From positions 27,555 through 91,554 of the IMG/VR virus record IMGVR_UViG_3300027782_004053: a stretch of 64,000 bases of DNA. One strand, given 5' to 3'. This document shows, one piece after another, positions 1 through 64,000 of this stretch (position 1 is its first letter; each line of letters opens with the position of its first letter). Below the pieces are notes generated by a model, which worked only from the letters and a program-made list of their open reading frames with translations, made no database searches and was not told the origin of the DNA. Made by a program: the position numbers and the translations under genes. The DNA is from a virus.

Positions 1-1286
1 TTGTCTGTGTAAATTATATTATATTTGTGCTTGTTTGTCAATACAGAACGGATATCATCAATAGATAAATCTTTCCTATTTAGATCAGTTATATACTTTT
101 TGTACTGAACCGTTTCGTATTCGTTAATTTTTGCTTTGCTAGAATTAGACTTTGTTGGTTTGAACAAATCAAATACATTAAACCATTCTCCAACACCATT
201 TAAGTCCATGGTCACTACACGTTCTAATGCGCCAGTATTGTACCAATCAAACGGGCTTTTGTATTGTTCATACAATTTAAGTATTGTACTACTAACATCT
301 TTTTTATCTACGCTAAAAAAATCTGTACCATTAAAGTTTTCTAGCCAAGACATTCCTTTAAGTGCAACTGTTGGCATATGTCCAATACATTCATAGAATG
401 CTAAGCCAAAACTTTCTCGTATTGCGGGATTATAAGCAACTCTAGCAGATGTTATAAAATCAACTTTTTCCTGTCCATATATCTCTGAGCGAATTTCAAA
501 TTTAGCATTAATTTCCTTTAACGCTGCTTCAAATTTTTTCGCACCAGTATCATTTGTAATAATTTTTGCAGGCAACTTTGTTTCTGCAATCATACGAACA
601 AATTCTTCAGGATTCTTCCTTGGCTCCCAGCGACCAATCCATAATACACCTTCTCTAGATTTAGTATGAGGAGACAGCAATTCTTTTTCCGTCATTTGTA
701 TAGGTGTATAGTATGCGTCTTTACCTGACAATTTAATCTCATCAACATTTCTACGTGTTTGTGTGCCAATATAAATGCCGTTTACGTCCATCAACTTAAT
801 AAAAAATTCATTGAACGAATCTGAGAATTTGCTTTTTTGAGGACTGTCTTCCATAAAAACCAAATTCTCGTGATGTGTATAATATATGACTTGGACTGAA
901 TCTTGAATAGATAAGGAATAGATTGCGGGAAATGATTCCACGGTGTTACAAATAACTACATCGTATAGATTGTCATTTAGAGCAGTCATAAAACATTCTC
1001 TAAAATTAATCATTTTTTCAAAGTTATATGAATCCTCAAACATAAAAGTTTTGGCGTGTTTACTATAACTAAGTGGTTCTTTAGGTGCAATAACATTAGC
1101 ACCTTTAGATTGAAGATATGCACTAAAGTCTTTATTGGATGCCGGTTTATCCAATATAATATCAATTTTTATTCCAATAACAGAACAAGTCTCTACAAAG
1201 GATTTTGCAAATTGTCCGATGCCACCATATGGAATTAAATGCTGATCGCTAATACAAAAAGCAATTCTCCTGTTGTAAATATTCAT
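1..1286 (-). CDS. Glycosyltransferase, GT-B fold (GT4-like), 3' end cut by window edge
   Basis: An uninterrupted minus-strand frame of 428 codons starts at ATG 1286 and runs off the left edge without a stop, so the C-terminus is missing. The N-terminus has the glycine-rich GGIGQFAKSF loop typical of GT4-type enzymes. About residue 220 there is an IGRWEPRKNP segment like the family's GR.x.KNP donor-domain start. Further on, ESFGLAFYE fits the EX7E nucleotide-sugar motif of retaining GT-B enzymes. It probably transfers a sugar from a nucleotide-sugar donor; whether the acceptor is DNA, a virion protein or host surface glycan cannot be seen. Its start lies 1 nt after the stop of the upstream exonuclease gene, so they are co-transcribed. 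Family confident, substrate unknown. Confidence 0.8.
   Translation of the reverse strand, partial: MNIYNRRIAFCISDQHLIPYGGIGQFAKSFVETCSVIGIKIDIILDKPASNKDFSAYLQSKGANVIAPKEPLSYSKHAKTFMFEDSYNFEKMINFRECFMTALNDNLYDVVICNTVESFPAIYSLSIQDSVQVIYYTHHENLVFMEDSPQKSKFSDSFNEFFIKLMDVNGIYIGTQTRRNVDEIKLSGKDAYYTPIQMTEKELLSPHTKSREGVLWIGRWEPRKNPEEFVRMIAETKLPAKIITNDTGAKKFEAALKEINAKFEIRSEIYGQEKVDFITSARVAYNPAIRESFGLAFYECIGHMPTVALKGMSWLENFNGTDFFSVDKKDVSSTILKLYEQYKSPFDWYNTGALERVVTMDLNGVGEWFNVFDLFKPTKSNSSKAKINEYETVQYKKYITDLNRKDLSIDDIRSVLTNKHKYNIIYTD
13..41 (-). promoter_or_regulatory. Sigma70-type promoter, reading off the left edge
   Basis: On the minus strand TTGACA (41-36) and TATAAT (18-13) are separated by exactly 17 bp. 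It lies inside the 3' part of the glycosyltransferase gene, so it would serve the next gene beyond the window. Exact consensus but no extended -10. Confidence 0.55.
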
Positions 1287-1287
1287 A

Positions 1288-1797
1288 TCAATTACCCAAG
1301 ATTTTAATTAAGTGTTTTGTTTGATGCATTGCGTCATCCAATGCATTGTGATATGTTCCTTGCCGTTCATCAGCAGGAATCCATTTGAATAATGCCTTTA
1401 CAGTTCTGTAGCAACGATCGTCCCATGGATGCCATGGTGGTTTTCTACCTGTATTGAAATAAGCATTTCCAAGAATAGTATTATCAAATACTGCACCATT
1501 GCCCCACAAAGGAAGACTTTTTGTACCAAACCAAATTTCAAATTTGTCTAGTGCTTCTTGTAGTGAGATGTTGTTTTTTGTTAACTCTCGGAATGCTTCT
1601 TTGTTTTGCTTTGACCACCATTCAACAGTATCCTTGGCAATATGCAGGCCTGCTTCTTTACATGACTTTATATCAACAGTACAGTAAAACGTATCCAGTA
1701 TTTTATCCCCTTCAAATTTTACTGCACCAATGGAACAAATTGCCGCATTTGATCTTGTTGACATTGTCTCCAAGTCAACCATTACGTTTATAGTCAT
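1288..1797 (-). CDS. DEDDh 3'-5' exonuclease (DexA / Rv2179c-like)
   Basis: 169 aa single-domain RNase H-fold exonuclease. The visible catalytic set is D8 and E10 in MVDLETMS, D105 in FDNTILGNAY, then H150 and D155 in YHNALDDAMHQ, which is the DEDDh arrangement. T4 DexA and the Rv2179c-like exoribonuclease group share this short architecture. The probable role is 3'-5' trimming of DNA or RNA ends during infection; polarity and substrate are inferred from the family. The ATG overlaps the stop of the GTP cyclohydrolase gene (ATGA), indicating translational coupling. Confidence 0.8.
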   Translation of the reverse strand: MTINVMVDLETMSTRSNAAICSIGAVKFEGDKILDTFYCTVDIKSCKEAGLHIAKDTVEWWSKQNKEAFRELTKNNISLQEALDKFEIWFGTKSLPLWGNGAVFDNTILGNAYFNTGRKPPWHPWDDRCYRTVKALFKWIPADERQGTYHNALDDAMHQTKHLIKILGN

Positions 1798-2468
1798 TTT
1801 GAACGAGCGATGCTTAAGAATTCATTTCGTAATGCGGGATCTGTTTTAAATCCGCCGCCTAATTTACTTGTAACGGTTGAGCTACCTGCATCTTCTACGC
1901 CTCGGCTTTTAACACAGTAATGCTGAGCATCAATCATAACTGCAACATTGTCTGTTTCCAAAATAAACTGCAAGGCATGATAGATTTGTTCTGTTAAGCG
2001 TTCTTGAATCTGAGGACGCTTGCTAAAATATTCTACAATACGATTAATTTTACTTAATCCAAGAACTTTATCCTTTGGGACATAAGCAACAGTTGCCAAT
2101 CCATCAATAACTACAAAATGATGTTCACAATTGCTTTGGACATTGACGTTACGTTCAACAACCATTTCATTATATTTCATCTTGTTATCAACTGTTGTGC
2201 ATTTTGGAAATGCCTCATAATCAAGCCCCCAAAAGATTTCGTTGACGTACATCTTAGCAACACGCTTTGGTGTATCAATTAAACTGTCATCATCTAGATC
2301 AAGACCTAACACTCGCATAATTTGCGAAAAGTGAGTCTCAATGACTTCAATTTTAGTTTTACGATCAATATCTAATGGAACAGTAGGAGTCTCGACTCCC
2401 ATTGCAACTAAATGCTGATGAACTTTTTGTCCCAATTCTGGGTCTGTTTTTGTCTTGTTATATGACAT
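1794..2468 (-). CDS. folE: GTP cyclohydrolase I (FolE)
   Basis: 224 aa protein matching FolE along its length. The zinc ligands are visible as C114 and H117 in NCEHHF and C185 in HYCVKSRG, and the GGGFKT region follows. FolE converts GTP to dihydroneopterin triphosphate, the first step of both folate and 7-deazaguanine (preQ0) synthesis. With QueE next door the second pathway is more likely. QueD and QueC are not in this window, so the pathway is incomplete here; host enzymes or genes beyond the edge would have to supply them. It lies 65 nt downstream of queE and overlaps the exonuclease gene by 4 nt. Confidence 0.92.
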   Translation of the reverse strand: MSYNKTKTDPELGQKVHQHLVAMGVETPTVPLDIDRKTKIEVIETHFSQIMRVLGLDLDDDSLIDTPKRVAKMYVNEIFWGLDYEAFPKCTTVDNKMKYNEMVVERNVNVQSNCEHHFVVIDGLATVAYVPKDKVLGLSKINRIVEYFSKRPQIQERLTEQIYHALQFILETDNVAVMIDAQHYCVKSRGVEDAGSSTVTSKLGGGFKTDPALRNEFLSIARSK

Positions 2469-2533
2469 TTTGAATCCTTCCTTACACGGATATGATAGTT
2501 GAAAATTTTGTTACCTTTGTGTAACAGTATTAT

Positions 2534-3391
2534 TTATGTTCCCCACTCATTCTTAAAAAGTGGTACTTGTAAACGATCGCTATATCGAAGACCATTCTTC
2601 ATTGCCATTTCTGCAACCTTTCGATTGTTCATAGCATAAACGCTTTCGACGCCGCCTACCGGCATCAAATAAACAGGACCTTTAAACCCTGCAGATTTAT
2701 ATAGTTCAATTGCTTCCATTGCTTCTTCAGCATCTTCTTCAGTTGCAACTACAAACTTAAGATAAGTGTATCCAACGTCTTGATATGCTGATACAATGTC
2801 GGGGCAAATTGCTTCTTCCCATTTTTCGCCGCTGACACTTAATTTTGGACTAACAGAAAATGTTAGTGCATTATATCCTCTGTCTTTACGACCAAGAGAC
2901 CAATTAAGAAGAAATTGTCTGAATTCAGATGACAATGCCTGTGTGCCATTTGTTTCAAACGTAATCTCTTTTAAAGATTTCATTTTTTCATTATCTAGAA
3001 GATCTGGATACGATCGTTGCCAACCAAGTAATGGTTCGCCGCCCGTTATTACAAGATGTTCGTCTTCCCATTTCTTGTACGGAAGTATATCCATAATTGT
3101 ATCGGCAATGTTATCAGTATCAAGTACAGGGCTAAGATGCTTAAAACGAGGATCCCAGCTAGCGTAAGAATCGCACCCTGTACTAACAAGAGGTAAATCT
3201 TTATAGGAAAGAAACTTACGTACGTCAGCCGCGATATAATCAACTTCATTGCTAAATTCCCCTTTTGGCATTCCAAATCCACTACAAGTGAAGTTACAAC
3301 CAAATGTACGAAGAAAAACACTAGGTACGCCCATGTAGCGGCCTTCACCTTGTATACTATAAAACAATTCTGCAACTTTAAGCTTTGCCAT
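2534..3391 (-). CDS. queE: 7-carboxy-7-deazaguanine synthase-like radical SAM protein (QueE)
   Basis: 285 aa. QGEGRYMGVPSVFLRTFGCN at the N-terminus and ITGGEPLLGWQ in the middle are the QueE substrate/SAM motifs. The start at 3391 is chosen over an upstream TTG because a GGAG lies 6 nt before this ATG. The cluster-binding loop is unusual. Instead of CX3CX2C the cysteines are C32, C36 and C73 (CX3CX36C), the last in GCDSYASW. The inserted segment separates the second and third presumed Fe-S ligands. QueE makes the deazaguanine ring from carboxytetrahydropterin. A dedicated promoter lies at 3420-3449. Function is likely; which cysteines bind the cluster is inferred. Confidence 0.85.
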   Translation of the reverse strand: MAKLKVAELFYSIQGEGRYMGVPSVFLRTFGCNFTCSGFGMPKGEFSNEVDYIAADVRKFLSYKDLPLVSTGCDSYASWDPRFKHLSPVLDTDNIADTIMDILPYKKWEDEHLVITGGEPLLGWQRSYPDLLDNEKMKSLKEITFETNGTQALSSEFRQFLLNWSLGRKDRGYNALTFSVSPKLSVSGEKWEEAICPDIVSAYQDVGYTYLKFVVATEEDAEEAMEAIELYKSAGFKGPVYLMPVGGVESVYAMNNRKVAEMAMKNGLRYSDRLQVPLFKNEWGT

Positions 3392-3419
3392 CAAGACTCC
3401 AATAATTTAATTAACACTT

Positions 3420-3449
3420 ATTATATAGTAAATTAGTCATCCATGTCAA
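3420..3449 (-). promoter_or_regulatory. Sigma70-type promoter for queE-folE
   Basis: Minus strand TTGACA at 3449-3444 and TATAAT at 3425-3420, with an 18 bp spacer. It overlaps the 3' end of gp55 and sits 29 nt before the queE start, so the deazaguanine genes can be expressed independently of gp55. Confidence 0.6.
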
Positions 3450-4047
3450 GAGGATTGTCTGAATCTATTTCAACTTTTTTAACCTTTTTAGGGATATTTA
3501 TGTTGCGTTTTTCAATATCAATATTGTCCATTTGCCGTTTTAAGTAATCCAAAAATTGGTGACTAAATTCACCGTTATCATGATCTTGCAAGATCAAGGA
3601 ATCAATATCCATATTCTCAATCATCTTATACTTAGTGGCCTGTTGTTTCTTTTCCTTTTGAATTCTGCGAATAAAGGCAAAGTAAATAATCTGAGTATAA
3701 TATGCAAATGGATTTGAAGATTTACTTGGGTCAAATTTTTGTACTGCAGTTAAACAATTTTCAATCCCGTCCGAAATCATATCATCTTTAAAAGTATAAT
3801 TAATAAAATTAGATTTGTATGAAAGGTGTGTAGCAATCTTTATAAAACATTCGCCAATATATCTAGTAACAACAGGGGTTTCTTCGCCTCGTTCTTTAGC
3901 AGCATCAACTTGTTCTTTATATGCTATTAAGGCTTCTAAAAACTCTTTATTATTTACATAATGTGCAGTAACCGAAGGTTTCTTTTCCTTAATGGAAAGT
4001 TTTCCTTCGTCTGATTCTATTATTTCCATAGTCGTGTCTTTCATCAT
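3433..4047 (-). CDS. gp55: Late-transcription sigma factor (T4 gp55-like)
   Basis: 204 aa. Residues 88-133 (DDMISDGIENCLTAVQKFDP followed by an FAYYTQIIYFAFIRRIQKEKK-type helix) resemble sigma region 2 and match the T4 gp55 family. gp55 replaces sigma70 on host RNA polymerase and recognises TATAAATA late promoters, several of which occur in this window. The C-terminus ends in the hydrophobic/acidic NPLDMDD, where T4 gp55 carries its sliding-clamp-binding tail. The gene starts inside the preceding Sm-like gene (59 nt overlap). A shorter start at 4029 (MEIIESDE) cannot be excluded. Confidence 0.9.
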   Translation of the reverse strand: MMKDTTMEIIESDEGKLSIKEKKPSVTAHYVNNKEFLEALIAYKEQVDAAKERGEETPVVTRYIGECFIKIATHLSYKSNFINYTFKDDMISDGIENCLTAVQKFDPSKSSNPFAYYTQIIYFAFIRRIQKEKKQQATKYKMIENMDIDSLILQDHDNGEFSHQFLDYLKRQMDNIDIEKRNINIPKKVKKVEIDSDNPLDMDD

Positions 4048-4405
4048 TTTCTTCTTCTAAAATTGAGTCTCTTATTTCATCTGTTACATCAATTGCGTTT
4101 TCTTCTGCTTCTTTACGGGCATCAAGATATTTAATATAATTTTCTGTAAGTTCTTCGTTGGCTTTTGCGTATGATATAATATTTCGAACAGGAACCTCAT
4201 AAAATTCTTCTTTGGTTAATGCAAACCAAGGAGCAAGTGTATACGATTCAATTACAGCTCTTCCAACATTTGATCTAATTTGATTTAATACCAAAGGATC
4301 TTTTATAAAAAGACTAAAGGTATTTTTTAAATCTATTACTTCATCCGTTTTACATACTATATCTTCACCACTATTTAACTTCAATATTTTATAACTTAGG
4401 ATCAT
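3989..4405 (-). CDS. Sm-like fold small phage protein
   Basis: 138 aa conserved small protein with an N-terminal beta-rich segment (YKILKLNSGEDIVCKTDEV, then LFIKDPLVLNQI) resembling the LSm-like proteins that occur next to uvsW/gp55 in marine T4-like phages. Residues after about 95 form a charged tail. Its start overlaps the uvsW stop by 4 nt (ATGA) and its 3' end overlaps gp55 by 59 nt, giving a coupled uvsY-uvsW-Sm-gp55 string. RNA binding is plausible from the fold but unproven. Confidence 0.6.
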   Translation of the reverse strand: MILSYKILKLNSGEDIVCKTDEVIDLKNTFSLFIKDPLVLNQIRSNVGRAVIESYTLAPWFALTKEEFYEVPVRNIISYAKANEELTENYIKYLDARKEAEENAIDVTDEIRDSILEEENDERHDYGNNRIRRRKTFH

Positions 4406-5886
4406 TGTAATTGAACTTTTATAAGTTTGTAGTCAAAATGTTCATCATTGTAAATTTTTATCCGTTCAATCATATGAAGTAACGTAAAGTTCTTTTTAGA
4501 TTTCCAGGTTAAATCATCGCCTATATCATATAGATTGCAACTGTCTTTGTCTTTGGTTGTTCTCAAACCACGTCCAATAGATTGCAAATTCCTTATCCGA
4601 GATTTGGAAGGAGATGCAAAAATAATATTGTGCAAATTCTTAATGTTAATCCCGGTAGAGAATGTTCCATATGAAGCCACTATTATAGCATTGTTTTCAA
4701 GTTCTGTCAATGCTCGAATTTTTTCTCTTTGTTCCGTATCTGTGCCACCATAAACAAAAAATACTTTTCTATTTTCTGCTTTGGCATTAATCATCTGATA
4801 TAAATTTTTACCATGCTTTTCAACATATTGAAATAGTACAAGACTGTTACCTTCTTGTTTAAGAGTTAAATTTCTAATAAATTTATTTCTTGGTTCGTAA
4901 TGAACTAGGAAATCCATTTCTTCCTGATACGTCCTGCCCTTCATGGCTTTTTTAATTTCATCGGGATAGTCCAATATCAAATTATAGATTTTTAAATCGG
5001 CAAGGGTTTTACTTGTAATGAGTTTCTTAGTTGTAGTAACTTTATAAACGGGACCAAAGATTCCTTCAAGAACTAATTTATGTGTTTGAGTTCCATCCAA
5101 TGTCCCAGTAGTTCCTACTCTATAAGGAGCATCCGGACATTTATTTAAAATTCCAGTTAAAGACTTTGCTTTAAATAGATGGGCCTCATCACCATAAACA
5201 GCTTGGAAGGTTTCAAAGAATTGTTTAGGTAATTTATAGATAGATTGCCATGTACTAATTACAACATTACAATCGGTAGATTTTTCATGACCGCCATAAA
5301 TGCGATGGCAATGCGATGCCGCATCCCATCCATTTAAACAAGAATAGTCTCGGAAGTCAGAAAACATCTGTTCTACCAAAGATGTTGTAGGTACGATAAT
5401 TAGTTGGCGTCTGTTAAATTCATAGTGCCAACGAATTATACAATAGATTATTAAAGATTTTCCAGATCCGGTAGGAGAAAGTAATAACCTTCTACCGTCG
5501 CTAATTGCTTTATGTACTGCCTCTATTTGATATTCCCTAATTGGAATAGGTTCGCCCTTTGAACCAATGTTTAACTTCTCACAAAATTCTTTTACAGATT
5601 CAAACGTGCATTCATCTGATGTTTTTTCATACTCAGATAAGTCTACAGTGTATTCTCTTTCTTTTGCAAAATGTTCAACATAGTCCTTTAAACCAACATA
5701 AAGCTCTTTAGTAAACATTGAAAAAAGCCTGACACGGCCATCCCACATCTTTGATCTATACAAAGGGTGAAATTTTGCACCAGGTACTTCGAAGGAAAAA
5801 TGATTATTTAATTCTTGAGCAATTGAAGGCTCCGAATCAATATTCAAATATATTTCGTTCTTTTTTCTTATTTTTATATCGGCCAT
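4402..5886 (-). CDS. uvsW: UvsW DNA/RNA helicase
   Basis: 494 aa SF2 helicase, close to T4 UvsW length (503). Walker A SPTGSGKS at residues 137-144, DEAH box at 233-236, and the late motif QSIGRGLRTTK. The N-terminal region (residues 1-110, with HPLYRSKMWDGRVRLFS) is the UvsW-specific DNA-binding domain. UvsW unwinds R-loops and drives branch migration, switching T4 from origin- to recombination-dependent replication. Start and stop overlap the flanking uvsY and Sm-like genes. Confidence 0.95.
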   Translation of the reverse strand: MADIKIRKKNEIYLNIDSEPSIAQELNNHFSFEVPGAKFHPLYRSKMWDGRVRLFSMFTKELYVGLKDYVEHFAKEREYTVDLSEYEKTSDECTFESVKEFCEKLNIGSKGEPIPIREYQIEAVHKAISDGRRLLLSPTGSGKSLIIYCIIRWHYEFNRRQLIIVPTTSLVEQMFSDFRDYSCLNGWDAASHCHRIYGGHEKSTDCNVVISTWQSIYKLPKQFFETFQAVYGDEAHLFKAKSLTGILNKCPDAPYRVGTTGTLDGTQTHKLVLEGIFGPVYKVTTTKKLITSKTLADLKIYNLILDYPDEIKKAMKGRTYQEEMDFLVHYEPRNKFIRNLTLKQEGNSLVLFQYVEKHGKNLYQMINAKAENRKVFFVYGGTDTEQREKIRALTELENNAIIVASYGTFSTGINIKNLHNIIFASPSKSRIRNLQSIGRGLRTTKDKDSCNLYDIGDDLTWKSKKNFTLLHMIERIKIYNDEHFDYKLIKVQLQ

Positions 5887-6326
5887 TACATCATACCGTT
5901 AGTGAATTTTGTCCATTCTAAACAGTTCTTAATATCCCATGTTCTACTATTCAATGATCGAATAATTTGTTCCAATTGGTACTGAACAATTTTAAAATAC
6001 TCAACCTTATCTTCTAATAAAATAAGATCGTTATCTACCTGTAGGAACTCATCCATTTCATTTTTTAATGGTTTGTTTCCCTGCCATTGTTCCCATTCTT
6101 CTGCAGCTAATTCGGCTTGTGTCATTTCTCCTCTGTAATACTTATATTTCTTACGTCGGAGGTTTAAATAGTCAGACTCGGCTTTTCGTAAATTAAGACG
6201 AGTAGATGATAAAAAATTCAAATACTTTGAATGCAATATAGGAGTGCGAGCAGACTCTTGCCCTAGATTAGTTTCATTAATCTTGCAATCGTCTGCCCAC
6301 GATGACTGTAGGTCAGACAATTTCAT
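5886..6326 (-). CDS. uvsY: UvsY recombination mediator
   Basis: 146 aa, highly helical and charged, matching T4 UvsY in size (137 aa) and position beside uvsW. UvsY loads the UvsX recombinase on gp32-coated ssDNA. The central DYLNLRRKKYKYYRGEMTQ segment is typical of the family. Its stop shares a base with the uvsW start. Confidence 0.88.
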   Translation of the reverse strand: MKLSDLQSSWADDCKINETNLGQESARTPILHSKYLNFLSSTRLNLRKAESDYLNLRRKKYKYYRGEMTQAELAAEEWEQWQGNKPLKNEMDEFLQVDNDLILLEDKVEYFKIVQYQLEQIIRSLNSRTWDIKNCLEWTKFTNGMM

Positions 6327-6329
6327 GGA

Positions 6330-7214
6330 TTAACCAATTTTGATAATTTGATTAGGATTACCTTGGAAGTTGAAAGAACCAAAGTGGTTTAGCGAGATTG
6401 ACGGATCAAGCCAAATATCGCCACCGATGTCTTGCCAACGACGACTGAAGGTATAATCTTCAGACAAGTAACGACGATCTTTAGGATCAATCATTGTGTC
6501 GAAAAATGCATAGAAAAAGTCTTGCAAATCTGGAGGAGTATTCAAATCGTTGTTATATTTGAGTTCCGGATATGCTGCAATCATCTTGTCAATTGCTTCG
6601 CGCTTAATCATCATAAATCCTGTAGCGCCGTCATGCAATTTGATAACGCCACTTTCAATAGCAATTTGCTTCATATCTGCATTAACAAATTTAAAGTTAA
6701 TAGCATAATCACTTCCTGAAGCTGCGATCATTCTATCGTCCATAGGGGCCTGTCCATTAGACAAAACCGCATCACGGATACGTTGCCAGTTAACACCCTT
6801 CTTAGGATATGCACCAACGCATACTTCTTTATTGTGTGCAATAAGTTTCAAGACATCTTCAACTTGAAATTCAATGTCAGCATCAATAAACAATAGACGA
6901 GTATAGTTGCTTTGCAAAAAATATGCAACTAAAACATTTCGAGCACGAGTAACAAGAGACTCATTTGCAATTGTTCCAAATGCAACTGGAATTTGATGTT
7001 GGTTGAAAAATGTCAATGTGCGAACCATTGAACGGAAATACGCTTCTGTTAGCATACCACCATAACAAGGGGTTGCAATAAAAAGTCGTTCTTTGCGAAG
7101 ATCTTCAATGTTTATTTGAAGTTGACTTTGTTGGTTTTCTGCTGGTGCGGCAGGTTTATTAAATTTTGGCACCGGTACTTTCGGAATGTTTTTCAAAGGG
7201 TTGTTTTTAGCCAT
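6330..7214 (-). CDS. Glycosyltransferase-like protein, GT-A fold
   Basis: 294 aa. After a proline-rich leader (residues 1-40) comes FIATPCYGGMLTEAYFRSM, then a segment ending LLFIDADIEFQ. The DAD triad is the metal-binding DXD motif of GT-A enzymes. DGATGFMMIKREAID and the late SEDYTFSRRWQDIGG match the acceptor side of these phage GTs. It lies between uvsY and a tail structural gene, a position seen in marine T4-like phages. It may glycosylate a virion protein; acceptor and sugar are unknown. Confidence 0.72.
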   Translation of the reverse strand: MAKNNPLKNIPKVPVPKFNKPAAPAENQQSQLQINIEDLRKERLFIATPCYGGMLTEAYFRSMVRTLTFFNQHQIPVAFGTIANESLVTRARNVLVAYFLQSNYTRLLFIDADIEFQVEDVLKLIAHNKEVCVGAYPKKGVNWQRIRDAVLSNGQAPMDDRMIAASGSDYAINFKFVNADMKQIAIESGVIKLHDGATGFMMIKREAIDKMIAAYPELKYNNDLNTPPDLQDFFYAFFDTMIDPKDRRYLSEDYTFSRRWQDIGGDIWLDPSISLNHFGSFNFQGNPNQIIKIG

Positions 7215-7233
7215 ACTATCTCCATATTATTAA

Positions 7234-7818
7234 TTAAAGTTTCTCCACCTCAAACAAGGTATATTTAAATGAGGCAATTGCGGTAAAATATTCAACGCTT
7301 GCAGATGCAATATCAAAGTCTAAAGCTTCCAAGGACACAGGGAATATGTCTTTAAACATTATATTTACTTTAGGCGTATTTGTCGAGTCTAAAATGCACA
7401 AAGTTGCATCCGAGTATGCCAAAACTTCAGTAATTCCTTTAGAAGTTACTTTAAATGGAAATGCACTTGGTTTATTCGCAGTAAATGCGCCGAATTGGGT
7501 ATAATCTTTTGGAAACCCCAATGCAACTAACCATTTATATATTTCCATATAGTTTGACATATCTTCTGCGATTAAAAATCTAATACTAAGATCTCCAAAT
7601 TGCAGCTTGTCTCCAATGCGAGGAATATCGGTAAAGGGCGAGGGTTGAGATGCAAACCCTAAAGCCAATTGAGGTAAATTTGCAGATTGACAAGTAAACG
7701 ATACATTTGGTATATCCTTTACAGAAAATCTGAAAGCGTTTGGCCTTAGATAGTCGTGAGTTGTTGGCAAATTATTTGCATAATTTTGCTGAAGCACACT
7801 TATATTTGAAGTAAACAT
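7234..7818 (-). CDS. Tail-tube-fold structural protein (gp19/gp54 superfamily)
   Basis: 194 aa. FRFSVKDIPNVSFTCQSANLP, followed by DIPRIGDKLQFGDLSIRFLIAEDM and YMEIYKWLVALG, is the pattern of tail-tube-type proteins, although the main tube protein is encoded at 14287-14847. It has its own late promoter (7845-7852) just after the gp23 terminator. It may be a tube-terminator or tube-initiator paralogue; the exact role cannot be fixed from sequence. Confidence 0.6.
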   Translation of the reverse strand: MFTSNISVLQQNYANNLPTTHDYLRPNAFRFSVKDIPNVSFTCQSANLPQLALGFASQPSPFTDIPRIGDKLQFGDLSIRFLIAEDMSNYMEIYKWLVALGFPKDYTQFGAFTANKPSAFPFKVTSKGITEVLAYSDATLCILDSTNTPKVNIMFKDIFPVSLEALDFDIASASVEYFTAIASFKYTLFEVEKL

Positions 7819-7844
7819 TTTAAAACACCTTCTACTGATACTTA

Positions 7845-7852
7845 TATTTATA
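7845..7852 (-). promoter_or_regulatory. T4-type late promoter TATAAATA
   Basis: Minus-strand TATAAATA 27 bp upstream of the tail-tube-like gene at 7818 and just downstream of the gp23 terminator hairpin. It fits the gp55-dependent late consensus. Confidence 0.6.
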
Positions 7853-7858
7853 AGGCAG

Positions 7859-7884
7859 AAAAGGGGGGAAAAATCCCCCCTTTT
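7859..7884. terminator. Bidirectional terminator after gp23
   Basis: AAAAGGGGGG and CCCCCCTTTT form a 10 bp perfect stem with a 6 nt loop and a T run on either strand. It follows the major capsid gene on the minus strand. Two further hairpins lie closer to the gene, at 7914-7931 (GCCGG/CCGGC) and 7938-7958. Confidence 0.8.
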
Positions 7885-7937
7885 AAAGAACAGCCTGTAG
7901 ACTGTAGATATACGCCGGTCTTAATGCCGGCTTTATC

Positions 7938-7958
7938 AATGTAATTTTTGATTACATT
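7938..7958 (-). promoter_or_regulatory. Hairpin spanning the gp23 stop codon
   Basis: AATGTAAT and ATTACATT pair around a 5 nt loop; the gp23 stop codon (7954-7952) lies in the stem. It may protect the 3' end of the capsid mRNA or assist termination together with the hairpins downstream. Confidence 0.5.
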
Positions 7959-9247
7959 AAGTTCAATACTTGCGTACGACGATAGTATTGATTACGGTTA
8001 GCTGTAAAGCTATCTGCGTCATTTGCGCCTGCTGAGTTAACAACATATGGGTTAGCAATTAGACCGTAACGTGTCTTAAAGCCAATCTTTGGCTGGAAGC
8101 TGTTAGGATCAACTGCGCGAACCATTTGTAGAGGAACATATGGGCAATAGAACATACCTGCATCATAAGGAGAAGAACCCTTATAACCAACCATGTAGAA
8201 TTGGCTTGCTGCGCCTAGATTTGATGAATACGGATCAATGTAAACTCTGTAACGTCCATTTAGAACACCAGCGAATGTATTGCCTGTATCGTCAACATTT
8301 AGACCTGTGCTCAATGCTGGAGCGTAGTCTAGAACACCGGACATAGCTAATGCGCTTGCAACGTCTGCAGAGCAAACGATGAAGTTACCTTTGCCACGAC
8401 GTGTGTCTTGTGCAATGTGATTAGCATCACGTTCAATGTTGAACAATAGACCTTTGAAACGCTCTACAGACCAACGTCCGTTAGAATCAACGTCTAAGTC
8501 AAATGTACCTGCGGTTGCTGTTGCAGGAGAACCTGGCTTAGCTACACCATAGATTGTACGAACAACTTCGCGGTTAATTTCAAACATGAATTCTTGGGAT
8601 AGAATGTTTGACAATTCTGCTTCAGCGTCAAGACCATGAATTGCTTTCAAATCTTGTGCTAATTCAACGGTGTATTCTGCTTTTAACGCACGTGACTTAG
8701 CAGTAACTGTAGTCTTGTCAATGCTGAAAGACATTTCGTTAAATGCTTGGCCGCCGGATGTACCTTGAGCTTCAGCCGCTGCTGTCGTTGTACCTGCACC
8801 AGTTGTATAAGCACCAGAAACTGGGTTATTACCTGTTGTGCTAACTGCGTTACCAGAGAACGATGTATTTGCTTCGTTATACAATGCTTCTACACGTGTT
8901 GTAGTATTAGCACGCTCGCCGCTATACATAGATCTCATTGCAAAGATTAAGCCTGTTGGACCAGTCATTGGCTGAACACCGCAAATGTCATATGCCATTA
9001 GGTTAGGCATTGCACGGCGAACTAAACCAATCATGATTGGGTCATACTTGTCAATACCGCCGGTTGCGCTGATATTGTTGCCTGGAGCTGCCTCGAACAA
9101 TGCATTACGCTCTTCACGCAATGAACGCTCTTGGTTCTCTAAAAGAACAGAAGTAACAGCCTTCTTGTAGCTATCCTTGATCTCTGGAAGATCTGGGTGC
9201 TCAAGAATGGCTTGCCATTTTTGTTGTAGGTTTTCCGATAAAAACAT
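7952..9247 (-). CDS. gp23: Major capsid protein gp23
   Basis: 431 aa HK97-fold major capsid protein of the T4 family. PIMIGLVRRAMPNLMAYDICGVQPM near residue 70 and the C-terminal NPYVVNSAGANDADSFTANRNQYYRR region are family signatures. A gp21 protease site of the type LxE is visible at L50-F51-E52, followed by AAPGN, which would remove the 52-residue propeptide. A strong AAGGAG ribosome site precedes the ATG. Three hairpins follow, consistent with very high expression. Confidence 0.96.
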   Translation of the reverse strand: MFLSENLQQKWQAILEHPDLPEIKDSYKKAVTSVLLENQERSLREERNALFEAAPGNNISATGGIDKYDPIMIGLVRRAMPNLMAYDICGVQPMTGPTGLIFAMRSMYSGERANTTTRVEALYNEANTSFSGNAVSTTGNNPVSGAYTTGAGTTTAAAEAQGTSGGQAFNEMSFSIDKTTVTAKSRALKAEYTVELAQDLKAIHGLDAEAELSNILSQEFMFEINREVVRTIYGVAKPGSPATATAGTFDLDVDSNGRWSVERFKGLLFNIERDANHIAQDTRRGKGNFIVCSADVASALAMSGVLDYAPALSTGLNVDDTGNTFAGVLNGRYRVYIDPYSSNLGAASQFYMVGYKGSSPYDAGMFYCPYVPLQMVRAVDPNSFQPKIGFKTRYGLIANPYVVNSAGANDADSFTANRNQYYRRTQVLNLM

Positions 9248-9276
9248 TTTTTTCTCCTTGATGAGTAGCGTGAAAT

Positions 9277-10404
9277 TTACGCTCTTTTAATTGATCTTGA
9301 AAGCGCTTGCGCATATACATTAACAGTAGAAGATCCTTCTGAAATTTCAGTAGGAAGATCATTGTCTTCTGTTAGAGTTTGCTGAGATTGAACAGATACT
9401 TTACCTTCTGTTACAACGTTCTTTGGAAAATAATTCTCTTTGATTACAGAAACTTTTTCTCTGTAAAGATCTTCATTTTCAAAATCAACACCTTCTAATA
9501 ACTTACCCAATTTTGCAGCTTCTGTATTAGCCAAATCTTTGGATAGTTCTTCTATAATTGCAGCACGCTTTAAAGAAGTGACTTCTTTATTAAGTTCTAC
9601 ACTGTTGCCAATAGCTTCATCTAATTTTGTAGATAGTTCTTCAGCCTTAGCTTGTAGTTCACCGATTACATCGTATTTTTCTTCAGGCACTTCAATGTAG
9701 TGTTCTTTGAATAGTACCTTTAGTCCAGACATGAAATCTTCTGCAATCTCTGTGCGAAGACCATTTTCTAGAGCTAGTTCATTCTCTTTCATCCAGTTCT
9801 CAACTACATAGTTAAGATATGAATCAATTTTTTCAACAATGCCATCTTTGTATTCTGCAACATCTGCCGCATATTTTTCTTCTAACGATGCAGCAACTTT
9901 GTCCATTTCCGAATTTACGCGAGCAATAACGGCTGCTTCAAAAATAGATGTTGCTTTAGCTTTGAAATCTTCGGATAGATCATCGCCAAAAATTGGGGAT
10001 AGATCAATAACTCCGTTTGTTTCTTCTTCAGCAATTGTCTCACCTTCTTCTTCAGATTCTTCACCAACTGGTGTGTTACCTGCAGAATTTGGCTGATTAA
10101 CTGCAGAAGCTAAATCGCCAACTGTTTGGAAGTTAGGAGTAGCGCCAGGGCCTTTTGCTGTTAAAGTATTTTGTTTAATACTTTTAGCGGAAATTGCGCC
10201 TTGGTTTTCTTCTTTCTCATCGCGATCTTCTTCAGGTCCAGCGTCTTGAGATCCGCCTTGTTTTGGCATAGAAGCGTCTCCGCCATTTGCTGCTTTGATT
10301 GAAGAATCTTTTGGGGAGCTAGGGCTCATTGCATCTGCTTCTTCTAAGCTAGCTTTAGCATTTACTTGCTCTAGCAATTGTTTGATTTTGCTTTCTACTG
10401 ACAT
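9277..10404 (-). CDS. gp22: Prohead core scaffold protein gp22
   Basis: 375 aa, acidic and helical, in the gp22 position between gp21 and gp23. The N-terminal 130 residues are low-complexity (Ser/Gly/Asp/Glu) and the C-terminal half is coiled-coil-like (for example LQAKAEELSTKLDEAIGNS). gp22 forms the assembly core and is degraded by gp21. A late promoter lies 30 bp upstream (10434-10441). Confidence 0.88.
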   Translation of the reverse strand: MSVESKIKQLLEQVNAKASLEEADAMSPSSPKDSSIKAANGGDASMPKQGGSQDAGPEEDRDEKEENQGAISAKSIKQNTLTAKGPGATPNFQTVGDLASAVNQPNSAGNTPVGEESEEEGETIAEEETNGVIDLSPIFGDDLSEDFKAKATSIFEAAVIARVNSEMDKVAASLEEKYAADVAEYKDGIVEKIDSYLNYVVENWMKENELALENGLRTEIAEDFMSGLKVLFKEHYIEVPEEKYDVIGELQAKAEELSTKLDEAIGNSVELNKEVTSLKRAAIIEELSKDLANTEAAKLGKLLEGVDFENEDLYREKVSVIKENYFPKNVVTEGKVSVQSQQTLTEDNDLPTEISEGSSTVNVYAQALSRSIKRA

Positions 10405-10433
10405 TAGTGTCTCCTAAATGGATTGTTTCAAAT

Positions 10434-10441
10434 TATTTATA
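10434..10441 (-). promoter_or_regulatory. T4-type late promoter TATAAATA
   Basis: Minus-strand TATAAATA in the gap between gp21 and gp22, 30 bp upstream of the gp22 start. It allows high-level expression of gp22-gp23. Confidence 0.6.
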
Positions 10442-10448
10442 AGTTTAC

Positions 10449-11099
10449 TTACCTAGACATTCTAGACATAAACTCTTCAAACATCTTTAGTTTAACAGAT
10501 TCTAACTGTCCCTTAGATGCGCCCTTTAATGTTCGTTGTGCTTTTTCGACATCAACTGATCTCCAAAGACCGTTTTCGCATATCCATTCAGCAGATTCAT
10601 AAATGCCTTGAACAAAAGCATCATGGGCCGATGGATCAGCAACAATGTCTACGGTTGCAAGATGAAAATCATCTTGTACTTCATTTACACCTTCTTTATT
10701 AAGTTTTAATGAACCTAATCCTCTAGAAGAAACACCAAGTCTTACGCCGTTCTCAATTAAATTGCGAGCAATGTTGCCCATTGGTGTTTCTAAAATTTTT
10801 GCCTTGCCCATAACATTATTACCTTCAAATTTTAATTGAGTAATAAGGTGAGAACATTTATCCAAATTTAATGTTGGGTTTGCAGGGTGTCCCAATTCGC
10901 CTAGTGATCTTTTTTCGTCAATAAGCTTTTGGTATCTACCTAATTCTTTTTCCATAATGTCGCGCTTATATAAACGTCCATTACGATTTGGTTGTTCTGT
11001 TTGCATAAAGATGCCTTCAATAAAGACATTTTTTCCGCCGCCTACTTTATCCTCAACCAAATATTGTAGGTCTTGTGCTACTTCTGTAATTAGTCTCAT
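10449..11099 (-). CDS. gp21: Prohead core protease gp21
   Basis: 216 aa serine protease of the herpesvirus/T4 prohead type (S80-like). The His region is LGELGHPANPT (H71) and the Ser region is LGVSSRGLGS (S124/S125), followed by the VDIVADPSAHDAFV strand. It matures the prohead by cutting gp22, gp23 and internal proteins after LxE/IxE sites. Confidence 0.93.
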   Translation of the reverse strand: MRLITEVAQDLQYLVEDKVGGGKNVFIEGIFMQTEQPNRNGRLYKRDIMEKELGRYQKLIDEKRSLGELGHPANPTLNLDKCSHLITQLKFEGNNVMGKAKILETPMGNIARNLIENGVRLGVSSRGLGSLKLNKEGVNEVQDDFHLATVDIVADPSAHDAFVQGIYESAEWICENGLWRSVDVEKAQRTLKGASKGQLESVKLKMFEEFMSRMSR

Positions 11100-11112
11100 T
11101 TAAATTCCTATA

Positions 11113-11526
11113 TTAATTTGGAGCAGTTTGGAAATTAGGGCCTTCATACCCTGTTCGTTTGCCTAATACCAAATACAACATTCCACCCGTTGCCGGTAAT
11201 TGCACTGTTATATTTGCATTTGCACTTATATCATCAACAAATCCTGCGCCTTGATCTAATTCCCAATCTTGACCGCCGTATAATATCATTACATTTGACG
11301 CAGATGCAGAAGAAACGCCTCTTTGAACTAAGACAGGTACACCCGAGGCATCTGTAGAACTCCACATTGCTGTTTTAATTGTAACATTTGTATTTGCAAA
11401 ACCTAGAAAAGTTTCTTCCGGTTGTGTAAGATCTGCTCTCAAATCCAAGTTAGCCATTCCGCTACCAATGAACTTAACAACTGCTTGTTGTCTTACATTT
11501 TTAAGTATTGTGGTTGTTACCGGCAT
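11113..11526 (-). CDS. Unidentified virion-type protein in capsid cluster
   Basis: 137 aa, beta-rich, few charged residues. Not recognised. It contains TFLGFANTNVTIKTAMWSS and ends with a LVLGKRTGYEGPNF segment. Its place between the internal head protein and gp21 and its composition suggest a small capsid or decoration protein; this is inference from location only. Confidence 0.6.
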   Translation of the reverse strand: MPVTTTILKNVRQQAVVKFIGSGMANLDLRADLTQPEETFLGFANTNVTIKTAMWSSTDASGVPVLVQRGVSSASASNVMILYGGQDWELDQGAGFVDDISANANITVQLPATGGMLYLVLGKRTGYEGPNFQTAPN

Positions 11527-11535
11527 TTTGTCCTC

Positions 11536-12570
11536 TTATTTTTTCTCTTCGGGTTTCGGAATACTACTTGGCGTACGAGCTAGACTAGCATCGCTCTTAG
11601 CACGCTGTTTATTTTCTGCATTCCATAATCTTTGAGCAGCACTCATACGGGCTTCTGCAACTTCAGTATCTTCTTTATTCAATCTTTTTTCTGCCCTAGT
11701 AATACCAAGGCTTCTTTGTGTAAATTTATGACCTGCCTCATTGCCGGTCTTAGGATCATTATCTTTTAACGCTTTACCTATTTTAGTAAATTGTTTATCT
11801 TGATCTGCTTCTGCTTTTTTATTATAAGAATACACAGTATCTTTATTTAATTCTTCAATTGGTTCAACTTCTTCTTTTGCTAAACGGTCAATTGCCTTAT
11901 TAACATTATTTTGTCTTTTCCAAGATTTTTCTTTATAATCTTGCGATAGTTTAGCACTTGCCTGTTTCATGCCTGGGCTTTTTGCTCTTATGCCTTTATT
12001 CTCAAAATCTGCTGCAATTTTACGTTGAATTCCAGCACTGCGAGACGCGCCTTTAGCATAAGCCGCAAGAGTAGATTTTGATAATTCATCTAACTCCTCA
12101 ACTTCTTCGCCCAACTCTTCAGAAGATTTCATATAATCCAATGATGTTGTAATATAATCTTCTGCTTTTGTTATTTTTGCCTGCACCCACTCTGGAAGAT
12201 TTTCATCTTCTTCAAGCATATCTTTTAATTCTGCAGCATTTCTACAAATTGTTTGTAATTGTGTCTTGGCCATGGCGCCTTCATAATCATACTCGCCTTC
12301 ATCTTTGGCTTCTGCCATATCTTCTTTTTTCTTTTTCTTGGCAATAGCAATTGCGGCTTGTTGTGCAGCATTTGCAGCTTCATCCACATTTTCATTTCTT
12401 TTAGATGCATACGAGGCACCAAGGGCCATACGAATACGTTCTTTTTTGCTTTTGCCAGCAAATTTTGGGTTGTCTGAATGAACAAAATCGTCTATCCATT
12501 TACCCGTAGGATCAGAAGCCTTTAAGACTTCTAATAAAGAATCTTCTCTAAATTGATTAAATTTCTTCAT
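11536..12570 (-). CDS. Putative internal head / prohead core protein
   Basis: 344 aa, very rich in Lys, Glu and Ala. It contains the KFAGKSKKERIRMALGASYA segment and the EELDELSKSTLAAYAKGAS type of motif repeatedly seen in head-cluster proteins of marine T4-like phages. A second copy-like stretch is EPIEELNKDTVYSYNKKAE. No enzyme motif is visible. The start overlaps the small core gene upstream by 14 nt. Likely packed in the prohead core and processed by gp21. Confidence 0.6.
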   Translation of the reverse strand: MKKFNQFREDSLLEVLKASDPTGKWIDDFVHSDNPKFAGKSKKERIRMALGASYASKRNENVDEAANAAQQAAIAIAKKKKKEDMAEAKDEGEYDYEGAMAKTQLQTICRNAAELKDMLEEDENLPEWVQAKITKAEDYITTSLDYMKSSEELGEEVEELDELSKSTLAAYAKGASRSAGIQRKIAADFENKGIRAKSPGMKQASAKLSQDYKEKSWKRQNNVNKAIDRLAKEEVEPIEELNKDTVYSYNKKAEADQDKQFTKIGKALKDNDPKTGNEAGHKFTQRSLGITRAEKRLNKEDTEVAEARMSAAQRLWNAENKQRAKSDASLARTPSSIPKPEEKK

Positions 12571-12727
12571 TTTCCTTGCCTATGCTGGCTGCAATTTCTT
12601 GTTTTTTATCGTCTAATGCTGCGGATAATTTAAATCCTAAAGCATCGTTAAATCTATTAACTGCGTCATTTGAGCGATCTGCTAAAATGTCGTCTACCAT
12701 GTGTCTAATAACTTCTGATGTATCCAT
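12557..12727 (-). CDS. Small prohead core protein (gp67/gp68-like)
   Basis: A 56-codon minus-strand frame from ATG 12727 fills the gap between gp20 and the next gene. The product begins MDTSEVIRHMVDDILADRSN and is helical and acidic, like the short core proteins found at this place in T4 (gp67/gp68) and marine relatives. It overlaps the following gene by 14 nt in another frame. Confidence 0.7.
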   Translation of the reverse strand: MDTSEVIRHMVDDILADRSNDAVNRFNDALGFKLSAALDDKKQEIAASIGKENEEI

Positions 12728-12730
12728 AAT

Positions 12731-14266
12731 TTACCCCTGCGGTTGTTCTATAGGTTGACCATCCATACCTAATGTAGGTGGAGGTTCTGCTGCCATTTGT
12801 TTTTCCATTGTCTCAATCTCGTCAATGGTCATTCTTAACACATTTCTCATTATATATTCTTTACTAAAATACGTTCCAACGTATGGTTGCATCTGATTCA
12901 ATACTTCAATTCTATTACGAAGATTTTCCGCATCTTTCATTTCTGCAAAATATTGATCTTGTGCAAATTTAAATTGAATTACCTCTTTAAATTGTACCCA
13001 GTCTTGTTCAGTAATAACGCCAGTTAAAATTAACTGAGTTTTTAATATATCATGAAATAATTGACTAAACTTCTTGCGAAGTCGGCCAACAAATTTTGCA
13101 AATTTTAATTCATCTCTAGTTATCTCTGTTGCTCTACCAAAAGAAATACCCTGTTGTGCTTGCATTCTTGATAAAGGAACATTCAATGCCTGATATAATT
13201 TATTCTGAAAATAATGAATATCGTCAATCTGACCTAAATTTTCTCCACCTGGTAATGTAGTAATCTCAGTACCACGTCCACCTTCTCTTCTAGGTAGCCA
13301 AAAATCCTCAAGCATCGACATAAATTTGCGATCGTCTCTTATTTCGCCTGTTGCAGAATCATAGACAATCTTATTACGATAGCGAGCCATAATATCCTTA
13401 AGATATTGCTCGGCTTTCAACTTAGGCAAATTGCCCACATCAATATAAAATATTCTTCTTTCTGGTGCTCTTGATAACCTATAGATTACCAACGCATCTT
13501 CCATCATCTTTAACTGATTCACCGGTTTAATTGCTTTATGCAAATAACTTAAAACAACATTCTTCTCGGAATCATTTAAACCGGAAGGAACATAACTAAC
13601 AGAATCCAAAGATATACGTAGACCTTGATTCGCACCCGTCGCCGCAGTCTGATAATTTGGCTGATAATTTATGCCTTTTTCATTATAGATGAAAAATTCT
13701 TCAATTGATTTAATAAGATCAATGCCGGTCTTTTGATCTTTATCTTTTTTAATCTCTCTGACCTTACGAATTTTTCGTGGGTCAATTTGTCTTAACTCAA
13801 TGATGCCCCTTTTAGGATTTTTCTCATCAATAATCTTTTGATAATAAATTCTACCATCCACATACCATCTACGGAATATATCAAATCCTTTTATATTGAA
13901 TCCAAGAAGTCTAACAATTACGCTAAACTGATCTTCAATTGCCTTCTTAATGTTATCAGGAACATCAAGCCCATCTAAATTAATTTGTACAACCGCCTCA
14001 TCTTCAACCGCAGCAATTGCCTCAGTTACGATTTCATCAATCGCAGTCGAACAATCAGCATACATAGATGCTTCGCGATATCGTGTAATTAACTCTGCCT
14101 CCGATTTCGCGGTTGCATCCATTTCCAAGTATGTTCCAAAGTAACCGCCACCTTGTACAGTTGCGGTTCCATCTTCAGTAGTGGGTGGCACAAACGACTG
14201 TGTTCGTGCCAATTTACTCACATCATTATCACGGCTAATTGTATAGCCTAATATATTAATTGCCAT
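12731..14266 (-). CDS. gp20: Portal vertex protein gp20
   Basis: 511 aa, close to T4 gp20 (524). Recognisable blocks are YREASMYADCSTAIDEIVTEA, FRRWYVDGRIYYQKIID, the RIFYIDVGNLPKLKAEQYL block and LSRMQAQQGISFGRATEIT. It forms the dodecameric portal through which DNA is packaged. It lies 3 nt upstream of the small core gene and 20 nt downstream of gp19. Confidence 0.96.
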   Translation of the reverse strand: MAINILGYTISRDNDVSKLARTQSFVPPTTEDGTATVQGGGYFGTYLEMDATAKSEAELITRYREASMYADCSTAIDEIVTEAIAAVEDEAVVQINLDGLDVPDNIKKAIEDQFSVIVRLLGFNIKGFDIFRRWYVDGRIYYQKIIDEKNPKRGIIELRQIDPRKIRKVREIKKDKDQKTGIDLIKSIEEFFIYNEKGINYQPNYQTAATGANQGLRISLDSVSYVPSGLNDSEKNVVLSYLHKAIKPVNQLKMMEDALVIYRLSRAPERRIFYIDVGNLPKLKAEQYLKDIMARYRNKIVYDSATGEIRDDRKFMSMLEDFWLPRREGGRGTEITTLPGGENLGQIDDIHYFQNKLYQALNVPLSRMQAQQGISFGRATEITRDELKFAKFVGRLRKKFSQLFHDILKTQLILTGVITEQDWVQFKEVIQFKFAQDQYFAEMKDAENLRNRIEVLNQMQPYVGTYFSKEYIMRNVLRMTIDEIETMEKQMAAEPPPTLGMDGQPIEQPQG

Positions 14267-14286
14267 TATTTAAATCCAAAAATAAA

Positions 14287-14847
14287 TTATACAATGCTGT
14301 TAGTCAAAGATTGTACGGTAAACGATTGATATTGGAATGTCACAGAGAATGTAGATAATTGATCGTTAGCCGCAAAATCTAATCCAATTGGAGAAATATC
14401 TGTTGGGAATGCATCTCTTAAATTGTATTGACGAATTGCAACGCCTTTTCTATTCAATTGTACAACATCAATAGTTTGTTGATATAACAAAGGTAACATT
14501 TCGCCAGTCTTTGCAGTATTGCTTTCCATAAGATTCATCCATCTTTCTAAAGCATTTCTTAAAGTAAAATCACTGTCATTAATAATAGTACAAGTAAACG
14601 GCGCAAATACTTTATCTCCGGCCAATTTAATTTCGCGGCCCCTGTAATAAACAGGAGTAACTCCAATTGTCTGGCCAGGCAATTCTGCAATATTAACCAA
14701 ATAACTTGATATATCAGATTGAATACCTGCAGGTTGAGCAACCGAAGGAAAGTGTATGTCAATTCTAAATTGATTTGGACGGGCGCCGCCGTCGCCCAAT
14801 CTTGCTTTAAATTGATCTATATTAAAAGGAATCGTTTCTAATGCCAT
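14287..14847 (-). CDS. gp19: Tail tube protein gp19
   Basis: 186 aa. RPNQFRIDIHFP, VNIAELPGQTIGVTPVYYRGREIKLAGDKVF and TFSVTFQYQSFT are typical tail-tube segments. It sits between sheath (gp18) and portal (gp20), as in T4. It polymerises into the inner tube through which DNA passes. Confidence 0.93.
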   Translation of the reverse strand: MALETIPFNIDQFKARLGDGGARPNQFRIDIHFPSVAQPAGIQSDISSYLVNIAELPGQTIGVTPVYYRGREIKLAGDKVFAPFTCTIINDSDFTLRNALERWMNLMESNTAKTGEMLPLLYQQTIDVVQLNRKGVAIRQYNLRDAFPTDISPIGLDFAANDQLSTFSVTFQYQSFTVQSLTNSIV

Positions 14848-14862
14848 TTGGTTTCTCCGTTA

Positions 14863-16590
14863 TTATGCGCCAACTTCTTCAAACGAAATGCCCGATCTTG
14901 TAGCAATAAATGTCAATGATATGAAATTAATAGAACGTGCTGGCTTGACAAATATGTCTGCTCTAAATTCATTTCTATCAATTACATCACCGGTGTTGTT
15001 TGTGTCATCGCAAACAACTTTGAAATCCGTAATGCCACGTCGACCTTGAACATCTCTTAAGAAAGGCTCTATTAGATTTCTAAATTGTGATCTTGTAAAC
15101 GGATCGTTAAATTCAAATAATTGGAATTTTGCAGCAGTTGCAATTGCTTTTTCCAATACAATAAACAATCTACGAACATTAATTCTATCAAATGCGCTAG
15201 GTTTTGACAACATAGTTTTGTCGCCGTATAGAATTGTTCCTTGACCGGGGAAGGATACTACAGGATTAACACCTGCTTTGTATAATGTATCCCTATCCGT
15301 CTTAGAAGGATTAAATGATAGTTTAACAACATTTCTAATTTGACCTCTAGAGAATCCGCCTGGGCTAAACCAAGGATCTGTTAGAGAATCAGTTCTCACG
15401 CATAGACCAGCAATGTCGCCATTTAATGGAACCCAACGATATTTGTCGTTATATCTATCATACTGATATTTCCATCCGGAATCCATAACAGCATAACTAG
15501 AATTAATATTTAATGTATTATTTCTCCAAGAAACAACACTGCTTGCTTGAGTGGAAGGAGAAACATTTACAACAGATTCTAAGCTAGGAGATACAAATAC
15601 TACGCAATCTTTTCTATCTTCTGCAATTGCAACTAAGTTAGAAACAACTGCTGCGGTATTTGACCAAGGTCCTGCAGGAATTAAATTAATATCATACAAC
15701 TCATCGTTTGAGAAGTTGTTAAATCCTGCAATTACGTTACCTGCAGAAATATTTGCTTCGTCAGAAACGCCTTTGCTGAACGATACTGATACGTTTGTGC
15801 TAAGATTTCCAAATGCTCTGCCAACAACTGTGGTTCCCCATGTTGCAGTATTTGCAACTGAAGTTAATGGATGGTCCATAGACCAAACATATGCAGATTG
15901 ATTATTAATTACATCTTTGTAATAGTTTGTAGATCCATCTGATTTCTTAGCATCGGATCCTTTGGATACATATGCAAATTTTTCTAATACTGTGTTTCTA
16001 ACACCAGTTAAAACACCTTCTTCGTCAATAATAACAACGTGTAACTCGTCATTCGCTCCACCAAGAGATGCAGTAACGGTTGATGTTCCGGGAGCACTAT
16101 TGAATTCTGATTGATATGGCCATGCGTTTCCAGAAAAACCATTATAAGCATTCCAAGTGTTTCCGTCAACCATTGAAACTTTTAAGGTATTTCCTATATC
16201 TCCGGGGTATTTAGCTGCAAATTCGCCCAAACCATTTCCGCCGTTTGATCTAGTAGAAATATAATCATCAATATTTTTAATTAATATTGCACTTGCACTT
16301 GCATTAGCAATTGCATTTTTAGCTGTTCCCTCGTTTACAACACGAACAAGTTTTAGATTATTACCATAAGATAAGAAATTTGCTGCAGTATAGAAAGATG
16401 TATACGTCGCATCATTAGGTCCGCCGAAATATTTTACTAAATTATTCTCAGAATCGACAGTGGTAACTAGGCCAACAGGTCCCCATTGGAAGGCGCCAGC
16501 AAAACCGCCAGCTGAAGTAGCAACAGAAGGGACTATTGCGGTTAAATCCTTTTCTTGTACTAATACGCCCGGTGAAAGCTGAAATGCCAT
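14863..16590 (-). CDS. gp18: Contractile tail sheath protein gp18
   Basis: 575 aa. Family hallmarks are the N-terminal SPGVLVQEKDLTAIVPSVATSAGGFAGAFQWGP-type start (residues 6 onward), the ICLVRTD-like SLTDPWFSPGGFSRG block and the C-terminal RRLFIVLEKAIATAAKFQLFEFNDPFTRSQF region. It contracts to drive the tube. A good AAGGAG site precedes the ATG and a late promoter lies at 16641-16648. Confidence 0.96.
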   Translation of the reverse strand: MAFQLSPGVLVQEKDLTAIVPSVATSAGGFAGAFQWGPVGLVTTVDSENNLVKYFGGPNDATYTSFYTAANFLSYGNNLKLVRVVNEGTAKNAIANASASAILIKNIDDYISTRSNGGNGLGEFAAKYPGDIGNTLKVSMVDGNTWNAYNGFSGNAWPYQSEFNSAPGTSTVTASLGGANDELHVVIIDEEGVLTGVRNTVLEKFAYVSKGSDAKKSDGSTNYYKDVINNQSAYVWSMDHPLTSVANTATWGTTVVGRAFGNLSTNVSVSFSKGVSDEANISAGNVIAGFNNFSNDELYDINLIPAGPWSNTAAVVSNLVAIAEDRKDCVVFVSPSLESVVNVSPSTQASSVVSWRNNTLNINSSYAVMDSGWKYQYDRYNDKYRWVPLNGDIAGLCVRTDSLTDPWFSPGGFSRGQIRNVVKLSFNPSKTDRDTLYKAGVNPVVSFPGQGTILYGDKTMLSKPSAFDRINVRRLFIVLEKAIATAAKFQLFEFNDPFTRSQFRNLIEPFLRDVQGRRGITDFKVVCDDTNNTGDVIDRNEFRADIFVKPARSINFISLTFIATRSGISFEEVGA

Positions 16591-16640
16591 CTTATTCTCC
16601 TTAAAGATTTTTATATAGTTTTATAACTATGATTACTATT

Positions 16641-16648
16641 TATTTATA
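16641..16648 (-). promoter_or_regulatory. T4-type late promoter TATAAATA
   Basis: Minus-strand TATAAATA in the 69 bp gap between gp17 and gp18, 51 bp before the sheath start. Confidence 0.6.
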
Positions 16649-16659
16649 AGTATAGCGTT

Positions 16660-18363
16660 CTAGACATTTTCCATCCATTTTGTTTTAAGTTTTTCAAGTT
16701 CTTTTGCAGGATCTTGCGAAAACCAAACATCGTCACCAATAATTTCAGGGGCTTCTTTTTCGGGGATCCCTGTATTTATAATTCCAAACGGGGTTAAATT
16801 CTCTTCAATTTGTTTAAACTGATCTTCATATAGTACTTTCCTCAAATTTGTATCAGTTAAATCTTTGAAGAAAGGTTCGTTTGTTGCCCAGGAAAACAGA
16901 ACCAAACACATAACCAAATCGTCATGATATCCTTCGTCCGCTTTGTGGGTTCCACGAACCTCAATAAATGTGGAAATTTCTTCAATTATTTCGGGATCGT
17001 GTATTAGTAACTTCTTACCCTCAACCAAACTCTTAAATGTCGTACATCCTAGACGTTTTACTTGTTTAGTGGTTCTAATCCCTAGGCCTGCGCCTTGAGT
17101 AAAACCGCCAGACAAATATTGTCCAGATTTGCTATTATGACCAACAAAGAATACGTTTTCGTATTCTAAATCCATATACAATGAATCCGCTACCTGCTGC
17201 CCGTTATCGTTAATTTCAACTAAACAGTAAGCATTATTATAATCTTTTGCCATTTTATATATAATGTTCGGAAACATCAAAGGACTTACCTTATTACTTC
17301 TGTATTTAGCCACTACGGAATAAGGATATTCTGTAATGTCTAAAACTGTAAATGCCGAGTAATCTCCCCCTACTCCGCGAGAAGTATCTGCAACTAGCAT
17401 ATAGATATGATTTATTCCTTCAAACGTTCCATCATCTTTTTTCTTTGCCCTGATTGGTTCAACCAATACGTCCAATCCCTCTTTTGTGAACACAAATTGT
17501 TTTGTGGACATTTGGGAAATTGTATCTGGAGAAATAAGGGTATTTGAAGAACCTAAGAAACGACATAAAACTTCTTGATTAAATTTTAATTCACCAAGCA
17601 TTGCCTTTTGTTCTCCGGCCCACTTTTCGTCTCTGCCAGGGATTCTACTGTAAGGGATAAACAGAGTAGTAAATCCGTTTAATCCTTGTTCCGCTTCGTT
17701 CCAGAATTTCCAGAAATGATTATATCCTAAGGGTGTAGATGTTAACAGAATTTTTGTAGTGTTACCTGCAGAGATTGTAGGATAAACTGAAGTGAAAAAA
17801 TCTTCTGCAACATTATTTGGAATAATTGCCGCTTCGTCGATATACAACCAGTTTACAGACTTGCCTCGAATACCAGATCCGCTGGTTGCTGCAGTAAATA
17901 CTTTAGAACCATTCTCAAGTTCAATATCGCCCTTGTTGAATGTCTTTACTCCCTGTTGCATCCACATAGGAAGCATTTCATACATTAATTCGTATCTTGA
18001 AAGAACTTCTCGGGCAGCCGAAGACTTGTTTGCCAAAATTGCAACTGTTTTATTTTCTTGGAATAACGTATACCAAAGAATACACGCCGCAGAAGTAATT
18101 GTTTTACCTTGTTGACGACCTTCCATTAAAATAACCTTACGATTATTTAATATAACATCAACTTTTTCTTTTTGGCAATCGTATAACTTAAAAGGAATAA
18201 GACCCTTATCAAGTGATACAATTTTGCAATATGCTTCTATAAAGTAAACAGGATCCTGCATACAACGCATAAGCTCTCTTACTTGCTCTTGGGTGTATGA
18301 TTCTACAATTCCAATTGGTTTAAGATTGGGATTGCCGTTATATGATACTGCTTTACTGCTCAA
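16660..18363 (-). CDS. gp17: Terminase large subunit gp17
   Basis: 567 aa packaging motor. Walker A GRQQGKT at 82-88 and Walker B WLYIDEAA with D176/E177 form the ATPase. The C-terminal RNase H-like nuclease begins near MLVADTSRGVGGDYSAF and continues to the HDDLVMCLVLFSWA block. It cuts the concatemer and pumps DNA into the prohead. It overlaps the end of gp16 by 11 nt. Confidence 0.97.
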   Translation of the reverse strand: MSSKAVSYNGNPNLKPIGIVESYTQEQVRELMRCMQDPVYFIEAYCKIVSLDKGLIPFKLYDCQKEKVDVILNNRKVILMEGRQQGKTITSAACILWYTLFQENKTVAILANKSSAAREVLSRYELMYEMLPMWMQQGVKTFNKGDIELENGSKVFTAATSGSGIRGKSVNWLYIDEAAIIPNNVAEDFFTSVYPTISAGNTTKILLTSTPLGYNHFWKFWNEAEQGLNGFTTLFIPYSRIPGRDEKWAGEQKAMLGELKFNQEVLCRFLGSSNTLISPDTISQMSTKQFVFTKEGLDVLVEPIRAKKKDDGTFEGINHIYMLVADTSRGVGGDYSAFTVLDITEYPYSVVAKYRSNKVSPLMFPNIIYKMAKDYNNAYCLVEINDNGQQVADSLYMDLEYENVFFVGHNSKSGQYLSGGFTQGAGLGIRTTKQVKRLGCTTFKSLVEGKKLLIHDPEIIEEISTFIEVRGTHKADEGYHDDLVMCLVLFSWATNEPFFKDLTDTNLRKVLYEDQFKQIEENLTPFGIINTGIPEKEAPEIIGDDVWFSQDPAKELEKLKTKWMENV

Positions 18364-18784
18364 TTGTATTACCGTCGTTATTATTTTTTAGCATCTTCAT
18401 TAGTTCTGCGGTAGATCCAGCAAAAACTACATTGTTATTAGTAACACTTCTAGGCCCTTCGGTTTTTCCGGGTTGCAAATCTTTGGCCTTTTTCTGTAAC
18501 TCTAGTAAATCTTTTGCAACATCAGATACCGTTTTAATTAACTGGCCGGCAACTTCATATGTTCTTGGATGCTCAGAACTCTTTGCAAGCTCTATCATCT
18601 GGTCCAATGTATCCCCGCTTTTATGAATTAGCCCGCGCAAAGTATTTCGTGCAAGCTGATAATCTTCATCTTGATCTAAATCTCTTTGTGTGGAATCATT
18701 TACAATTGCCGGCAAGTCTTGTGTTTTTTCCGCTTCCGTTAACGGCAAATCAAATAATTTATCAAGTTCAGGAATATTTTTCAT
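18353..18784 (-). CDS. gp16: Terminase small subunit gp16
   Basis: 143 aa. The central coiled coil (TLDQMIELAKSSEHPRTYEV, then LIKTVSDVAKDLLELQKKAK) and position before gp17 identify gp16. It recognises DNA and stimulates gp17. The first base of its ATG is the last base of the gp15 stop. Confidence 0.88.
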   Translation of the reverse strand: MKNIPELDKLFDLPLTEAEKTQDLPAIVNDSTQRDLDQDEDYQLARNTLRGLIHKSGDTLDQMIELAKSSEHPRTYEVAGQLIKTVSDVAKDLLELQKKAKDLQPGKTEGPRSVTNNNVVFAGSTAELMKMLKNNNDGNTIEQ

Positions 18785-19536
18785 TAAAAGTTTTCAAAGG
18801 TATCAGTAAACCCAATATCGTCACCAGGTTTTGCAGATAATGGCGACGGCTCAACTGTAACTTTAGTTAGTTGTTGAGTTAATTCAGTATTATTAAAAGT
18901 TGTTGCAACTACTTTTCTAATAATTCCTTGTTTGTTAACAGGGCCATAAAAATTAAGTTTCATTGTAAAATTTAAAGTCCAAACAATTGTTCTTTGTTGG
19001 TCGAATCCGCCTTCATATGTATCTTCAAAACTAACATTATCTAATAGTATAGGTAGATCGTTTTTAATTCCTAACTGAGGAATTGATTTAACCGTTAAGT
19101 TATAATCCGGATTAAAATATGGTAAAATTTGTTCAACTATCTGTAACCCGTCATCTTGATTTTTTACATAAACAAAAAGAGATATATCAATGTTATATGG
19201 AGTAGGCGCATACTGCGCATCCAAGGTTGACGTCGAAGTATTTACCGATCTATTTTGTTGTATTGGGCTAATTTTTCTGGCAAAATCATAACTTAAAGTT
19301 GTCATCTCAAACGACATTCTAGGTACAATGACCTGGACATTCATGTCATCAACATTTGGTCTTTGTTGAATTCTTGCCAATGCCTTTTGTTTTGATGCAT
19401 AAGAAATAGGCACCTTTAATACCTGTATTATATTTCCATCGGCATCTCTACGTTCAATAGTAATACTATTAAACATATTACCAAAGGCAATAATAGCTTT
19501 TCGTATGGTTCCCCAATAAAATCTTTGATCTAACAT
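18784..19536 (-). CDS. gp15: Tail completion and sheath stabiliser gp15
   Basis: 250 aa, similar in length to T4 gp15 (272). MLDQRFYWGTIRKAIIAFGNMFN, the VPISYASKQKALAR block and VQVIVPRMSFEM are family segments. It caps the sheath and tube as a hexamer and joins the tail to the neck. One-base overlaps with gp14 and gp16. Confidence 0.92.
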   Translation of the reverse strand: MLDQRFYWGTIRKAIIAFGNMFNSITIERRDADGNIIQVLKVPISYASKQKALARIQQRPNVDDMNVQVIVPRMSFEMTTLSYDFARKISPIQQNRSVNTSTSTLDAQYAPTPYNIDISLFVYVKNQDDGLQIVEQILPYFNPDYNLTVKSIPQLGIKNDLPILLDNVSFEDTYEGGFDQQRTIVWTLNFTMKLNFYGPVNKQGIIRKVVATTFNNTELTQQLTKVTVEPSPLSAKPGDDIGFTDTFENF

Positions 19537-20285
19537 TATCTAAATACCTCTCCAAAAGGATTCTTTTCGCTAAAATCTAATATGTCGGTAATATTAGTAT
19601 CAAAATCCTCATTTCTAGCAGCTCCATCATCTGAGTGCAATGTAGAATACGATTCTTGAATTATTGGACTTTCCGTGTTGTATTCAAATAATAACTCACT
19701 ACCATCTTCTTGAGTTATCTCAAAATTCTGTACGTCTTCATTAATGATATCTGGATAAGAATCAATTTCAGTAATTCCAGTTCGAATAACTTCGCTGGAG
19801 AATTGCATTAATTCGCAGAACAATTTATATATGTATAACTTACCAACTTGATAGAAAGGCTGGCTTCCTTCAACCTTACGAATTTCAAAATATGAGTGTG
19901 TTAATGGAAAATATAATAAATCTCCCTCTGCTGGTCTAGGCAGAATAGTATTACCTGTATTTCCCGCAACTTGTGTCCAACGTTTTCTAGAAACTATGAA
20001 TGTTGCATCTTGTACTGTCTGAACACCAAATTTAGATAAGAAATCTCCAGGACCTTCAAACCCATTGCTGTTTTCCAAATACATCTCAATTGGGTATGCG
20101 TGTTCGTAATTGTTCAAAGGATCTTCGCCCAAAATACGGTCTTCGTTAAATGTTTTTCTAGGCAAATAATATAATTCAAATCCGTAAATCTTCAAGCATT
20201 CGATAACCAAATCCTCATAGAGATTTTGTTCCGATTGCCTGCCCATTGGTACGCCAGAATGAAAGTATGGATTAACGGTTGCCAT
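19536..20285 (-). CDS. gp14: Neck protein gp14
   Basis: 249 aa (T4 gp14 is 256). NPYFHSGVPMGRQSEQNLYEDLVIE at the N-terminus and the FELYYLPRKTFNEDRILGEDP block are gp14 hallmarks. It forms the neck with gp13 and connects head and tail. No clear ribosome site is visible upstream. Confidence 0.92.
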   Translation of the reverse strand: MATVNPYFHSGVPMGRQSEQNLYEDLVIECLKIYGFELYYLPRKTFNEDRILGEDPLNNYEHAYPIEMYLENSNGFEGPGDFLSKFGVQTVQDATFIVSRKRWTQVAGNTGNTILPRPAEGDLLYFPLTHSYFEIRKVEGSQPFYQVGKLYIYKLFCELMQFSSEVIRTGITEIDSYPDIINEDVQNFEITQEDGSELLFEYNTESPIIQESYSTLHSDDGAARNEDFDTNITDILDFSEKNPFGEVFR

Positions 20286-20355
20286 TTTCTAAATTTCTAT
20301 TGACAATCTATTGACACGATGTTATTATCTTCTATGAGCCTAGGTGATAAGAATA

Positions 20356-21099
20356 TTATCCAACAAACATATCTACAGGCAATTCAAATCTAGATTGTAT
20401 TTCTGTTTCAATTTGTCTTATTTCTTCTACTGCTTCTTGATACACTATCTCACCATTAAGTGTTACACCTCCGGGAAGTTGTACGCCTGAGAACTTTTTC
20501 ATGTTATCTCCCCATTGTCTTTTGATTAGGGCAGTTGCATACCTTTTAAGGAACATATCATTATATACATCCGTAAACACATCCGGATCTAATATTCTCC
20601 AGCATTCCACAATTACATATGTACCTGGAACCACGTCAGCTGCCCAATCCATATCAATGAATAATCTATTCATGTGACGGTTAAACCGTATTGGTTTTTG
20701 ACCAACGAGCAATTGGTTAATTAATTCTAATTCCTGTCTTACTTCTGTATAATAGATCAAATCTGTAGACATTAATGAATACAAATCGTTAATTAAAATC
20801 TGATACTTAATATCAAAGATATTTGTACCCGTAGATTTATTCATAAACGGGAATACTCTTTCAACACCAACAACTGCATCCGATACTTCAATATATTGAT
20901 CTGAAATATTGTTTGCCGTTATTTGGTGCTTAAGGTAAACTTTTTCTACAGCATCATAGTGATATTCTCTGTAGAATTGAAACGCATCATCTAAACGATC
21001 TTCAACTTGATCGTCATCTACATTTATTTCAATTACCGGAGAGCCAAGTCTACGTAGGCAATAATCTTTAAGACCTTGTCTGGATGTTACTGATGCCAT
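20356..21099 (-). CDS. gp13: Neck protein gp13
   Basis: 247 aa. SRQGLKDYCLRRLGSPVIEINVDDDQVEDRLDDAF is the family N-terminus and the ECWRILDPDVFTDVYNDMFLKRYATALIKRQWG stretch is the most conserved block. It binds the portal and gp14 to complete the neck. Confidence 0.93.
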   Translation of the reverse strand: MASVTSRQGLKDYCLRRLGSPVIEINVDDDQVEDRLDDAFQFYREYHYDAVEKVYLKHQITANNISDQYIEVSDAVVGVERVFPFMNKSTGTNIFDIKYQILINDLYSLMSTDLIYYTEVRQELELINQLLVGQKPIRFNRHMNRLFIDMDWAADVVPGTYVIVECWRILDPDVFTDVYNDMFLKRYATALIKRQWGDNMKKFSGVQLPGGVTLNGEIVYQEAVEEIRQIETEIQSRFELPVDMFVG

Positions 21100-21428
21100 T
21101 ACCGTGTTACTCCTGGATTTACTGTGATTATGCCTTCAACTATTCTCAATACTGTAGATCCTATATTTGCCTCAACATCATACACATATCTTACTGGAAC
21201 AAGATTTGATGTCTGTGTAGCAGTTAATGATAAATTAATATTACCGGTAGTTGCGTTTGTGATATTTGCAGTTAATGAAACTGCATTTGCACTATAGTAT
21301 GATCTACGCATTTGACTATTTATGTCATACCCAGCAAGGGATATCGGATTTTTGCTATTATCCAAATATTGAATATTAGCAGAAAAAGTTGCGCCTTGAT
21401 CTATTACTAAATTTTTTGTTGCTGCCAT
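21099..21428 (-). CDS. Small beta-sandwich virion-type protein
   Basis: 109 aa. LVIDQGATFSANIQYLDNSKNPISLAGYDINSQMR looks like an immunoglobulin-like or BppU-like beta sandwich found near tail genes of aquatic myoviruses. Not assigned to a T4 gene. It overlaps gp13 by one base. Probably a tail or neck accessory protein; function unknown. Confidence 0.6.
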   Translation of the reverse strand: MAATKNLVIDQGATFSANIQYLDNSKNPISLAGYDINSQMRRSYYSANAVSLTANITNATTGNINLSLTATQTSNLVPVRYVYDVEANIGSTVLRIVEGIITVNPGVTR

Positions 21429-21429
21429 T

Positions 21430-21933
21430 TTATTCAGGCTTTGTTGGCCAAGTTATATTAAACGGATCTGTCTGTATAGTAATGTCTCTCAATGCTTGAC
21501 GGTATGTTGCCCAAGCTTCTTTCGTTGTGAGCGGAACATCTGGTAATTGAGTCCAATCTGTATTTTTTATTAATAATATTCGTTGCGCTCTTATATTTTG
21601 CCATTTTGCAGCAACTGATGCAACTAATTCTATTTCGGTTAATTCAACAGGAGTTTCTTGTACCCATTGTTTTGTAGTATAATCAAATTTTGTTAATACC
21701 GATGGATTTGTATTTTCTGGTTTTAACACTGGGGTATTAGTGTCAAAATTATGATAGTATAAATCTATTGAAGACGTTGCTGGATTTGCATTTAGATCTC
21801 CGTAGGGTTCGTGAAAAATATCTCCTACGTAAATTTTTGAGGGATCTTCAAAATTAATATTTTCTTCAGGGGCATTTAAAGTTTCAGTGTATCGCCCATG
21901 TTCATCAAATCTGTGATAAGTAATATTTGCCAT
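21430..21933 (-). CDS. Tail fibre assembly chaperone-like protein
   Basis: 167 aa. The C-terminal 70 residues, with KWQNIRAQRILLIKNTDWTQ and then YRQALRDITIQTDPFNITWP, match the phage tail assembly chaperone (APC) domain. The N-terminal half (YHRFDEHGRYTET) is like the fibre-tip-interacting part. It directly follows the large tail fibre gene, which is the usual order for fibre and chaperone. Confidence 0.72.
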   Translation of the reverse strand: MANITYHRFDEHGRYTETLNAPEENINFEDPSKIYVGDIFHEPYGDLNANPATSSIDLYYHNFDTNTPVLKPENTNPSVLTKFDYTTKQWVQETPVELTEIELVASVAAKWQNIRAQRILLIKNTDWTQLPDVPLTTKEAWATYRQALRDITIQTDPFNITWPTKPE

Positions 21934-21934
21934 T

Positions 21935-24900
21935 TTATTTTTTATTTAGTAACATTGTTAGTGAACCACTATAAATTGTATGATACATTAAAGGATATGC
22001 ATACGCATTGGTTTGTCCTGATCTTCCAACTAATGTAATAGCATAATTCCAAACCTGAGATGGTACGGAATAATCTACAAGGCCAATAATTGGATCATTG
22101 AATTTTCCATTAGCAGCAGGATTTGGCAAGGCAATCATATCTAAAACAAATCTATACCAGCCAGGCCCGCCCGGAGTATTAATTGCTTGTGCTCCTAAAC
22201 TTGTTTGTGCAACAATTAGTTTATCTCGTCTATATGAGTAAGCCGGCGTGTTTCCTAAAGCAGAAGATCCTCTACCTGATGCGTTTCCAACATCTAATAC
22301 TTCTGTAGATATAGCTTGGAATGGTTGGTCAATAATAGTTATTTCATTTGCACCCCATGCTTGGCCTGCCTGCCCTGGCGCGCCACCAGGCACAGTTTCC
22401 CAATAAGTTTGCGGATTGCCTGATTGATTTGAGCCTCCAAATGCTGCTCTTATTCTAAAATATTGTAATTCTGTGCGAAGTGGATTATACCTAACTGCCT
22501 GCGGATCACTTAACCAACCTATATAATTATCGTAACCTTGAAACTGATCAAGTACATCTGTATATAAAGAAAGTATGCCAGTTATTGCCGTTTGATTTGG
22601 TATATATGTCCAACCAGTTGTTAACACATCAATTGAATATAAATTATAGGTACTTTGACCAAGAATTCCGCGGGCGCCACCGCCTGCCAGTATTACTGGC
22701 GCAGATGTAGAAAGTTTTGTTGCAGCAACTACACCACTAATAGCATTATTTTTAATATTGACAGTATCAACTGCATTAATTGCATTTGCGGTTAATGACC
22801 CACTAAATGTACCATTTGCGCCGTAAATATTTCCGCTGAAAACTACATCCCCTTGTATCTTACCTGTAGTAATAACACCAATATTTGCGGACAATGCAGA
22901 TAATGATCCAACATTAATTTTATCTGCAGTAATTGCTCCTGCTAAAATCTTGTTTGCAGTTACTGCATTCGTTGCAATTGCATCTGCGCCTATAGTGCCG
23001 TTAACTAACAACCCGCCATTAATATATGCAGCTATTGCAGACCACGCGGATCCTGTCCAAAATCTTGATTGAGAGAACGAACTAGGAGAACTTGAATTAT
23101 ATAAAGTGACTCTATCAAGTAATACTTTTGTTAATCCTACATTCGTTATTGCGGTTTCTGCATAAGTATCATTCCAAGAAGATAATCCTGCGACCCCATA
23201 TATAAATTCTTTGTATCCTCTTTCTCCAGGCGCACCACTTGCCCCTGCTGCACCCGCTGGTCCAGTGGCACCTGTGGCGCCCGTTGATCCTGTGCCACCT
23301 GTAACAAATGTCGTCCATGTTCCGCTTTTATAAACATAAGTATTGCCATCTGTTGAATTTTTATATACGTTATTTTCTTTTATTCCGCTGCTTGGCGCTG
23401 TTGCATATGTACCAATGAATACAACTGGATTTTGAGATAATGCAGAAACAACTGATACATCACTTGTGCCGTCAAAAAATGTTACTGCACTTGAAAGTTT
23501 TCCAGACCCAAACAATACTGTTCCGTCGTCGGCCTTTATTGTTAATCCTCTAGTATCAATTCTATCCGCAGTTATTGAACTTGCTGCTATTTGTGCTGCG
23601 GTAATAGTATTTGCTTTAATTTGTGCAGCTGTAATACTATTAGTTAATATTGCATTTGCAAATAATGTATTTGCAGTAATTACCATACCGGAAACAGAAT
23701 TCGCTCTAATTTGATCGCCAGTAATAGAATTGCCAACAATTGCATTACCAAATATTGTGTTACCAATTAATACCATACCGGAAACAGAATTTGCCATAAT
23801 CCTGTCACCGGTCAATGTATATGCCATAATAGCATTGCCGTAAATAGTATTACCTACAATGCTCATACCGGTAATTGTATTTGCCCTAATCCTATCGCCG
23901 GTTAAGGTATACGCCATAATAGAATTGCCATAGATTGCGTTTGCTGCAACCGATACTGCGGTAATTGCATTTGCTGCAATTTTATCTGCGGTAATTGCAT
24001 ACGCTTGTATAGCAGCAGCATACACTGCATTTGCCGCAATTTCTGATGCCGTTACTGCTTGTGCAGCAATCTGATCTGCGGTAATAGTATTTGCTGCAAT
24101 TTGCGTTGCGGTAATTGTTCCTGTAGCAATTTCTGTGGCAGAAATAACTCCTGCTGCAATCTTACCTGCTATAATTGAGCTTGCTGCAAGCATTCCAGAA
24201 GTAATAGTTCCTGCCGCAATTTCTGAAGCACTAATTGCACCGGCTGCAATCTTGCCGGCTATAATTGCTCCAGATGCAATTTTATCTGCGGTAATAATTC
24301 CTGCTTGCAACGCCGCGGCATTAATTGTGTTTGCTCCAACTGTAGGAGTACCTGAGCCTTGAATATAACTATTATAACTATTCCAAGCGCCGCCCACATA
24401 AATGTATAAATTACTATCTGCAGTATAAAGAATTGTTCTACCGTTAATTAAGTTTGTTGTTGGTTTTGGAGTAGTATTCCATATTTCAACTGTTGCAATT
24501 GAGGCCGCAGTTGGTGTAAATGCCGCTGCAGGTTTTACCCATGCGTTACCTTGCCAAATATATAAACCACCATCTGCCGCATTATATACTGCCTGGCCGT
24601 TTGCAGTTCCGTTTGCTGTTAATCCAGATACAATACCTACCTTAGAAACATTTGCTGCATTTGCTGCAATGGTATTAAATACGTTTGTAAAATTTGCAAG
24701 GGTATTTACATTAACTTGAGCTAACGCATTATTTAATGCATTTAAATTTACTGGTTGTACATTTGCTAAAGCATTTCCTAATCTTGATAAATCAGTATAT
24801 GTTAGATTTGCAAGTGCATTCCCTAAACCACTTAAATTTGTTGGTTGTACATTTGCAAGAGCATTATTTAACGCAGTTAAATCAACATAATTTAAATTCG

Positions 24901-25264
24901 CAAGAGCACTATTTAATGCGCCCAAATCAACGTTGGCATAAATATTGCTATAGTAAATTATATTGGCGCCACCGCCCCCATTGCCGCCATTAATTGTAAT
25001 TGTAATAACGCTACCATTTGCATTTGCAGTAACTCCGGCTCCAACAAAATTTAAAATAGATACAGCATTTGTTAAATAAGTCCCATTTGCTTGTATTGAA
25101 ATATTTGCAGATCCTGCAGTATTGCTACCTCCAAGCAAGGCCAATTGATATACATTTGCAAAATTTTTATTAACCCGTGTAAAAGCACTTCGCAAAGATT
25201 CTCCCTGCCCGTCATTTGGGTAGGTACCTACATTTACATTACTTACGGTATACGTTGTTGCCAT
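21935..25264 (-). CDS. Large repetitive tail fibre protein
   Basis: 1109 aa. The N-terminal 110 residues include ESLRSAFTRVNKNFANVYQL, a tail-fibre attachment motif. Residues 112-186 are five 15-residue repeats. Residues 324-573 are 25 exact-register 10-residue repeats of the type ITADKIAANT. A short collagen-like Gly-X-Y run of 8 triplets lies at 659-683. The C-terminal 250 residues are unique and should contain the receptor-binding tip. This is the likely host-range determinant. Codons are Ala/Asn/Thr-rich and the gene is followed by its chaperone. Confidence 0.85.
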   Translation of the reverse strand: MATTYTVSNVNVGTYPNDGQGESLRSAFTRVNKNFANVYQLALLGGSNTAGSANISIQANGTYLTNAVSILNFVGAGVTANANGSVITITINGGNGGGGANIIYYSNIYANVDLGALNSALANLNYVDLTALNNALANVQPTNLSGLGNALANLTYTDLSRLGNALANVQPVNLNALNNALAQVNVNTLANFTNVFNTIAANAANVSKVGIVSGLTANGTANGQAVYNAADGGLYIWQGNAWVKPAAAFTPTAASIATVEIWNTTPKPTTNLINGRTILYTADSNLYIYVGGAWNSYNSYIQGSGTPTVGANTINAAALQAGIITADKIASGAIIAGKIAAGAISASEIAAGTITSGMLAASSIIAGKIAAGVISATEIATGTITATQIAANTITADQIAAQAVTASEIAANAVYAAAIQAYAITADKIAANAITAVSVAANAIYGNSIMAYTLTGDRIRANTITGMSIVGNTIYGNAIMAYTLTGDRIMANSVSGMVLIGNTIFGNAIVGNSITGDQIRANSVSGMVITANTLFANAILTNSITAAQIKANTITAAQIAASSITADRIDTRGLTIKADDGTVLFGSGKLSSAVTFFDGTSDVSVVSALSQNPVVFIGTYATAPSSGIKENNVYKNSTDGNTYVYKSGTWTTFVTGGTGSTGATGATGPAGAAGASGAPGERGYKEFIYGVAGLSSWNDTYAETAITNVGLTKVLLDRVTLYNSSSPSSFSQSRFWTGSAWSAIAAYINGGLLVNGTIGADAIATNAVTANKILAGAITADKINVGSLSALSANIGVITTGKIQGDVVFSGNIYGANGTFSGSLTANAINAVDTVNIKNNAISGVVAATKLSTSAPVILAGGGARGILGQSTYNLYSIDVLTTGWTYIPNQTAITGILSLYTDVLDQFQGYDNYIGWLSDPQAVRYNPLRTELQYFRIRAAFGGSNQSGNPQTYWETVPGGAPGQAGQAWGANEITIIDQPFQAISTEVLDVGNASGRGSSALGNTPAYSYRRDKLIVAQTSLGAQAINTPGGPGWYRFVLDMIALPNPAANGKFNDPIIGLVDYSVPSQVWNYAITLVGRSGQTNAYAYPLMYHTIYSGSLTMLLNKK
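23546..24295 (-). repeat. 25 tandem 30-bp repeats in the tail fibre gene
   Basis: The translated sequence keeps a perfect 10-residue period with pattern [ILV][TSYF]xxx[ILMV]xxx[TSAG] for 250 residues. In the middle the decads are arranged in a 3-decad (90 bp) super-repeat of the type LTGDRIxANT / xxGMxIxGNT / IYGNAIMAYT. The regular period suggests a fibrous beta-helical or triple-stranded shaft. Confidence 0.85.
24707..24931 (-). repeat. Five tandem 45-bp repeats in the tail fibre gene
   Basis: Residues 112-186 form five 15-residue units of the type VDLTALNNALANVQP, alternating in the last residues (NY, QP, TY, QP). Probably a helical spacer. Confidence 0.75.
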
Positions 25265-25275
25265 TTATTACTCTC

Positions 25276-25494
25276 TTATTTCAAAGAATTTTGATTTACC
25301 AATTGTTGTAAAAGATTCTTTATCTCCGACATTTCTGTTTTCATAGTATTTATCTCTTCAGAAATAGCCTGTATTTTGGCAGAACTGTCTTTTTTCTGCT
25401 TGTATTCTTTTATGCCTTGAATGTCGTTATTAATTAACGCGCCATTTCTTATGTTTTTAACAAACCTATTTTCGTTTTCTAATTGTACAAACAT
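25276..25494 (-). CDS. Small coiled-coil protein
   Basis: 72 aa from ATG 25494, which follows the stop of the upstream gene by one base; an earlier TTG is less likely. Residues 35-68 form an amphipathic helix (KIQAISEEINTMKTEMSEI). Short coiled-coil proteins occur here in related phages between baseplate and fibre genes. Role unknown. Confidence 0.55.
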   Translation of the reverse strand: MFVQLENENRFVKNIRNGALINNDIQGIKEYKQKKDSSAKIQAISEEINTMKTEMSEIKNLLQQLVNQNSLK

Positions 25495-25495
25495 T

Positions 25496-27355
25496 TTAAA
25501 GTACCGCCGTTGCAATTAAATTTTTAATTTTCGGAATATATGTATCTGTACTAGAAGCATACATAACTATTTTTATTTGAAACTTATTAAAATTATTAAA
25601 TACGGTAGCCGAAGTATCTGTTCTATCTGTTCCGTTTGAAACGGTGCCAGTATATGATAAATTATCTACACCAGTAGTTGTTACACTATCGCCTTCTAAT
25701 ATCTTATAAGTCTCTACAGTATATGAATTTTCACTTGCGCCTGCATATGATTTGGCAGAAGTTATACTATAAGATGAATCTACGTTTGCATTTTGATTGA
25801 ACAACGGCATTTTGCGCCAACTTCTATTTTCAATCTTAGAATTTGTTCCGTTATCATATGAACTTAACACCCTGCAAAATACTTCAATATCTGTACCAAT
25901 TTGCCGATTGACTGCAACCTTAACTTCTAAACCAGTAGAATCAAATCCGGGTTGTAATGTAACTGGTTTACTTATATATTTTGATCTAGCAACCCCGTCA
26001 TTAGAATTGGTTTCGCTGTTAGATGTGTCAGCATCATATGGATCTATATTATTTTTAAACGTATATAATATAGCACTTTGCATATCAAATATTGGCGTGA
26101 TATCTTTTGATGTATTTGTAAATGATACTTGAAATTTAATATCTCCAGCATTATGCACTATAAGAGGGACCGATGTTCTTACGGGAGTTTGTTCTTTGAT
26201 TCTACTGTAACCAACAAAATTTCCTGCATTATCATACCGACCATTAAAATCATATGTTATAGACGTTAAATCTCCAAAATTATATTGTCTACAATCAAGA
26301 TAAAAATTGTGATAGACTTCGTTAGGGCATGCTAATGTCTGTATCTCAAATTGTTTTGTACCTGTCTCAAATACTGCTTTATTTACTCTAAAACAAATAT
26401 CAGTATTATTTTCTTCTAACCAAAGATTTGTATTTTGTGATTTAAACAATTTACCAGAATACGATTCTTTATCTAATATTTTATTTGTTCCTAAAACATA
26501 TTCTCCAAGTTTTGCATAATATAAACTATATTGATCAGAATTACTATGAATACAAACTGCGTATTCTCCTGGACTTAGATGTATAGGGTGTGTCATACTA
26601 AATTTAGTAGGCAATATGGGGCCGTTAATTACGTCTGTTGGTATATTAACTGCTGAAGATTCGACTGAAGATACTGTGCCCGATATGTATTGACTTGAAT
26701 CTGGTAGCCCGTTAACTACTTTTCTTAATTCTATAGAAACCGGTGCCGCAGAATCTTTCTGTGCAAAAAATAAATCTATAGAAGATATAAAAAGTCCTTG
26801 AGTATATCTTGTGGCATCTACATAAAATGTTTGCGCTAAAGGAATAAGAGAAATAGATCCACCGATTGTTCCTCGAGTTCCTATGGATGGGATTGCTGCA
26901 GTTCCAAGAGTATCCGAAATTATATTATCATCTCTCGTTGTTGCCAACGATGTTGTTGTTTGTGCATCCTCCACTGACGAATATTTTACAATAATTGTTG
27001 CACTAACTCTGCTGTATTCTTTTGTTTCTGTAAGAGATGCTCCGCCTCGGCCACGCGAAGTAGTTTCAGTTGAATAAAATTTAATTGGTAAATCGCCTTC
27101 ACTATAACCAGCAACAACTGATCTTGGTAAAATAATTTTACCATTAACAGATCCTGAACTATTCGTAATTAAAAGATCTCCAGGCAAGCCTGCTCGTTGA
27201 GAACTAGTGTCACTACGAGAAACCGCTCGAACAATTGTATATTCTGGAATTACTAGACCAGAATAATCTACTCCAAAAATGTATGGGGTAAGTTTTGTAT
27301 ATGCAGCGACGCCGGAAATGTTAAAATCTAAAACAATTGATTGTGAAAGTGACAT
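25496..27355 (-). CDS. Baseplate/tail structural protein
   Basis: 619 aa. The central block PLAQTFYVDATRYTQGLFISSIDLFFAQKD followed by SIELRKVVNGLPDSS is typical of large structural proteins of marine T4-like phages, in the position of the gp9-gp12 group. Its start lies 12 nt downstream of the preceding gene. Probably a baseplate periphery or fibre-connector protein; T4 equivalence not certain. Confidence 0.65.
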   Translation of the reverse strand: MSLSQSIVLDFNISGVAAYTKLTPYIFGVDYSGLVIPEYTIVRAVSRSDTSSQRAGLPGDLLITNSSGSVNGKIILPRSVVAGYSEGDLPIKFYSTETTSRGRGGASLTETKEYSRVSATIIVKYSSVEDAQTTTSLATTRDDNIISDTLGTAAIPSIGTRGTIGGSISLIPLAQTFYVDATRYTQGLFISSIDLFFAQKDSAAPVSIELRKVVNGLPDSSQYISGTVSSVESSAVNIPTDVINGPILPTKFSMTHPIHLSPGEYAVCIHSNSDQYSLYYAKLGEYVLGTNKILDKESYSGKLFKSQNTNLWLEENNTDICFRVNKAVFETGTKQFEIQTLACPNEVYHNFYLDCRQYNFGDLTSITYDFNGRYDNAGNFVGYSRIKEQTPVRTSVPLIVHNAGDIKFQVSFTNTSKDITPIFDMQSAILYTFKNNIDPYDADTSNSETNSNDGVARSKYISKPVTLQPGFDSTGLEVKVAVNRQIGTDIEVFCRVLSSYDNGTNSKIENRSWRKMPLFNQNANVDSSYSITSAKSYAGASENSYTVETYKILEGDSVTTTGVDNLSYTGTVSNGTDRTDTSATVFNNFNKFQIKIVMYASSTDTYIPKIKNLIATAVL

Positions 27356-27367
27356 TATATTTGCCCG

Positions 27368-28054
27368 TTATGCTAAGAAATTATTTTCTAAAAATTTTGA
27401 TTTTGCAATTGAATCTTGTATTTCAGCAGAATCTTGTATTTCTTGCGAAATTGCAGATGTATCAAAACTTGCAGAATTTAACGTAGACCAACTAGAAGTA
27501 TATCCATTGTTTATTGCATATTGTAATGCAGTAGTTACTCCGGCATTGGCATATGTATTATTTGTATTTAAAGTACTATTAATATAATTTGTAACTAAAA
27601 TAGAATTTGAGGTATAATTATTAGCTAAGAAAGTTTTCTCATAAATTAATGGTTCATATGATTTTATAAAAATTCCATTTGCAGAATTTATATTATTTGG
27701 AACAACGCCTGTTGCTGTTTGTACGTCCATTAAATTTACATAAACTCCTTGTTTTTTCTGCAATGTATCTGAACTTTGATATTTGGTTGTATCAATGCCG
27801 TCCATTCCTAAAGTTCTTAGATTATCTGCATGGACAATGTCGTTAAATTGATTTATAACATTTAAGAATGTACTGCTATTTGCATTACCGTTTAAATTCT
27901 TATATAAATCATAAAGAACATTTCCAAAGAAATCTACCGCGCCTTGCCGAACACCGTCTATTTTTAGATTATCTAATTGTACGGGATCCGAAGCATATAA
28001 ACTTGATGCCACATTTGATATGTTAATGTAATCTGATATTTGCGTAGTCGCCAT
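27368..28054 (-). CDS. Putative baseplate/tail fibre-connector protein
   Basis: 228 aa, Asn/Ser/Thr-rich. The N-terminus MATTQISDYINISNVASSLYA is followed by a GVRQGAVDFFGNVLYDLYKN segment. Not recognised with certainty. Its place between two large baseplate-type genes, all on one transcript, suggests a structural role. Confidence 0.55.
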   Translation of the reverse strand: MATTQISDYINISNVASSLYASDPVQLDNLKIDGVRQGAVDFFGNVLYDLYKNLNGNANSSTFLNVINQFNDIVHADNLRTLGMDGIDTTKYQSSDTLQKKQGVYVNLMDVQTATGVVPNNINSANGIFIKSYEPLIYEKTFLANNYTSNSILVTNYINSTLNTNNTYANAGVTTALQYAINNGYTSSWSTLNSASFDTSAISQEIQDSAEIQDSIAKSKFLENNFLA

Positions 28055-28070
28055 TTTTAGCCTTTAATTA

Positions 28071-31000
28071 TTAACCCGAACCATTGCCACCATTACCTGG
28101 ACCGTGGTCTGCAGATTTCTTACCTACAAATGATATAGATGCAGGAGATGCAACTGATATATTATTAAAAGTTGTTACCCTTCCGGAATCGGTAACTATT
28201 GATGTAGGATTTACTTTAAAATATGTATTTGCAGAAGTAGTTGTGGATGAAACATCAACATACGCTTCTTCAGTATAATTCATAGTAACAAAATTATCCT
28301 TCATGCTCACATCTGGGTCAGCCACAAAGAATAAGTTATGTAAATCTGCAGAGAATGATGGTCTTCCTTCATTTCTTGCAATATCTATAGCAACTGTGTG
28401 ATGCGGATTTGTAATATCGGCAACATTTAAACTAGAAAAATCTTCTACTAAAATGCCTGTTTTAAATAATACGTTACCCGATGTTCCGCCTCTATCAAAT
28501 ACTGCATTATTTAATGCGTATATCTCAAGCCCTTGTTTTTTGACTCTTTTTTCTAATTCTTGTAATTTATTATCTATTAAAGATATATCTTTCATTGTAT
28601 ATCTAGGAGAACTATTATAGATAATTTTTACGTCACTTGCACTTGCAGTATATGGTGGGCTAACTAAAGTTGCAATTAACTGCAAATTTTTATCAGTTTT
28701 ATCTTTATTTGGTCTAGGACTTACTGCTGATAATCCCTTATCAAGATAAAACTTACTATTTACAGATGTGTTTGCATCTCTGTTCTGTACATATAATCTA
28801 TCAATTCTACTTGTATAGAAATCAATGTCTATTTGAGTGCCGGTTGCAGTATCTAATACTGGTTTGTACCAATCGTCAAATAAGAAAATATCAGATAATT
28901 GCTGACTTTCAAATACACCGGGATTAAAATATCCAGTATCATCTTGTCTACGAGATCTATAATCTAAACAATCGCGTAAATTATATTCTGTAGTATCTTT
29001 AGGAGATCTAAATTTAGGAATTCTATCATACATATTTACTGGATACGATACTGCATCAAAATATCCAGAACCAGAATGTGTAAAGTAATCAAATACTACA
29101 ACAGTTTTTCCCGGTACTTTAGATTGATTCCCTATAAATTTTATTGACCCGTGATTATAAAATAAATCAGATTGTCCGTTATCTAAAGTATATAATAATA
29201 AAGATTCGCCTGAAATTTTAGTCCATTTTGTAGAATCTGTTAATGCTGCTCCAGTACTTGTAGCTTTTGCTTGATAAATTAAACCAGAATCTTGCACCAT
29301 AGAGTTTATAGAATACGTAGTTCCTGAACTATAATCTCCCGCAAAAGTATTACTACCAATTTTATATACGCCCTTAAGAGAATATACATCAGATTTGAAC
29401 AAAGAATATGATTGGTCTGAGGTCCAAATATTTGATTGTCTTGTATAATTTGATACTAATGTCTTTGTTTTTCTTGGTAGTATATCATTGTAAATAGTAG
29501 CACTTACATCCATACTAGAATTAATATTTGTATTTCCAAAATTAATTGTTATTCCTGTACCCGTACTATCTAAAGTCATTACTATAGATTCTAAAGGAAC
29601 AAATACATTTGCCGCAATTTTCCATGGATCGGTATTTCCATATCCATATACATATTGTCCATCAATTCCTGTAGGTTGTTTAATTATAGAAATATAATAC
29701 TGTCTTTTAATTGAAGAAGATAATTCACCAACAGTACCAACAAATCTATTTGGAGAAGTAGTTGTTATAGTTGCAACCCCTGAACTAATAGTTACGTTAC
29801 TATATGTTTTGGTATAAGTAGTATTATTTCTTCGTACATCTTTTATATAAGATGATTCTATTGGAAACACTAATCTATTAACACGTGTAGAATCAAATAT
29901 TTTTAATTGTTGTCCGCCGGCACCATTTGCCTCGAGTCCTTTAGTTACGCTAACATTTGCAAAGAAAGTAGGATTTGTATTGCTGCCTTTATTGCCTGCA
30001 GGATCACTAAACCAATTCCTATTGCCTATTATTGACCTTATATCCCCGGGTTGTTTTGATTGAGACCAATGTGTATAAAAATCCCAATGAAACTTAAAGG
30101 TCGCAGAATCTCTATATCCGCTATCATATTGCATACCCGAAAAGGCAATATATCCTACAAGTGTAGAATTTGCACCATAGTTGCCGCCCAACATTACACC
30201 TCTGTCAGAAGTTGAATGGCATTCAAACCAATTATATTGCGAAAGAGTTTGTTCTGCAGGTATACCAAAATTAGGAGCATCAATTAAGATATATGGACCA
30301 GATGGAGTGTCTACTGTAACGCTTTCAGTAGTAATGTAATCTTTTGCTTTTGGAACTAGCAATTCTGTTCTATCTATAGTTGTTATATCATACCCACCTA
30401 CAAAAGCTCTTCCTTTTGATATATAAAATTTATTTCTTGTAGCATCTGGAGTTGAACCCGACGGCGATATTGAGAAAGGATCTACAATATAATTTCCAGA
30501 CTCAGCATATGTTCTTTCCGCAAGTATTGATCCTAATGTAGAATAAGTGCTATCAACAGATGACTCAATTAGATCAACTTTACCTTTTACAAATCTAGCA
30601 ATTTCAATATAATTGCCAACATAATTTGGTTTATCATTACTATCTAAATCAATACTATCAATTACCAATTCTATTTTTAATCTGTCTGCCCCTGGCCCTA
30701 AGTAATTTGAACTACCAAAAGCAGGATCTAATAGTGAGGTATCATCGTTATAGTTTACAATAGATTCTTGATATTTTAAAATTACAGATTTATTTGGAAA
30801 TGCTGTATATTTTTGTACTACAATAGATTGATATGGCACTTGTATAAAGAACCCATTTTTGTAGTATGCCCCGCTACTAATACCTAAAATTAATGACGGC
30901 GAAGTATTTTTTCGTATGAATGTTAAATTTGCAGTATTGTCAGTAACTCCAAAATTCTTATTCAATAATATTCTAGTATCAGAAACTATTTTTACTACAT

Positions 31001-31631
31001 ATAAATCTGGAGGAATTCCGGTAACTCCTGTAACATAATCTCCTACCGCAATTGTTCCAGTCTTTGAAACAATGACAATTTCGTCCGATAAAGACTCTGT
31101 GGTTGCAACTGCGGTGATAGTAACATCTGCAGCGGTTGTTGCACTTATTGTAGTGGATCCCTTTGTAAATGCATTGGCATGTGAATCATAAAAATATAAA
31201 GTATCATTCGGAAGAAATTCATTTATAGTATCGTTTGGAGTAACAATATTAATAATTAGTGTTTGTGGATCGCCTAAATTTGGATTATCCGCATCGTATA
31301 CAAAATTGACTTTTCCTATTAAAGTACTAGATCCACTTGTAACATACTTATTCAAATATGTTGCAGAATCTACAATAGTTGCACTTGGTTGCAATCTAAC
31401 AGATTTTACATTTTGATTAATTGTAACAGATACTGGATTATCTTTTAATGCTCGGCTGCCATCAACAAATACGTGATTTGCGAATTTTTTTATCTGATCT
31501 TGTAGTATAGATTGTAACTGAGTAAGCTCTCTTGCTTGCACAGGCACGCCTGGTTTAAACAGTATTCTGTAAAAATTCTTTGTACTATCAAAATCATCAT
31601 AGTACGGTGCGGCTGCTAAATTTATATCCAT
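28071..31631 (-). CDS. Very large baseplate structural protein (DUF4815-type)
   Basis: 1186 aa. The N-terminus YYDDFDSTKNFYRILFKPGVPVQARELTQLQ is the conserved start of DUF4815 virion proteins of cyanophage-like myoviruses. A glycine-rich tail ends HGPGNGGNGSG. The middle contains many beta strands. It lies right after gp8 in the baseplate block and probably builds the outer wedge or fibre attachment. Assignment by motif and context. Confidence 0.72.
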   Translation of the reverse strand: MDINLAAAPYYDDFDSTKNFYRILFKPGVPVQARELTQLQSILQDQIKKFANHVFVDGSRALKDNPVSVTINQNVKSVRLQPSATIVDSATYLNKYVTSGSSTLIGKVNFVYDADNPNLGDPQTLIINIVTPNDTINEFLPNDTLYFYDSHANAFTKGSTTISATTAADVTITAVATTESLSDEIVIVSKTGTIAVGDYVTGVTGIPPDLYVVKIVSDTRILLNKNFGVTDNTANLTFIRKNTSPSLILGISSGAYYKNGFFIQVPYQSIVVQKYTAFPNKSVILKYQESIVNYNDDTSLLDPAFGSSNYLGPGADRLKIELVIDSIDLDSNDKPNYVGNYIEIARFVKGKVDLIESSVDSTYSTLGSILAERTYAESGNYIVDPFSISPSGSTPDATRNKFYISKGRAFVGGYDITTIDRTELLVPKAKDYITTESVTVDTPSGPYILIDAPNFGIPAEQTLSQYNWFECHSTSDRGVMLGGNYGANSTLVGYIAFSGMQYDSGYRDSATFKFHWDFYTHWSQSKQPGDIRSIIGNRNWFSDPAGNKGSNTNPTFFANVSVTKGLEANGAGGQQLKIFDSTRVNRLVFPIESSYIKDVRRNNTTYTKTYSNVTISSGVATITTTSPNRFVGTVGELSSSIKRQYYISIIKQPTGIDGQYVYGYGNTDPWKIAANVFVPLESIVMTLDSTGTGITINFGNTNINSSMDVSATIYNDILPRKTKTLVSNYTRQSNIWTSDQSYSLFKSDVYSLKGVYKIGSNTFAGDYSSGTTYSINSMVQDSGLIYQAKATSTGAALTDSTKWTKISGESLLLYTLDNGQSDLFYNHGSIKFIGNQSKVPGKTVVVFDYFTHSGSGYFDAVSYPVNMYDRIPKFRSPKDTTEYNLRDCLDYRSRRQDDTGYFNPGVFESQQLSDIFLFDDWYKPVLDTATGTQIDIDFYTSRIDRLYVQNRDANTSVNSKFYLDKGLSAVSPRPNKDKTDKNLQLIATLVSPPYTASASDVKIIYNSSPRYTMKDISLIDNKLQELEKRVKKQGLEIYALNNAVFDRGGTSGNVLFKTGILVEDFSSLNVADITNPHHTVAIDIARNEGRPSFSADLHNLFFVADPDVSMKDNFVTMNYTEEAYVDVSSTTTSANTYFKVNPTSIVTDSGRVTTFNNISVASPASISFVGKKSADHGPGNGGNGSG

Positions 31632-31645
31632 TTTTTATCCTACAA

Positions 31646-32977
31646 TTAGAACTCTATAACTATGTGAATATTTTCTGCTTGGTCAGAACTTCTTGTTATT
31701 TTTTTACGGTTTTCAACATATAACACTTTGCCAGTATTTTCTTTTACTTCTGGTCTCACTATCGAAGAAACAATTCCTGTTGCTAAAGATGTATTTCCTG
31801 TTATTGTTTCTCCGCCAATAAATCCCGCATTTTGATTTAATTTGTATTCAAGCGGAACAATATATTTTATTGATGCGTTTCCTGTTATTACATTTGCATT
31901 TGCGGATATAACAATTCCTTTAGTATTAGTTATTGTTGAAACGGAACCAGTTATAATCTCATCCAATAAAAATGTACCAGATACACTTGTTAAATTTAAC
32001 GTAAATGTTGCATCCATAGTTAATTCAGTTGCAACCGAAGATGTTGCATTTGAAACTGGATTCTGTACTACAGCAATTCTTCTATAATCATTAACTATAG
32101 GGAAATCTCCACCGCCCTCTGCATAATCTAACCTTGTATTTATCATAATATAATAACCGCCCAATTCCTCAATATTATTATATCCATGTCCACGTAATGG
32201 ACTTATAATTGGTCTAGCAATTGCATTCGGCGCATATGTACTATCAATAATAACATTTGCATATGTATATCCACTGCCAGAATCTAATAATTTAACTGAT
32301 GTTACGCCGCCGCCTGAATAATTTATATTTCCCAAGGCTGCCCCTGTTCCATTCCCTTTTAACGATCCCGATATACTCGATGTATTTAATGAAACATTTG
32401 AATATACTGTTCCTGGATTGTCGACCACAATACTATCAATTGTTCCCGGAACGGCGGTGGCAGTAACATCACTATTTAGATTTACTGCCATAAAATCATT
32501 TGTCAAAAATTTTAATAAATCTGTGTCAGTTAAGGAATACAAATATTTCCAACGATATCCATCTGCAGTTGTAACTATTGAAGTTGACATGCCGCTTGGT
32601 TTATCTGTTGATGTTACTCCGTTATTATTTGAAATACATTTATATACGTTATATTCGGGCAATGTTAATACATAAAAATTAGAATTAAACAAATTATTAT
32701 TTGAATTATCATATTGGGAATAAACTTCACCCGGAAACCAATCATGTCTTTTTACAACTTGTTTTATATCTGCAGATACTATTCTTTTTAATGCAATATT
32801 TTCTGAAGAATATACAACATCTTGATATTGCGTATTTGTGGGGGTCGGGGGAGAATTTTCGTTAGACCATCTTTGAGGTCTACCCACAGAAAGATATAAT
32901 GTATCGCTACCCGATGTGCTTTCTATAAACTTTGTAGCGTTATATAGTTTAAAATTGTTTGTTATAATTTGAGACAT
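31646..32977 (-). CDS. gp8: Baseplate wedge protein gp8
   Basis: 443 aa (T4 gp8 is 334, so longer). FYVLTLPEYNVYKCISNNNG and TADGYRWKYLYSLTDTDLLKFLTNDFMAV are gp8 hallmarks. It is a baseplate wedge subunit downstream of the gp25-gp6 block. The extra length is in the beta-rich C-terminal half. Confidence 0.82.
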   Translation of the reverse strand: MSQIITNNFKLYNATKFIESTSGSDTLYLSVGRPQRWSNENSPPTPTNTQYQDVVYSSENIALKRIVSADIKQVVKRHDWFPGEVYSQYDNSNNNLFNSNFYVLTLPEYNVYKCISNNNGVTSTDKPSGMSTSIVTTADGYRWKYLYSLTDTDLLKFLTNDFMAVNLNSDVTATAVPGTIDSIVVDNPGTVYSNVSLNTSSISGSLKGNGTGAALGNINYSGGGVTSVKLLDSGSGYTYANVIIDSTYAPNAIARPIISPLRGHGYNNIEELGGYYIMINTRLDYAEGGGDFPIVNDYRRIAVVQNPVSNATSSVATELTMDATFTLNLTSVSGTFLLDEIITGSVSTITNTKGIVISANANVITGNASIKYIVPLEYKLNQNAGFIGGETITGNTSLATGIVSSIVRPEVKENTGKVLYVENRKKITRSSDQAENIHIVIEF

Positions 32978-33007
32978 TGGTTTTTATTCCATCTAATTTA
33001 TTATTTA

Positions 33008-34783
33008 TTACAGATATCCAAGTATAGAATATATTGCATCTGTAGTTACTGATAAATTAGTAACTCTACTATTTGTATATGCTGTCATATCAGCGTAAAA
33101 TGGGTATAGATTACTATCAGTAGTCAAACTAAAATAATCCCAAATTTCCGCATTTCCAGAAGTTTCTAGATTACCTGATATATTATTATTAATTAATATC
33201 TCGCCAAAAACTTCTGTTCCTGCAGGATGAACTGTGGCGGATGCAATATTTTTCCAATTATCAACAGTAACGTCGCTTTGGACAACATAAGAATATGGTT
33301 GATAATATATTTTATTTTTATCTGGACTATTTAAAGCTGGACCTTGAATATAATTTAATTCTGAAAGTTTGCCTCTATTTGTAGACCAATATCCAGCTGA
33401 TTCTCTAACAATTCCTAACTTTGCAGAAATTACTGCTTTTTCTGTATATTTTAATATTGCAGATAAACTTGTATTATTTGATCCAGGTGATATTGCAAAT
33501 CTAAATCTTTTATCATCAAGAACTGTTGAAATTGAAATTGTGTTTTCACAATTATTTAAATAACTAGAAGTATTCCCATATCCAATTATATTTGCAAATT
33601 TTCCTTTTATTAACCCGTGCGATTTATCTGAAATAAACGTGCCAATATTTTGAGATATTGTAATATTGCCAGAAATAGATGCGGAAGGATAGTCTATATC
33701 TGAACTTATAACACTGCCAACATTGTATAAACTCAAAGGGGCATCAATATAACTCGAAGGTTCTATAATTTTTATATTTTTAATTTTGCCAGTGCTTGTT
33801 ACATCATTAATTTTTGCATATACCCCCGATATAGTTATATTACTATTTACATTATATCCCACAACGCCATCTACAACATCTATTTTCGTTAATATAGGAA
33901 CAGACGTAACTTGTATTGTAGAATATACGTTAGGTGCAGTAATTAATTTTCTAGAAACAATATTTTCTTTAACAAAAGTACCTTTAATTTTAGACAAGTA
34001 TAATTCGTAAATATCAGTATTTTGTATTCTTAATTTTAATACATTTTCAACAACTGCAGTTGCGCCAGATGTTTGTCCTATAATTTTTGAATTAATTAAA
34101 TTAAAAGGATTTCCTGTAGAACTAGCAATTACTCTAATAGTATAATCTTTAACCCAGAGACCATCAGATGCTCTCAATATTACATCTTTAGGATATTTAA
34201 ATGTTGCTTCGGTATTAAATAATACCCTAAATAGTAATTTATATGCTTCTTCTGTGCCTTTTGTTTTGTAAATATCTTTAAAATGTTTGACAAAAGTTCT
34301 CTTATCTGCAACAATATTTCTTGGTAAATCATCGCCATAATTTACAAAAAAGTTTTCAATTAATGAATCAATAGTATAATCAATGTCCGCATATAATCTT
34401 GAATTTTGTAATAGTTCTTGAGGATGTTGATCTTTTTCTAAAAATTTATAATATGCCTCTAAAAATTTTACAAAATTTGAAGTAGTATCCGTTCTTACAA
34501 ATTTTGCATATACATTACTTATTGTGACATTTATATTATCACTAACTTCTACCGATGAAGAAGATAATACTTTAGTTACAAAAACTGTATTTGTAATTGC
34601 GGGATATACTAATTTATCGCCAGCAACAATATCTGCAGTAGATCCAACTTTTACAATTCTTGGGTAACTACTAGAATTTGCAGATATTATTTGTCTATTT
34701 TCAGCAACTGATTCACCTACCCGAATAAACTCGGGTATTTGTGCAGCAAATATTGAAGATAATTTTTCTTTTATTCTACTCAT
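33008..34783 (-). CDS. Baseplate wedge protein, gp7 position
   Basis: 591 aa. The block FLEAYYKFLEKDQHP...FKDIYKTKGTEEAYKLLFRVLF is the conserved N-terminal domain of marine T4-like wedge proteins encoded between gp6 and gp8. T4 gp7 is much longer (1032 aa), so this is either a short gp7 counterpart or a replacement. Overlaps gp6 by 4 nt. Confidence 0.65.
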   Translation of the reverse strand: MSRIKEKLSSIFAAQIPEFIRVGESVAENRQIISANSSSYPRIVKVGSTADIVAGDKLVYPAITNTVFVTKVLSSSSVEVSDNINVTISNVYAKFVRTDTTSNFVKFLEAYYKFLEKDQHPQELLQNSRLYADIDYTIDSLIENFFVNYGDDLPRNIVADKRTFVKHFKDIYKTKGTEEAYKLLFRVLFNTEATFKYPKDVILRASDGLWVKDYTIRVIASSTGNPFNLINSKIIGQTSGATAVVENVLKLRIQNTDIYELYLSKIKGTFVKENIVSRKLITAPNVYSTIQVTSVPILTKIDVVDGVVGYNVNSNITISGVYAKINDVTSTGKIKNIKIIEPSSYIDAPLSLYNVGSVISSDIDYPSASISGNITISQNIGTFISDKSHGLIKGKFANIIGYGNTSSYLNNCENTISISTVLDDKRFRFAISPGSNNTSLSAILKYTEKAVISAKLGIVRESAGYWSTNRGKLSELNYIQGPALNSPDKNKIYYQPYSYVVQSDVTVDNWKNIASATVHPAGTEVFGEILINNNISGNLETSGNAEIWDYFSLTTDSNLYPFYADMTAYTNSRVTNLSVTTDAIYSILGYL

Positions 34784-36645
34784 GCTGCAATTACATTAAC
34801 TGTAAGTCCCGGTACTCTATTTCCAGTACTATTAAGTGTACTATCATCCAATAATAAAATTTGATTTCTATTAACAGTAATATCAAGATACGCATCCTGT
34901 ACTTCAGCATTTATTCGTATATCAATAATATCAGAAACATATCCAGTATAATATAAATTGTAAATTTCTACCACACCTGTACCATAATCAATAACACCAT
35001 ACATATCATTTAAAACTACCCCAGTATCAGCATCTATTAATTTAATAGTACCTGTTCCTAAATTATTTGGAAAAGAATCATTTGGATAATCTTTTAATGT
35101 TGCATTCTTAGAATTACCTTGATATGAAACTATAAAATTGGTGCTGGTTACTGTTCCGGGTTTTAGTCCGTTTTTAAAATTTATAGTATTTGCGCTTATA
35201 TAATTGTTTATAGAATTTGCAACTGGTTCAATTCTTCTTTGCAATTTAACCGTCATTAAATTTCCAATAATATAATCATCTATACTGTCAATATTCTTTG
35301 ATAATTTGGAGAATACAAAGTCTTTATCAAATTGCTGTAAATTATTGTAGAAATAATTATTAACTTCCGTTATAACAAAATTATTAATTTCTGTGGCAGA
35401 TAAAGTACTCTTTGCAGAATCATACCTAACTTTAATTGATAAATTCACATAAAAATATTCAGGATCAATAAATTCTGGAGCAATTCCTAATACTTGTTTG
35501 CTTTGTAATATTACTTTTGAAATATTATTTTTTGTATCTTGATTTACCTCGTACCCATCGTATGGTTTTAATGAAATAATAACCTTGCCATATTTTGGTG
35601 GATCATTATTTTCGCCACCCCATACAGCAATTGATTCTACCAAAGGAAAATCTTTTTCTATTAATGCCTTATAATCTGCATCTGTAACTGCTCTATTTTG
35701 CGATGCTGAAAATTTTGGAGCTCTGAATTTTATGCTCTCAATACTTTCTTTTGCCTTGCCGCCTCTAGAATTTGTTGTTGCAGTAACTGCACCTAATACT
35801 GAACCACCTCCAATAGTTGTAGCGCACGTGAACGATTGTGAAATTGTTCCAGCAACATTGCCAACGGTGCCGCTAGTAATTAAATAATTAATAATAACTA
35901 AATTATTTCTAGTTAATTTTTTACCTACTACTCCGTCGCCAAAATAAATTTGAAATCTTCCAATTGCAGTTTCCTCAAGAAAGAAAACTTCCGAGGTATC
36001 TGTTACACCCAGGGTATCTTCCGCAAGCGTGTAAATTGTTTGCGCAGTATCTGTAAATGAATTCTGAACAATTACTTGCATGGTTGATGTATCAATATCA
36101 TCATTTGGTATAACATATTTTTCCGACGGGCCCGCAACATCTACGGTATAAGTATATTGAATTGGTATACCTTCAACTAATTCTATATTATTAAAAGTGT
36201 ATATTCCGGCACTTGGTTGAATTGTTACAGAGTTGAGATTTACAAATGTAAATGTTGCATTGTCAATTGTTGTGGTGAACGGAGTATATTTTTCCAAAGT
36301 TAAAAAATTTGGAGAATTTGTTGGATCAGTTACAGTAAATGTTAATGTTGCCCTTGCGCCCCTTGCAGAAACAGGAGTATATCCTAGGTGTTTCGCAATA
36401 GATACTGCCGATGATCTTTTCACTGCAGAATCCAAGAACATATCATTAATGACCATGCTGGCCAAATACGCATTATAATGAGTATTGTACGATAAAAGAT
36501 CTAGTAAGATTGATAGACCAGAACCTTCAAAATCAAAATCGGTAAAGTATGGCGCACCATCATCGGCGGTATAATTCTTTAAAAATTCTTTTAGATTTGT
36601 TTTTATTGTATCAAAATCTAACTCTGCGATTCTTAAATTTGCCAT
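34780..36645 (-). CDS. gp6: Baseplate wedge protein gp6
   Basis: 621 aa (T4 gp6 is 660). The N-terminal FTDFDFEGSGLSILLDLLSYNTHYNAYLASMV and the J-like core with NRAVTDADYKALIEKDFPLV and GEVVIYNLY-type strands identify gp6. It forms the inner wedge ring. One-base overlap with gp25. Confidence 0.93.
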   Translation of the reverse strand: MANLRIAELDFDTIKTNLKEFLKNYTADDGAPYFTDFDFEGSGLSILLDLLSYNTHYNAYLASMVINDMFLDSAVKRSSAVSIAKHLGYTPVSARGARATLTFTVTDPTNSPNFLTLEKYTPFTTTIDNATFTFVNLNSVTIQPSAGIYTFNNIELVEGIPIQYTYTVDVAGPSEKYVIPNDDIDTSTMQVIVQNSFTDTAQTIYTLAEDTLGVTDTSEVFFLEETAIGRFQIYFGDGVVGKKLTRNNLVIINYLITSGTVGNVAGTISQSFTCATTIGGGSVLGAVTATTNSRGGKAKESIESIKFRAPKFSASQNRAVTDADYKALIEKDFPLVESIAVWGGENNDPPKYGKVIISLKPYDGYEVNQDTKNNISKVILQSKQVLGIAPEFIDPEYFYVNLSIKVRYDSAKSTLSATEINNFVITEVNNYFYNNLQQFDKDFVFSKLSKNIDSIDDYIIGNLMTVKLQRRIEPVANSINNYISANTINFKNGLKPGTVTSTNFIVSYQGNSKNATLKDYPNDSFPNNLGTGTIKLIDADTGVVLNDMYGVIDYGTGVVEIYNLYYTGYVSDIIDIRINAEVQDAYLDITVNRNQILLLDDSTLNSTGNRVPGLTVNVIAA

Positions 36646-37046
36646 TATCTTACTCTATTAAGTGTTGTTGTTACTGTTACTGGATCCGAAACATTATTAA
36701 TAGTAAAAGATATCTCTATACCAACTTCATTGCTATCGTAATTGTCTACGATAATAACATCAGTTACAGTTGCTCTTGGTTCAAACTTTGAAATTGTATC
36801 TTTTATAGATTTTTGCAATGCAGAAGTAGTACTAGGGCCTGCATTTTCAAATAATAAATTGCTAACTTGACTGCCTATTTCAGGATGAAACGGTCGTTCA
36901 TAATTCTTTGTTAGTATCAGATTTTGTATAGACGTTTTGACGGCGTCTATGTTCTTTAGAACTAGAACGTCCTTTGTGTACGGATGTGGATTAAAAATTA
37001 GATTTAAATCCGTAAACCGTCTAACAACTTTATTAATGGTGGCCAT
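36645..37046 (-). CDS. gp25: Baseplate wedge protein gp25
   Basis: 133 aa, matching T4 gp25 (132). TDLNLIFNPHPYTKDV, then SIQNLILTKNYERPFHPEIGS, is the gp25/W family signature (sheath-polymerisation platform). A late promoter lies at 37105-37112. Confidence 0.93.
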   Translation of the reverse strand: MATINKVVRRFTDLNLIFNPHPYTKDVLVLKNIDAVKTSIQNLILTKNYERPFHPEIGSQVSNLLFENAGPSTTSALQKSIKDTISKFEPRATVTDVIIVDNYDSNEVGIEISFTINNVSDPVTVTTTLNRVR

Positions 37047-37104
37047 TTTAATATTTATTAAGAATTCGTTTTTCTAGATACATTAAATTATAAATAATAC
37101 CCTT

Positions 37105-37112
37105 TATTTATA
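37105..37112 (-). promoter_or_regulatory. T4-type late promoter TATAAATA
   Basis: Minus-strand TATAAATA overlapping the stop codon of gp5, 59 bp before gp25. It would re-initiate late transcription into the gp25-gp6-gp8 block. Confidence 0.55.
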
Positions 37113-39012
37113 GTAACTTTACAAACAGATTTTTGGCTCCGGGCGACGCAGTACTGTGATTAAACATCGTACCATATGGCATTGCGGATTTTGAACCATC
37201 TTGGGCGGATGCAATATGAATCCAAGAAATTGTTCCAGAAGGTCTTGTTGCGTATTCTAACAGAATCTGTTTAAACGGCAAGTTATCTGCTATCCATTTT
37301 GCAATAGTATAATATTCTGAAAAAGAATGTCCGGGGAATTGTAAATCTACAGCACATCCCTTATTATGATTTGACCCCTTACCTACCCTAAATCCGCTGG
37401 TAATTACAACATCCGAATAGTTTTCAAATATTGGATCTAACATATTTACCGCCAAATGCTTTAGATTTCCAACAATGTCTGCTTCAGATAAACCTTCTTG
37501 GGCCTGCACCTCAAAAGATGTTGCCGTTGGTTTTGTAGTTAAATCTCCCAAAGTATAATATTTTGATAGTTGTAAGGAACGTGGGAATTTTGCAAATTTC
37601 TTAAATTCTGAGGTATCTACTGATTTTGGAGCAATACTTCTTGTAGCAGTACTACTTTCTCCTTGAGTTAATTCTAAATCTGGATTAATTTCTCCGGCAG
37701 TTATTCTTTCTTTTGATAGTGCGTCTGCATCCGGTTCTAAACTATCTCCTAAGAAAATACTTCCAGGAGCATCTGGACGTATTAAATCGCCCGCATCCGC
37801 ATCCGCAGAATATACTGTAACTTCTGAAGGAGTAGGATATACTGGTAATTTTGTCCCAGCAATTGAAATTGATCCGCCGTGAGTAGTAATTGATGTAGCA
37901 TCAATTTGTGCAAGTAACCCACCTTTAAAACTAGCAGTAGATGAACTGCCGGATTGTAGTGCAAGATCCCCGCTAGATTTTGCCGAGAATGTTCCATCTT
38001 TTGCATTAATAGCAATGCTACTTCCTTGTATATTTACCGGGCCATTACTGGTTAATTGTAAACTAGATTTTCCAGAAACAATTATATCTTCTGCTATTAC
38101 TTGTACTGTTTTTGCCGATTGCACCAAAGTGGATCCGTGTCCGGTAACATTCAATGCCCCGTTAACTTCAATATCTGCATCATTTTCAATTAATATTTTC
38201 GTTGCGCCGCCAACAGTTAAATTATACGCGCCTTTAACATAAACATATCCATTTCTGTCGCAAACTTCGTAGTTATCACCAACTACTTTTTTAACCATTG
38301 TGCCGTTTATATCAATTTCTATATAGGTGCCTTTTTTATGATAAACGTGTATGCGTTCCGCATTAGGTGTATTGTCAAATTCAACCACATGGCCAGCTTC
38401 AGTTTCTATTACCTGATTACTAGGATATCTTGCATTGTAAGCAGGAGTTGGTTCGCTCCAAGTAGAACTTGAACTTGCTTTTTTTATAGATGTTTTTCTG
38501 TTTTTAGATTTAACTGAAAAATATGCATGAGTTTTATCTGTTACTGCTAGTTTATTTGTATCTGGCTTTCCGTCGTAATCTTTCTTAGGATAAACTCGAT
38601 TAGGATCAATAAATCCCTGTTGCTGAGATAAAATAGAACTATTTAATGGGCCCGCAGGATCAAAATTTGGATTACTTATGTTGGAGCCTTCGTTTGTATT
38701 TGGCTCGGGCGCACCTGTTATAGTGCCCATCATTATAGGTTGTTGTTTTTCCTCCCCGTCCAAAAACCAACCAACGACCCAAGTACCTTCAACTGGTCCT
38801 ATAGGTGTAATACCTATACCTGATGTACTTGCAGATGTTATAGGCGTCATTGCCAATGCCCATGGTAAATCTCTGGTAGGCAATATTGTTACATCTTCAG
38901 GATGATAACCAACAATCCTAACTCGGCATCTACCTAATTTTTCTGGATCATTTCTATCTTCAACTACTCCAAACCACCAGATGAAGTTTGGATTTCCGTA
39001 CATATGTTGCAT
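37108..39012 (-). CDS. gp5: Baseplate hub spike gp5 with C-terminal M15 peptidase
   Basis: 634 aa. Domains in order: OB-fold (residues 1-110, with GRCRVRIVGYHPED and GTWVVGWFLDGEEKQQPIMMGT), linker, triple beta-helix (about 200-400, with VYVKGAYNLTVGG), then from about residue 475 an M15-type D-Ala-D-Ala peptidase. The zinc motif SxHxxGxAxD reads SNHNKGCAVD (H549, D556) and the third ligand is in WIHIA (H599). T4 gp5 instead has a lysozyme domain between the OB-fold and helix; none is seen here. It should pierce the outer membrane and cut peptidoglycan cross-links. An alternative start is at 39003. Confidence 0.88.
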   Translation of the reverse strand: MQHMYGNPNFIWWFGVVEDRNDPEKLGRCRVRIVGYHPEDVTILPTRDLPWALAMTPITSASTSGIGITPIGPVEGTWVVGWFLDGEEKQQPIMMGTITGAPEPNTNEGSNISNPNFDPAGPLNSSILSQQQGFIDPNRVYPKKDYDGKPDTNKLAVTDKTHAYFSVKSKNRKTSIKKASSSSTWSEPTPAYNARYPSNQVIETEAGHVVEFDNTPNAERIHVYHKKGTYIEIDINGTMVKKVVGDNYEVCDRNGYVYVKGAYNLTVGGATKILIENDADIEVNGALNVTGHGSTLVQSAKTVQVIAEDIIVSGKSSLQLTSNGPVNIQGSSIAINAKDGTFSAKSSGDLALQSGSSSTASFKGGLLAQIDATSITTHGGSISIAGTKLPVYPTPSEVTVYSADADAGDLIRPDAPGSIFLGDSLEPDADALSKERITAGEINPDLELTQGESSTATRSIAPKSVDTSEFKKFAKFPRSLQLSKYYTLGDLTTKPTATSFEVQAQEGLSEADIVGNLKHLAVNMLDPIFENYSDVVITSGFRVGKGSNHNKGCAVDLQFPGHSFSEYYTIAKWIADNLPFKQILLEYATRPSGTISWIHIASAQDGSKSAMPYGTMFNHSTASPGAKNLFVKLL

Positions 39013-39013
39013 A

Positions 39014-40369
39014 TTAAATATAATCCCAATTAATTTCTGTAGGTTGCGAATCTCGAATAACTTCCATCGTAATCATATGTTTTGCGATATTAATCTTGTG
39101 ATGAATTGATGTTATTAAATAACTACCTGAGTATTTTTGATCCAAGTGAGACTGGCTTATCTCTGCTTCTCCTGCAGGAGAAACATCAGGAAAATCTATG
39201 GATATTATTCTTCCTGCTTCTACATCGGTTCTACCATATATTGTTATATTTAATTTTAATGAATTTAAATCTAACATATTAGATAAACGATTACCATAGA
39301 TGTCATTCATTTTTTCAGAATAATTATTATTAATATAATTATGTATTCCTGGATTTACAGGATACACCCTTACATGACTATCAAAATTTCGTATTACAGT
39401 AGTCTCATTAAATATTGGTTTTGGATTAAATTTTATTGCATGATTATACTTGCGAAATTCTGAAACATGGTCGTAGTAAGTATTATTTCTTTTCTTATGT
39501 ATTAAATCAACACCTATAAATTTACTGGCAAAATATCCATTATCCAAGTTTGAAAGATAATCAAATCCATTAACAATATCAATAGATTGTATTAATCCCA
39601 TTTTTTCCGATATGTCGTCGGTTCCTCGCATAACACTTGTTGCAGAATACTTATAATTTCCTATTGTATTTTGTGCATCAAATAGGCTTTCTATACTACC
39701 AAAATAGAAAGATTTGTTTGTTTCCCAGAATAAAAAATTACATGATTTACCTGATTTTGGTATTGATTTTTTAGACAACCAGTTTATACAATCAAATGGA
39801 GTCCACCCTGGACTAACAAATTTAACATTATTTTCTGTTTCCGAAAAAATAACAACGGGGGTTTTATTTAAACCGGGTACAATTGCTCCGGATAGATTAC
39901 CATTTTCAAATACTAAATTTCTAACAGTTAATAAATTCTCTGCAAATATTTTTTCTACAAGTGTACTAATATCTCCGGAAAAAGCATTGTACATAGGAGA
40001 TAAAGAATCTATTATTCCCTCTTGAGATACAAATTTTAATTTGTAAAGTTGTGTATTTTGGTCTCTTATTATCTGTCTATCTTCTACAGAAGTTATCTTA
40101 AAAGTTTTATGTATCCTTGAGTCAAATCCCGGAGTAGTTAAGTTTACTATAAGATATTCGTCCCCAATAATAGGTATGCTTTTTATTAAGTTTCTGCTAT
40201 CAGAAATTACAATATCGCCTGATAAAATATTATTAAAAATACTTTCAAAAATATTTAATTCAACAAGATAATCCAATAACGATATGTATGTATTATTAGA
40301 TACAAGGATTAGTTGATCTATAGATACTTCGCCTGGCGATTGAATCGCATTCTGTACAGACTGTGTCAT
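39014..40369 (-). CDS. gp27: Baseplate hub protein, gp27-like
   Basis: 451 aa. DEYLIVNLTTPGFDSRIHKTFKI and the late YSGSYLITSIHHKINIAKHMITMEVIRDS are tail-hub features of the gp27/D family. It lies directly before gp5, its spike partner, with a one-base gap. Sequence similarity to T4 gp27 (391 aa) is weak by eye, so the number rests on fold motifs plus context. Confidence 0.72.
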   Translation of the reverse strand: MTQSVQNAIQSPGEVSIDQLILVSNNTYISLLDYLVELNIFESIFNNILSGDIVISDSRNLIKSIPIIGDEYLIVNLTTPGFDSRIHKTFKITSVEDRQIIRDQNTQLYKLKFVSQEGIIDSLSPMYNAFSGDISTLVEKIFAENLLTVRNLVFENGNLSGAIVPGLNKTPVVIFSETENNVKFVSPGWTPFDCINWLSKKSIPKSGKSCNFLFWETNKSFYFGSIESLFDAQNTIGNYKYSATSVMRGTDDISEKMGLIQSIDIVNGFDYLSNLDNGYFASKFIGVDLIHKKRNNTYYDHVSEFRKYNHAIKFNPKPIFNETTVIRNFDSHVRVYPVNPGIHNYINNNYSEKMNDIYGNRLSNMLDLNSLKLNITIYGRTDVEAGRIISIDFPDVSPAGEAEISQSHLDQKYSGSYLITSIHHKINIAKHMITMEVIRDSQPTEINWDYI

Positions 40370-40962
40370 TGAGTAATTAATTCAGTAAAATTTGCATCTA
40401 TAGAAGATACTATTTCCGGTTTTAAAATATTGATTTGTCGTCTTTTCTCATTTAGTGCATCTTCATACATAAAGTTTGTCACTGGATATAATGATCCTGA
40501 TGGAAAATTTTGTAGAACTAAATTAACCTGTATATTCTGATTCGTTTGTTCCAATTCAACCGATCCCGGATTTATAAAGGTTGACTCTTCTCGCATTGCT
40601 CGGTATCCATTAACAACATACCCTTCCATATTTACATAATGGTGCAATTTATTAATATTTGATGCGCCGTATTTTCCATTACAGTATTTAATTAAATCAT
40701 TGTAACTTAGATGCCAATCAAATCTAGGATCTATAATATTATTTGTTAACAAAATAATCCAGTGTAGTTCAGTATCACCATACCAATAATCTGCAACAAT
40801 TTCTGGAGTCTCTCCATCTTTTATTGAATATTGTTCAAAGAATGCATCATTTTTTACTAATTCATTAGATAATGTTATTCTTCTTAAAATATCAGGAATA
40901 GTTTGCCTAGTTTTTCCATTATCTAATGTGTATTGTGTTAACGGGAATTTTTCAAAGAACAT
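40366..40962 (-). CDS. gp53: Baseplate wedge protein gp53
   Basis: 198 aa, like T4 gp53 (196). The block YSIKDGETPEIVADYWYGDTELHWIILLTNNIIDP is the family signature and contains a LysM-like element. It connects the wedges to the hub. Overlaps the hub gene by 4 nt. Confidence 0.92.
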   Translation of the reverse strand: MFFEKFPLTQYTLDNGKTRQTIPDILRRITLSNELVKNDAFFEQYSIKDGETPEIVADYWYGDTELHWIILLTNNIIDPRFDWHLSYNDLIKYCNGKYGASNINKLHHYVNMEGYVVNGYRAMREESTFINPGSVELEQTNQNIQVNLVLQNFPSGSLYPVTNFMYEDALNEKRRQINILKPEIVSSIDANFTELITQ

Positions 40963-42036
40963 TTAGTATCCTTCTGCTATTATTGAGTCTTTTGTAACTA
41001 ATTCTAATTCTCTAAAACTTAATGTAAGATTTATCTCAGAAGGAGCACCATTGTCAAAAGATGCAAATTGTTCTCCACCATAATCAACAGTCATATCAGT
41101 TAATGCACAACTCGCAATTTTATTAAAATATCCATTTACTTTATCATTGTAAATATATTCTATAGAAAATTCAGAGGGGTAGATATAAAAATAACCGCCA
41201 TCTGATAATTCAGGATGCATATGTTCTTTAAACAATTGTATTATTTCTTTAACCTGTTTAGATTCGCCCTCACTCTTGGGCATAAATTTATATCTAAAAT
41301 TAAATTTTCTATAATCAACCCCTTCAAAGAATACTTCTCTAAAAGGATTAGTTTTTACTTTCGCACCTAATTGAACAATATCTCCTAAAGATGCATTTCC
41401 AAATCCAGGAAGAATTGAAGGAATTTTTGCAAATTCTAAACCAATTGATTGGGCAATTTCTCCTCCGGCGTTGCTGCCGATTGTATCCGATATGGAGGTT
41501 TTTCCTGTTAGGAATCCGCCAAGTATTCCCATATCTTTATCTTGATAATTTACACCGTAACTAACTGTAGGTCTTTCCTGCATTGCCAATGTAATAACGC
41601 TTTTTAATCTAGCTTTGCGATCATCTGTAAGACCCGAAATTGCGGACTTTGCAGTTTCGAAACCAACAATTCCAGCTGGAATTCCCGCTGCCATCGTCAA
41701 CGCCAATGCTCTGCCCGCTTTGAATGATGCAGATCCTCCAACATTAGGAATAATGCCTTTAACCGAACTTGCGACTGCACCGCCAACAACCAATCCAATC
41801 GCCGCAGCGGCTGCAGTCTTCGCACCGCTATTACTATTATCTCTTCTAGTATATGCGTCAGTATTTGATATTTCCCCGGTAGTTTGATATCTTCCAGTTT
41901 TCTTAAATTTTGATTTGCCTCGAACAGCAATAAAAAATTGAACGTAATGTAATAGATCCTTATTTACCCCTACCCCGTCAGGATAATGATATCCTACCAC
42001 ATCATATTTTCCTTGCCCTCTAATGTTTGGTTCCAT
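40963..42036 (-). CDS. gp48: Baseplate tail-tube cap protein gp48
   Basis: 357 aa, near T4 gp48 (364). The C-terminal part (FNFRYKFMPKSEGESKQVKEII, GGYFYIYPSEFSIEY, INLTLSFRELEL) has the tube-like fold. The N-terminal half has an Ala/Gly-rich hydrophobic stretch (AAAAAIGLVVGGAVASSVKG). It links hub and tail tube. Its late promoter is one of a divergent pair. Confidence 0.85.
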   Translation of the reverse strand: MEPNIRGQGKYDVVGYHYPDGVGVNKDLLHYVQFFIAVRGKSKFKKTGRYQTTGEISNTDAYTRRDNSNSGAKTAAAAAIGLVVGGAVASSVKGIIPNVGGSASFKAGRALALTMAAGIPAGIVGFETAKSAISGLTDDRKARLKSVITLAMQERPTVSYGVNYQDKDMGILGGFLTGKTSISDTIGSNAGGEIAQSIGLEFAKIPSILPGFGNASLGDIVQLGAKVKTNPFREVFFEGVDYRKFNFRYKFMPKSEGESKQVKEIIQLFKEHMHPELSDGGYFYIYPSEFSIEYIYNDKVNGYFNKIASCALTDMTVDYGGEQFASFDNGAPSEINLTLSFRELELVTKDSIIAEGY

Positions 42037-42044
42037 TTTTTTCC

Positions 42045-42052
42045 TATAAATA
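42045..42052 (+). promoter_or_regulatory. Late promoter TATAAATA driving gp4 (divergent pair)
   Basis: Plus-strand TATAAATA 27 bp before the gp4 start. It faces away from the minus-strand copy at 42066-42073. Confidence 0.65.
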
Positions 42053-42065
42053 TATAGTTATTAAT

Positions 42066-42073
42066 TATTTATA
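42066..42073 (-). promoter_or_regulatory. Late promoter TATAAATA driving gp48 (divergent pair)
   Basis: Minus-strand TATAAATA 29 bp before the gp48 start. The two -10 elements are 13 bp apart and the two transcripts would overlap at their 5' ends. Confidence 0.65.
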
Positions 42074-42079
42074 TAAGTT

Positions 42080-42529
42080 ATGTACACCAAAACCTATAAG
42101 GGCAAGTATCGAGTGACAAATGCTGCAAAGTATATGGGAGATATTACTAATATTGTATATCGGTCCTTATGGGAACTCCGATTCATGAAATGGTGCGATT
42201 CCAATGCATCGGTGGTAGAATGGGGGTCAGAAACAGTCGTTGTACCGTATATTTCCCCAATTGACAATAAAGTTCATAGATATTTTGTGGATTTCTACAT
42301 AAAAGTGAAAACAAATTCAAATGGGGTTGAAAAATATTTAGTTGAGATAAAACCGGAAAGATTTACTAAACCGCCAACAATTCCAGAAAGAAAAACCAAA
42401 AGATTTATAGATGAGGTATTTCAGTATGGGGTAAACGATGCAAAATGGAAAGCAGCATTTGAATTCTGTAAAGATCGCAGTATGAAATTTATTATTCTAA
42501 CCGAAAAAGATTTAGGAATAAAGAATTAA
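42080..42529 (+). CDS. gp4: Head completion protein gp4
   Basis: 149 aa (T4 gp4 is 150). YRSLWELRFMKWCDSNASVVEWGSE, with VHRYFVDFYIKVK and YLVEIKPE, shows the nuclease-like (TnsA-type) core E..D..ExK. It is needed to finish packaged heads before tail joining. First gene of the plus-strand late block; only a weak ribosome site is seen. Confidence 0.9.
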   Translation: MYTKTYKGKYRVTNAAKYMGDITNIVYRSLWELRFMKWCDSNASVVEWGSETVVVPYISPIDNKVHRYFVDFYIKVKTNSNGVEKYLVEIKPERFTKPPTIPERKTKRFIDEVFQYGVNDAKWKAAFEFCKDRSMKFIILTEKDLGIKN

Positions 42530-43108
42530 ATGGTAAATAAGAATCCTTTTGAGACCATCAGAATTAATGCTGCCGGTCAAGAAAAATCATACCAATGGTA
42601 TAAGCAACAAGTTTCAAATCTTGGTAAAATAAGTTCAGTAAATGAGGTTTTAAAAGATACCCCATTAGTTTCGAGCATACTGCCCGGAGAAATGTACTTA
42701 TTTTACTACGATCCAAAGCATAAAGATACATTGCCATATTACGATAGATTGCCTTTAGTATTGCCTTTTAGAAAAGTTCCCGGTGGATTCTACGGTATCA
42801 ATCTGCACTATTTGCCCTATATGATGCGTTTTAAGATTTTACAATTATTGTCAGATTATACTGTAAATAATAATGGAGATACTAGAATAAGATTGTCATG
42901 GAAATTGTTAGAATCAACATCTAGATTGGGGCCTGCAAAATTCGCAGTTAAACATTATTTGAATTCTCAGATTAGATCTAGATTTTATAAAATACAATAT
43001 AATGATTGGATTACCGCATCGCAATTGCCTGTAGAAAAATTTGTAGGCGAACAGAAAACAACTGTCTGGCGCGAAGCACAAAAAGATGCATTAAAGTATC
43101 TATACTAA
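42530..43108 (+). CDS. Conserved virion-type protein of unknown function
   Basis: 192 aa. GEMYLFYYDPKHKDTLPYYDRLPLVLPF and LHYLPYMMRFKILQLL, then SRFYKIQYNDWITASQLPVEKFVG, form a pattern seen in T4-like phages next to gp4. No catalytic motif is seen. Its start directly abuts the gp4 stop. It may be a head- or DNA-end-associated protein (T4 gp2 has this gene order), but I cannot confirm this. Confidence 0.6.
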   Translation: MVNKNPFETIRINAAGQEKSYQWYKQQVSNLGKISSVNEVLKDTPLVSSILPGEMYLFYYDPKHKDTLPYYDRLPLVLPFRKVPGGFYGINLHYLPYMMRFKILQLLSDYTVNNNGDTRIRLSWKLLESTSRLGPAKFAVKHYLNSQIRSRFYKIQYNDWITASQLPVEKFVGEQKTTVWREAQKDALKYLY

Positions 43109-43116
43109 GGATTAGA

Positions 43117-43695
43117 ATGAAATCTGCGTTCAACTTATCAAATTTTATCTCTGAAATAAGAGGTCGAGGACTATCTAAACCAAATAAATTTGAGGTTTGG
43201 TTTTCCCGTACGAATAGTGATTCTAAACTAGTAAGTTTATTTTGCGAAATATCAAATCTTCCAGGAATTAATATTAACACAAAAGGTCTTAGAATTTATG
43301 GCCCAGCATACCAAAAACCAGTATCTACAGAATTTGGTGGCGAGGCAATAACTATGACATTTTATGTAGATGCAAACTTTAATGTTAAAAAATATTTTGA
43401 CGATTGGGTATTTAAGGTTGTAAATCCAAATTCTTTTAATGTCCAGTATCAAGAAGATTATACTTCAGATATCTTAATTAAACAACTAAACGAAAAAAAT
43501 GAAATAATATATGATGTTACATTAATAGACGCATTTCCTAGAGCTGTTAATATGATGGACTTAAACATGGGCGCGAATAACCAAGCGCATAAACTAAACG
43601 TAACATTTAGTTACAGGAAATGGGTAACAACTGGGTCTAATAATTTTGCCCCTACAATAAAAGATCCTGTAAAAGCAATCGGGACAATAATTTAA
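43117..43695 (+). CDS. Tail-tube-fold baseplate protein (gp54/gp19-like)
   Basis: 192 aa from ATG 43117, chosen because AAGG lies 6 nt upstream; an upstream in-frame extension would overlap the previous gene by 100 nt. KPNKFEVWFSRTNSDS, FCEISNLPGININTKG and KLNVTFSYRKWVT are tail-tube-fold segments. Third such paralogue in the window. T4 gp54 initiates the tube on the baseplate; this is the best guess from context. Confidence 0.65.
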   Translation: MKSAFNLSNFISEIRGRGLSKPNKFEVWFSRTNSDSKLVSLFCEISNLPGININTKGLRIYGPAYQKPVSTEFGGEAITMTFYVDANFNVKKYFDDWVFKVVNPNSFNVQYQEDYTSDILIKQLNEKNEIIYDVTLIDAFPRAVNMMDLNMGANNQAHKLNVTFSYRKWVTTGSNNFAPTIKDPVKAIGTII

Positions 43696-43711
43696 TTATA
43701 AAGGATATATT

Positions 43712-44404
43712 ATGGCTTTACCAATATTAGAAACTCCATCCTACGAATTGACATTACCTTCAACCGGGAAAACTGTTAAATATAGACCATTCTTAGTTAA
43801 AGAATATAAAATACTTTTAACTAATGTAGAAGCAGATGTTGGGGAAATATCTAGAATAGTTACGGAACTTGTAGATAATTGTACGTTTAAAAAATTAGAC
43901 ATAGACAAACTCGCTCACTTTGATGTTGAATATTTGTTCCTAAATATTCGAGCAAAATCTATAAGTGAAAGTGCCGATATAATTGTAAATTGTATCTGTG
44001 AGAATAAAATAGATCATACAATTAATATAACAGATCTTAAGGTTACAAAAAATACTGTAGATAATAAGATAATGATAAATGACACAATTGGTGTAGTTTT
44101 ACGTTATCCAAAATTTGATGAAATGTTAGATATACATAATAATGCGGATAGTATTAAAATAGTAGAATTGATTACAAACTGTATAGAAGCAGTATTTACC
44201 CCTGAAGATTATTATGATAGAAAATCATATTCTCAGGAAGAATTAAATACATTTGTTAGTGCATTTACAAAGAAACAATTTGATTTGTTGGAAGAATTTT
44301 TTAGAAACATTCCTAAACTTGTACATCATATTGAGGCAGAATGTCCTAAATGTAACCATTTAAATATTGTAGACTTGGAGGGTCTACAAAATTTTTTCGT
44401 CTAA
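43712..44404 (+). CDS. gp26: Baseplate hub assembly protein gp26-like, with -1 frameshift extension
   Basis: 230 aa in the zero frame. LPILETPSYELTLPSTGKTVKYRPFLVKEYKILL is the T4 baseplate (gp26) family start, and a zinc-type CPKCNHLNIVDLEGLQNF lies at the C-terminus. Just before the stop the sequence T TTT TTC (44392-44398) is in slippery register. A -1 shift adds 64 residues, ending at 44592, for a 293 aa product. The extension contains LTEIENMLPWEREIYVSLLV, typical of gp51/tail-chaperone-like C-domains. The shifted part has no good start of its own. Confidence 0.82.
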   Translation: MALPILETPSYELTLPSTGKTVKYRPFLVKEYKILLTNVEADVGEISRIVTELVDNCTFKKLDIDKLAHFDVEYLFLNIRAKSISESADIIVNCICENKIDHTINITDLKVTKNTVDNKIMINDTIGVVLRYPKFDEMLDIHNNADSIKIVELITNCIEAVFTPEDYYDRKSYSQEELNTFVSAFTKKQFDLLEEFFRNIPKLVHHIEAECPKCNHLNIVDLEGLQNFFV

Positions 44405-44592
44405 CTCTTTCTCATGAAAGTCTTGTAAATTATTTTCAATTAAATTTTTCGTTAATGCAGCACCATAAATACTCATTAACAGAAATAGAAAATATGTTGC
44501 CATGGGAAAGAGAAATATACGTTTCGTTATTAGTAAATTATATCAATGAGGAAAATGAAAAAATAAAAGCTAAAAAAGCAGCAAGGGGTTAA
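44392..44592 (+). other. Candidate programmed -1 ribosomal frameshift and extension frame
   Basis: The slippery heptamer T-TTT-TTC lies two codons before the zero-frame stop TAA (44402-44404). The -1 frame is open from there to TAA at 44590-44592 and ends 2 nt before the next ATG. It encodes a conserved-looking helical domain (64 codons). The only internal ATG in that frame, about 51 nt in, has no ribosome site. Confidence 0.7.
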
Positions 44593-44594
44593 AA

Positions 44595-45212
44595 ATGGCC
44601 GAAGAACAAGAAGAAAAAATGAGTGCTAGTGAAAAGAAAAAAGAAGATTGGATGAACAGCAAATGGCGTCCAATGATGGGTTGGATGTATATGTCTGTAT
44701 GTACTTTTGATTTTGTAATTGCTCCTATTTTTTGGAGTTTACTACAATCATTAAGTAAAGGATCAGTTAACGTCCAATGGCAGCCATTAACTCTACAGGG
44801 GGCAGGATTATTCCACGTAGCAATGGGAGCTGTACTTGGTATTGCTGCACATGGTAGAACTCAAGAAAAATTAAACGGTGCTAATAACGGAGGTATGCAA
44901 TTGCCATCCAACGCTGGCACAACGTATGTGCCGCCCGGCGCACAAAATACAGTAAATGTAAGCAATCAACCCGGAGGAATGAACAATGGAGGATTTAATT
45001 CACCAGCAGGTGGCTCAACAGCATTTGGCGCACCAGCAGCAGGAGGTTTCGGCAACTCCGGTGGGTTTGATGCACCAGTCCCCGCATCAAACGGCTTTGG
45101 TAGCAGTCCAAGCGCTGGAGCGTCTACGTTTGGATCTCCGGTTGGATTCGGAAATCCTTCACCACAATCAAGCTTAGCAATAAAACCGGTGGTTAGAAGA
45201 CCTGCCCTATAA
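44595..45212 (+). CDS. Holin-like membrane protein with Gly-rich tail
   Basis: 205 aa. Residues 23-85 carry KWRPMMGWMYMSVCTFDF, continuing into a first hydrophobic segment, then a second (LFHVAMGAVLGIAAHG). This is the layout of the GTA-holin/3TM family. The last 110 residues are low-complexity Gly/Ala/Pro/Ser/Phe repeats. It might be the phage holin or a virion membrane-channel factor. The stop overlaps the next start (TAATG). Confidence 0.6.
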   Translation: MAEEQEEKMSASEKKKEDWMNSKWRPMMGWMYMSVCTFDFVIAPIFWSLLQSLSKGSVNVQWQPLTLQGAGLFHVAMGAVLGIAAHGRTQEKLNGANNGGMQLPSNAGTTYVPPGAQNTVNVSNQPGGMNNGGFNSPAGGSTAFGAPAAGGFGNSGGFDAPVPASNGFGSSPSAGASTFGSPVGFGNPSPQSSLAIKPVVRRPAL

Positions 45213-46747
45213 TGGATACAACATCAAATTCTGAAAATCCACTTGTTGAATTAATTCAATTATTCGGCAAGGATGGGCTGGCGCATAAAGATATAAATGA
45301 TTTAAAAACTGCTTTAGATACACTTACTGCAACACTAGAAAAACGTGCAGGAAAACCTGAAGAAGACCCCAACGCATCTCCAAAAACGTTACTTGGAAAT
45401 ATTAAAGATTTTGGTAAAGGGTTTGCGTCCCCTATTACAAAAGATTTGCCGAAATTTCTTGGATTTGGAAAATCTTCTTTGCCCGAAAATATTAACAAAG
45501 TTGCAACTGAAGAACCCCCCGAAACAATTGAACCAACTGAACCAATATTACAAACGCCAAATGAAACTTCGGTTGTAGAAAATAAATTTGGAGATATGGG
45601 AAACGTAATTCCTAGAGAAGATTTGGTTCAAGATACTCCAAAAGAAATTTCTCCGTCTGTTACAGTACCTCCTTCGGTTTCTTCTGAATCTACAAATAAA
45701 GTATTATCGGACATGGTTGAAGTTCTTATAGATTTAAAAGATGATAAGACCCAAAAACAAATACTTGAAGAAGCAATAAACATTAAAAAAATTATTGCCA
45801 ATAATATGGTATCTTCTTCGGATAAAGCAAAAGGAATTGAACCAAATTCTGAAAGTGCTAAAAATGAAGATAGGGAAAAATTGGCAGAGGCAATTGCTGA
45901 TAAATTGTCTGACGTATTGTCTGCTGCCGGTGGAGGTGGCGGTATCGGCATAGACATTCCTGGGAGTTCAGGCGGCAAAGGTTCTGGCGGCAAGCCAGGT
46001 TCACCAAGTCGTATTGGATCTTCGGTAGCCGCAATCGGTAGAACAGCAGTAGCCGGGGCAGCAGTAACCGGTGCCGTTTCTGGTCTAGATTATGTTGCAG
46101 GAGAATTTGGTGTTGGTAAAGACGAAAAAGGAAATGATCTTAAGATAGACGAATCTCAGGATGATAAAAATTGGGAAAAAATGTCTACCGGCCAGCAAGT
46201 AATTTCTGGTGTGGGTCGCGGCATTGAAAAGGTAGGCGATCTACTTCCTTTTAACGCTTTATCGAATACAGTTAGACAAGCAAAATATGATAGGATTAAT
46301 GCTGAAACAGCTGGCTTAAAACAAGATTCAGAAAAAGATAAATTAGAATTACCTAGTCCAGACGAAGCCAAATATATTTTACAAAAGGGAACAACTGAAG
46401 AAATAAAAAATTGGGGCGGAGAAGAAAAACTTAAAGGTATAATAAAACAATCCGAAACAATACAACCAAGTAATAAAACATTAAAGTTTCCAAATCAACC
46501 TACAGAATTAGTTTCGCCAAAAGAATCGCCGGCGCTAAAAAATGTTTTAGAAAACGTAACTGGTACAAATACAGATTTAAAATTAAGTCCACAAACAACA
46601 CAAACAAATACAATTGCGCCGTTCGTATCAAATAAAGTCGTAAATAATACAGAACAAACAATTATAGGTACTCCGCCCTCTCCTCATTCCAGTTTTAGCT
46701 CATTTAATAGGTGGCAAGATAAACGATCAACATACACGGATAGATAG
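45212..46747 (+). CDS. Putative tail tape-measure / hub protein (gp29 position)
   Basis: 511 aa. An acidic, helical N-terminal half is followed by a Gly/Ala stretch (about 248-300, SSVAAIGRTAVAGAAVTGA) and a C-terminal tail ending SSFNRWQDKRSTYTD. Tape-measure-like features are length, helix content and a hydrophobic patch. It is last in the plus-strand block after the gp26-type gene and ends at a terminator. No direct T4 gp29 motif could be identified. Confidence 0.5.
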   Translation: MDTTSNSENPLVELIQLFGKDGLAHKDINDLKTALDTLTATLEKRAGKPEEDPNASPKTLLGNIKDFGKGFASPITKDLPKFLGFGKSSLPENINKVATEEPPETIEPTEPILQTPNETSVVENKFGDMGNVIPREDLVQDTPKEISPSVTVPPSVSSESTNKVLSDMVEVLIDLKDDKTQKQILEEAINIKKIIANNMVSSSDKAKGIEPNSESAKNEDREKLAEAIADKLSDVLSAAGGGGGIGIDIPGSSGGKGSGGKPGSPSRIGSSVAAIGRTAVAGAAVTGAVSGLDYVAGEFGVGKDEKGNDLKIDESQDDKNWEKMSTGQQVISGVGRGIEKVGDLLPFNALSNTVRQAKYDRINAETAGLKQDSEKDKLELPSPDEAKYILQKGTTEEIKNWGGEEKLKGIIKQSETIQPSNKTLKFPNQPTELVSPKESPALKNVLENVTGTNTDLKLSPQTTQTNTIAPFVSNKVVNNTEQTIIGTPPSPHSSFSSFNRWQDKRSTYTDR

Positions 46748-46750
46748 TCA

Positions 46751-46783
46751 ATAAAAAAGCCCAGTTTCCTGGGCTTTCTTTTA
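46751..46783. terminator. Bidirectional rho-independent terminator
   Basis: AAGCCCAG (46757-46764) and CTGGGCTT (46769-46776) form an 8 bp stem. The loop reads GAAA on the minus strand. T tracts flank both sides (minus strand TTTTTT; plus strand TCTTTT). It closes the plus-strand late block and the converging minus-strand operon. Confidence 0.9.
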
Positions 46784-46972
46784 CTTCTTCAATTCTGAAG
46801 GTCTTTTAACCTTTGGTTTAGGTTTTTTGACCTTCTTTTCATTTTTATGCTTATTTTCAATCTTTCGAATTTCAAGATTGTTTTTCTTAACCGGGGTTGC
46901 CGCTACAGCAAACCCCGAATGAGCCATTACTAAAGATGTACATAATATAATTACGCTTGCTTTAAAACTCAT
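46781..46972 (-). CDS. Small secreted lysine-rich protein
   Basis: 63 aa from ATG 46972, preceded by AGGAAAT. Residues 1-25 are a signal peptide (SVIILCTSLVMAHSGFAVA, cut before ATPVK). The mature part of about 38 residues is very basic (HKNEKKVKKPKPKVKRPSELKK). It is last in the minus-strand operon, after gp32. Function unknown. A periplasmic or envelope-binding role is plausible because of the charge. Confidence 0.65.
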   Translation of the reverse strand: MSFKASVIILCTSLVMAHSGFAVAATPVKKNNLEIRKIENKHKNEKKVKKPKPKVKRPSELKK

Positions 46973-46985
46973 TTTATTTCCTTTA

Positions 46986-47909
46986 TTAGTCGTCGCTCGC
47001 CAACTTTGAGAAATATGACAAAGATTCATCGTCATCGTCAAAATTTACATCCTGTTTAGGAGTAGGTGTTGGAGCTCGAGTAACTTGTGCTGCTGGTTTT
47101 GTAAATGTTGTACCTTCATCTAGATCAACACTTTCTGCAGGTTTAACCGGAGGTGCACCATTAGAAAGAACCATAGTAAGTTTTTTCTTCAACTCATCAT
47201 ATGATTTAAAGTTCTTAGGTTCTAAGAACGCAGTCAATGAATGTTGTTTAGACCAGATTGCCTCGATGATAGAATCATCATTGGATACTGGACTCGGACT
47301 ATCAAATTCTGATTTGTCATAATTACGATATCCCTCTACATTGCGAATCTTCAACTTGAAGTTTGCACCTTCCCAGAAATCAAACGGGTTAAGTGGTTTC
47401 TCATCCTCAAATTGTGGCTCTGCAACGTCTTTAATCTTATCAAAGATTTTCTTACCAAACTTATACAAGAATACTTTACCCTCATTCTCAGGATGCTTAG
47501 TATCCTGTACAATAAGAATATTTGTGATATAAGTTAGTTTACGTTTCTGTTTCCGAGCAACTTCTTTATTTGCTTCTGAACCGGAATTCCATAGTTCAGT
47601 ATTAAGTTCTGAAACAGGATCTTGTTTACCAAGAGTAGTTAAAGAATTCTCAATATACCATTTTCCGGTAGGTCCCTGAAAACCATGATTCCAAATGCGA
47701 ACCCATGGAAGTTCTTCGCCTTTAGGTGGCGCCAAAAATCGGATAACAGCATAACCATTTCCTGCTTTGTCAACTTCTGGTTGCCAGTAGCGGTCATCGT
47801 TTTTGTTGTTAGATTCTGATTGGGGATTTGCGATCTTTTCAACTTCTTTCATTAAAGAATCGAAGCCTCCGCGAGATTTGCGTAGATCTGCTAGTGATGT
47901 GAATGCCAT
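46986..47909 (-). CDS. gp32: Single-stranded DNA-binding protein gp32
   Basis: 307 aa, T4 gp32 size. Core motifs are AVIRFLAPPKGEELPWVRIWNHGFQG and LYKFGKKIFDKI. The C-terminus is acidic (DVNFDDDDESLSYFSKLASDD) for partner binding. No cysteine is present, so the zinc site of T4 gp32 (3 Cys + 1 His) is lost. It coats ssDNA in replication and recombination and binds gp59 and UvsY. A promoter lies at 48033-48061. Confidence 0.94.
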   Translation of the reverse strand: MAFTSLADLRKSRGGFDSLMKEVEKIANPQSESNNKNDDRYWQPEVDKAGNGYAVIRFLAPPKGEELPWVRIWNHGFQGPTGKWYIENSLTTLGKQDPVSELNTELWNSGSEANKEVARKQKRKLTYITNILIVQDTKHPENEGKVFLYKFGKKIFDKIKDVAEPQFEDEKPLNPFDFWEGANFKLKIRNVEGYRNYDKSEFDSPSPVSNDDSIIEAIWSKQHSLTAFLEPKNFKSYDELKKKLTMVLSNGAPPVKPAESVDLDEGTTFTKPAAQVTRAPTPTPKQDVNFDDDDESLSYFSKLASDD

Positions 47910-47948
47910 GATAATTTCCTTTCGTATTGGCGTAGTATGTGCGTAGTA

Positions 47949-48137
47949 TTAACGTCGTTTAATTTTTTGATTTTCGTATGCATAATCTAGATATTCATCA
48001 AATACATCATCGTCTTTACTCGATGGTGTCATATTATATATAATCTTTCGATGCTTGTCAAGTTTGTGATTGCCCTTTTCTACCCGGCGAATCTTCTTCT
48101 CACGCTCGTAATTATCTTTTTTCCTGTAATTGTCCAT
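47949..48137 (-). CDS. Small basic protein, function unknown
   Basis: 62 aa from ATG 48137. The basic N-terminal half (YRKKDNYEREKKIRRVEKGN) is followed by an acidic C-terminus (DDDVFDEYLDYAYENQK). No ribosome site is clear. The strong promoter for gp32 lies inside this frame, so expression could be partial. Not recognised. Confidence 0.45.
   Translation of the reverse strand: MDNYRKKDNYEREKKIRRVEKGNHKLDKHRKIIYNMTPSSKDDDVFDEYLDYAYENQKIKRR
48033..48061 (-). promoter_or_regulatory. Sigma70-type promoter for gp32
   Basis: Minus strand TTGACA (48061-48056), 17 bp, TATAAT (48038-48033). It gives gp32 a separate transcript with a leader of about 115 nt. Confidence 0.65.
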
Positions 48138-48154
48138 TTTGCAATATAAAAATA

Positions 48155-48373
48155 TTAAACATCTTTCGTCTTTTTTGTCGGAACTTTGATATACGGCCAA
48201 GCAAGCAAACGCTTGCTAAGTTCCTGTTGACCGTGCGCAACTTTAATTAAATATCGTTGCGTATCCTTTATCGCTTCTTGTTGGTAAGCTAGTAGTTCTT
48301 GCATTCTAACAAGATCTTCCTCTAGTTTTTTAAACCTACCCTGCGTTTCTAATTCGTTGTCTAAAGATTCCAT
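48155..48373 (-). CDS. Small coiled-coil protein
   Basis: 72 aa. Residues 1-55 are one long amphipathic helix (KKLEEDLVRMQELLAYQQEAI), reminiscent of SlyX-type proteins. The C-terminus is basic. It overlaps the end of gp59 by 38 nt. Function unknown. Confidence 0.55.
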   Translation of the reverse strand: MESLDNELETQGRFKKLEEDLVRMQELLAYQQEAIKDTQRYLIKVAHGQQELSKRLLAWPYIKVPTKKTKDV

Positions 48374-48947
48374 TAAATTTTTCCGTATCTATAGATAAAA
48401 ATGGTTTATACTTTTTAATCAATCTAGATATATCGGGCCAAACTATAGTGTCAGTAATTTCTTTATCAAAAACTTCTACATACTTGTTAAGCTTTTCCAA
48501 TATAACCAAGGTTTCAATGCTAATTGTTTTTCTTAAAAACGCTTTAATTATATATGGGTGTTGACCCGATTGCACATTAAAGATTTCTGATAAACTTAAA
48601 TTTTTATCTTCCATTTCTGCAAGCAGTGCATCCAAATCTTGAGAAAAATTATAAGATAAACTCTCAATTTTCTTTTTCCAAAGTTGATATCTTTCGCCAG
48701 CATCAATATCAAACATCCCTCCCCAGCGATCGCCGGAAACGAAATTTGCAACTAAAAAATTAGCAACCTCTTCGTCAGAATAAGTTTTGGAAATTTTTCT
48801 AATAGAGAAAAGATCAGTTCTTTTTGCAAAAGCTTGTCGGCTTGCTTTGACCTTTCCCCGTTGTTTAACTACATCATATTTGTCTGTTGTAAAATGCAAT
48901 TTAAGAGCAATATACATTTTATAAACTGAAAATTCATCCATTGTCAT
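48336..48947 (-). CDS. gp59: Helicase loader gp59
   Basis: 203 aa, T4 gp59 is 217. MDEFSVYKMYIALKLHFTTDKYD at the N-terminus and FVSGDRWGGMFDIDAGERYQLWKKK are family signatures. It loads the gp41 helicase on gp32-covered forks. Overlaps gp33 by 4 nt. Confidence 0.9.
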   Translation of the reverse strand: MTMDEFSVYKMYIALKLHFTTDKYDVVKQRGKVKASRQAFAKRTDLFSIRKISKTYSDEEVANFLVANFVSGDRWGGMFDIDAGERYQLWKKKIESLSYNFSQDLDALLAEMEDKNLSLSEIFNVQSGQHPYIIKAFLRKTISIETLVILEKLNKYVEVFDKEITDTIVWPDISRLIKKYKPFLSIDTEKFNGIFRQRIRNAG

Positions 48948-49207
48948 AGTGGCAGTTTGCCCCTTGGTTTCATATAATTTTGTTCCTCGGCCTCGTATTG
49001 AATCTTATCCTTGAGGGACTTATTAATTAAGTTTGCAACAGATTCTACATCAATATCAATTTCGTTACAATATTGAATTACTGCATCCATGTAACTAATA
49101 TGTTCCTTAGCAACAAGTTCTTCGATATACAATGAGAACTCGTTAGGCGATCTAAATCGTTTTGTAATAATTAAACTATCGGTTAAAATTTCGTTTTCTT
49201 GTATCAT
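48944..49207 (-). CDS. gp33: Late transcription coactivator gp33
   Basis: 87 aa. SPNEFSLYIEELVAKEHISYMDAVIQYC, then DVESVANLINKSLKDKIQYEAE, matches the gp33 family, which tethers RNA polymerase to the sliding clamp. It starts 4 nt inside the bilin reductase gene, so its translation is coupled to that gene. The C-terminal clamp-binding motif is not obvious. Confidence 0.82.
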   Translation of the reverse strand: MIQENEILTDSLIITKRFRSPNEFSLYIEELVAKEHISYMDAVIQYCNEIDIDVESVANLINKSLKDKIQYEAEEQNYMKPRGKLPL

Positions 49208-49878
49208 TTTAATTCTGGAAATAAAATTTCGTCCATGAAGTTTTTAAAATTGGTTTCGTCTACACCTAGATTAACCATCATTGCTAATGTATGATGATTC
49301 AACTTTTGATTAATACAATAATTGTTATAGGGGTCTATATAACTATTACTATTTCTCTCATTCCCTACATTATAAAGGAAATAATCTAAATTGTCTATAG
49401 CAACGTTAATCAATTTATCCAATTCTTCTTCTGTACTAACATTTCCTGCCGCAAGCATTCCCGGGCTAAAAATCCGCTTTGCCCAATCTGGTAGTTCTCT
49501 TGGCTTAGTCCAATTTATAGATGACATCTTATCTTGATACCAATTATAAATTACACTATCGCCAGATTTAGAAAAATCATGGAATGCGCCAGTAATCTTA
49601 TTTGCTCCACATACCACATCAAATCCAAATATTGGAGCAGGGTCATTGAGATGCGGAAATACAGTCATGTGCATAACCCACATCTTTTTAGATTCTCTTG
49701 CATCTACAATTTCAATATGTGCTCGTCGAAACTTATCAGATTTGAATAGATAATTCTTCCAAGTGAAATCAATATCGGTGTGCTCATATTTGCTGTCTAT
49801 TGGCAAAACATCACACTCTTTGAATTTGCCAATAATTGATTCTGATAATGGAATCATCTTATCCCATACCATAGACAT
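49204..49878 (-). CDS. Ferredoxin-dependent bilin reductase (PcyA/PcyX/PebS family)
   Basis: 224 aa. The core block is HMTVFPHLNDPAPIFGFDVV, and the family C-terminus is visible as a long helix with NQKLNHHTLAMMVNLGVDE before DEILFPEL. Relative to PcyA, the substrate-site residues Glu76, His88 and Asp105 align with E56, H70 and D87. H70 to D87 is 17 residues, exactly as in PcyA. It would reduce biliverdin with electrons from ferredoxin, giving phycocyanobilin, phycoerythrobilin or another bilin. Product specificity cannot be read. It follows heme oxygenase with a TAATG overlap. No ferredoxin gene is present in the window. Confidence 0.85.
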   Translation of the reverse strand: MSMVWDKMIPLSESIIGKFKECDVLPIDSKYEHTDIDFTWKNYLFKSDKFRRAHIEIVDARESKKMWVMHMTVFPHLNDPAPIFGFDVVCGANKITGAFHDFSKSGDSVIYNWYQDKMSSINWTKPRELPDWAKRIFSPGMLAAGNVSTEEELDKLINVAIDNLDYFLYNVGNERNSNSYIDPYNNYCINQKLNHHTLAMMVNLGVDETNFKNFMDEILFPELK

Positions 49879-50402
49879 TAGTTATATTCCTTAACCATAT
49901 TGATATTGTGGTCGAATGCAATGTTTGCCTCATCTGCCATTTCAATAACTAACTTAGATCTAACCTTGGCAATTAATTCTTCTCTATTTTCAAACTTGTA
50001 CATCTTTCCAGAACCAGGCACGAGTTTTGCAAGAGCTTGACCACCAAATAAATCACCCATGTGGCGCACATAGATATGTGCCATTGCATCTTGTGCATTG
50101 TCTATGCTAAGTAAATAGTTCACATAGTCTACAGTAGACTTTCTGGGCGAGTATAAAGTTGTAGGAGTAGTAAGCTCATTAATGTCATCTCTAATGTTTG
50201 CAGATCGTTTTAATTCCAACATATCATCAAATAGACCAAACTTGTCACCTACATCTTCTTCCAATACATGGTATATAAAACCAAGTTGAAATAAGTAATC
50301 TGCGTATTCTTCTCTTGTTACTGATTTTTTAAAGATAGCTTTAATAAACGGTTGCGTTTCAGCTTCTTTATGCTTTTCGTGGGTTAGATCTTTTAGACTC
50401 AT
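49878..50402 (-). CDS. Heme oxygenase
   Basis: 174 aa, shorter than cyanobacterial HO1 (about 240). The proximal heme ligand is H11 in THEKHKEAE. The distal helix motif GDLFGGQ lies at 116-122 (canonical GDLSGGQ). It opens heme to biliverdin, releasing iron and CO. It starts 1 nt after the stop of the membrane protein and shares its stop with the bilin reductase start, so the two make a two-step heme-to-bilin pathway. HO1-type enzymes also need ferredoxin or a similar donor. Confidence 0.92.
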   Translation of the reverse strand: MSLKDLTHEKHKEAETQPFIKAIFKKSVTREEYADYLFQLGFIYHVLEEDVGDKFGLFDDMLELKRSANIRDDINELTTPTTLYSPRKSTVDYVNYLLSIDNAQDAMAHIYVRHMGDLFGGQALAKLVPGSGKMYKFENREELIAKVRSKLVIEMADEANIAFDHNINMVKEYN

Positions 50403-50403
50403 T

Positions 50404-50715
50404 TTATTTAAATAGTATTAGGGCAAGGAAACAAGAATGTACAATAAATCCTGCCCCGATAGTAACAATAGTCAACATATCTTTAAGAATTACTGCGCGG
50501 GCAAATAGTAGTGATAATCCTGCCCAAACAAATAGAACAAAATCTACAGGAGGCATCCTATCCGATAGACCAGACATTAATGAAATCATTGTCGGCACTG
50601 TTGATGCATGGATTAGTACAATACCAATCCATGCAATAGTTTCTGCAGTTGCAACTGTTAGTGTTGTCTTGCAGTATTCAATAACATTTTGTAGTGAGGG
50701 TAGTTTAAAGATCAT
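50404..50715 (-). CDS. Small polytopic membrane protein in bilin operon
   Basis: 103 aa with three predicted membrane segments, about 21-45 (TIAWIGIVLIHASTV), 57-75 (FVLFVWAGLSLLFAR) and 79-101. The middle loop is GLSDRMPPVD. It lies 3 nt after SleB and 1 nt before heme oxygenase. Not recognised. It could be a lysis accessory with SleB (holin/pinholin) or belong functionally with the bilin enzymes. Confidence 0.6.
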   Translation of the reverse strand: MIFKLPSLQNVIEYCKTTLTVATAETIAWIGIVLIHASTVPTMISLMSGLSDRMPPVDFVLFVWAGLSLLFARAVILKDMLTIVTIGAGFIVHSCFLALILFK

Positions 50716-50718
50716 AAT

Positions 50719-51249
50719 TTATTTGTAAAAGATATGGTTGCCAATTTTTGCGATTTGTTGTTTATTCCAATTAGGAGAAACGTATGAAGCATGATAATAC
50801 ATTGCCTCATTGAGGCCCTTTAATCGAAATCCTTCTAAAAGAACTTTCTTTGCGACTTCATATGATTCCTTATATGCAGCTGCATAAATTGGTTTTACTT
50901 TTGTTGATGTTTCGCAATACCAACTAAACTGACAAATTACTTTGTCATAAATTACGTTACGTTGATATACTACTTTGCAAATATCGTTAGGAAATTTGCT
51001 TGATGCTGCTCTATTGAGCGTTACTTGAGCAACTGCAACTTTGCCTTCAAATGGCTCCGTTGCTGCTTCGTAGTAAATGTTATGTGCGAGACAATTTAAT
51101 TGTTGCTCTCTTATGGCGACTGTAATGTCACTATCCTTAAACTTTAATTCTCTTAAATTATTTAATTTTTCGGTTGTTACTTGAACAAAAATAGATACTA
51201 ATAGTATTGAGGATAGAAATAATAGAAATGATTTTGTATAAGTTTTCAT
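50719..51249 (-). CDS. SleB-type cell wall hydrolase with membrane anchor
   Basis: 176 aa. Residues 7-26 form a signal anchor (SFLLFLSSILLVSIFVQV). The catalytic domain has NCLAHNIYYEAATEPFEGKVAVAQVTLNRA, then CQFSWYC, characteristic of the Hydrolase_2/SleB family (spore cortex lytic type). A candidate signal-arrest endolysin that degrades peptidoglycan. First gene of the bilin/gp33 operon. Confidence 0.82.
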   Translation of the reverse strand: MKTYTKSFLLFLSSILLVSIFVQVTTEKLNNLRELKFKDSDITVAIREQQLNCLAHNIYYEAATEPFEGKVAVAQVTLNRAASSKFPNDICKVVYQRNVIYDKVICQFSWYCETSTKVKPIYAAAYKESYEVAKKVLLEGFRLKGLNEAMYYHASYVSPNWNKQQIAKIGNHIFYK

Positions 51250-51272
51250 TATTCGTGTATGTTATTAATAAT

Positions 51273-51304
51273 GGTAGGTTATTTGCTATGCTGGTTAACC
51301 TACC
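51273..51304 (-). repeat. Hairpin repeat copy A, downstream of the OMP gene
   Basis: GGTAGGTTA and TAACCTACC form a 9 bp stem with a 14 nt loop. The 12-mer TGGTAGGTTATT is shared with copy B at 51782-51812. It lies just after the outer-membrane protein gene on the minus strand and may act as a terminator or processing site, though no T run follows. Confidence 0.6.
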
Positions 51305-51317
51305 AAACCTTTATAAC

Positions 51318-51755
51318 TTAGAAACTAAGTTTTACACCCGCAGTAACTCGGCTACCATTTTGTGCCTTGATAACATCTTGGCCAACTTGATAAGAGTAAT
51401 CTACAGTAGCGGATACTTTATTTGTTAGAGGTACCGAAGCACCAGCACCAACAATTACAGCATATCCATCTGGATCAACTTTGCTGTCAACAAATGCACC
51501 GCTTCCTTTTACAGCAACTGATACGGGACCAATTTTTGTAAGAGTTTTAGAAGTACCTACACTATATGTGTCTGACGAAATATTACGAGTAAAGCCACCG
51601 GTTACATCCGCAACACCAATCTTACGACCGATAGTTACGCCCCAAACATTTTCGCTTGAGCTAATGTTAGTACCACCATTGATACCAACTTCTGTGGCCT
51701 GCGCTGCAGTTACTGCACTAATAAGTGCGGTTACAAGTACAAGTTTTTTAATCAA
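51318..51755 (-). CDS. Phage-encoded outer-membrane beta-barrel protein
   Basis: 145 aa. The signal peptide is residues 1-20 (cut AQA|TE). The rest is a series of alternating hydrophobic/polar strands (GVTIGRKIGVADVTGGFTRN and KVSATVDYSYQVGQ) ending in the OMP-type terminal Phe (GVKLSF). The size fits an eight-stranded barrel. It would be inserted in the host outer membrane, perhaps for superinfection exclusion or permeability change. A strong ribosome site (AGGAGAAAA) precedes it. Hairpin repeats flank the gene. Confidence 0.7.
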   Translation of the reverse strand: MIKKLVLVTALISAVTAAQATEVGINGGTNISSSENVWGVTIGRKIGVADVTGGFTRNISSDTYSVGTSKTLTKIGPVSVAVKGSGAFVDSKVDPDGYAVIVGAGASVPLTNKVSATVDYSYQVGQDVIKAQNGSRVTAGVKLSF

Positions 51756-51781
51756 AATTTTCTCCTGTTGTTAAACATATT

Positions 51782-51812
51782 GGTAGGTTATTCTGTTACG
51801 AGGAAACCTACC
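51782..51812 (-). repeat. Hairpin repeat copy B, at the tmRNA 3' side
   Basis: GGTAGGTT and AACCTACC form an 8 bp stem. Same 12-mer start and ACCTACCnAACC-type end as copy A. It lies at the end of the coding part of the tmRNA and could define its 3' end. Confidence 0.6.
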
Positions 51813-52178
51813 GAAACCCTAAGCAGTGTTTAGGCTGCTAATGCGAACAATTCGTCGTTTGCGTTTACGGTTTTTCTTCTTTTTACAAGGTTGCTCTTGT
51901 GCTGTCCACTCATTTACTTGTTGCCCTGTCGAAACTATGCAGGCCCATCGTATAAGCACTAATGGTTTGCCTGCACTCGGATGATTGAGTCGGTTTTATG
52001 CAATAGTGCGTTATATGGTGGACCTGGGGGGATTCGCACCCCCGTCCAGAACACTTTTCTCTTTGCTTCATACAGCAATAAAAATATACTTAGGGAGATC
52101 TGCCCTCCCGTACCCACTAAGAAGCGGGATCTTGTCTAATTGCACAGCCTAGCCGTGTCCGAGATCATAAGTATATGT
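51790..52178 (-). ncRNA. ssrA: tmRNA, circularly permuted (two-piece) form
   Basis: On the minus strand the acceptor half comes first. It has the T arm GGGGG-TGCGAAT-CCCCC (52043-52027), the stem strand CAGGTCC and the encoded ACCA ending at 52016. A 69 nt insert follows. Then comes the 5' strand GGGCCTG (51946-51940) and the hallmark TTTCGACAGGG. The 7 bp acceptor stem contains G3-U70, the alanine identity pair. The reading frame GCA...TAA (51862-51830) encodes ANDELFALAA, so the tag is AANDELFALAA. A 9 bp helix (52168-52176 with 52084-52092) delimits the acceptor piece. Ends are estimated. It rescues stalled ribosomes; smpB is not in the window. Confidence 0.93.
51830..51862 (-). other. tmRNA proteolysis-tag reading frame
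   Basis: Ten sense codons beginning GCA AAC GAC GAA and a TAA stop encode ANDELFALAA. The ending ALAA and start AAND fit proteobacterial ssrA tags. Confidence 0.9.
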
Positions 52179-52179
52179 T

Positions 52180-52476
52180 TTATCGTTGATAACAATTTCT
52201 CTCGCGATAAATTTTACCATCCGGTGTTTGAATTTCTTTCCAGTCGGTACATACAGTTTGTGTCTGTTGTACAATTACCGGTTGCTGTTGTACAACCACA
52301 GGTTGTGGTTGATTTTGGTTTGCAATTATTGCGCCGGCAATACCACCAATAATTAGTGGTGCTACCCAATCACTACGTTCAACAATAACTGTCCGTGGCT
52401 CCCAATGTCTGTGGTGCCATTGGGCGTTTGCTGAAAATGTAAATGCAAAAATTGCTAGAAAAAGTAGTTTTTTCAT
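52180..52476 (-). CDS. Secreted glycine-zipper protein
   Basis: 98 aa. Signal peptide 1-18 (cut ANA|QW). A short Gly-zipper hydrophobic stretch APLIIGGIAGAIIANQ is followed by a Gln/Val-rich spacer and a C-terminal CTDWKEIQTPDGKIYRERNC with two cysteines. It resembles small periplasmic surface-antigen-like proteins. A strong promoter and ribosome site (GGAGAG) precede it, and the tmRNA follows directly, likely on the same transcript. Confidence 0.65.
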   Translation of the reverse strand: MKKLLFLAIFAFTFSANAQWHHRHWEPRTVIVERSDWVAPLIIGGIAGAIIANQNQPQPVVVQQQPVIVQQTQTVCTDWKEIQTPDGKIYRERNCYQR

Positions 52477-52496
52477 TTTTCTCTCCTATTTTATAT

Positions 52497-52525
52497 ATTA
52501 TAACAGAAATTTAGAAAAATGTCAA
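52497..52525 (-). promoter_or_regulatory. Strong extended -10 promoter
   Basis: Minus strand TTGACA (52525-52520), 17 bp, TGT+TATAAT (52502-52497). It drives the secreted protein, and by read-through the tmRNA and the following operon. Confidence 0.8.
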
Positions 52526-52529
52526 GCGT

Positions 52530-53189
52530 TTATTGTCCATTTTCGTAAGAATCTCGACATTTTAGCAATTCCGCGACCCAATTATCACGTTTTTCGATGA
52601 AAACTTGGGGAGAATCGCCTTCCACTGCTATTAACACCACTAATTTACTAATTGGAATGCCAGTTCTTTCCTCGTACATGATTGCATATGCCGCACATTG
52701 CATAAAGTAGCTATGAATCCAATGTTTTTCTTTGCGCCTACCCGAAGTCTTGAAGTCAATGACTGCTAATTTGCCATCAAACTCTCCAATACAGTCAACA
52801 GTCCCTGCTAGACGCAAGTGATCTGAGTACAATCTCTCTTCTTGAAGATGTATATTGTCAATTCGATGCAAATCATTAACAATGCTGTCAAATAATTCTT
52901 TTTGGAACATTGACATTTCTTGTATTGCATTCACATTGTTTAAATAATTTTCAACGTGTGTATGTAATTTAGTTCCTCGACTTGTAGCGGCTCGAGAAAT
53001 CTTATTTGCTTCCTCTTCGCCTACTTTTTTACGCCACTCAATAATTCCTTGTTTGCTTTGAGCACCAAGTATTGTAGTCACCGAAGGATATTTTTTACCC
53101 TCCGGTGTTACGTAATGCCTTACACCACTTGGTAGCGTAATCTGCTCCAATTTTTCAAACTCTTTCACCTTAACATGATTAAATGTCAT
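52530..53189 (-). CDS. PD-(D/E)XK nuclease (Cas4/RecB-like)
   Basis: 219 aa. The catalytic block is visible in LAGTVDCIGEFDGKLAVIDFKTS (D, then D-x-K), with the later QCAAYAIMYEERTG helix containing the Q/Y motif. TSRGTKLHTHVENYLN is the conserved upstream His motif. Related proteins in T4-like phages are 5'-3' exonucleases. It may take part in recombination or host DNA degradation. Confidence 0.82.
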   Translation of the reverse strand: MTFNHVKVKEFEKLEQITLPSGVRHYVTPEGKKYPSVTTILGAQSKQGIIEWRKKVGEEEANKISRAATSRGTKLHTHVENYLNNVNAIQEMSMFQKELFDSIVNDLHRIDNIHLQEERLYSDHLRLAGTVDCIGEFDGKLAVIDFKTSGRRKEKHWIHSYFMQCAAYAIMYEERTGIPISKLVVLIAVEGDSPQVFIEKRDNWVAELLKCRDSYENGQ

Positions 53190-53192
53190 TAA

Positions 53193-53831
53193 TTATCCTT
53201 GTAATATATCCACTGCATGGTTGTAGTGTGCAATACGATCCTCAAGACCAATAAAACCGCCATTGATTTTTTTAGTCATCATTTTTAAATCTTGCGTATC
53301 TGCCAATTCATTTAAATTATTTGCATTCCAGAACCAGCATGCAGAATTTAAAGCATAGTATGGTTGCAATAATATATCTGGATTATCTAACAAAGTATGG
53401 TCATCAAAGAATGCTTCAGAGCATCTTGTATAATTTGATTTACCTGTCAATTGGATTAACCCTCGACCTCTATACTTCCATCCATCTCCACTTGCCTCAT
53501 CCCCATTACCCATCCTGTTTGAATACACTCTGTTTGCAATCTTTTCAGGTTGTCGAGCATATTGTGCAGCAATCTCATTATTGGGAAAATATTTACCAAA
53601 GATTTTCTGTAGACCATCTGCGCTATAGTTCAAGTTTTCTTGAACAAGAGTAAATCCGCCTGATTCATGCGCACATTGTGCAATGAATGCAGCAACTCTC
53701 CCAATATCGTAAATATCATATTGTGGAAGTGTTTCCACAATTGCAGTATACCATTCAGATATGTTTTTAACTTTTGGTAATAAGTGTTTTAAATGTTCTT
53801 CTGTAAAATTAAAATCAAAACTATCAGCCAT
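53193..53831 (-). CDS. GH19 endolysin (chitinase-like lysozyme)
   Basis: 212 aa. AAFIAQCAHESGGF with catalytic E56, VQENLNYSADGLQKIFGKYFP and YRGRGLIQLTGKSNY are GH19 hallmarks. No signal peptide, so it depends on a holin. It cuts the glycan strand of peptidoglycan. A late promoter lies at 53867-53874, which fits a lysis gene. Confidence 0.92.
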   Translation of the reverse strand: MADSFDFNFTEEHLKHLLPKVKNISEWYTAIVETLPQYDIYDIGRVAAFIAQCAHESGGFTLVQENLNYSADGLQKIFGKYFPNNEIAAQYARQPEKIANRVYSNRMGNGDEASGDGWKYRGRGLIQLTGKSNYTRCSEAFFDDHTLLDNPDILLQPYYALNSACWFWNANNLNELADTQDLKMMTKKINGGFIGLEDRIAHYNHAVDILQG

Positions 53832-53866
53832 TTTGTCTCCTTATAATTGTTATTCGCATGAGACAT

Positions 53867-53874
53867 TATTTATA
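53867..53874 (-). promoter_or_regulatory. T4-type late promoter TATAAATA
   Basis: Minus-strand TATAAATA 36 bp before the GH19 endolysin gene and next to the 3' end of phoH. It places lysis under gp55 control in an otherwise early region. Confidence 0.6.
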
Positions 53875-53876
53875 CT

Positions 53877-54650
53877 TTATATATCATCCTCGTAATCAAG
53901 TTTTGCTAAGATATAGTCTTTTACCAACGATGAACGTACAATGTCATCTGCAGTAAATTCTATACGAGTGAATGCTTGCATCTTTGCTGCAATATCGAAG
54001 AACTTTAAAATTCCTGTCTTATCGCCAGCTTTTCTTAAATCGGTTTGTCTATAATCACCGCACCAAATAATTTTGGATCGGTATCCTACCCTAGTCATAA
54101 CAGTATCAATTTCTTCAAAATTCATATTTTGCATTTCATCTACGATAATGATCGCATCATCGAAACTCATACCTCTAATGAAACTTGTTGAAATGAATTC
54201 TATGTGACCTTGTTCTTCTAATCTATCCCAAGCGTCTTTGCGACCGAAAAATGTTTCGCATATCTGACGATATGGTTGCTGGTAGATTTCCATTTTTTCA
54301 GAAACATCTCCAGGCAGATGGCCTATTTCTCTTGACTGCACTGCAGAACGTACAATAATAATTTTGTTGAAAGGATTACTTTTATCTAGTACCTCTTCCA
54401 ATGCTTTGTATAATGCAATAAATGTTTTCCCTGTACCTGCAACTCCGTGCAATGCTACAAAGTAGTCTCCCCGTTTATATGCATTAAAAAAATCCTTTTG
54501 ATTATCCGTTAACGGAGCAAAGGTTTTGAGATCGTCTAATCGCAATCTTAAAGTATTATTTGATCTTGTTCCTTGTTTATGATCTTTGGTTGTTAATGAG
54601 TTTTCAGAATACGTCGCTGCCGATGTATTAGTTGAACGTTTAGTCGCCAT
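53877..54650 (-). CDS. phoH: PhoH-like ATPase
   Basis: 257 aa. Walker A GVAGTGKT at 69-76, IIIVRSAVQSREIGHLPGD, Walker B IIIVDEMQNM and the arginine motif ADDIVRSSLVKDY identify PhoH. Widely present in marine phages. Proposed role is RNA helicase/ATPase; function in infection is not settled. The gap upstream (54651-54707) holds a GGGTA-GAAA-TACCC hairpin. Confidence 0.92.
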   Translation of the reverse strand: MATKRSTNTSAATYSENSLTTKDHKQGTRSNNTLRLRLDDLKTFAPLTDNQKDFFNAYKRGDYFVALHGVAGTGKTFIALYKALEEVLDKSNPFNKIIIVRSAVQSREIGHLPGDVSEKMEIYQQPYRQICETFFGRKDAWDRLEEQGHIEFISTSFIRGMSFDDAIIIVDEMQNMNFEEIDTVMTRVGYRSKIIWCGDYRQTDLRKAGDKTGILKFFDIAAKMQAFTRIEFTADDIVRSSLVKDYILAKLDYEDDI

Positions 54651-54707
54651 GTAAAGTCTCGGTTAGTTTATATTAAGGGTATTTCTACCCCACCCCCATA
54701 ATATAGT

Positions 54708-54962
54708 CTAACTCCTAGATAACTTATCTCCTAAGTTACTCTTGTAGTTATTTGAATGAATTTTAGACAATACTTCTTTAAAACCACCGTCTGGTTTAGT
54801 AACCCCTAGACGAACAGCATCTCCAAATGCAGGAGCACCAATAATAGATTCGTGATTTATTGATTGACAGTTAGTACATTGTTGTTCCGGCCGAGATGCC
54901 CAAGAACACAGAACATTGAAAACAGTTTCACAATCTAAACATTTTAAAGTATAACTAGGCAT
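54708..54962 (-). CDS. FmdB-like zinc-ribbon protein
   Basis: 84 aa from ATG 54962, which overlaps the stop of the previous gene by 8 nt. MPSYTLKCLDCETVFN and QQCTNCQS give two CxxC pairs, as in the FmdB regulatory zinc ribbon. The rest is a polar tail. Function unknown. Confidence 0.65.
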   Translation of the reverse strand: MPSYTLKCLDCETVFNVLCSWASRPEQQCTNCQSINHESIIGAPAFGDAVRLGVTKPDGGFKEVLSKIHSNNYKSNLGDKLSRS

Positions 54963-55515
54963 AAATGTACCAATCAGGTTTTTCTCGTTTTTTCCACGAT
55001 GCAAGATGTTGCTTTGCACCTACGTAATAATTTATATATGATTTAATAGAATTAGAAATCACTTTATATGTATCGGGCATTGCAGGGGTTGGCTCTGACC
55101 ACCCTTCGTTACCAATATTCTTTGGAATGTTTTTTAACAGAACAAAGCAAAGTCCGTCTCTTTCTACTTTATGTGTCTTCCCATATCTATATGTATATTC
55201 TTCGCACAAGGCGATTAACATATTAGATAGCCAAATGTAATTTTCTTTTGACTTTCTTACCCAAATAGCTGAAGGGTGGTTAATATGAGTGGAACTATAA
55301 AGCACACCATCAAAATCATTAGGTAATATATACCGTGTTTGTTTCCGGTTATTTGTAGCTCTGCGAACAACAATGGGAGTACCATCAAGGTACCGATGAG
55401 CAGTAGAAAGAAGTTGAGCATATTCAAGGATCATTTTTACTACATGCTTGTCAGTATGTAGTTTTGCGCATTCAATAGTATTGTTATGTAGATAAAAGAT
55501 ATTAATTTTTATCAC
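54955..55515 (-). CDS. Conserved phage protein of unknown function
   Basis: 186 aa. The pattern NIFYLHNNTIECAKLHTDKHVVKMILEYAQLLSTAHR, then THINHPSAIWVRKSKENYIWL and SEPTPAMPDTYK, is found in many phages as a family without a proven role. The conserved His/Lys/Asp set suggests an enzyme. Overlaps its neighbours on both sides. Confidence 0.65.
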   Translation of the reverse strand: MIKINIFYLHNNTIECAKLHTDKHVVKMILEYAQLLSTAHRYLDGTPIVVRRATNNRKQTRYILPNDFDGVLYSSTHINHPSAIWVRKSKENYIWLSNMLIALCEEYTYRYGKTHKVERDGLCFVLLKNIPKNIGNEGWSEPTPAMPDTYKVISNSIKSYINYYVGAKQHLASWKKREKPDWYIYA

Positions 55516-55738
55516 CTTTATTTAACTTTGCATCTAACTCTTTCCAAGCTTCTTCCTCTTCGAGCAGAGCAACAGTATCATCTTTTTTAGTCAAAGACCA
55601 TGTACCATCTTCAAGATCTTTCCAGATAAGAGTATCGCCTTCTTTCCATCCGGTTTCTTCTAACATATCGGGAGGAAAGTTTAGTATACCATCTCCTGTT
55701 TCAGGATCTTCTTCTATTTTGACAGACCATCTTTTCAT
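55502..55738 (-). CDS. AbrB/MazE-like DNA-binding protein
   Basis: 78 aa. The segment LNFPPDMLEETGWKEGDTLIWKDLEDGTWSLTKK is a swapped-hairpin AbrB (SpoVT) domain. An acidic helical tail follows. No toxin partner is evident; the overlapping 186 aa neighbour is not toxin-like. It may be a transcription regulator. Its start overlaps the ligase stop by 4 nt. Confidence 0.65.
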   Translation of the reverse strand: MKRWSVKIEEDPETGDGILNFPPDMLEETGWKEGDTLIWKDLEDGTWSLTKKDDTVALLEEEEAWKELDAKLNKGDKN

Positions 55739-57057
55739 TTGATTTTACTTTCCATATCTGCTTTTGTTTTATCTAAACGAAGTTCAATAAAAATTGGCAA
55801 GAACAATCTTTCAACATTATCGCCACGATCTTTAATACGAGCATTATATTTTACTGACACAATTTTGCCAATAATATCTTTACCAATTGAATCGCGTTCA
55901 TCGTCAGTAAATCCTGAGCCAACATTCACTTGAATTTTTCCATCTTCGGATTCGCATACTAGTGCACCGAGACGTCCCACGTTTTTACCAGTACCTTCAA
56001 CCCAATCAACAACTTTAAGATCACAATCTAGTTCGCCTTTAAATTTTATCTGTTCTTTAGAACGTTTGTCTTCCCAGATATTTGTCTTAGATTTTAGAAT
56101 AGTTCCTTCTTGACCTTCAGCAAGAAACTTTTCAAAAATCCGTTGTGCATCATACTGATTATTGACTTCCTTAGTCCACACAATATCTACAAGATGTCCT
56201 ATTGCAGATACACCTTTAAGGAAGTCAATATTTTGCATCAATTCCATAAAGCGATCGTTATACGGTGTAGTATATTTGCCTATTTGAAAGGCAGTAAAAG
56301 GAATTGCATCCCATAATGTTACACGAACCATTGCCGCTTCTTTATCAGACATTGTGCCCTTAACTGCTTTGCTAAGAATGCCGTTGCCTGTTTTACGATC
56401 TAATGGTTTACCTGCAGAATCTACAACAAGTAGTTCGCCATCAAACACATAATCGGAACCATAATAACTAGAAAGTTTAAGTAGGGCGTCACTAAACAAC
56501 TTACTCGGAATAGAAAGTTCTCGGCCATTTCGGCTCCTATATTCTACTGTGCCATTACGCACAATTGCGTTGAAACGCATACCATCTAATTTTAACTGAC
56601 AGTATGCAGGGAATTTAATTTTGTCGACAAGTTTTTGCTCGAATCCAGAAGCCAGCATAACCGGGTAGGTGGATACAAGCTTTGGCCAGATTTTATTTGC
56701 GGTTGCCTCGGATACTCCGCAACGAAGATCTTTCTTGATGATTTTTTCAATAACGCCGGCGTTTGCTTCATTCAATGATTCCAATACATTAGTCAATAGG
56801 TCAATACCAGCATGGCCGGTAACATTACGAGTAGCTAGTTCATTCTCAATTTGATCCATTGCCCAAGACAAAGGCTTTTTGCCGTTTGCAGTATAGGAAG
56901 GAATCTTTCGAATGTAAAAACTAATCAATGGATCAAGAGCAAGTTTAATTACTCGTTGAAGATCTTTGTTATCTTTGTTCGCAGTTAGAATTGCTTCTTT
57001 AGCCAGCCGAGAATTGTCGGCTGCAAGCAAATCAAAGATATCGGAGATTGTAGTCAT
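55735..57057 (-). CDS. gp30: ATP-dependent DNA ligase (gp30-like)
   Basis: 440 aa from the ATG at 57057, preferred because a 15-residue longer form would lie deep in the previous gene. Nucleotidyl lysine K156 is in QLKLDGMRF. YRSRNGRELSIPSK, DGELLVVD, EGTILKSK and KIVSVKYNAR are the later ligase motifs. T4 ligase is 487 aa. It seals nicks in Okazaki and recombination intermediates, with RNase H nearby. Confidence 0.94.
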   Translation of the reverse strand: MTTISDIFDLLAADNSRLAKEAILTANKDNKDLQRVIKLALDPLISFYIRKIPSYTANGKKPLSWAMDQIENELATRNVTGHAGIDLLTNVLESLNEANAGVIEKIIKKDLRCGVSEATANKIWPKLVSTYPVMLASGFEQKLVDKIKFPAYCQLKLDGMRFNAIVRNGTVEYRSRNGRELSIPSKLFSDALLKLSSYYGSDYVFDGELLVVDSAGKPLDRKTGNGILSKAVKGTMSDKEAAMVRVTLWDAIPFTAFQIGKYTTPYNDRFMELMQNIDFLKGVSAIGHLVDIVWTKEVNNQYDAQRIFEKFLAEGQEGTILKSKTNIWEDKRSKEQIKFKGELDCDLKVVDWVEGTGKNVGRLGALVCESEDGKIQVNVGSGFTDDERDSIGKDIIGKIVSVKYNARIKDRGDNVERLFLPIFIELRLDKTKADMESKIK

Positions 57058-57178
57058 TATGAGTTTTTGCCTTACGTTTATAACGAGTTTTGAGTTCAAC
57101 AACTTTCAGTCGATATTTCGGTGTACGAAGATCTTTCGCAACGAAATTTCTAACAGGAAGTTTCTTTACTTGTTTCAT
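57032..57178 (-). CDS. Small basic protein from a probably leaderless mRNA
   Basis: 48 aa (MKQVKKLPVRNFVAKDLRTP...). Its ATG (57178) follows the promoter -10 element by only 6 nt, at the expected transcription start, and there is no ribosome site. It overlaps the ligase start by 26 nt. About one third of residues are Lys/Arg. Function unknown. Confidence 0.55.
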   Translation of the reverse strand: MKQVKKLPVRNFVAKDLRTPKYRLKVVELKTRYKRKAKTHNDYNLRYL

Positions 57179-57184
57179 GTCTCT

Positions 57185-57213
57185 ATTATAACAGAAAATA
57201 GTACCCGTGTCAA
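57185..57213 (-). promoter_or_regulatory. Strong extended -10 promoter upstream of the ligase operon
   Basis: Minus strand TTGACA (57213-57208), 17 bp, TGT+TATAAT (57190-57185). Perfect consensus. It drives the small basic protein, ligase and following genes. Confidence 0.85.
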
Positions 57214-57237
57214 GCATAAGGTTATTGTGCTTAATAT

Positions 57238-57426
57238 TTAAGCAAAAAATGGATGTTCTTCCACGTTTACGTTAAAAGTAACACTCTTATAACGATGAGG
57301 GGTTACTGATACTTTTTCTTTGGCGGCTTCGATATCTTCGATGTTGGCGTAGACACCTACAACTGATTGCTTTTTATTGCGACCAATTTTATCTCGCCAG
57401 GTTGCTTCTAGTATATATCGAATCAT
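57238..57426 (-). CDS. Small conserved phage protein
   Basis: 62 aa. Begins MIRYILEATWRDKIGRNKKQ and continues as a mixed alpha/beta sequence with no known motif. Its ATG overlaps the DsbA stop (ATGA), which supports it being real. Confidence 0.6.
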   Translation of the reverse strand: MIRYILEATWRDKIGRNKKQSVVGVYANIEDIEAAKEKVSVTPHRYKSVTFNVNVEEHPFFA

Positions 57427-57698
57427 GCGCTAGCCATCGTTGTAGAATTTGTAATGGTTTCATACATTGTTTCGAATTCTTCGTGCTCTTCAATCTCTTT
57501 GCTAAAGTTTTGCTTATGATAAACTCTAGCCATACGACGAAAAGTCTTTTTACTAAGTTCTTGCTTCTCACAAATATCTTTAATTGCTTCACGAATAAAC
57601 TCACGTTCGCCGTCCATGCGAGTCATACTATTTGAAATTTCTTTCATACAATCAAAGATTTCTTTACGATCTTTTGGGCTTGATGGAATACCTGCCAT
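57423..57698 (-). CDS. dsbA: Double-stranded DNA-binding protein DsbA-like
   Basis: 91 aa, same size as T4 DsbA (89). RRMARVYHKQNFSKEIEEHEEFETMYE is the diagnostic block, and the N-terminal part is helical. T4 DsbA binds dsDNA near late promoters and modulates late transcription. (Not the disulfide isomerase of the same name.). Confidence 0.78.
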   Translation of the reverse strand: MAGIPSSPKDRKEIFDCMKEISNSMTRMDGEREFIREAIKDICEKQELSKKTFRRMARVYHKQNFSKEIEEHEEFETMYETITNSTTMASA

Positions 57699-57700
57699 AA

Positions 57701-58045
57701 TTAATTTTTCCTTATAATATCATCTTCAATACAATTATCTCCATACTGGATTTCGATAATCTTCAATGGTGCATCACTTTCATTACAGAGCTGGTGCCAC
57801 TCTTGTTTACCTATATGGAGACTTTGAAATTTAGTAAATGTCCCATGTAGTTCAACATCTGTGCTAACATCTAAAGTATAGACTGTTGCAGTACCTTCGG
57901 CAACAAACCAATGTTCTGCTCTATCTTTGTGTTGTTGCATACTTAAACATTTTCCAGGATCTATAGTTAATTCTTTAACCTTAACTTCTTTTCCCTGGGA
58001 ATGTAATACATTATAATATCCCCAATTACGTTGTGTTATATTCAT
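57701..58045 (-). CDS. Cupin, mannose-6-phosphate isomerase type II-like
   Basis: 114 aa. The N-terminal WGYYNVLHSQGKEVKVKELTIDPGKCLSMQQHKDRAEHWFVAEGTA is the cupin metal motif of ManC/type II PMI C-domains (H, H and E ligands), with GKQEWHQLCNES providing the second half. It would interconvert mannose-6-P and fructose-6-P, possibly feeding glycosyltransferases. Single-domain, no GDP-mannose part. Confidence 0.72.
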   Translation of the reverse strand: MNITQRNWGYYNVLHSQGKEVKVKELTIDPGKCLSMQQHKDRAEHWFVAEGTATVYTLDVSTDVELHGTFTKFQSLHIGKQEWHQLCNESDAPLKIIEIQYGDNCIEDDIIRKN

Positions 58046-58434
58046 TATCGCCTCATAGATGAAATTTCTTTTGCTTCAGCATCACTAAAGATAGGTACGG
58101 CATTCGACTTATGCATTGTACCAATACCTAATACTTTAGTTCCTGTATATTTTTTTGCGGGTGCTAGAACAGCAACTCCGTTGTCTTGATTAAGACTTTT
58201 GATATGAGCAGTACTACGCCCTGCAGGAATGTCAAGGGAATACTTTAAAACTTCTGCAGACATTGCCTGTTTACGTTTCTTTTCTTCCGCTTCAACTCCC
58301 CACTTCTTTTTCATAGCAACCCAGTCTTTATCAAGTTGCCGCGCACGTTTTGCCTCTTCGGCGCTTTTAAATTTAACTTTGCCTTTTTTCTTTCCGTTTG
58401 TAGAAAGCCAAGGTCCAATAAGGTGCATAGTCAT
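58045..58434 (-). CDS. Conserved phage protein of unknown function
   Basis: 129 aa. Starts HLIGPWLSTNGKKKGKVKF and ends VLGIGTMHKSNAVPIFSDAEAKEISSMRR, a pattern frequent in phages of many types without assigned role. Basic N-terminus. Has its own strong promoter 21 nt upstream and a GGAG ribosome site. Confidence 0.65.
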   Translation of the reverse strand: MTMHLIGPWLSTNGKKKGKVKFKSAEEAKRARQLDKDWVAMKKKWGVEAEEKKRKQAMSAEVLKYSLDIPAGRSTAHIKSLNQDNGVAVLAPAKKYTGTKVLGIGTMHKSNAVPIFSDAEAKEISSMRR

Positions 58435-58454
58435 AATAAGATCTCCATAATATA

Positions 58455-58483
58455 ATTATAACATCTTTTAGGGCGAATGTCAA
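58455..58483 (-). promoter_or_regulatory. Strong extended -10 promoter
   Basis: Minus strand TTGACA (58483-58478), 17 bp, TGT+TATAAT (58460-58455). Upstream of the 129 aa gene, cupin and dsbA. The -35 begins 10 nt after the stop of the -1 extension frame of the previous gene. Confidence 0.85.
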
Positions 58484-58492
58484 GCATTATTT

Positions 58493-58663
58493 TCAATACT
58501 TATCAAATGCTCTGTACTGGTGATGTCTCATTAGTCTAGGATCATGATTCGGATCATCTGGCATTTCGCCCTGATCTAACCATTTACTAACGACCGGTTC
58601 GGGTTCGGATATGTCTCGTTTGAAGAACCGAGTCAACCTTTCAAAGAGACTTTCTCTTTTTTT
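58493..58663 (-). other. Candidate programmed -1 frameshift and extension frame
   Basis: The A7 run 58663-58657 is in A-AAA-AAA register in the 162 aa gene. A -1 shift there opens a frame of 54 codons to TGA at 58495-58493, including ERLTRFFKRDISEPEPVVSK and DPRLMRHHQYRAFDKY, which looks like real protein. No ATG or ribosome site supports a separate start. It fills a 200 nt stretch otherwise empty. A homopolymer sequencing error is the alternative. Confidence 0.55.
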
Positions 58664-59121
58664 GCTGCTGGTTCCTTTTTCTCCTTCGGTTTAGGAGGAG
58701 GCAATGCATCGGGGAAAGCTTCTCGAACAATGTCTTCTTTCAGCGAAGGATATTTTGTTTGTAACTTTTTATCTTTTGCAAGACATAAATCATCAGCTTC
58801 TGTCCAATGAATGCCTTCAAGCATTTGAACGAACAACTGCTCCTTCTTCATCCTAGTAAGATTAATATTTGGATCAAGCCAAATATACATACGACGAAAC
58901 TCGGCAAACAAATTAGTTTCAGAATATCCTTGTGGGATATTTTTATCTTGTTTATGTGGGGGATGTCCTTCGGGCAAATGCAATACAACATCTGGGTTAA
59001 AATTGATCTGCAACATCCCTATAAGGATAGGATGGTTATATGCGCGTAGTACATTTACCTTTGCCTGTTTGGTTTGAGCTTTCTCAACCTCAGCAAAGAT
59101 TTGTGGTATTGTTGTTTTCAT
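58633..59121 (-). CDS. Conserved T4-like phage protein, possible frameshifted C-terminus
   Basis: 162 aa. The first 135 residues (QAKVNVLRAYNHPILIGMLQINFNPDV, WTEADDLCLAKDKKLQ, YPSLKEDIVREAFPDALP) resemble a conserved family of unknown function in marine T4-like phages that usually ends near the AFP motif. Then comes a Pro/Lys linker with an A-AAA-AAA slippery site at codons 153-155. A -1 shift would make a 209 aa product. It is coupled by one base to RNase H. Confidence 0.65.
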   Translation of the reverse strand: MKTTIPQIFAEVEKAQTKQAKVNVLRAYNHPILIGMLQINFNPDVVLHLPEGHPPHKQDKNIPQGYSETNLFAEFRRMYIWLDPNINLTRMKKEQLFVQMLEGIHWTEADDLCLAKDKKLQTKYPSLKEDIVREAFPDALPPPKPKEKKEPAAKKEKVSLKG

Positions 59122-60008
59122 TAAAATTCCTCAATCAATTCTAGCATGTTCTTCATTTTATGTTCAACGAAAAAATTCAAAAGCATACTTTTGTTTTTTA
59201 TGGGTTGCTCTACGTAGTTATTTATAACAGAGTTTTTAATGTTGTCTGGAATATACTCAAAATCTACTAGCATTTTGTTCCGTGCAAGTCTAGTTTTGAA
59301 TTCATCATCATTTGGTAACGTGCTTTGATCTTTATACCAGGCTTCTAGCTTTTTAGATGATACTGGTTTTTGTCGCTCTCCGGCAACAATCGAATCATCC
59401 GCAGAAAGAACATTGGGAATGCCGTCACCCTTGTCACCTTTAATTGTATGTTCAAACAAGTATTGCGCAGGCGAATTATCTGGTTTAACGAATTTCTTTT
59501 GAATTGGTGAGAACTGTTTTACATTCTTAAATTTTTGCAGCTGAATGAAATCATGATCGCCTGAAATGATTAGGAATGGTTTTGGATCATCGTCAAAAAC
59601 AGAACCTTCTCGCAAATCATTAGTCTGAGACCACTCTGCCAAAATAGCAATAACGTCATCCGCCTCTGCACCTTCGATGTTAACAACTTTATATGGAAAG
59701 AATGCATCAATCTCATTACGAATAAGATCAAGTGATTCAAAGATTGCTTTCCAATCTAGACCAGAATCTTCTCGAGCTTTTTTGCGACCAGCTTTGTAGT
59801 ATTGAAATACTTGACGACGCCAGTATGTTCGATTATCACACGCAATAACAATCTGTCCATATTCTTTTCCAAATTTTTGTTTGTATCCTCGGATCGAATT
59901 TAAAATCATATGTCGAAGAATCGGAGTCTGTACTTCAATATCTTTACGTCCTCCAATTTCAGCCATAAAATTTGAGATAGCCGTTTGGCTATAATCAACA
60001 ACAATCAT
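59121..60008 (-). CDS. rnh: RNase H / 5'-3' flap exonuclease (T4 Rnh-like)
   Basis: 295 aa (T4 RNase H is 305). FEN-family metal ligands are visible: MIVVDYSQ (D5), IACDNRTYWRR, IEGAEADDVIA, LIISGDHDFIQL and GDKGDGIPN. It removes RNA primers and flaps on the lagging strand together with ligase and gp32. Confidence 0.93.
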   Translation of the reverse strand: MIVVDYSQTAISNFMAEIGGRKDIEVQTPILRHMILNSIRGYKQKFGKEYGQIVIACDNRTYWRRQVFQYYKAGRKKAREDSGLDWKAIFESLDLIRNEIDAFFPYKVVNIEGAEADDVIAILAEWSQTNDLREGSVFDDDPKPFLIISGDHDFIQLQKFKNVKQFSPIQKKFVKPDNSPAQYLFEHTIKGDKGDGIPNVLSADDSIVAGERQKPVSSKKLEAWYKDQSTLPNDDEFKTRLARNKMLVDFEYIPDNIKNSVINNYVEQPIKNKSMLLNFFVEHKMKNMLELIEEF

Positions 60009-60027
60009 AATATATCCTTCTTTTTTA

Positions 60028-60930
60028 TTAAGTATTCAATGTAGTATTTGCAGGAGATACTCCGCCTGCAGGCAAATCGCCATTTTTAATTTTTTGTTGG
60101 TATTCTACATAAGGTGTAATTGCCGCTTTAGCACTGGGGCTAACAATTGCATTCATTAACTTACTGTTGCATCCTGATAATAAATCAAAAGCCAATCCAA
60201 CAATGAATTGTTCAACTGCTGCAGTAATAATCTTTTCGTTTAGTTTGTTTTCAATAACATTATTAAAATTTACTACTGCCGAATTTAAATCTTGCAATGC
60301 GGTAACTGCTCCAGTATATCCTGTACCATCAGCAACTGCTTTAACGAATTTATCTTTTGCTGCAGTTATAATTGCACCACTATTAAATCCGTCAATAATT
60401 GTCTGTAAATCTATATCGGGAACATCTGTTGATTTGCTACATCCAGATCCCATTAAATCCGCTAGAGTGCAACCGCCTGCAAATCCACTACCACCGGTTG
60501 CTTGTCCAGATAATTGATTAGTGTATGTTAAGAAACTTGTTAGTTTTGTTTTGGATTCTTGTAATAGAGCCAATTCATCAATTTCATCACTTGTTTTAAA
60601 TTCAATTGCTGTGAGAAAATCTATCCTAGTTTGAATAGTTGTATTGATTGCTGCTGTTCCTTGCGCTACAGGATTATGAAAGAACTGTTGTGCAATTACG
60701 GTTGCATTATTAATCTCGCTGGCGGCTGCTTTTACCTTTGCTACAATTTCCTGTGTAAATTGTGCAAGTGCTGCGGCCTCGCCAAATTCGGCTGCGCCGG
60801 GAATACCTAAGCTTTTAATAATATTTTGAGCGCCGCCCGAAGTTTCGTTAAAAATTTGTTGAACTGGGCTTCCGCCCATTTGTGCAAGAATAATTCTTAT
60901 TAGTTGACAATATGATAGTGACAATGCCAT
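60028..60930 (-). CDS. Unidentified Ala-rich protein
   Basis: 300 aa. Mostly helical and Ala/Asn/Thr-rich, with an AGGCTLADLMGSGCSKSTDVPD loop and late SGCNSKLMNAIVSP. Composition resembles structural proteins rather than enzymes, though it sits among early genes. Not recognised; a virion or internal protein is possible. Confidence 0.55.
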   Translation of the reverse strand: MALSLSYCQLIRIILAQMGGSPVQQIFNETSGGAQNIIKSLGIPGAAEFGEAAALAQFTQEIVAKVKAAASEINNATVIAQQFFHNPVAQGTAAINTTIQTRIDFLTAIEFKTSDEIDELALLQESKTKLTSFLTYTNQLSGQATGGSGFAGGCTLADLMGSGCSKSTDVPDIDLQTIIDGFNSGAIITAAKDKFVKAVADGTGYTGAVTALQDLNSAVVNFNNVIENKLNEKIITAAVEQFIVGLAFDLLSGCNSKLMNAIVSPSAKAAITPYVEYQQKIKNGDLPAGGVSPANTTLNT

Positions 60931-60940
60931 TAGCGTCTTT

Positions 60941-62032
60941 CTATTTAATAGCTTTTAGGATAATCATTTCCGCATTGATACGACCATTTGCTGGTTGATC
61001 TTTAGCATTAATTGTATCCATAAATTTTCTTAGTTGTACTTTACCGCAAGCCATCATTGCCTTAATTTGTTCTGCAGGTTTACGCAAAGTCTTTTGAATA
61101 GACTGTTCTGGTTCGTAGTTCTGAATACTTGAACCTTTAACCTGAAACCCTGATTCCGAACGATATACTATCAACTTACGAGTCTTTGTATTGAAGAACC
61201 ATACTTGTTGAGCACCAATGATCTCTGTTGCAGAAACAGACTGAAGACCAAGTTCGGTATCAGAACGTTTAAACTTCAAAGACTTAATTTGAATTCCTGG
61301 TGCTTTCGGTTTAGACACTCGCGGCTTGCGATTTGCTTTCTTGAATTCTGAATATTTATCACAATCCTCGATACACTGTGCAAGAGTTTTAACGATGCTT
61401 TTTAGTTCACGTTTCTGCAGGAAAGAATACCCCTCATTCAATTGAGAATCCTTACCTTCATACGCAGCAATAAACTCTCTGAGATTCTTTTTAGACCACT
61501 CTTTAACATCCGTAACATACGGTTTTGGAATGTGATTCGCTTGCATATGCTTATACAATGAGAAGTCTTCTTTATCTTGAACCATCTTGTCCAAGCAACC
61601 TTCTAGTTCTCCGATATACTCAGAGATCTTTTCTTTCATTGCATCTTGAATAGATACACGAGGAGCAGATGTAGTTACAACTTGTACTACGGGTTCTGCA
61701 GTTTTGATAGTCGAATCTAGAATCTTACGAATGTAATTATTAAACTTAACAAGATGATTATCAGAAATAGAACCACCTAGCATAATAACACGGGCAATCC
61801 AACCAAAGGTGTTTACAATCTGAACATCTTTTATCTCGTCGAAAGTCTTCAGTTCGTTTGGCATCTTTGCCTTAACATAGTCCCTAGTATATCTACGAGC
61901 ATCGCTCTTTAGCTTCTCTGCAGAATACCAGTTCATTACCCGCATCAGGTTGATATTGTACTTTATATCCGTACCGTCAATCAAAGATACGTCAGGTTCG
62001 TTACCGGAAAGTGCAGATGTGTTTCGTGCCAT
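60941..62032 (-). CDS. Conserved phage protein, DNA-associated by composition
   Basis: 363 aa, Lys-rich with a SKPKAPGIQIKSLKFKRSD region and the core IIGAQQVWFFNTKTRKLIVYRSE. N-terminal LINGT-like GTDIKYNINLMRVMNWYSAEKLKSD. No enzyme motif. Found next to replication genes, so a DNA-metabolism role is possible. A perfect promoter lies 30 nt upstream. Confidence 0.6.
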   Translation of the reverse strand: MARNTSALSGNEPDVSLIDGTDIKYNINLMRVMNWYSAEKLKSDARRYTRDYVKAKMPNELKTFDEIKDVQIVNTFGWIARVIMLGGSISDNHLVKFNNYIRKILDSTIKTAEPVVQVVTTSAPRVSIQDAMKEKISEYIGELEGCLDKMVQDKEDFSLYKHMQANHIPKPYVTDVKEWSKKNLREFIAAYEGKDSQLNEGYSFLQKRELKSIVKTLAQCIEDCDKYSEFKKANRKPRVSKPKAPGIQIKSLKFKRSDTELGLQSVSATEIIGAQQVWFFNTKTRKLIVYRSESGFQVKGSSIQNYEPEQSIQKTLRKPAEQIKAMMACGKVQLRKFMDTINAKDQPANGRINAEMIILKAIK

Positions 62033-62054
62033 GTTAGTCCTGTGGTGTTGTTAC

Positions 62055-62372
62055 TTAGTCTATTATAACACCATATGTTGTTCTTGTCAAGCGACTTGGA
62101 TCAATAGATGCCTCTTTATAGTCTTTGATAATTTTGATTTCGTCAGCTGTTGTTTTTTCGTCAATTTTGCCGAATTCTTTTTCCATATAATAACGAGCCA
62201 TCTTCTTAGTACACTGATCCATCAAACTAGTAGTTTCTTCGATTAACCAGAATCGAATGGGAGAACGGCCCCATGAACGATGCCGCAGGGCAGCGTGAAA
62301 GATTTCTCTATGATGTTTATTGGTTGGGTCAAATGTCTCGCACGGGCGGGAGAATTGTATAAGTTTACTCAT
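62055..62372 (-). CDS. Conserved small phage protein
   Basis: 105 aa. FDPTNKHHREIFHAALRHRSWGRSPIRFWLIEETTSLMDQC is the conserved part. No catalytic motif identified. The next promoter overlaps its 3' end. Confidence 0.6.
   Translation of the reverse strand: MSKLIQFSRPCETFDPTNKHHREIFHAALRHRSWGRSPIRFWLIEETTSLMDQCTKKMARYYMEKEFGKIDEKTTADEIKIIKDYKEASIDPSRLTRTTYGVIID
62062..62090 (-). promoter_or_regulatory. Strong extended -10 promoter
   Basis: Minus strand TTGACA (62090-62085), 17 bp, TGT+TATAAT (62067-62062). Drives the 363 aa gene and RNase H region. Confidence 0.85.
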
Positions 62373-62385
62373 ATTATGTTTCCTA

Positions 62386-62868
62386 TTAGTCTTCGTCTAA
62401 ATCATGTAGTTTCTTTACGATCACTCTCTCTTTACCATCAGTCCCAAACGTCATATTGGAATGGTATGCTTCAACCATACCCTTTCGACGTAAGCTCTCG
62501 ATGGAGATAAAGATCATGAACTGGTTTACCTTGGTCAAGAGTTCTTCGTCAGATTTGGATACGACATCCTCTCCACGGGATAGCATCTCGGCCAGCAGAA
62601 CAATATCAGCCATTCGAGGATCAGTCTCGCGCTCTTCCTCTTCGTCGACATCGTCAAGATCAGCTTTAAAGTTACAGTTCACGATATTATTCAGTTCAGC
62701 CAGATCAACATCGTTCAGATTCTTGAGAAACTGTCCGACGGTATAATACGGATTGTCTTGTAGATCCGCCGCCAAGATTCGAGTAATCTTCATGCATTCT
62801 TTATTCATGATGATGTTTGCGTAGTTAATATCGAATTCTCCAGTTTCGGAGTCTTGCTTATAGTTCAT
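62386..62868 (-). CDS. Acidic conserved phage protein
   Basis: 160 aa from ATG 62868, which overlaps the stop of the previous gene by 11 nt; a longer upstream form reads through that gene in another frame and is unlikely. Strongly acidic middle (DLDDVDEEEERETDPRMADI) and a C-terminal block SIESLRRKGMVEAYHSNMTFGTDGKERVIVKKL. Function unknown. Confidence 0.6.
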   Translation of the reverse strand: MNYKQDSETGEFDINYANIIMNKECMKITRILAADLQDNPYYTVGQFLKNLNDVDLAELNNIVNCNFKADLDDVDEEEERETDPRMADIVLLAEMLSRGEDVVSKSDEELLTKVNQFMIFISIESLRRKGMVEAYHSNMTFGTDGKERVIVKKLHDLDED

Positions 62869-63046
62869 CTTCGTTATCGTCCAGTAGTTTAATTGCCTTC
62901 TCGAGACCGTCGATATACGGAACGAAACGATGCGGAATAATAAGTTGATAGATCCAACTCCGCCCGTCCCAATATCTACCCTCATTCAAGAGTTTCAAAA
63001 GACCCTTAAGATCCTCGACTGTCTCTAAGCGTTCTTTAGTATTCAT
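62858..63046 (-). CDS. Small protein from a nearly leaderless mRNA
   Basis: 62 aa (MNTKERLETVEDLKGLLKLL...). Its ATG lies 8 nt after the -10 hexamer of the promoter at 63055-63083, leaving a leader of only 1-2 nt and no ribosome site. Helical and charged. Function unknown. Confidence 0.6.
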   Translation of the reverse strand: MNTKERLETVEDLKGLLKLLNEGRYWDGRSWIYQLIIPHRFVPYIDGLEKAIKLLDDNEDEL

Positions 63047-63054
63047 ATGTCTGT

Positions 63055-63083
63055 ATTATAACATCTTTCCCCTAAGATGTCAA
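63055..63083 (-). promoter_or_regulatory. Strong extended -10 promoter
   Basis: Minus strand TTGACA (63083-63078), 17 bp, TGT+TATAAT (63060-63055). The -35 overlaps the stop codon region of the 117 aa gene. Confidence 0.85.
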
Positions 63084-63433
63084 GCGCCTTTGTTCATCTC
63101 GGTATTTTCAACGTTCGGAAACCCACTCATCATATCTTCTTCCCACGGTTCCTCGACAAGATCCACCAACCGGGCATTGCTTTCAAAGTGTAGTTTATCC
63201 TGAAACATACGTTTTTCCTGCACAGTAAGTTCACCGTTAGTCTTTCGACCATTTGAACAGATCGGGCAACCAGCATTCCCACAATCCAGAGCATGATGCT
63301 TAGCCAGACGATGAGGCTCTTTAATGTAATGATCTAATCCAAATGTCTTAGCGATCTTTGTTTGTCTACGTATAGACGCATCTTTCTTTAAAATGCGTTG
63401 AGAGTGTAAGAATTTTTGTTCTTCAGATGACAT
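63080..63433 (-). CDS. Conserved phage protein with zinc-type CxxC
   Basis: 117 aa. RLAKHHALDCGNAGCPICSNGRKT followed by LTVQEKRMFQDK is a pattern common to many phages of unknown role. The C-G-N-A-G-C-P-I-C cysteines could bind zinc. Acidic C-terminus. Confidence 0.65.
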   Translation of the reverse strand: MSSEEQKFLHSQRILKKDASIRRQTKIAKTFGLDHYIKEPHRLAKHHALDCGNAGCPICSNGRKTNGELTVQEKRMFQDKLHFESNARLVDLVEEPWEEDMMSGFPNVENTEMNKGA

Positions 63434-63497
63434 ACAGATCTCCTTATAGTGTAAAGTAGTATAGAATCTTTTAGCGCTTCTATCTAGTATATATTAT

Positions 63498-63656
63498 CTA
63501 CCAGTGTCTAATTACTCCAGATACAATGAAAAGATTAGTTATGATGTAGCATAGTACAATGGAAGTACGAATAACGGCAATTATGTTAGCCTCTGAATCA
63601 GTACTACCGGCCTTTTCTCCTAGAGCTTTAGCCCATAAGCGCCATAATGAATGCAT
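63498..63656 (-). CDS. Small membrane protein
   Basis: 52 aa from ATG 63656 with AAAGG 6 nt upstream. MHSLWRLWAKALGEKAG is followed by one hydrophobic segment (residues 25-49, IIAVIRTSIVLCYIITNLFIV). Short proteins of this layout occur in aquatic phages; function unknown. Confidence 0.6.
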   Translation of the reverse strand: MHSLWRLWAKALGEKAGSTDSEANIIAVIRTSIVLCYIITNLFIVSGVIRHW

Positions 63657-63874
63657 AGTGAACCTTTGTTATGTAGATAGAAAACTCTATATAGTGTTGT
63701 TTTTCTGGAGAAATTTTTCTAGGGGAAATTTTTTTGAGATAAGAGTGGAGAGCCGTAGGGAGAAATGGATAAGTGTTGATATAAGGTGGAGGGGCATAAG
63801 CTGAGGATATAGCAGCGAGGGGTGCTGACTTATAATTGAGGGTACCCCCTAGGTACCCGCCAGCCCCTCTAAGA
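63657..63874. other. Gap without a supported gene
   Basis: 218 nt holding a perfect GGGTACC-CCCTA-GGTACCC hairpin (63840-63858 region) but no convincing reading frame, RNA gene or promoter. The hairpin may be a processing or termination site for the gene entering from the right. Confidence 0.4.
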
Positions 63875-64000
63875 CTATACCATAACCTCGCGGTCGTACC
63901 CTTCACGCATATCTACATGGTAAGCCATCTCGTCCACGGCATCTGTCACCGCCCGAACTGCCCCTAGGGGAATATTCAAGCGTCTAGCGATCTCTGTCTC
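63875..64000 (-). CDS. C-terminal fragment of a small helix-turn-helix-like protein
   Basis: A minus-strand frame enters from the right edge and ends at TAG 63877-63875, giving 41 residues: TEIARRLNIPLGAVRAVTDA, then VDEMAYHVDMREGYDREVM. The first 20 look like a helix-turn-helix recognition unit (ARRLNIPLGAVRAV). Partial, so family is uncertain. Confidence 0.5.
   Translation of the reverse strand, partial: ETEIARRLNIPLGAVRAVTDAVDEMAYHVDMREGYDREVMV

Follow-up and report, generated by a model that had tools for sequence, protein, structure and literature searches.

We propose, with good confidence, that a cargo gene of metabolic function, encoding a ferredoxin-dependent bilin reductase (FDBR), carries the promoter of the essential genes gp33 and gp59 in a large phage clade, and that the enzyme can be deleted or swapped (PcyA-like or PcyX-like) while the promoter is usually kept, so that retention of the cargo and regulation are entangled. 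The DNA analysed here (the window, 64,000 nucleotides) corresponds to bases 27555-91554 of a linear 91,554-base IMG/VR virus record. The explanation of the locus as a whole, which we hold with reasonable confidence, is that of an early auxiliary metabolic cassette of a Melnitz/Mosig-related T4-like phage, made of a heme oxygenase (HO) gene and an FDBR gene in which the gp33-gp59 promoter is embedded.

A HO-FDBR cassette between tmRNA and gp33 in a T4-like phage

The source of the window is a T4-like phage, whose host is probably a freshwater or estuarine bacterium. It groups with the Melnitz/Mosig-related T4-like phages (Kyanoviridae), with T4-type capsid, sheath and baseplate genes as well as gp32, gp33 and gp59, and the cassette itself is surrounded by a T4-like gene set (sheath, scaffold, baseplate, gp59, gp33 and gp32; Table 1). 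Its capsid protein shares 66% identity with the counterparts in Methylophilales phage Melnitz (66.5%) and Pelagibacter phage Mosig.

Table 1. Features of the HO-FDBR locus in the window
Feature	Position	Strand	Evidence
gp32-like ssDNA-binding protein	46986..47909	-	PF08804 E 9e-49; PHROGs agrees
Perfect sigma70-type promoter upstream of gp32	48033..48061	-	TTGACA-N17-TATAAT 12/12
gp59-like helicase loader	48336..48947	-	PF08993/PF08994; phrog_269
gp33-like late-transcription coactivator	48944..49207	-	PF16805 E 2e-24; PHROGs agrees
FDBR, 224 aa, triad E56/H70/D87	49204..49878	-	PF05996, 5owg, trees, fold
Putative promoter inside FDBR coding sequence, TAGACA-N17-TATAAT (11/12), codons 161-170	49369..49397	-	conservation
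HO, 174 aa, proximal His11, GDLFGGQ	49878..50402	-	PF01126 E 4e-21
103-aa hydrophobic (membrane) protein, directly upstream of HO	50404..50715	-	sequence, synteny
Cell-wall hydrolase (Hydrolase_2)	50719..51249	-	PF07486 E 2e-26
YfaZ-like outer-membrane protein	51318..51755	-	PF07437 E 7e-6
Permuted (two-piece) tmRNA, betaproteobacterial type, tag ANDELFALAA	51739..52129	-	ARAGORN; Rfam
Perfect sigma70-type (early) promoter heading operon, TG before -10	52497..52525	-	TTGACA-N17-TATAAT

The membrane gene and HO are separated by a 1-nt gap, HO and FDBR overlap by 1 nt, and both FDBR/gp33 and gp33/gp59 overlap by 4 nt. These junctions bear out the original prediction, made from the sequence before this analysis, that HO-FDBR is tied to gp33-gp59 by overlaps of 1-4 nt. 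The gp33-gp59-gp32 operon that it described holds for the identities of the three genes (Pfam, PHROGs) but not for their contiguity, as gp32 is not directly beside gp59: two small ORFs and a promoter-like site of gp32's own lie in between. Compared with the close relatives L001 and L003, dN/dS is 0.05-0.09 for HO and FDBR, in the range of gp33, gp59 and gp32, and both cassette genes are under purifying selection. Within window positions 46986-50402, gp33, gp59 and gp32 are (nearly) identical to those of L001, while HO and the genes upstream have a dS of about 0.25-0.5; a recombination breakpoint relative to L001 probably lies within FDBR.

IMG/VR was searched with FDBR as a query, which gave 80 loci. 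The gene order HO-FDBR-gp33 was found in all 80, with gp59 next wherever the contig extends. A search with gp59 served as an independent sample, avoiding selection by FDBR itself, and gave 65 loci with readable upstream DNA, of which 58 have FDBR, two have HO only and five have neither. In L157, L189, L191 and L192, gp33 directly follows the 103-aa membrane gene, which amounts to an empty site; HO-FDBR is also missing in L197 and in Melnitz. The membrane gene is also found, by synteny, at loci without HO-FDBR. Directly upstream of HO, one relative (L025:5236-5844) and 40 other loci have a gene of a family labelled 'ferrochelatase' (phrog_2954; Mosig_00059 in L084:2357-3127). This label looks wrong: the family has an invariant HxD...H, and its fold resembles that of Fe(II)/2-oxoglutarate prolyl hydroxylases. 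Relatives also have further cargo genes close to HO, among them tryptophan halogenase, rubrerythrin and fatty acid desaturase (L058:3527-5068, L070:7795-8232, L074:2471-3250).

Further from the cassette, the window encodes a GTP cyclohydrolase I (PF01227, 1794-2468, minus strand), and a QueD/6-pyruvoyl-tetrahydropterin-synthase-like ORF was recognised by eye at L083:10631-11104; the two perhaps have a role in a modified guanine of the phage DNA. A TnsA-like endonuclease domain (PF08722) is found at 42080-42529 (plus strand), with a DNA end protector and a tail-tube protein as neighbours. Record bases beyond the window (L082:591-13377) hold a long run of genes of sugar or surface-polysaccharide type, judged by eye from translations.

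The tmRNAs of the window (RF01850 102.9 bits, RF04321 126.3 bits in Rfam) and of its relatives are permuted and score best with the betaproteobacterial model, which suggests that the host may be betaproteobacterial. This is a weak hint, since Melnitz, with a Methylophilales host, carries a tmRNA that scores best with the alphaproteobacterial model, so that tmRNA type and host differ (PMC9004378). Searches of Pseudomonadota samples by tmRNA BLAST and with RF01850 gave no close match, and a beta-type tmRNA was above the cut-off in one of the 399 genomes. The phage tmRNA tags are diverse: ANDNSYRMVA, found in L013 and others, is without the usual LAA end, and tags are longer in L048, L049, L064 and L061.

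Predicted sigma70-type promoters and probable timing of expression

The window contains 14 sites that match TTGACA-N17-TATAAT with no more than one mismatch (1.8 expected), a number reached in none of 100 shuffles. Eight of them are perfect, and five of these eight, all located beyond 52 kb, precede an ORF by no more than 120 nt. Among the five is the site at 52497, which lies upstream of the tmRNA and is kept in three close relatives (L001-L003); in 36 other loci, the 700 nt preceding the tmRNA gave no promoter of this type. The perfect site upstream of gp32 lies inside a small ORF and is conserved in relatives, those without HO-FDBR having a weaker form of it. The T4 late motif TATAAATA is overall not more frequent in the window than by chance, but seven of its ten copies are located 34-66 nt upstream of an ORF start (about 4% expected), mostly of structural genes. 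None was found within the tmRNA-HO-FDBR-gp33 operon. From the sigma70-type promoter at the operon head and the missing late motif, we infer that this operon would be expressed early, via host RNA polymerase. The locus had been described before as a late-transcription coactivator operon, which fits its position but not its promoter motifs, as these point to an early operon.

A probable promoter embedded in the FDBR coding sequence

A further site, a point missed by the original prediction, is located inside FDBR, at about +480 of the gene and about 165 nt upstream of gp33. The copy in the window is imperfect (11/12, with TAGACA). A site with at most one mismatch is present in 80 of 81 FDBR genes, and in the 39 loci with a tmRNA it is always at one fixed position. 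Codon usage was compared among 21 FDBR representatives of less than 90% identity, over 98 columns with a conserved degenerate residue. Only three of these columns are codon-invariant, D162, Y169 and N170, and they are the codons of both hexamers. D162 uses the minority codon GAC in 19 of 19 sequences, compared with 65 of 336 for Asp elsewhere. The chance of finding exactly these three among the 98 columns is about 7e-6, and the site shows 9 mismatches where 36.6 are expected under synonymous recoding, although shared ancestry is not fully accounted for in either number; the control for it is the comparison among columns within the same FDBR genes. The FDBR gene seems to carry a promoter for gp33-gp59, as judged from this conservation.

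The invariant codons might instead reflect a constraint on the protein or the RNA, with no promoter, and the clade does conserve the encoded stretch IDNLxxYLYN at the protein level too. We find this very improbable, as synonymous choice is fixed solely at the hexamer codons, decayed non-coding remnants of the gene (see below) retain both hexamers while the residues between them change, and this phage has an eightfold excess of sites with this consensus. Another overlapping signal could also produce the codon invariance.

Loss and replacement of FDBR and fate of the putative promoter

The embedded promoter can be followed in loci where FDBR was deleted or swapped. In L163 and L193, FDBR is gone except for 84 nt between HO and gp33 that match the FDBR of a relative at 93% identity; this remnant holds a perfect promoter (12/12). 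In L165/L166, L177/L184, L178/L179/L181 and L183/L194, an FDBR about 40% identical to that of the window, with Asp instead of Glu at the site of PcyA Glu76 (Asp-type), is found at the same place. Behind the stop codon of this FDBR, the old Glu-type gene survives as a leftover of 66 nt (98% identity) or 92 nt (85-90%); decay has gone further in L178 and L183. The perfect promoter (12/12) is kept in nine of ten Asp-type loci, and over the promoter the remnants are 85-98% identical to old-type FDBR DNA. In the swapped locus L159 the promoter is gone, and in L190, where a Glu-type FDBR is present, the site is only 10/12; the embedded promoter is therefore not indispensable. It is absent in all five loci without HO-FDBR.

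With the exception of L159, gp33 and gp59 of the swapped loci share 97-100% identity with their counterparts in unswapped ones. The swaps therefore look recent and, as each group matches a different Glu-type locus, would represent at least three events. Altogether, three to four lineages have kept the promoter in leftover DNA after deletion or swap of FDBR, and one further lineage has lost it. In the reading that we prefer, the promoter acts for gp33-gp59 and the cargo gene is its carrier. A clean loss of the cargo gene would then deprive the phage of a promoter for essential genes, and the embedded site could in this way help to hold the cargo in place.

The heme oxygenase and the bilin reductase

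The HO protein scores 76.2 bits with PF01126 (cut-off 23) and has the profile, proximal His and GDxxGGQ distal helix of the HO-1 type. H11 and GDLFGGQ align in register with solved heme oxygenases (PDB) and are conserved among relatives, in agreement with the proposal that this gene encodes a heme oxygenase. The enzyme is predicted to convert heme to biliverdin IX-alpha.

For FDBR, the family profile, which the original prediction had named as a means to refute it, gave a clear match (PF05996, E 2e-18, 67.3 bits for a cut-off of 31). The best PDB sequence match is the PcyX EBK42635 (5owg, E 3e-44), with PcyA next. An AlphaFold model built from an alignment of relatives has a mean pLDDT of 94.4; its best fold matches are PcyA structures, with PcyX 5owg at TMt 0.88, and every significant match is either an FDBR or one of the red chlorophyll catabolite reductases, a related family. 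E56, H70 and D87 align with PcyA Glu76, His88 and Asp105, as had been proposed. All 80 IMG/VR relatives share with the window the Glu at the Glu76 site (within HIEIVD or HVEIVD) as well as His70 and Asp87, whereas PcyX and the Mosig FDBR have Asp at this position.

The subtype is less straightforward. A first tree places the Glu clade as the sister group of PcyX, inside a branch that also contains alphaproteobacterial PcyA and has been named the AX clade (PMC10151467). When freshwater Asp-type genes were added, the Glu clade was nested among them, with a long branch to the outgroup, so the grouping with EBK42635 and Mosig varies with sampling. The window protein has the Glu-His-Asp triad of PcyA and lacks the Asp of PcyX, although with 82 bits it stays below the NCBIfam PcyA equivalog cut-off of 206. 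The PcyX type that had been guessed is supported only in part, by a position beside PcyX that depends on the tree, and not by this residue. The protein should not be filed as PcyX, and phycoerythrobilin is not its default product.

It is nevertheless quite conceivable, if somewhat less probable, that FDBR makes phycoerythrobilin like marine PcyX and that Glu56 is neutral. Among solved and characterised enzymes, PcyX is the nearest to it, and the tree that includes freshwater genes puts the Glu clade inside the Asp-type sequences. An Asp-to-Glu exchange in PcyX, in work by Ledermann et al. of 2018 (FEBS J), reportedly gave no conversion to PcyA. Whether Glu or Asp stands at this site is not enough on its own to settle the product. 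However, the complete PcyA triad is present in all 22 alignment rows of the Glu clade, and nearly all have Val at the position of PcyA Ile86, where PcyX has Met. Moreover, Glu76 is specific to PcyA and needed for 18-vinyl reduction (PMC10151467), and the FDBR of freshwater phage CB_2 makes phycocyanobilin, which was related to its missing Asp (Asp55; PMC11480375). On these grounds phycocyanobilin appears the slightly likelier product. No bacterial FDBR closely related to that of the window was found: the best 'bacterial' matches (L091-L093) are 38-48% identical, PcyX-like, and probably phage contigs within MAGs.

Proposed mechanism and benefit of the cassette

In the proposed mechanism, host RNA polymerase would transcribe the operon, from the tmRNA through HO and FDBR to gp33 and gp59, from the sigma70-type promoter. 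HO would open heme to give biliverdin, iron and CO. With host ferredoxin as the donor, FDBR would reduce biliverdin to a phycobilin, and the promoter embedded in FDBR would provide a second transcript for gp33 and gp59. The donor is assumed to come from the host because no Fer2 ferredoxin was found in the phage record. The phage records also gave no bilin acceptor protein. The cassette had been said to stand without photosynthesis or phycobilisome genes; indeed, 13 related virus records gave no Photo_RC match and no phycobilisome match above the cut-off. Sub-threshold phycobilisome matches inside ORFs of 1636 and 2724 aa were taken as chance, and AlaS, considered as a third cassette gene, was not found in the 13 records.

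Regarding the benefit, we rather favour the reduced bilin, which may act as a ligand, a chromophore or an antioxidant, over iron release as what is selected, since the FDBR protein is under purifying selection and was repeatedly replaced by another FDBR. The two HO-only loci, which are one lineage (L163/L193), leave room for a use of iron or biliverdin. The benefit might then be iron released by HO, or removal of heme, with FDBR merely clearing biliverdin, and the Fe(II)/2-oxoglutarate dioxygenase-like gene beside HO in 41 relatives, as well as several genes annotated in this way upstream of HO in Mosig, would be in line with it. We consider this unlikely, given the selection on FDBR and the replacement of the displaced FDBR by another in at least three lineages. 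Supply of a chromophore to a host phytochrome seems more doubtful still. Bacterial phytochromes generally use biliverdin itself, and no PHY domain was found in 13 related phage records, several of which are fragments. In its favour, HO and PcyA of CB_2 assemble a functional phytochrome in E. coli (PMC11480375). It is puzzling that phages with non-photosynthetic hosts carry HO-FDBR cassettes, and the co-occurrence has been termed enigmatic (PMC11480375). The present clade is a large natural data set for this question, with no cassette, HO only or either of two FDBR types at one site of near-identical phages. The embedded promoter is also a testable case of an auxiliary gene becoming hard to lose, and a warning that conservation and synteny of auxiliary genes need not reflect metabolic benefit alone.

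Comparison with known systems

The HO-FDBR pair is a known kind of phage cassette, present in marine PcyX phages, pelagiphage Mosig and freshwater CB_2. The marine hemO-pcyX phages (EBK42635, 5owg) and Mosig EXVC030M share with the window the two families, HO first, overlapping genes and a T4-like background, with 36.6% identity over 99% of the FDBR. They differ in that their FDBR has Asp where the window has Glu; moreover, the Mosig pair precedes neck and terminase genes and not gp33, and the homologous Mosig DNA has no embedded promoter. The vHemO-vPcyA pair of CB_2 (PMC11480375), compared by its published description, also consists of HO and an FDBR in which the PcyX Asp is absent, but CB_2 has alaS as well, a gene absent from 13 records related to the window. 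Melnitz EXVC044M, the nearest isolate by capsid, has the same order PhoH-nuclease-tmRNA-gp33-gp59-gp32, but no HO or FDBR between tmRNA and gp33, and its tmRNA is of the alpha type and not the beta type. Alphaproteobacterial PcyA (AX clade, PMC10151467) has the full Glu-His-Asp triad and belongs to the same large branch, but it is just 24-25% identical and chromosomal. Finally, cyanophage PcyA and PebS are likewise FDBRs carried as phage cargo, but they are 23-28% identical, fall in other branches and have cyanobacterial hosts. A Glu-type clade fixed before gp33, an embedded promoter and in-place swaps were not found in the literature searched, outside which most subscription journals lie. What is new within this known kind of cassette is that cargo and regulation of essential genes are intertwined, with a probable promoter (TTGACA-N17-TATAAT) inside FDBR before gp33.
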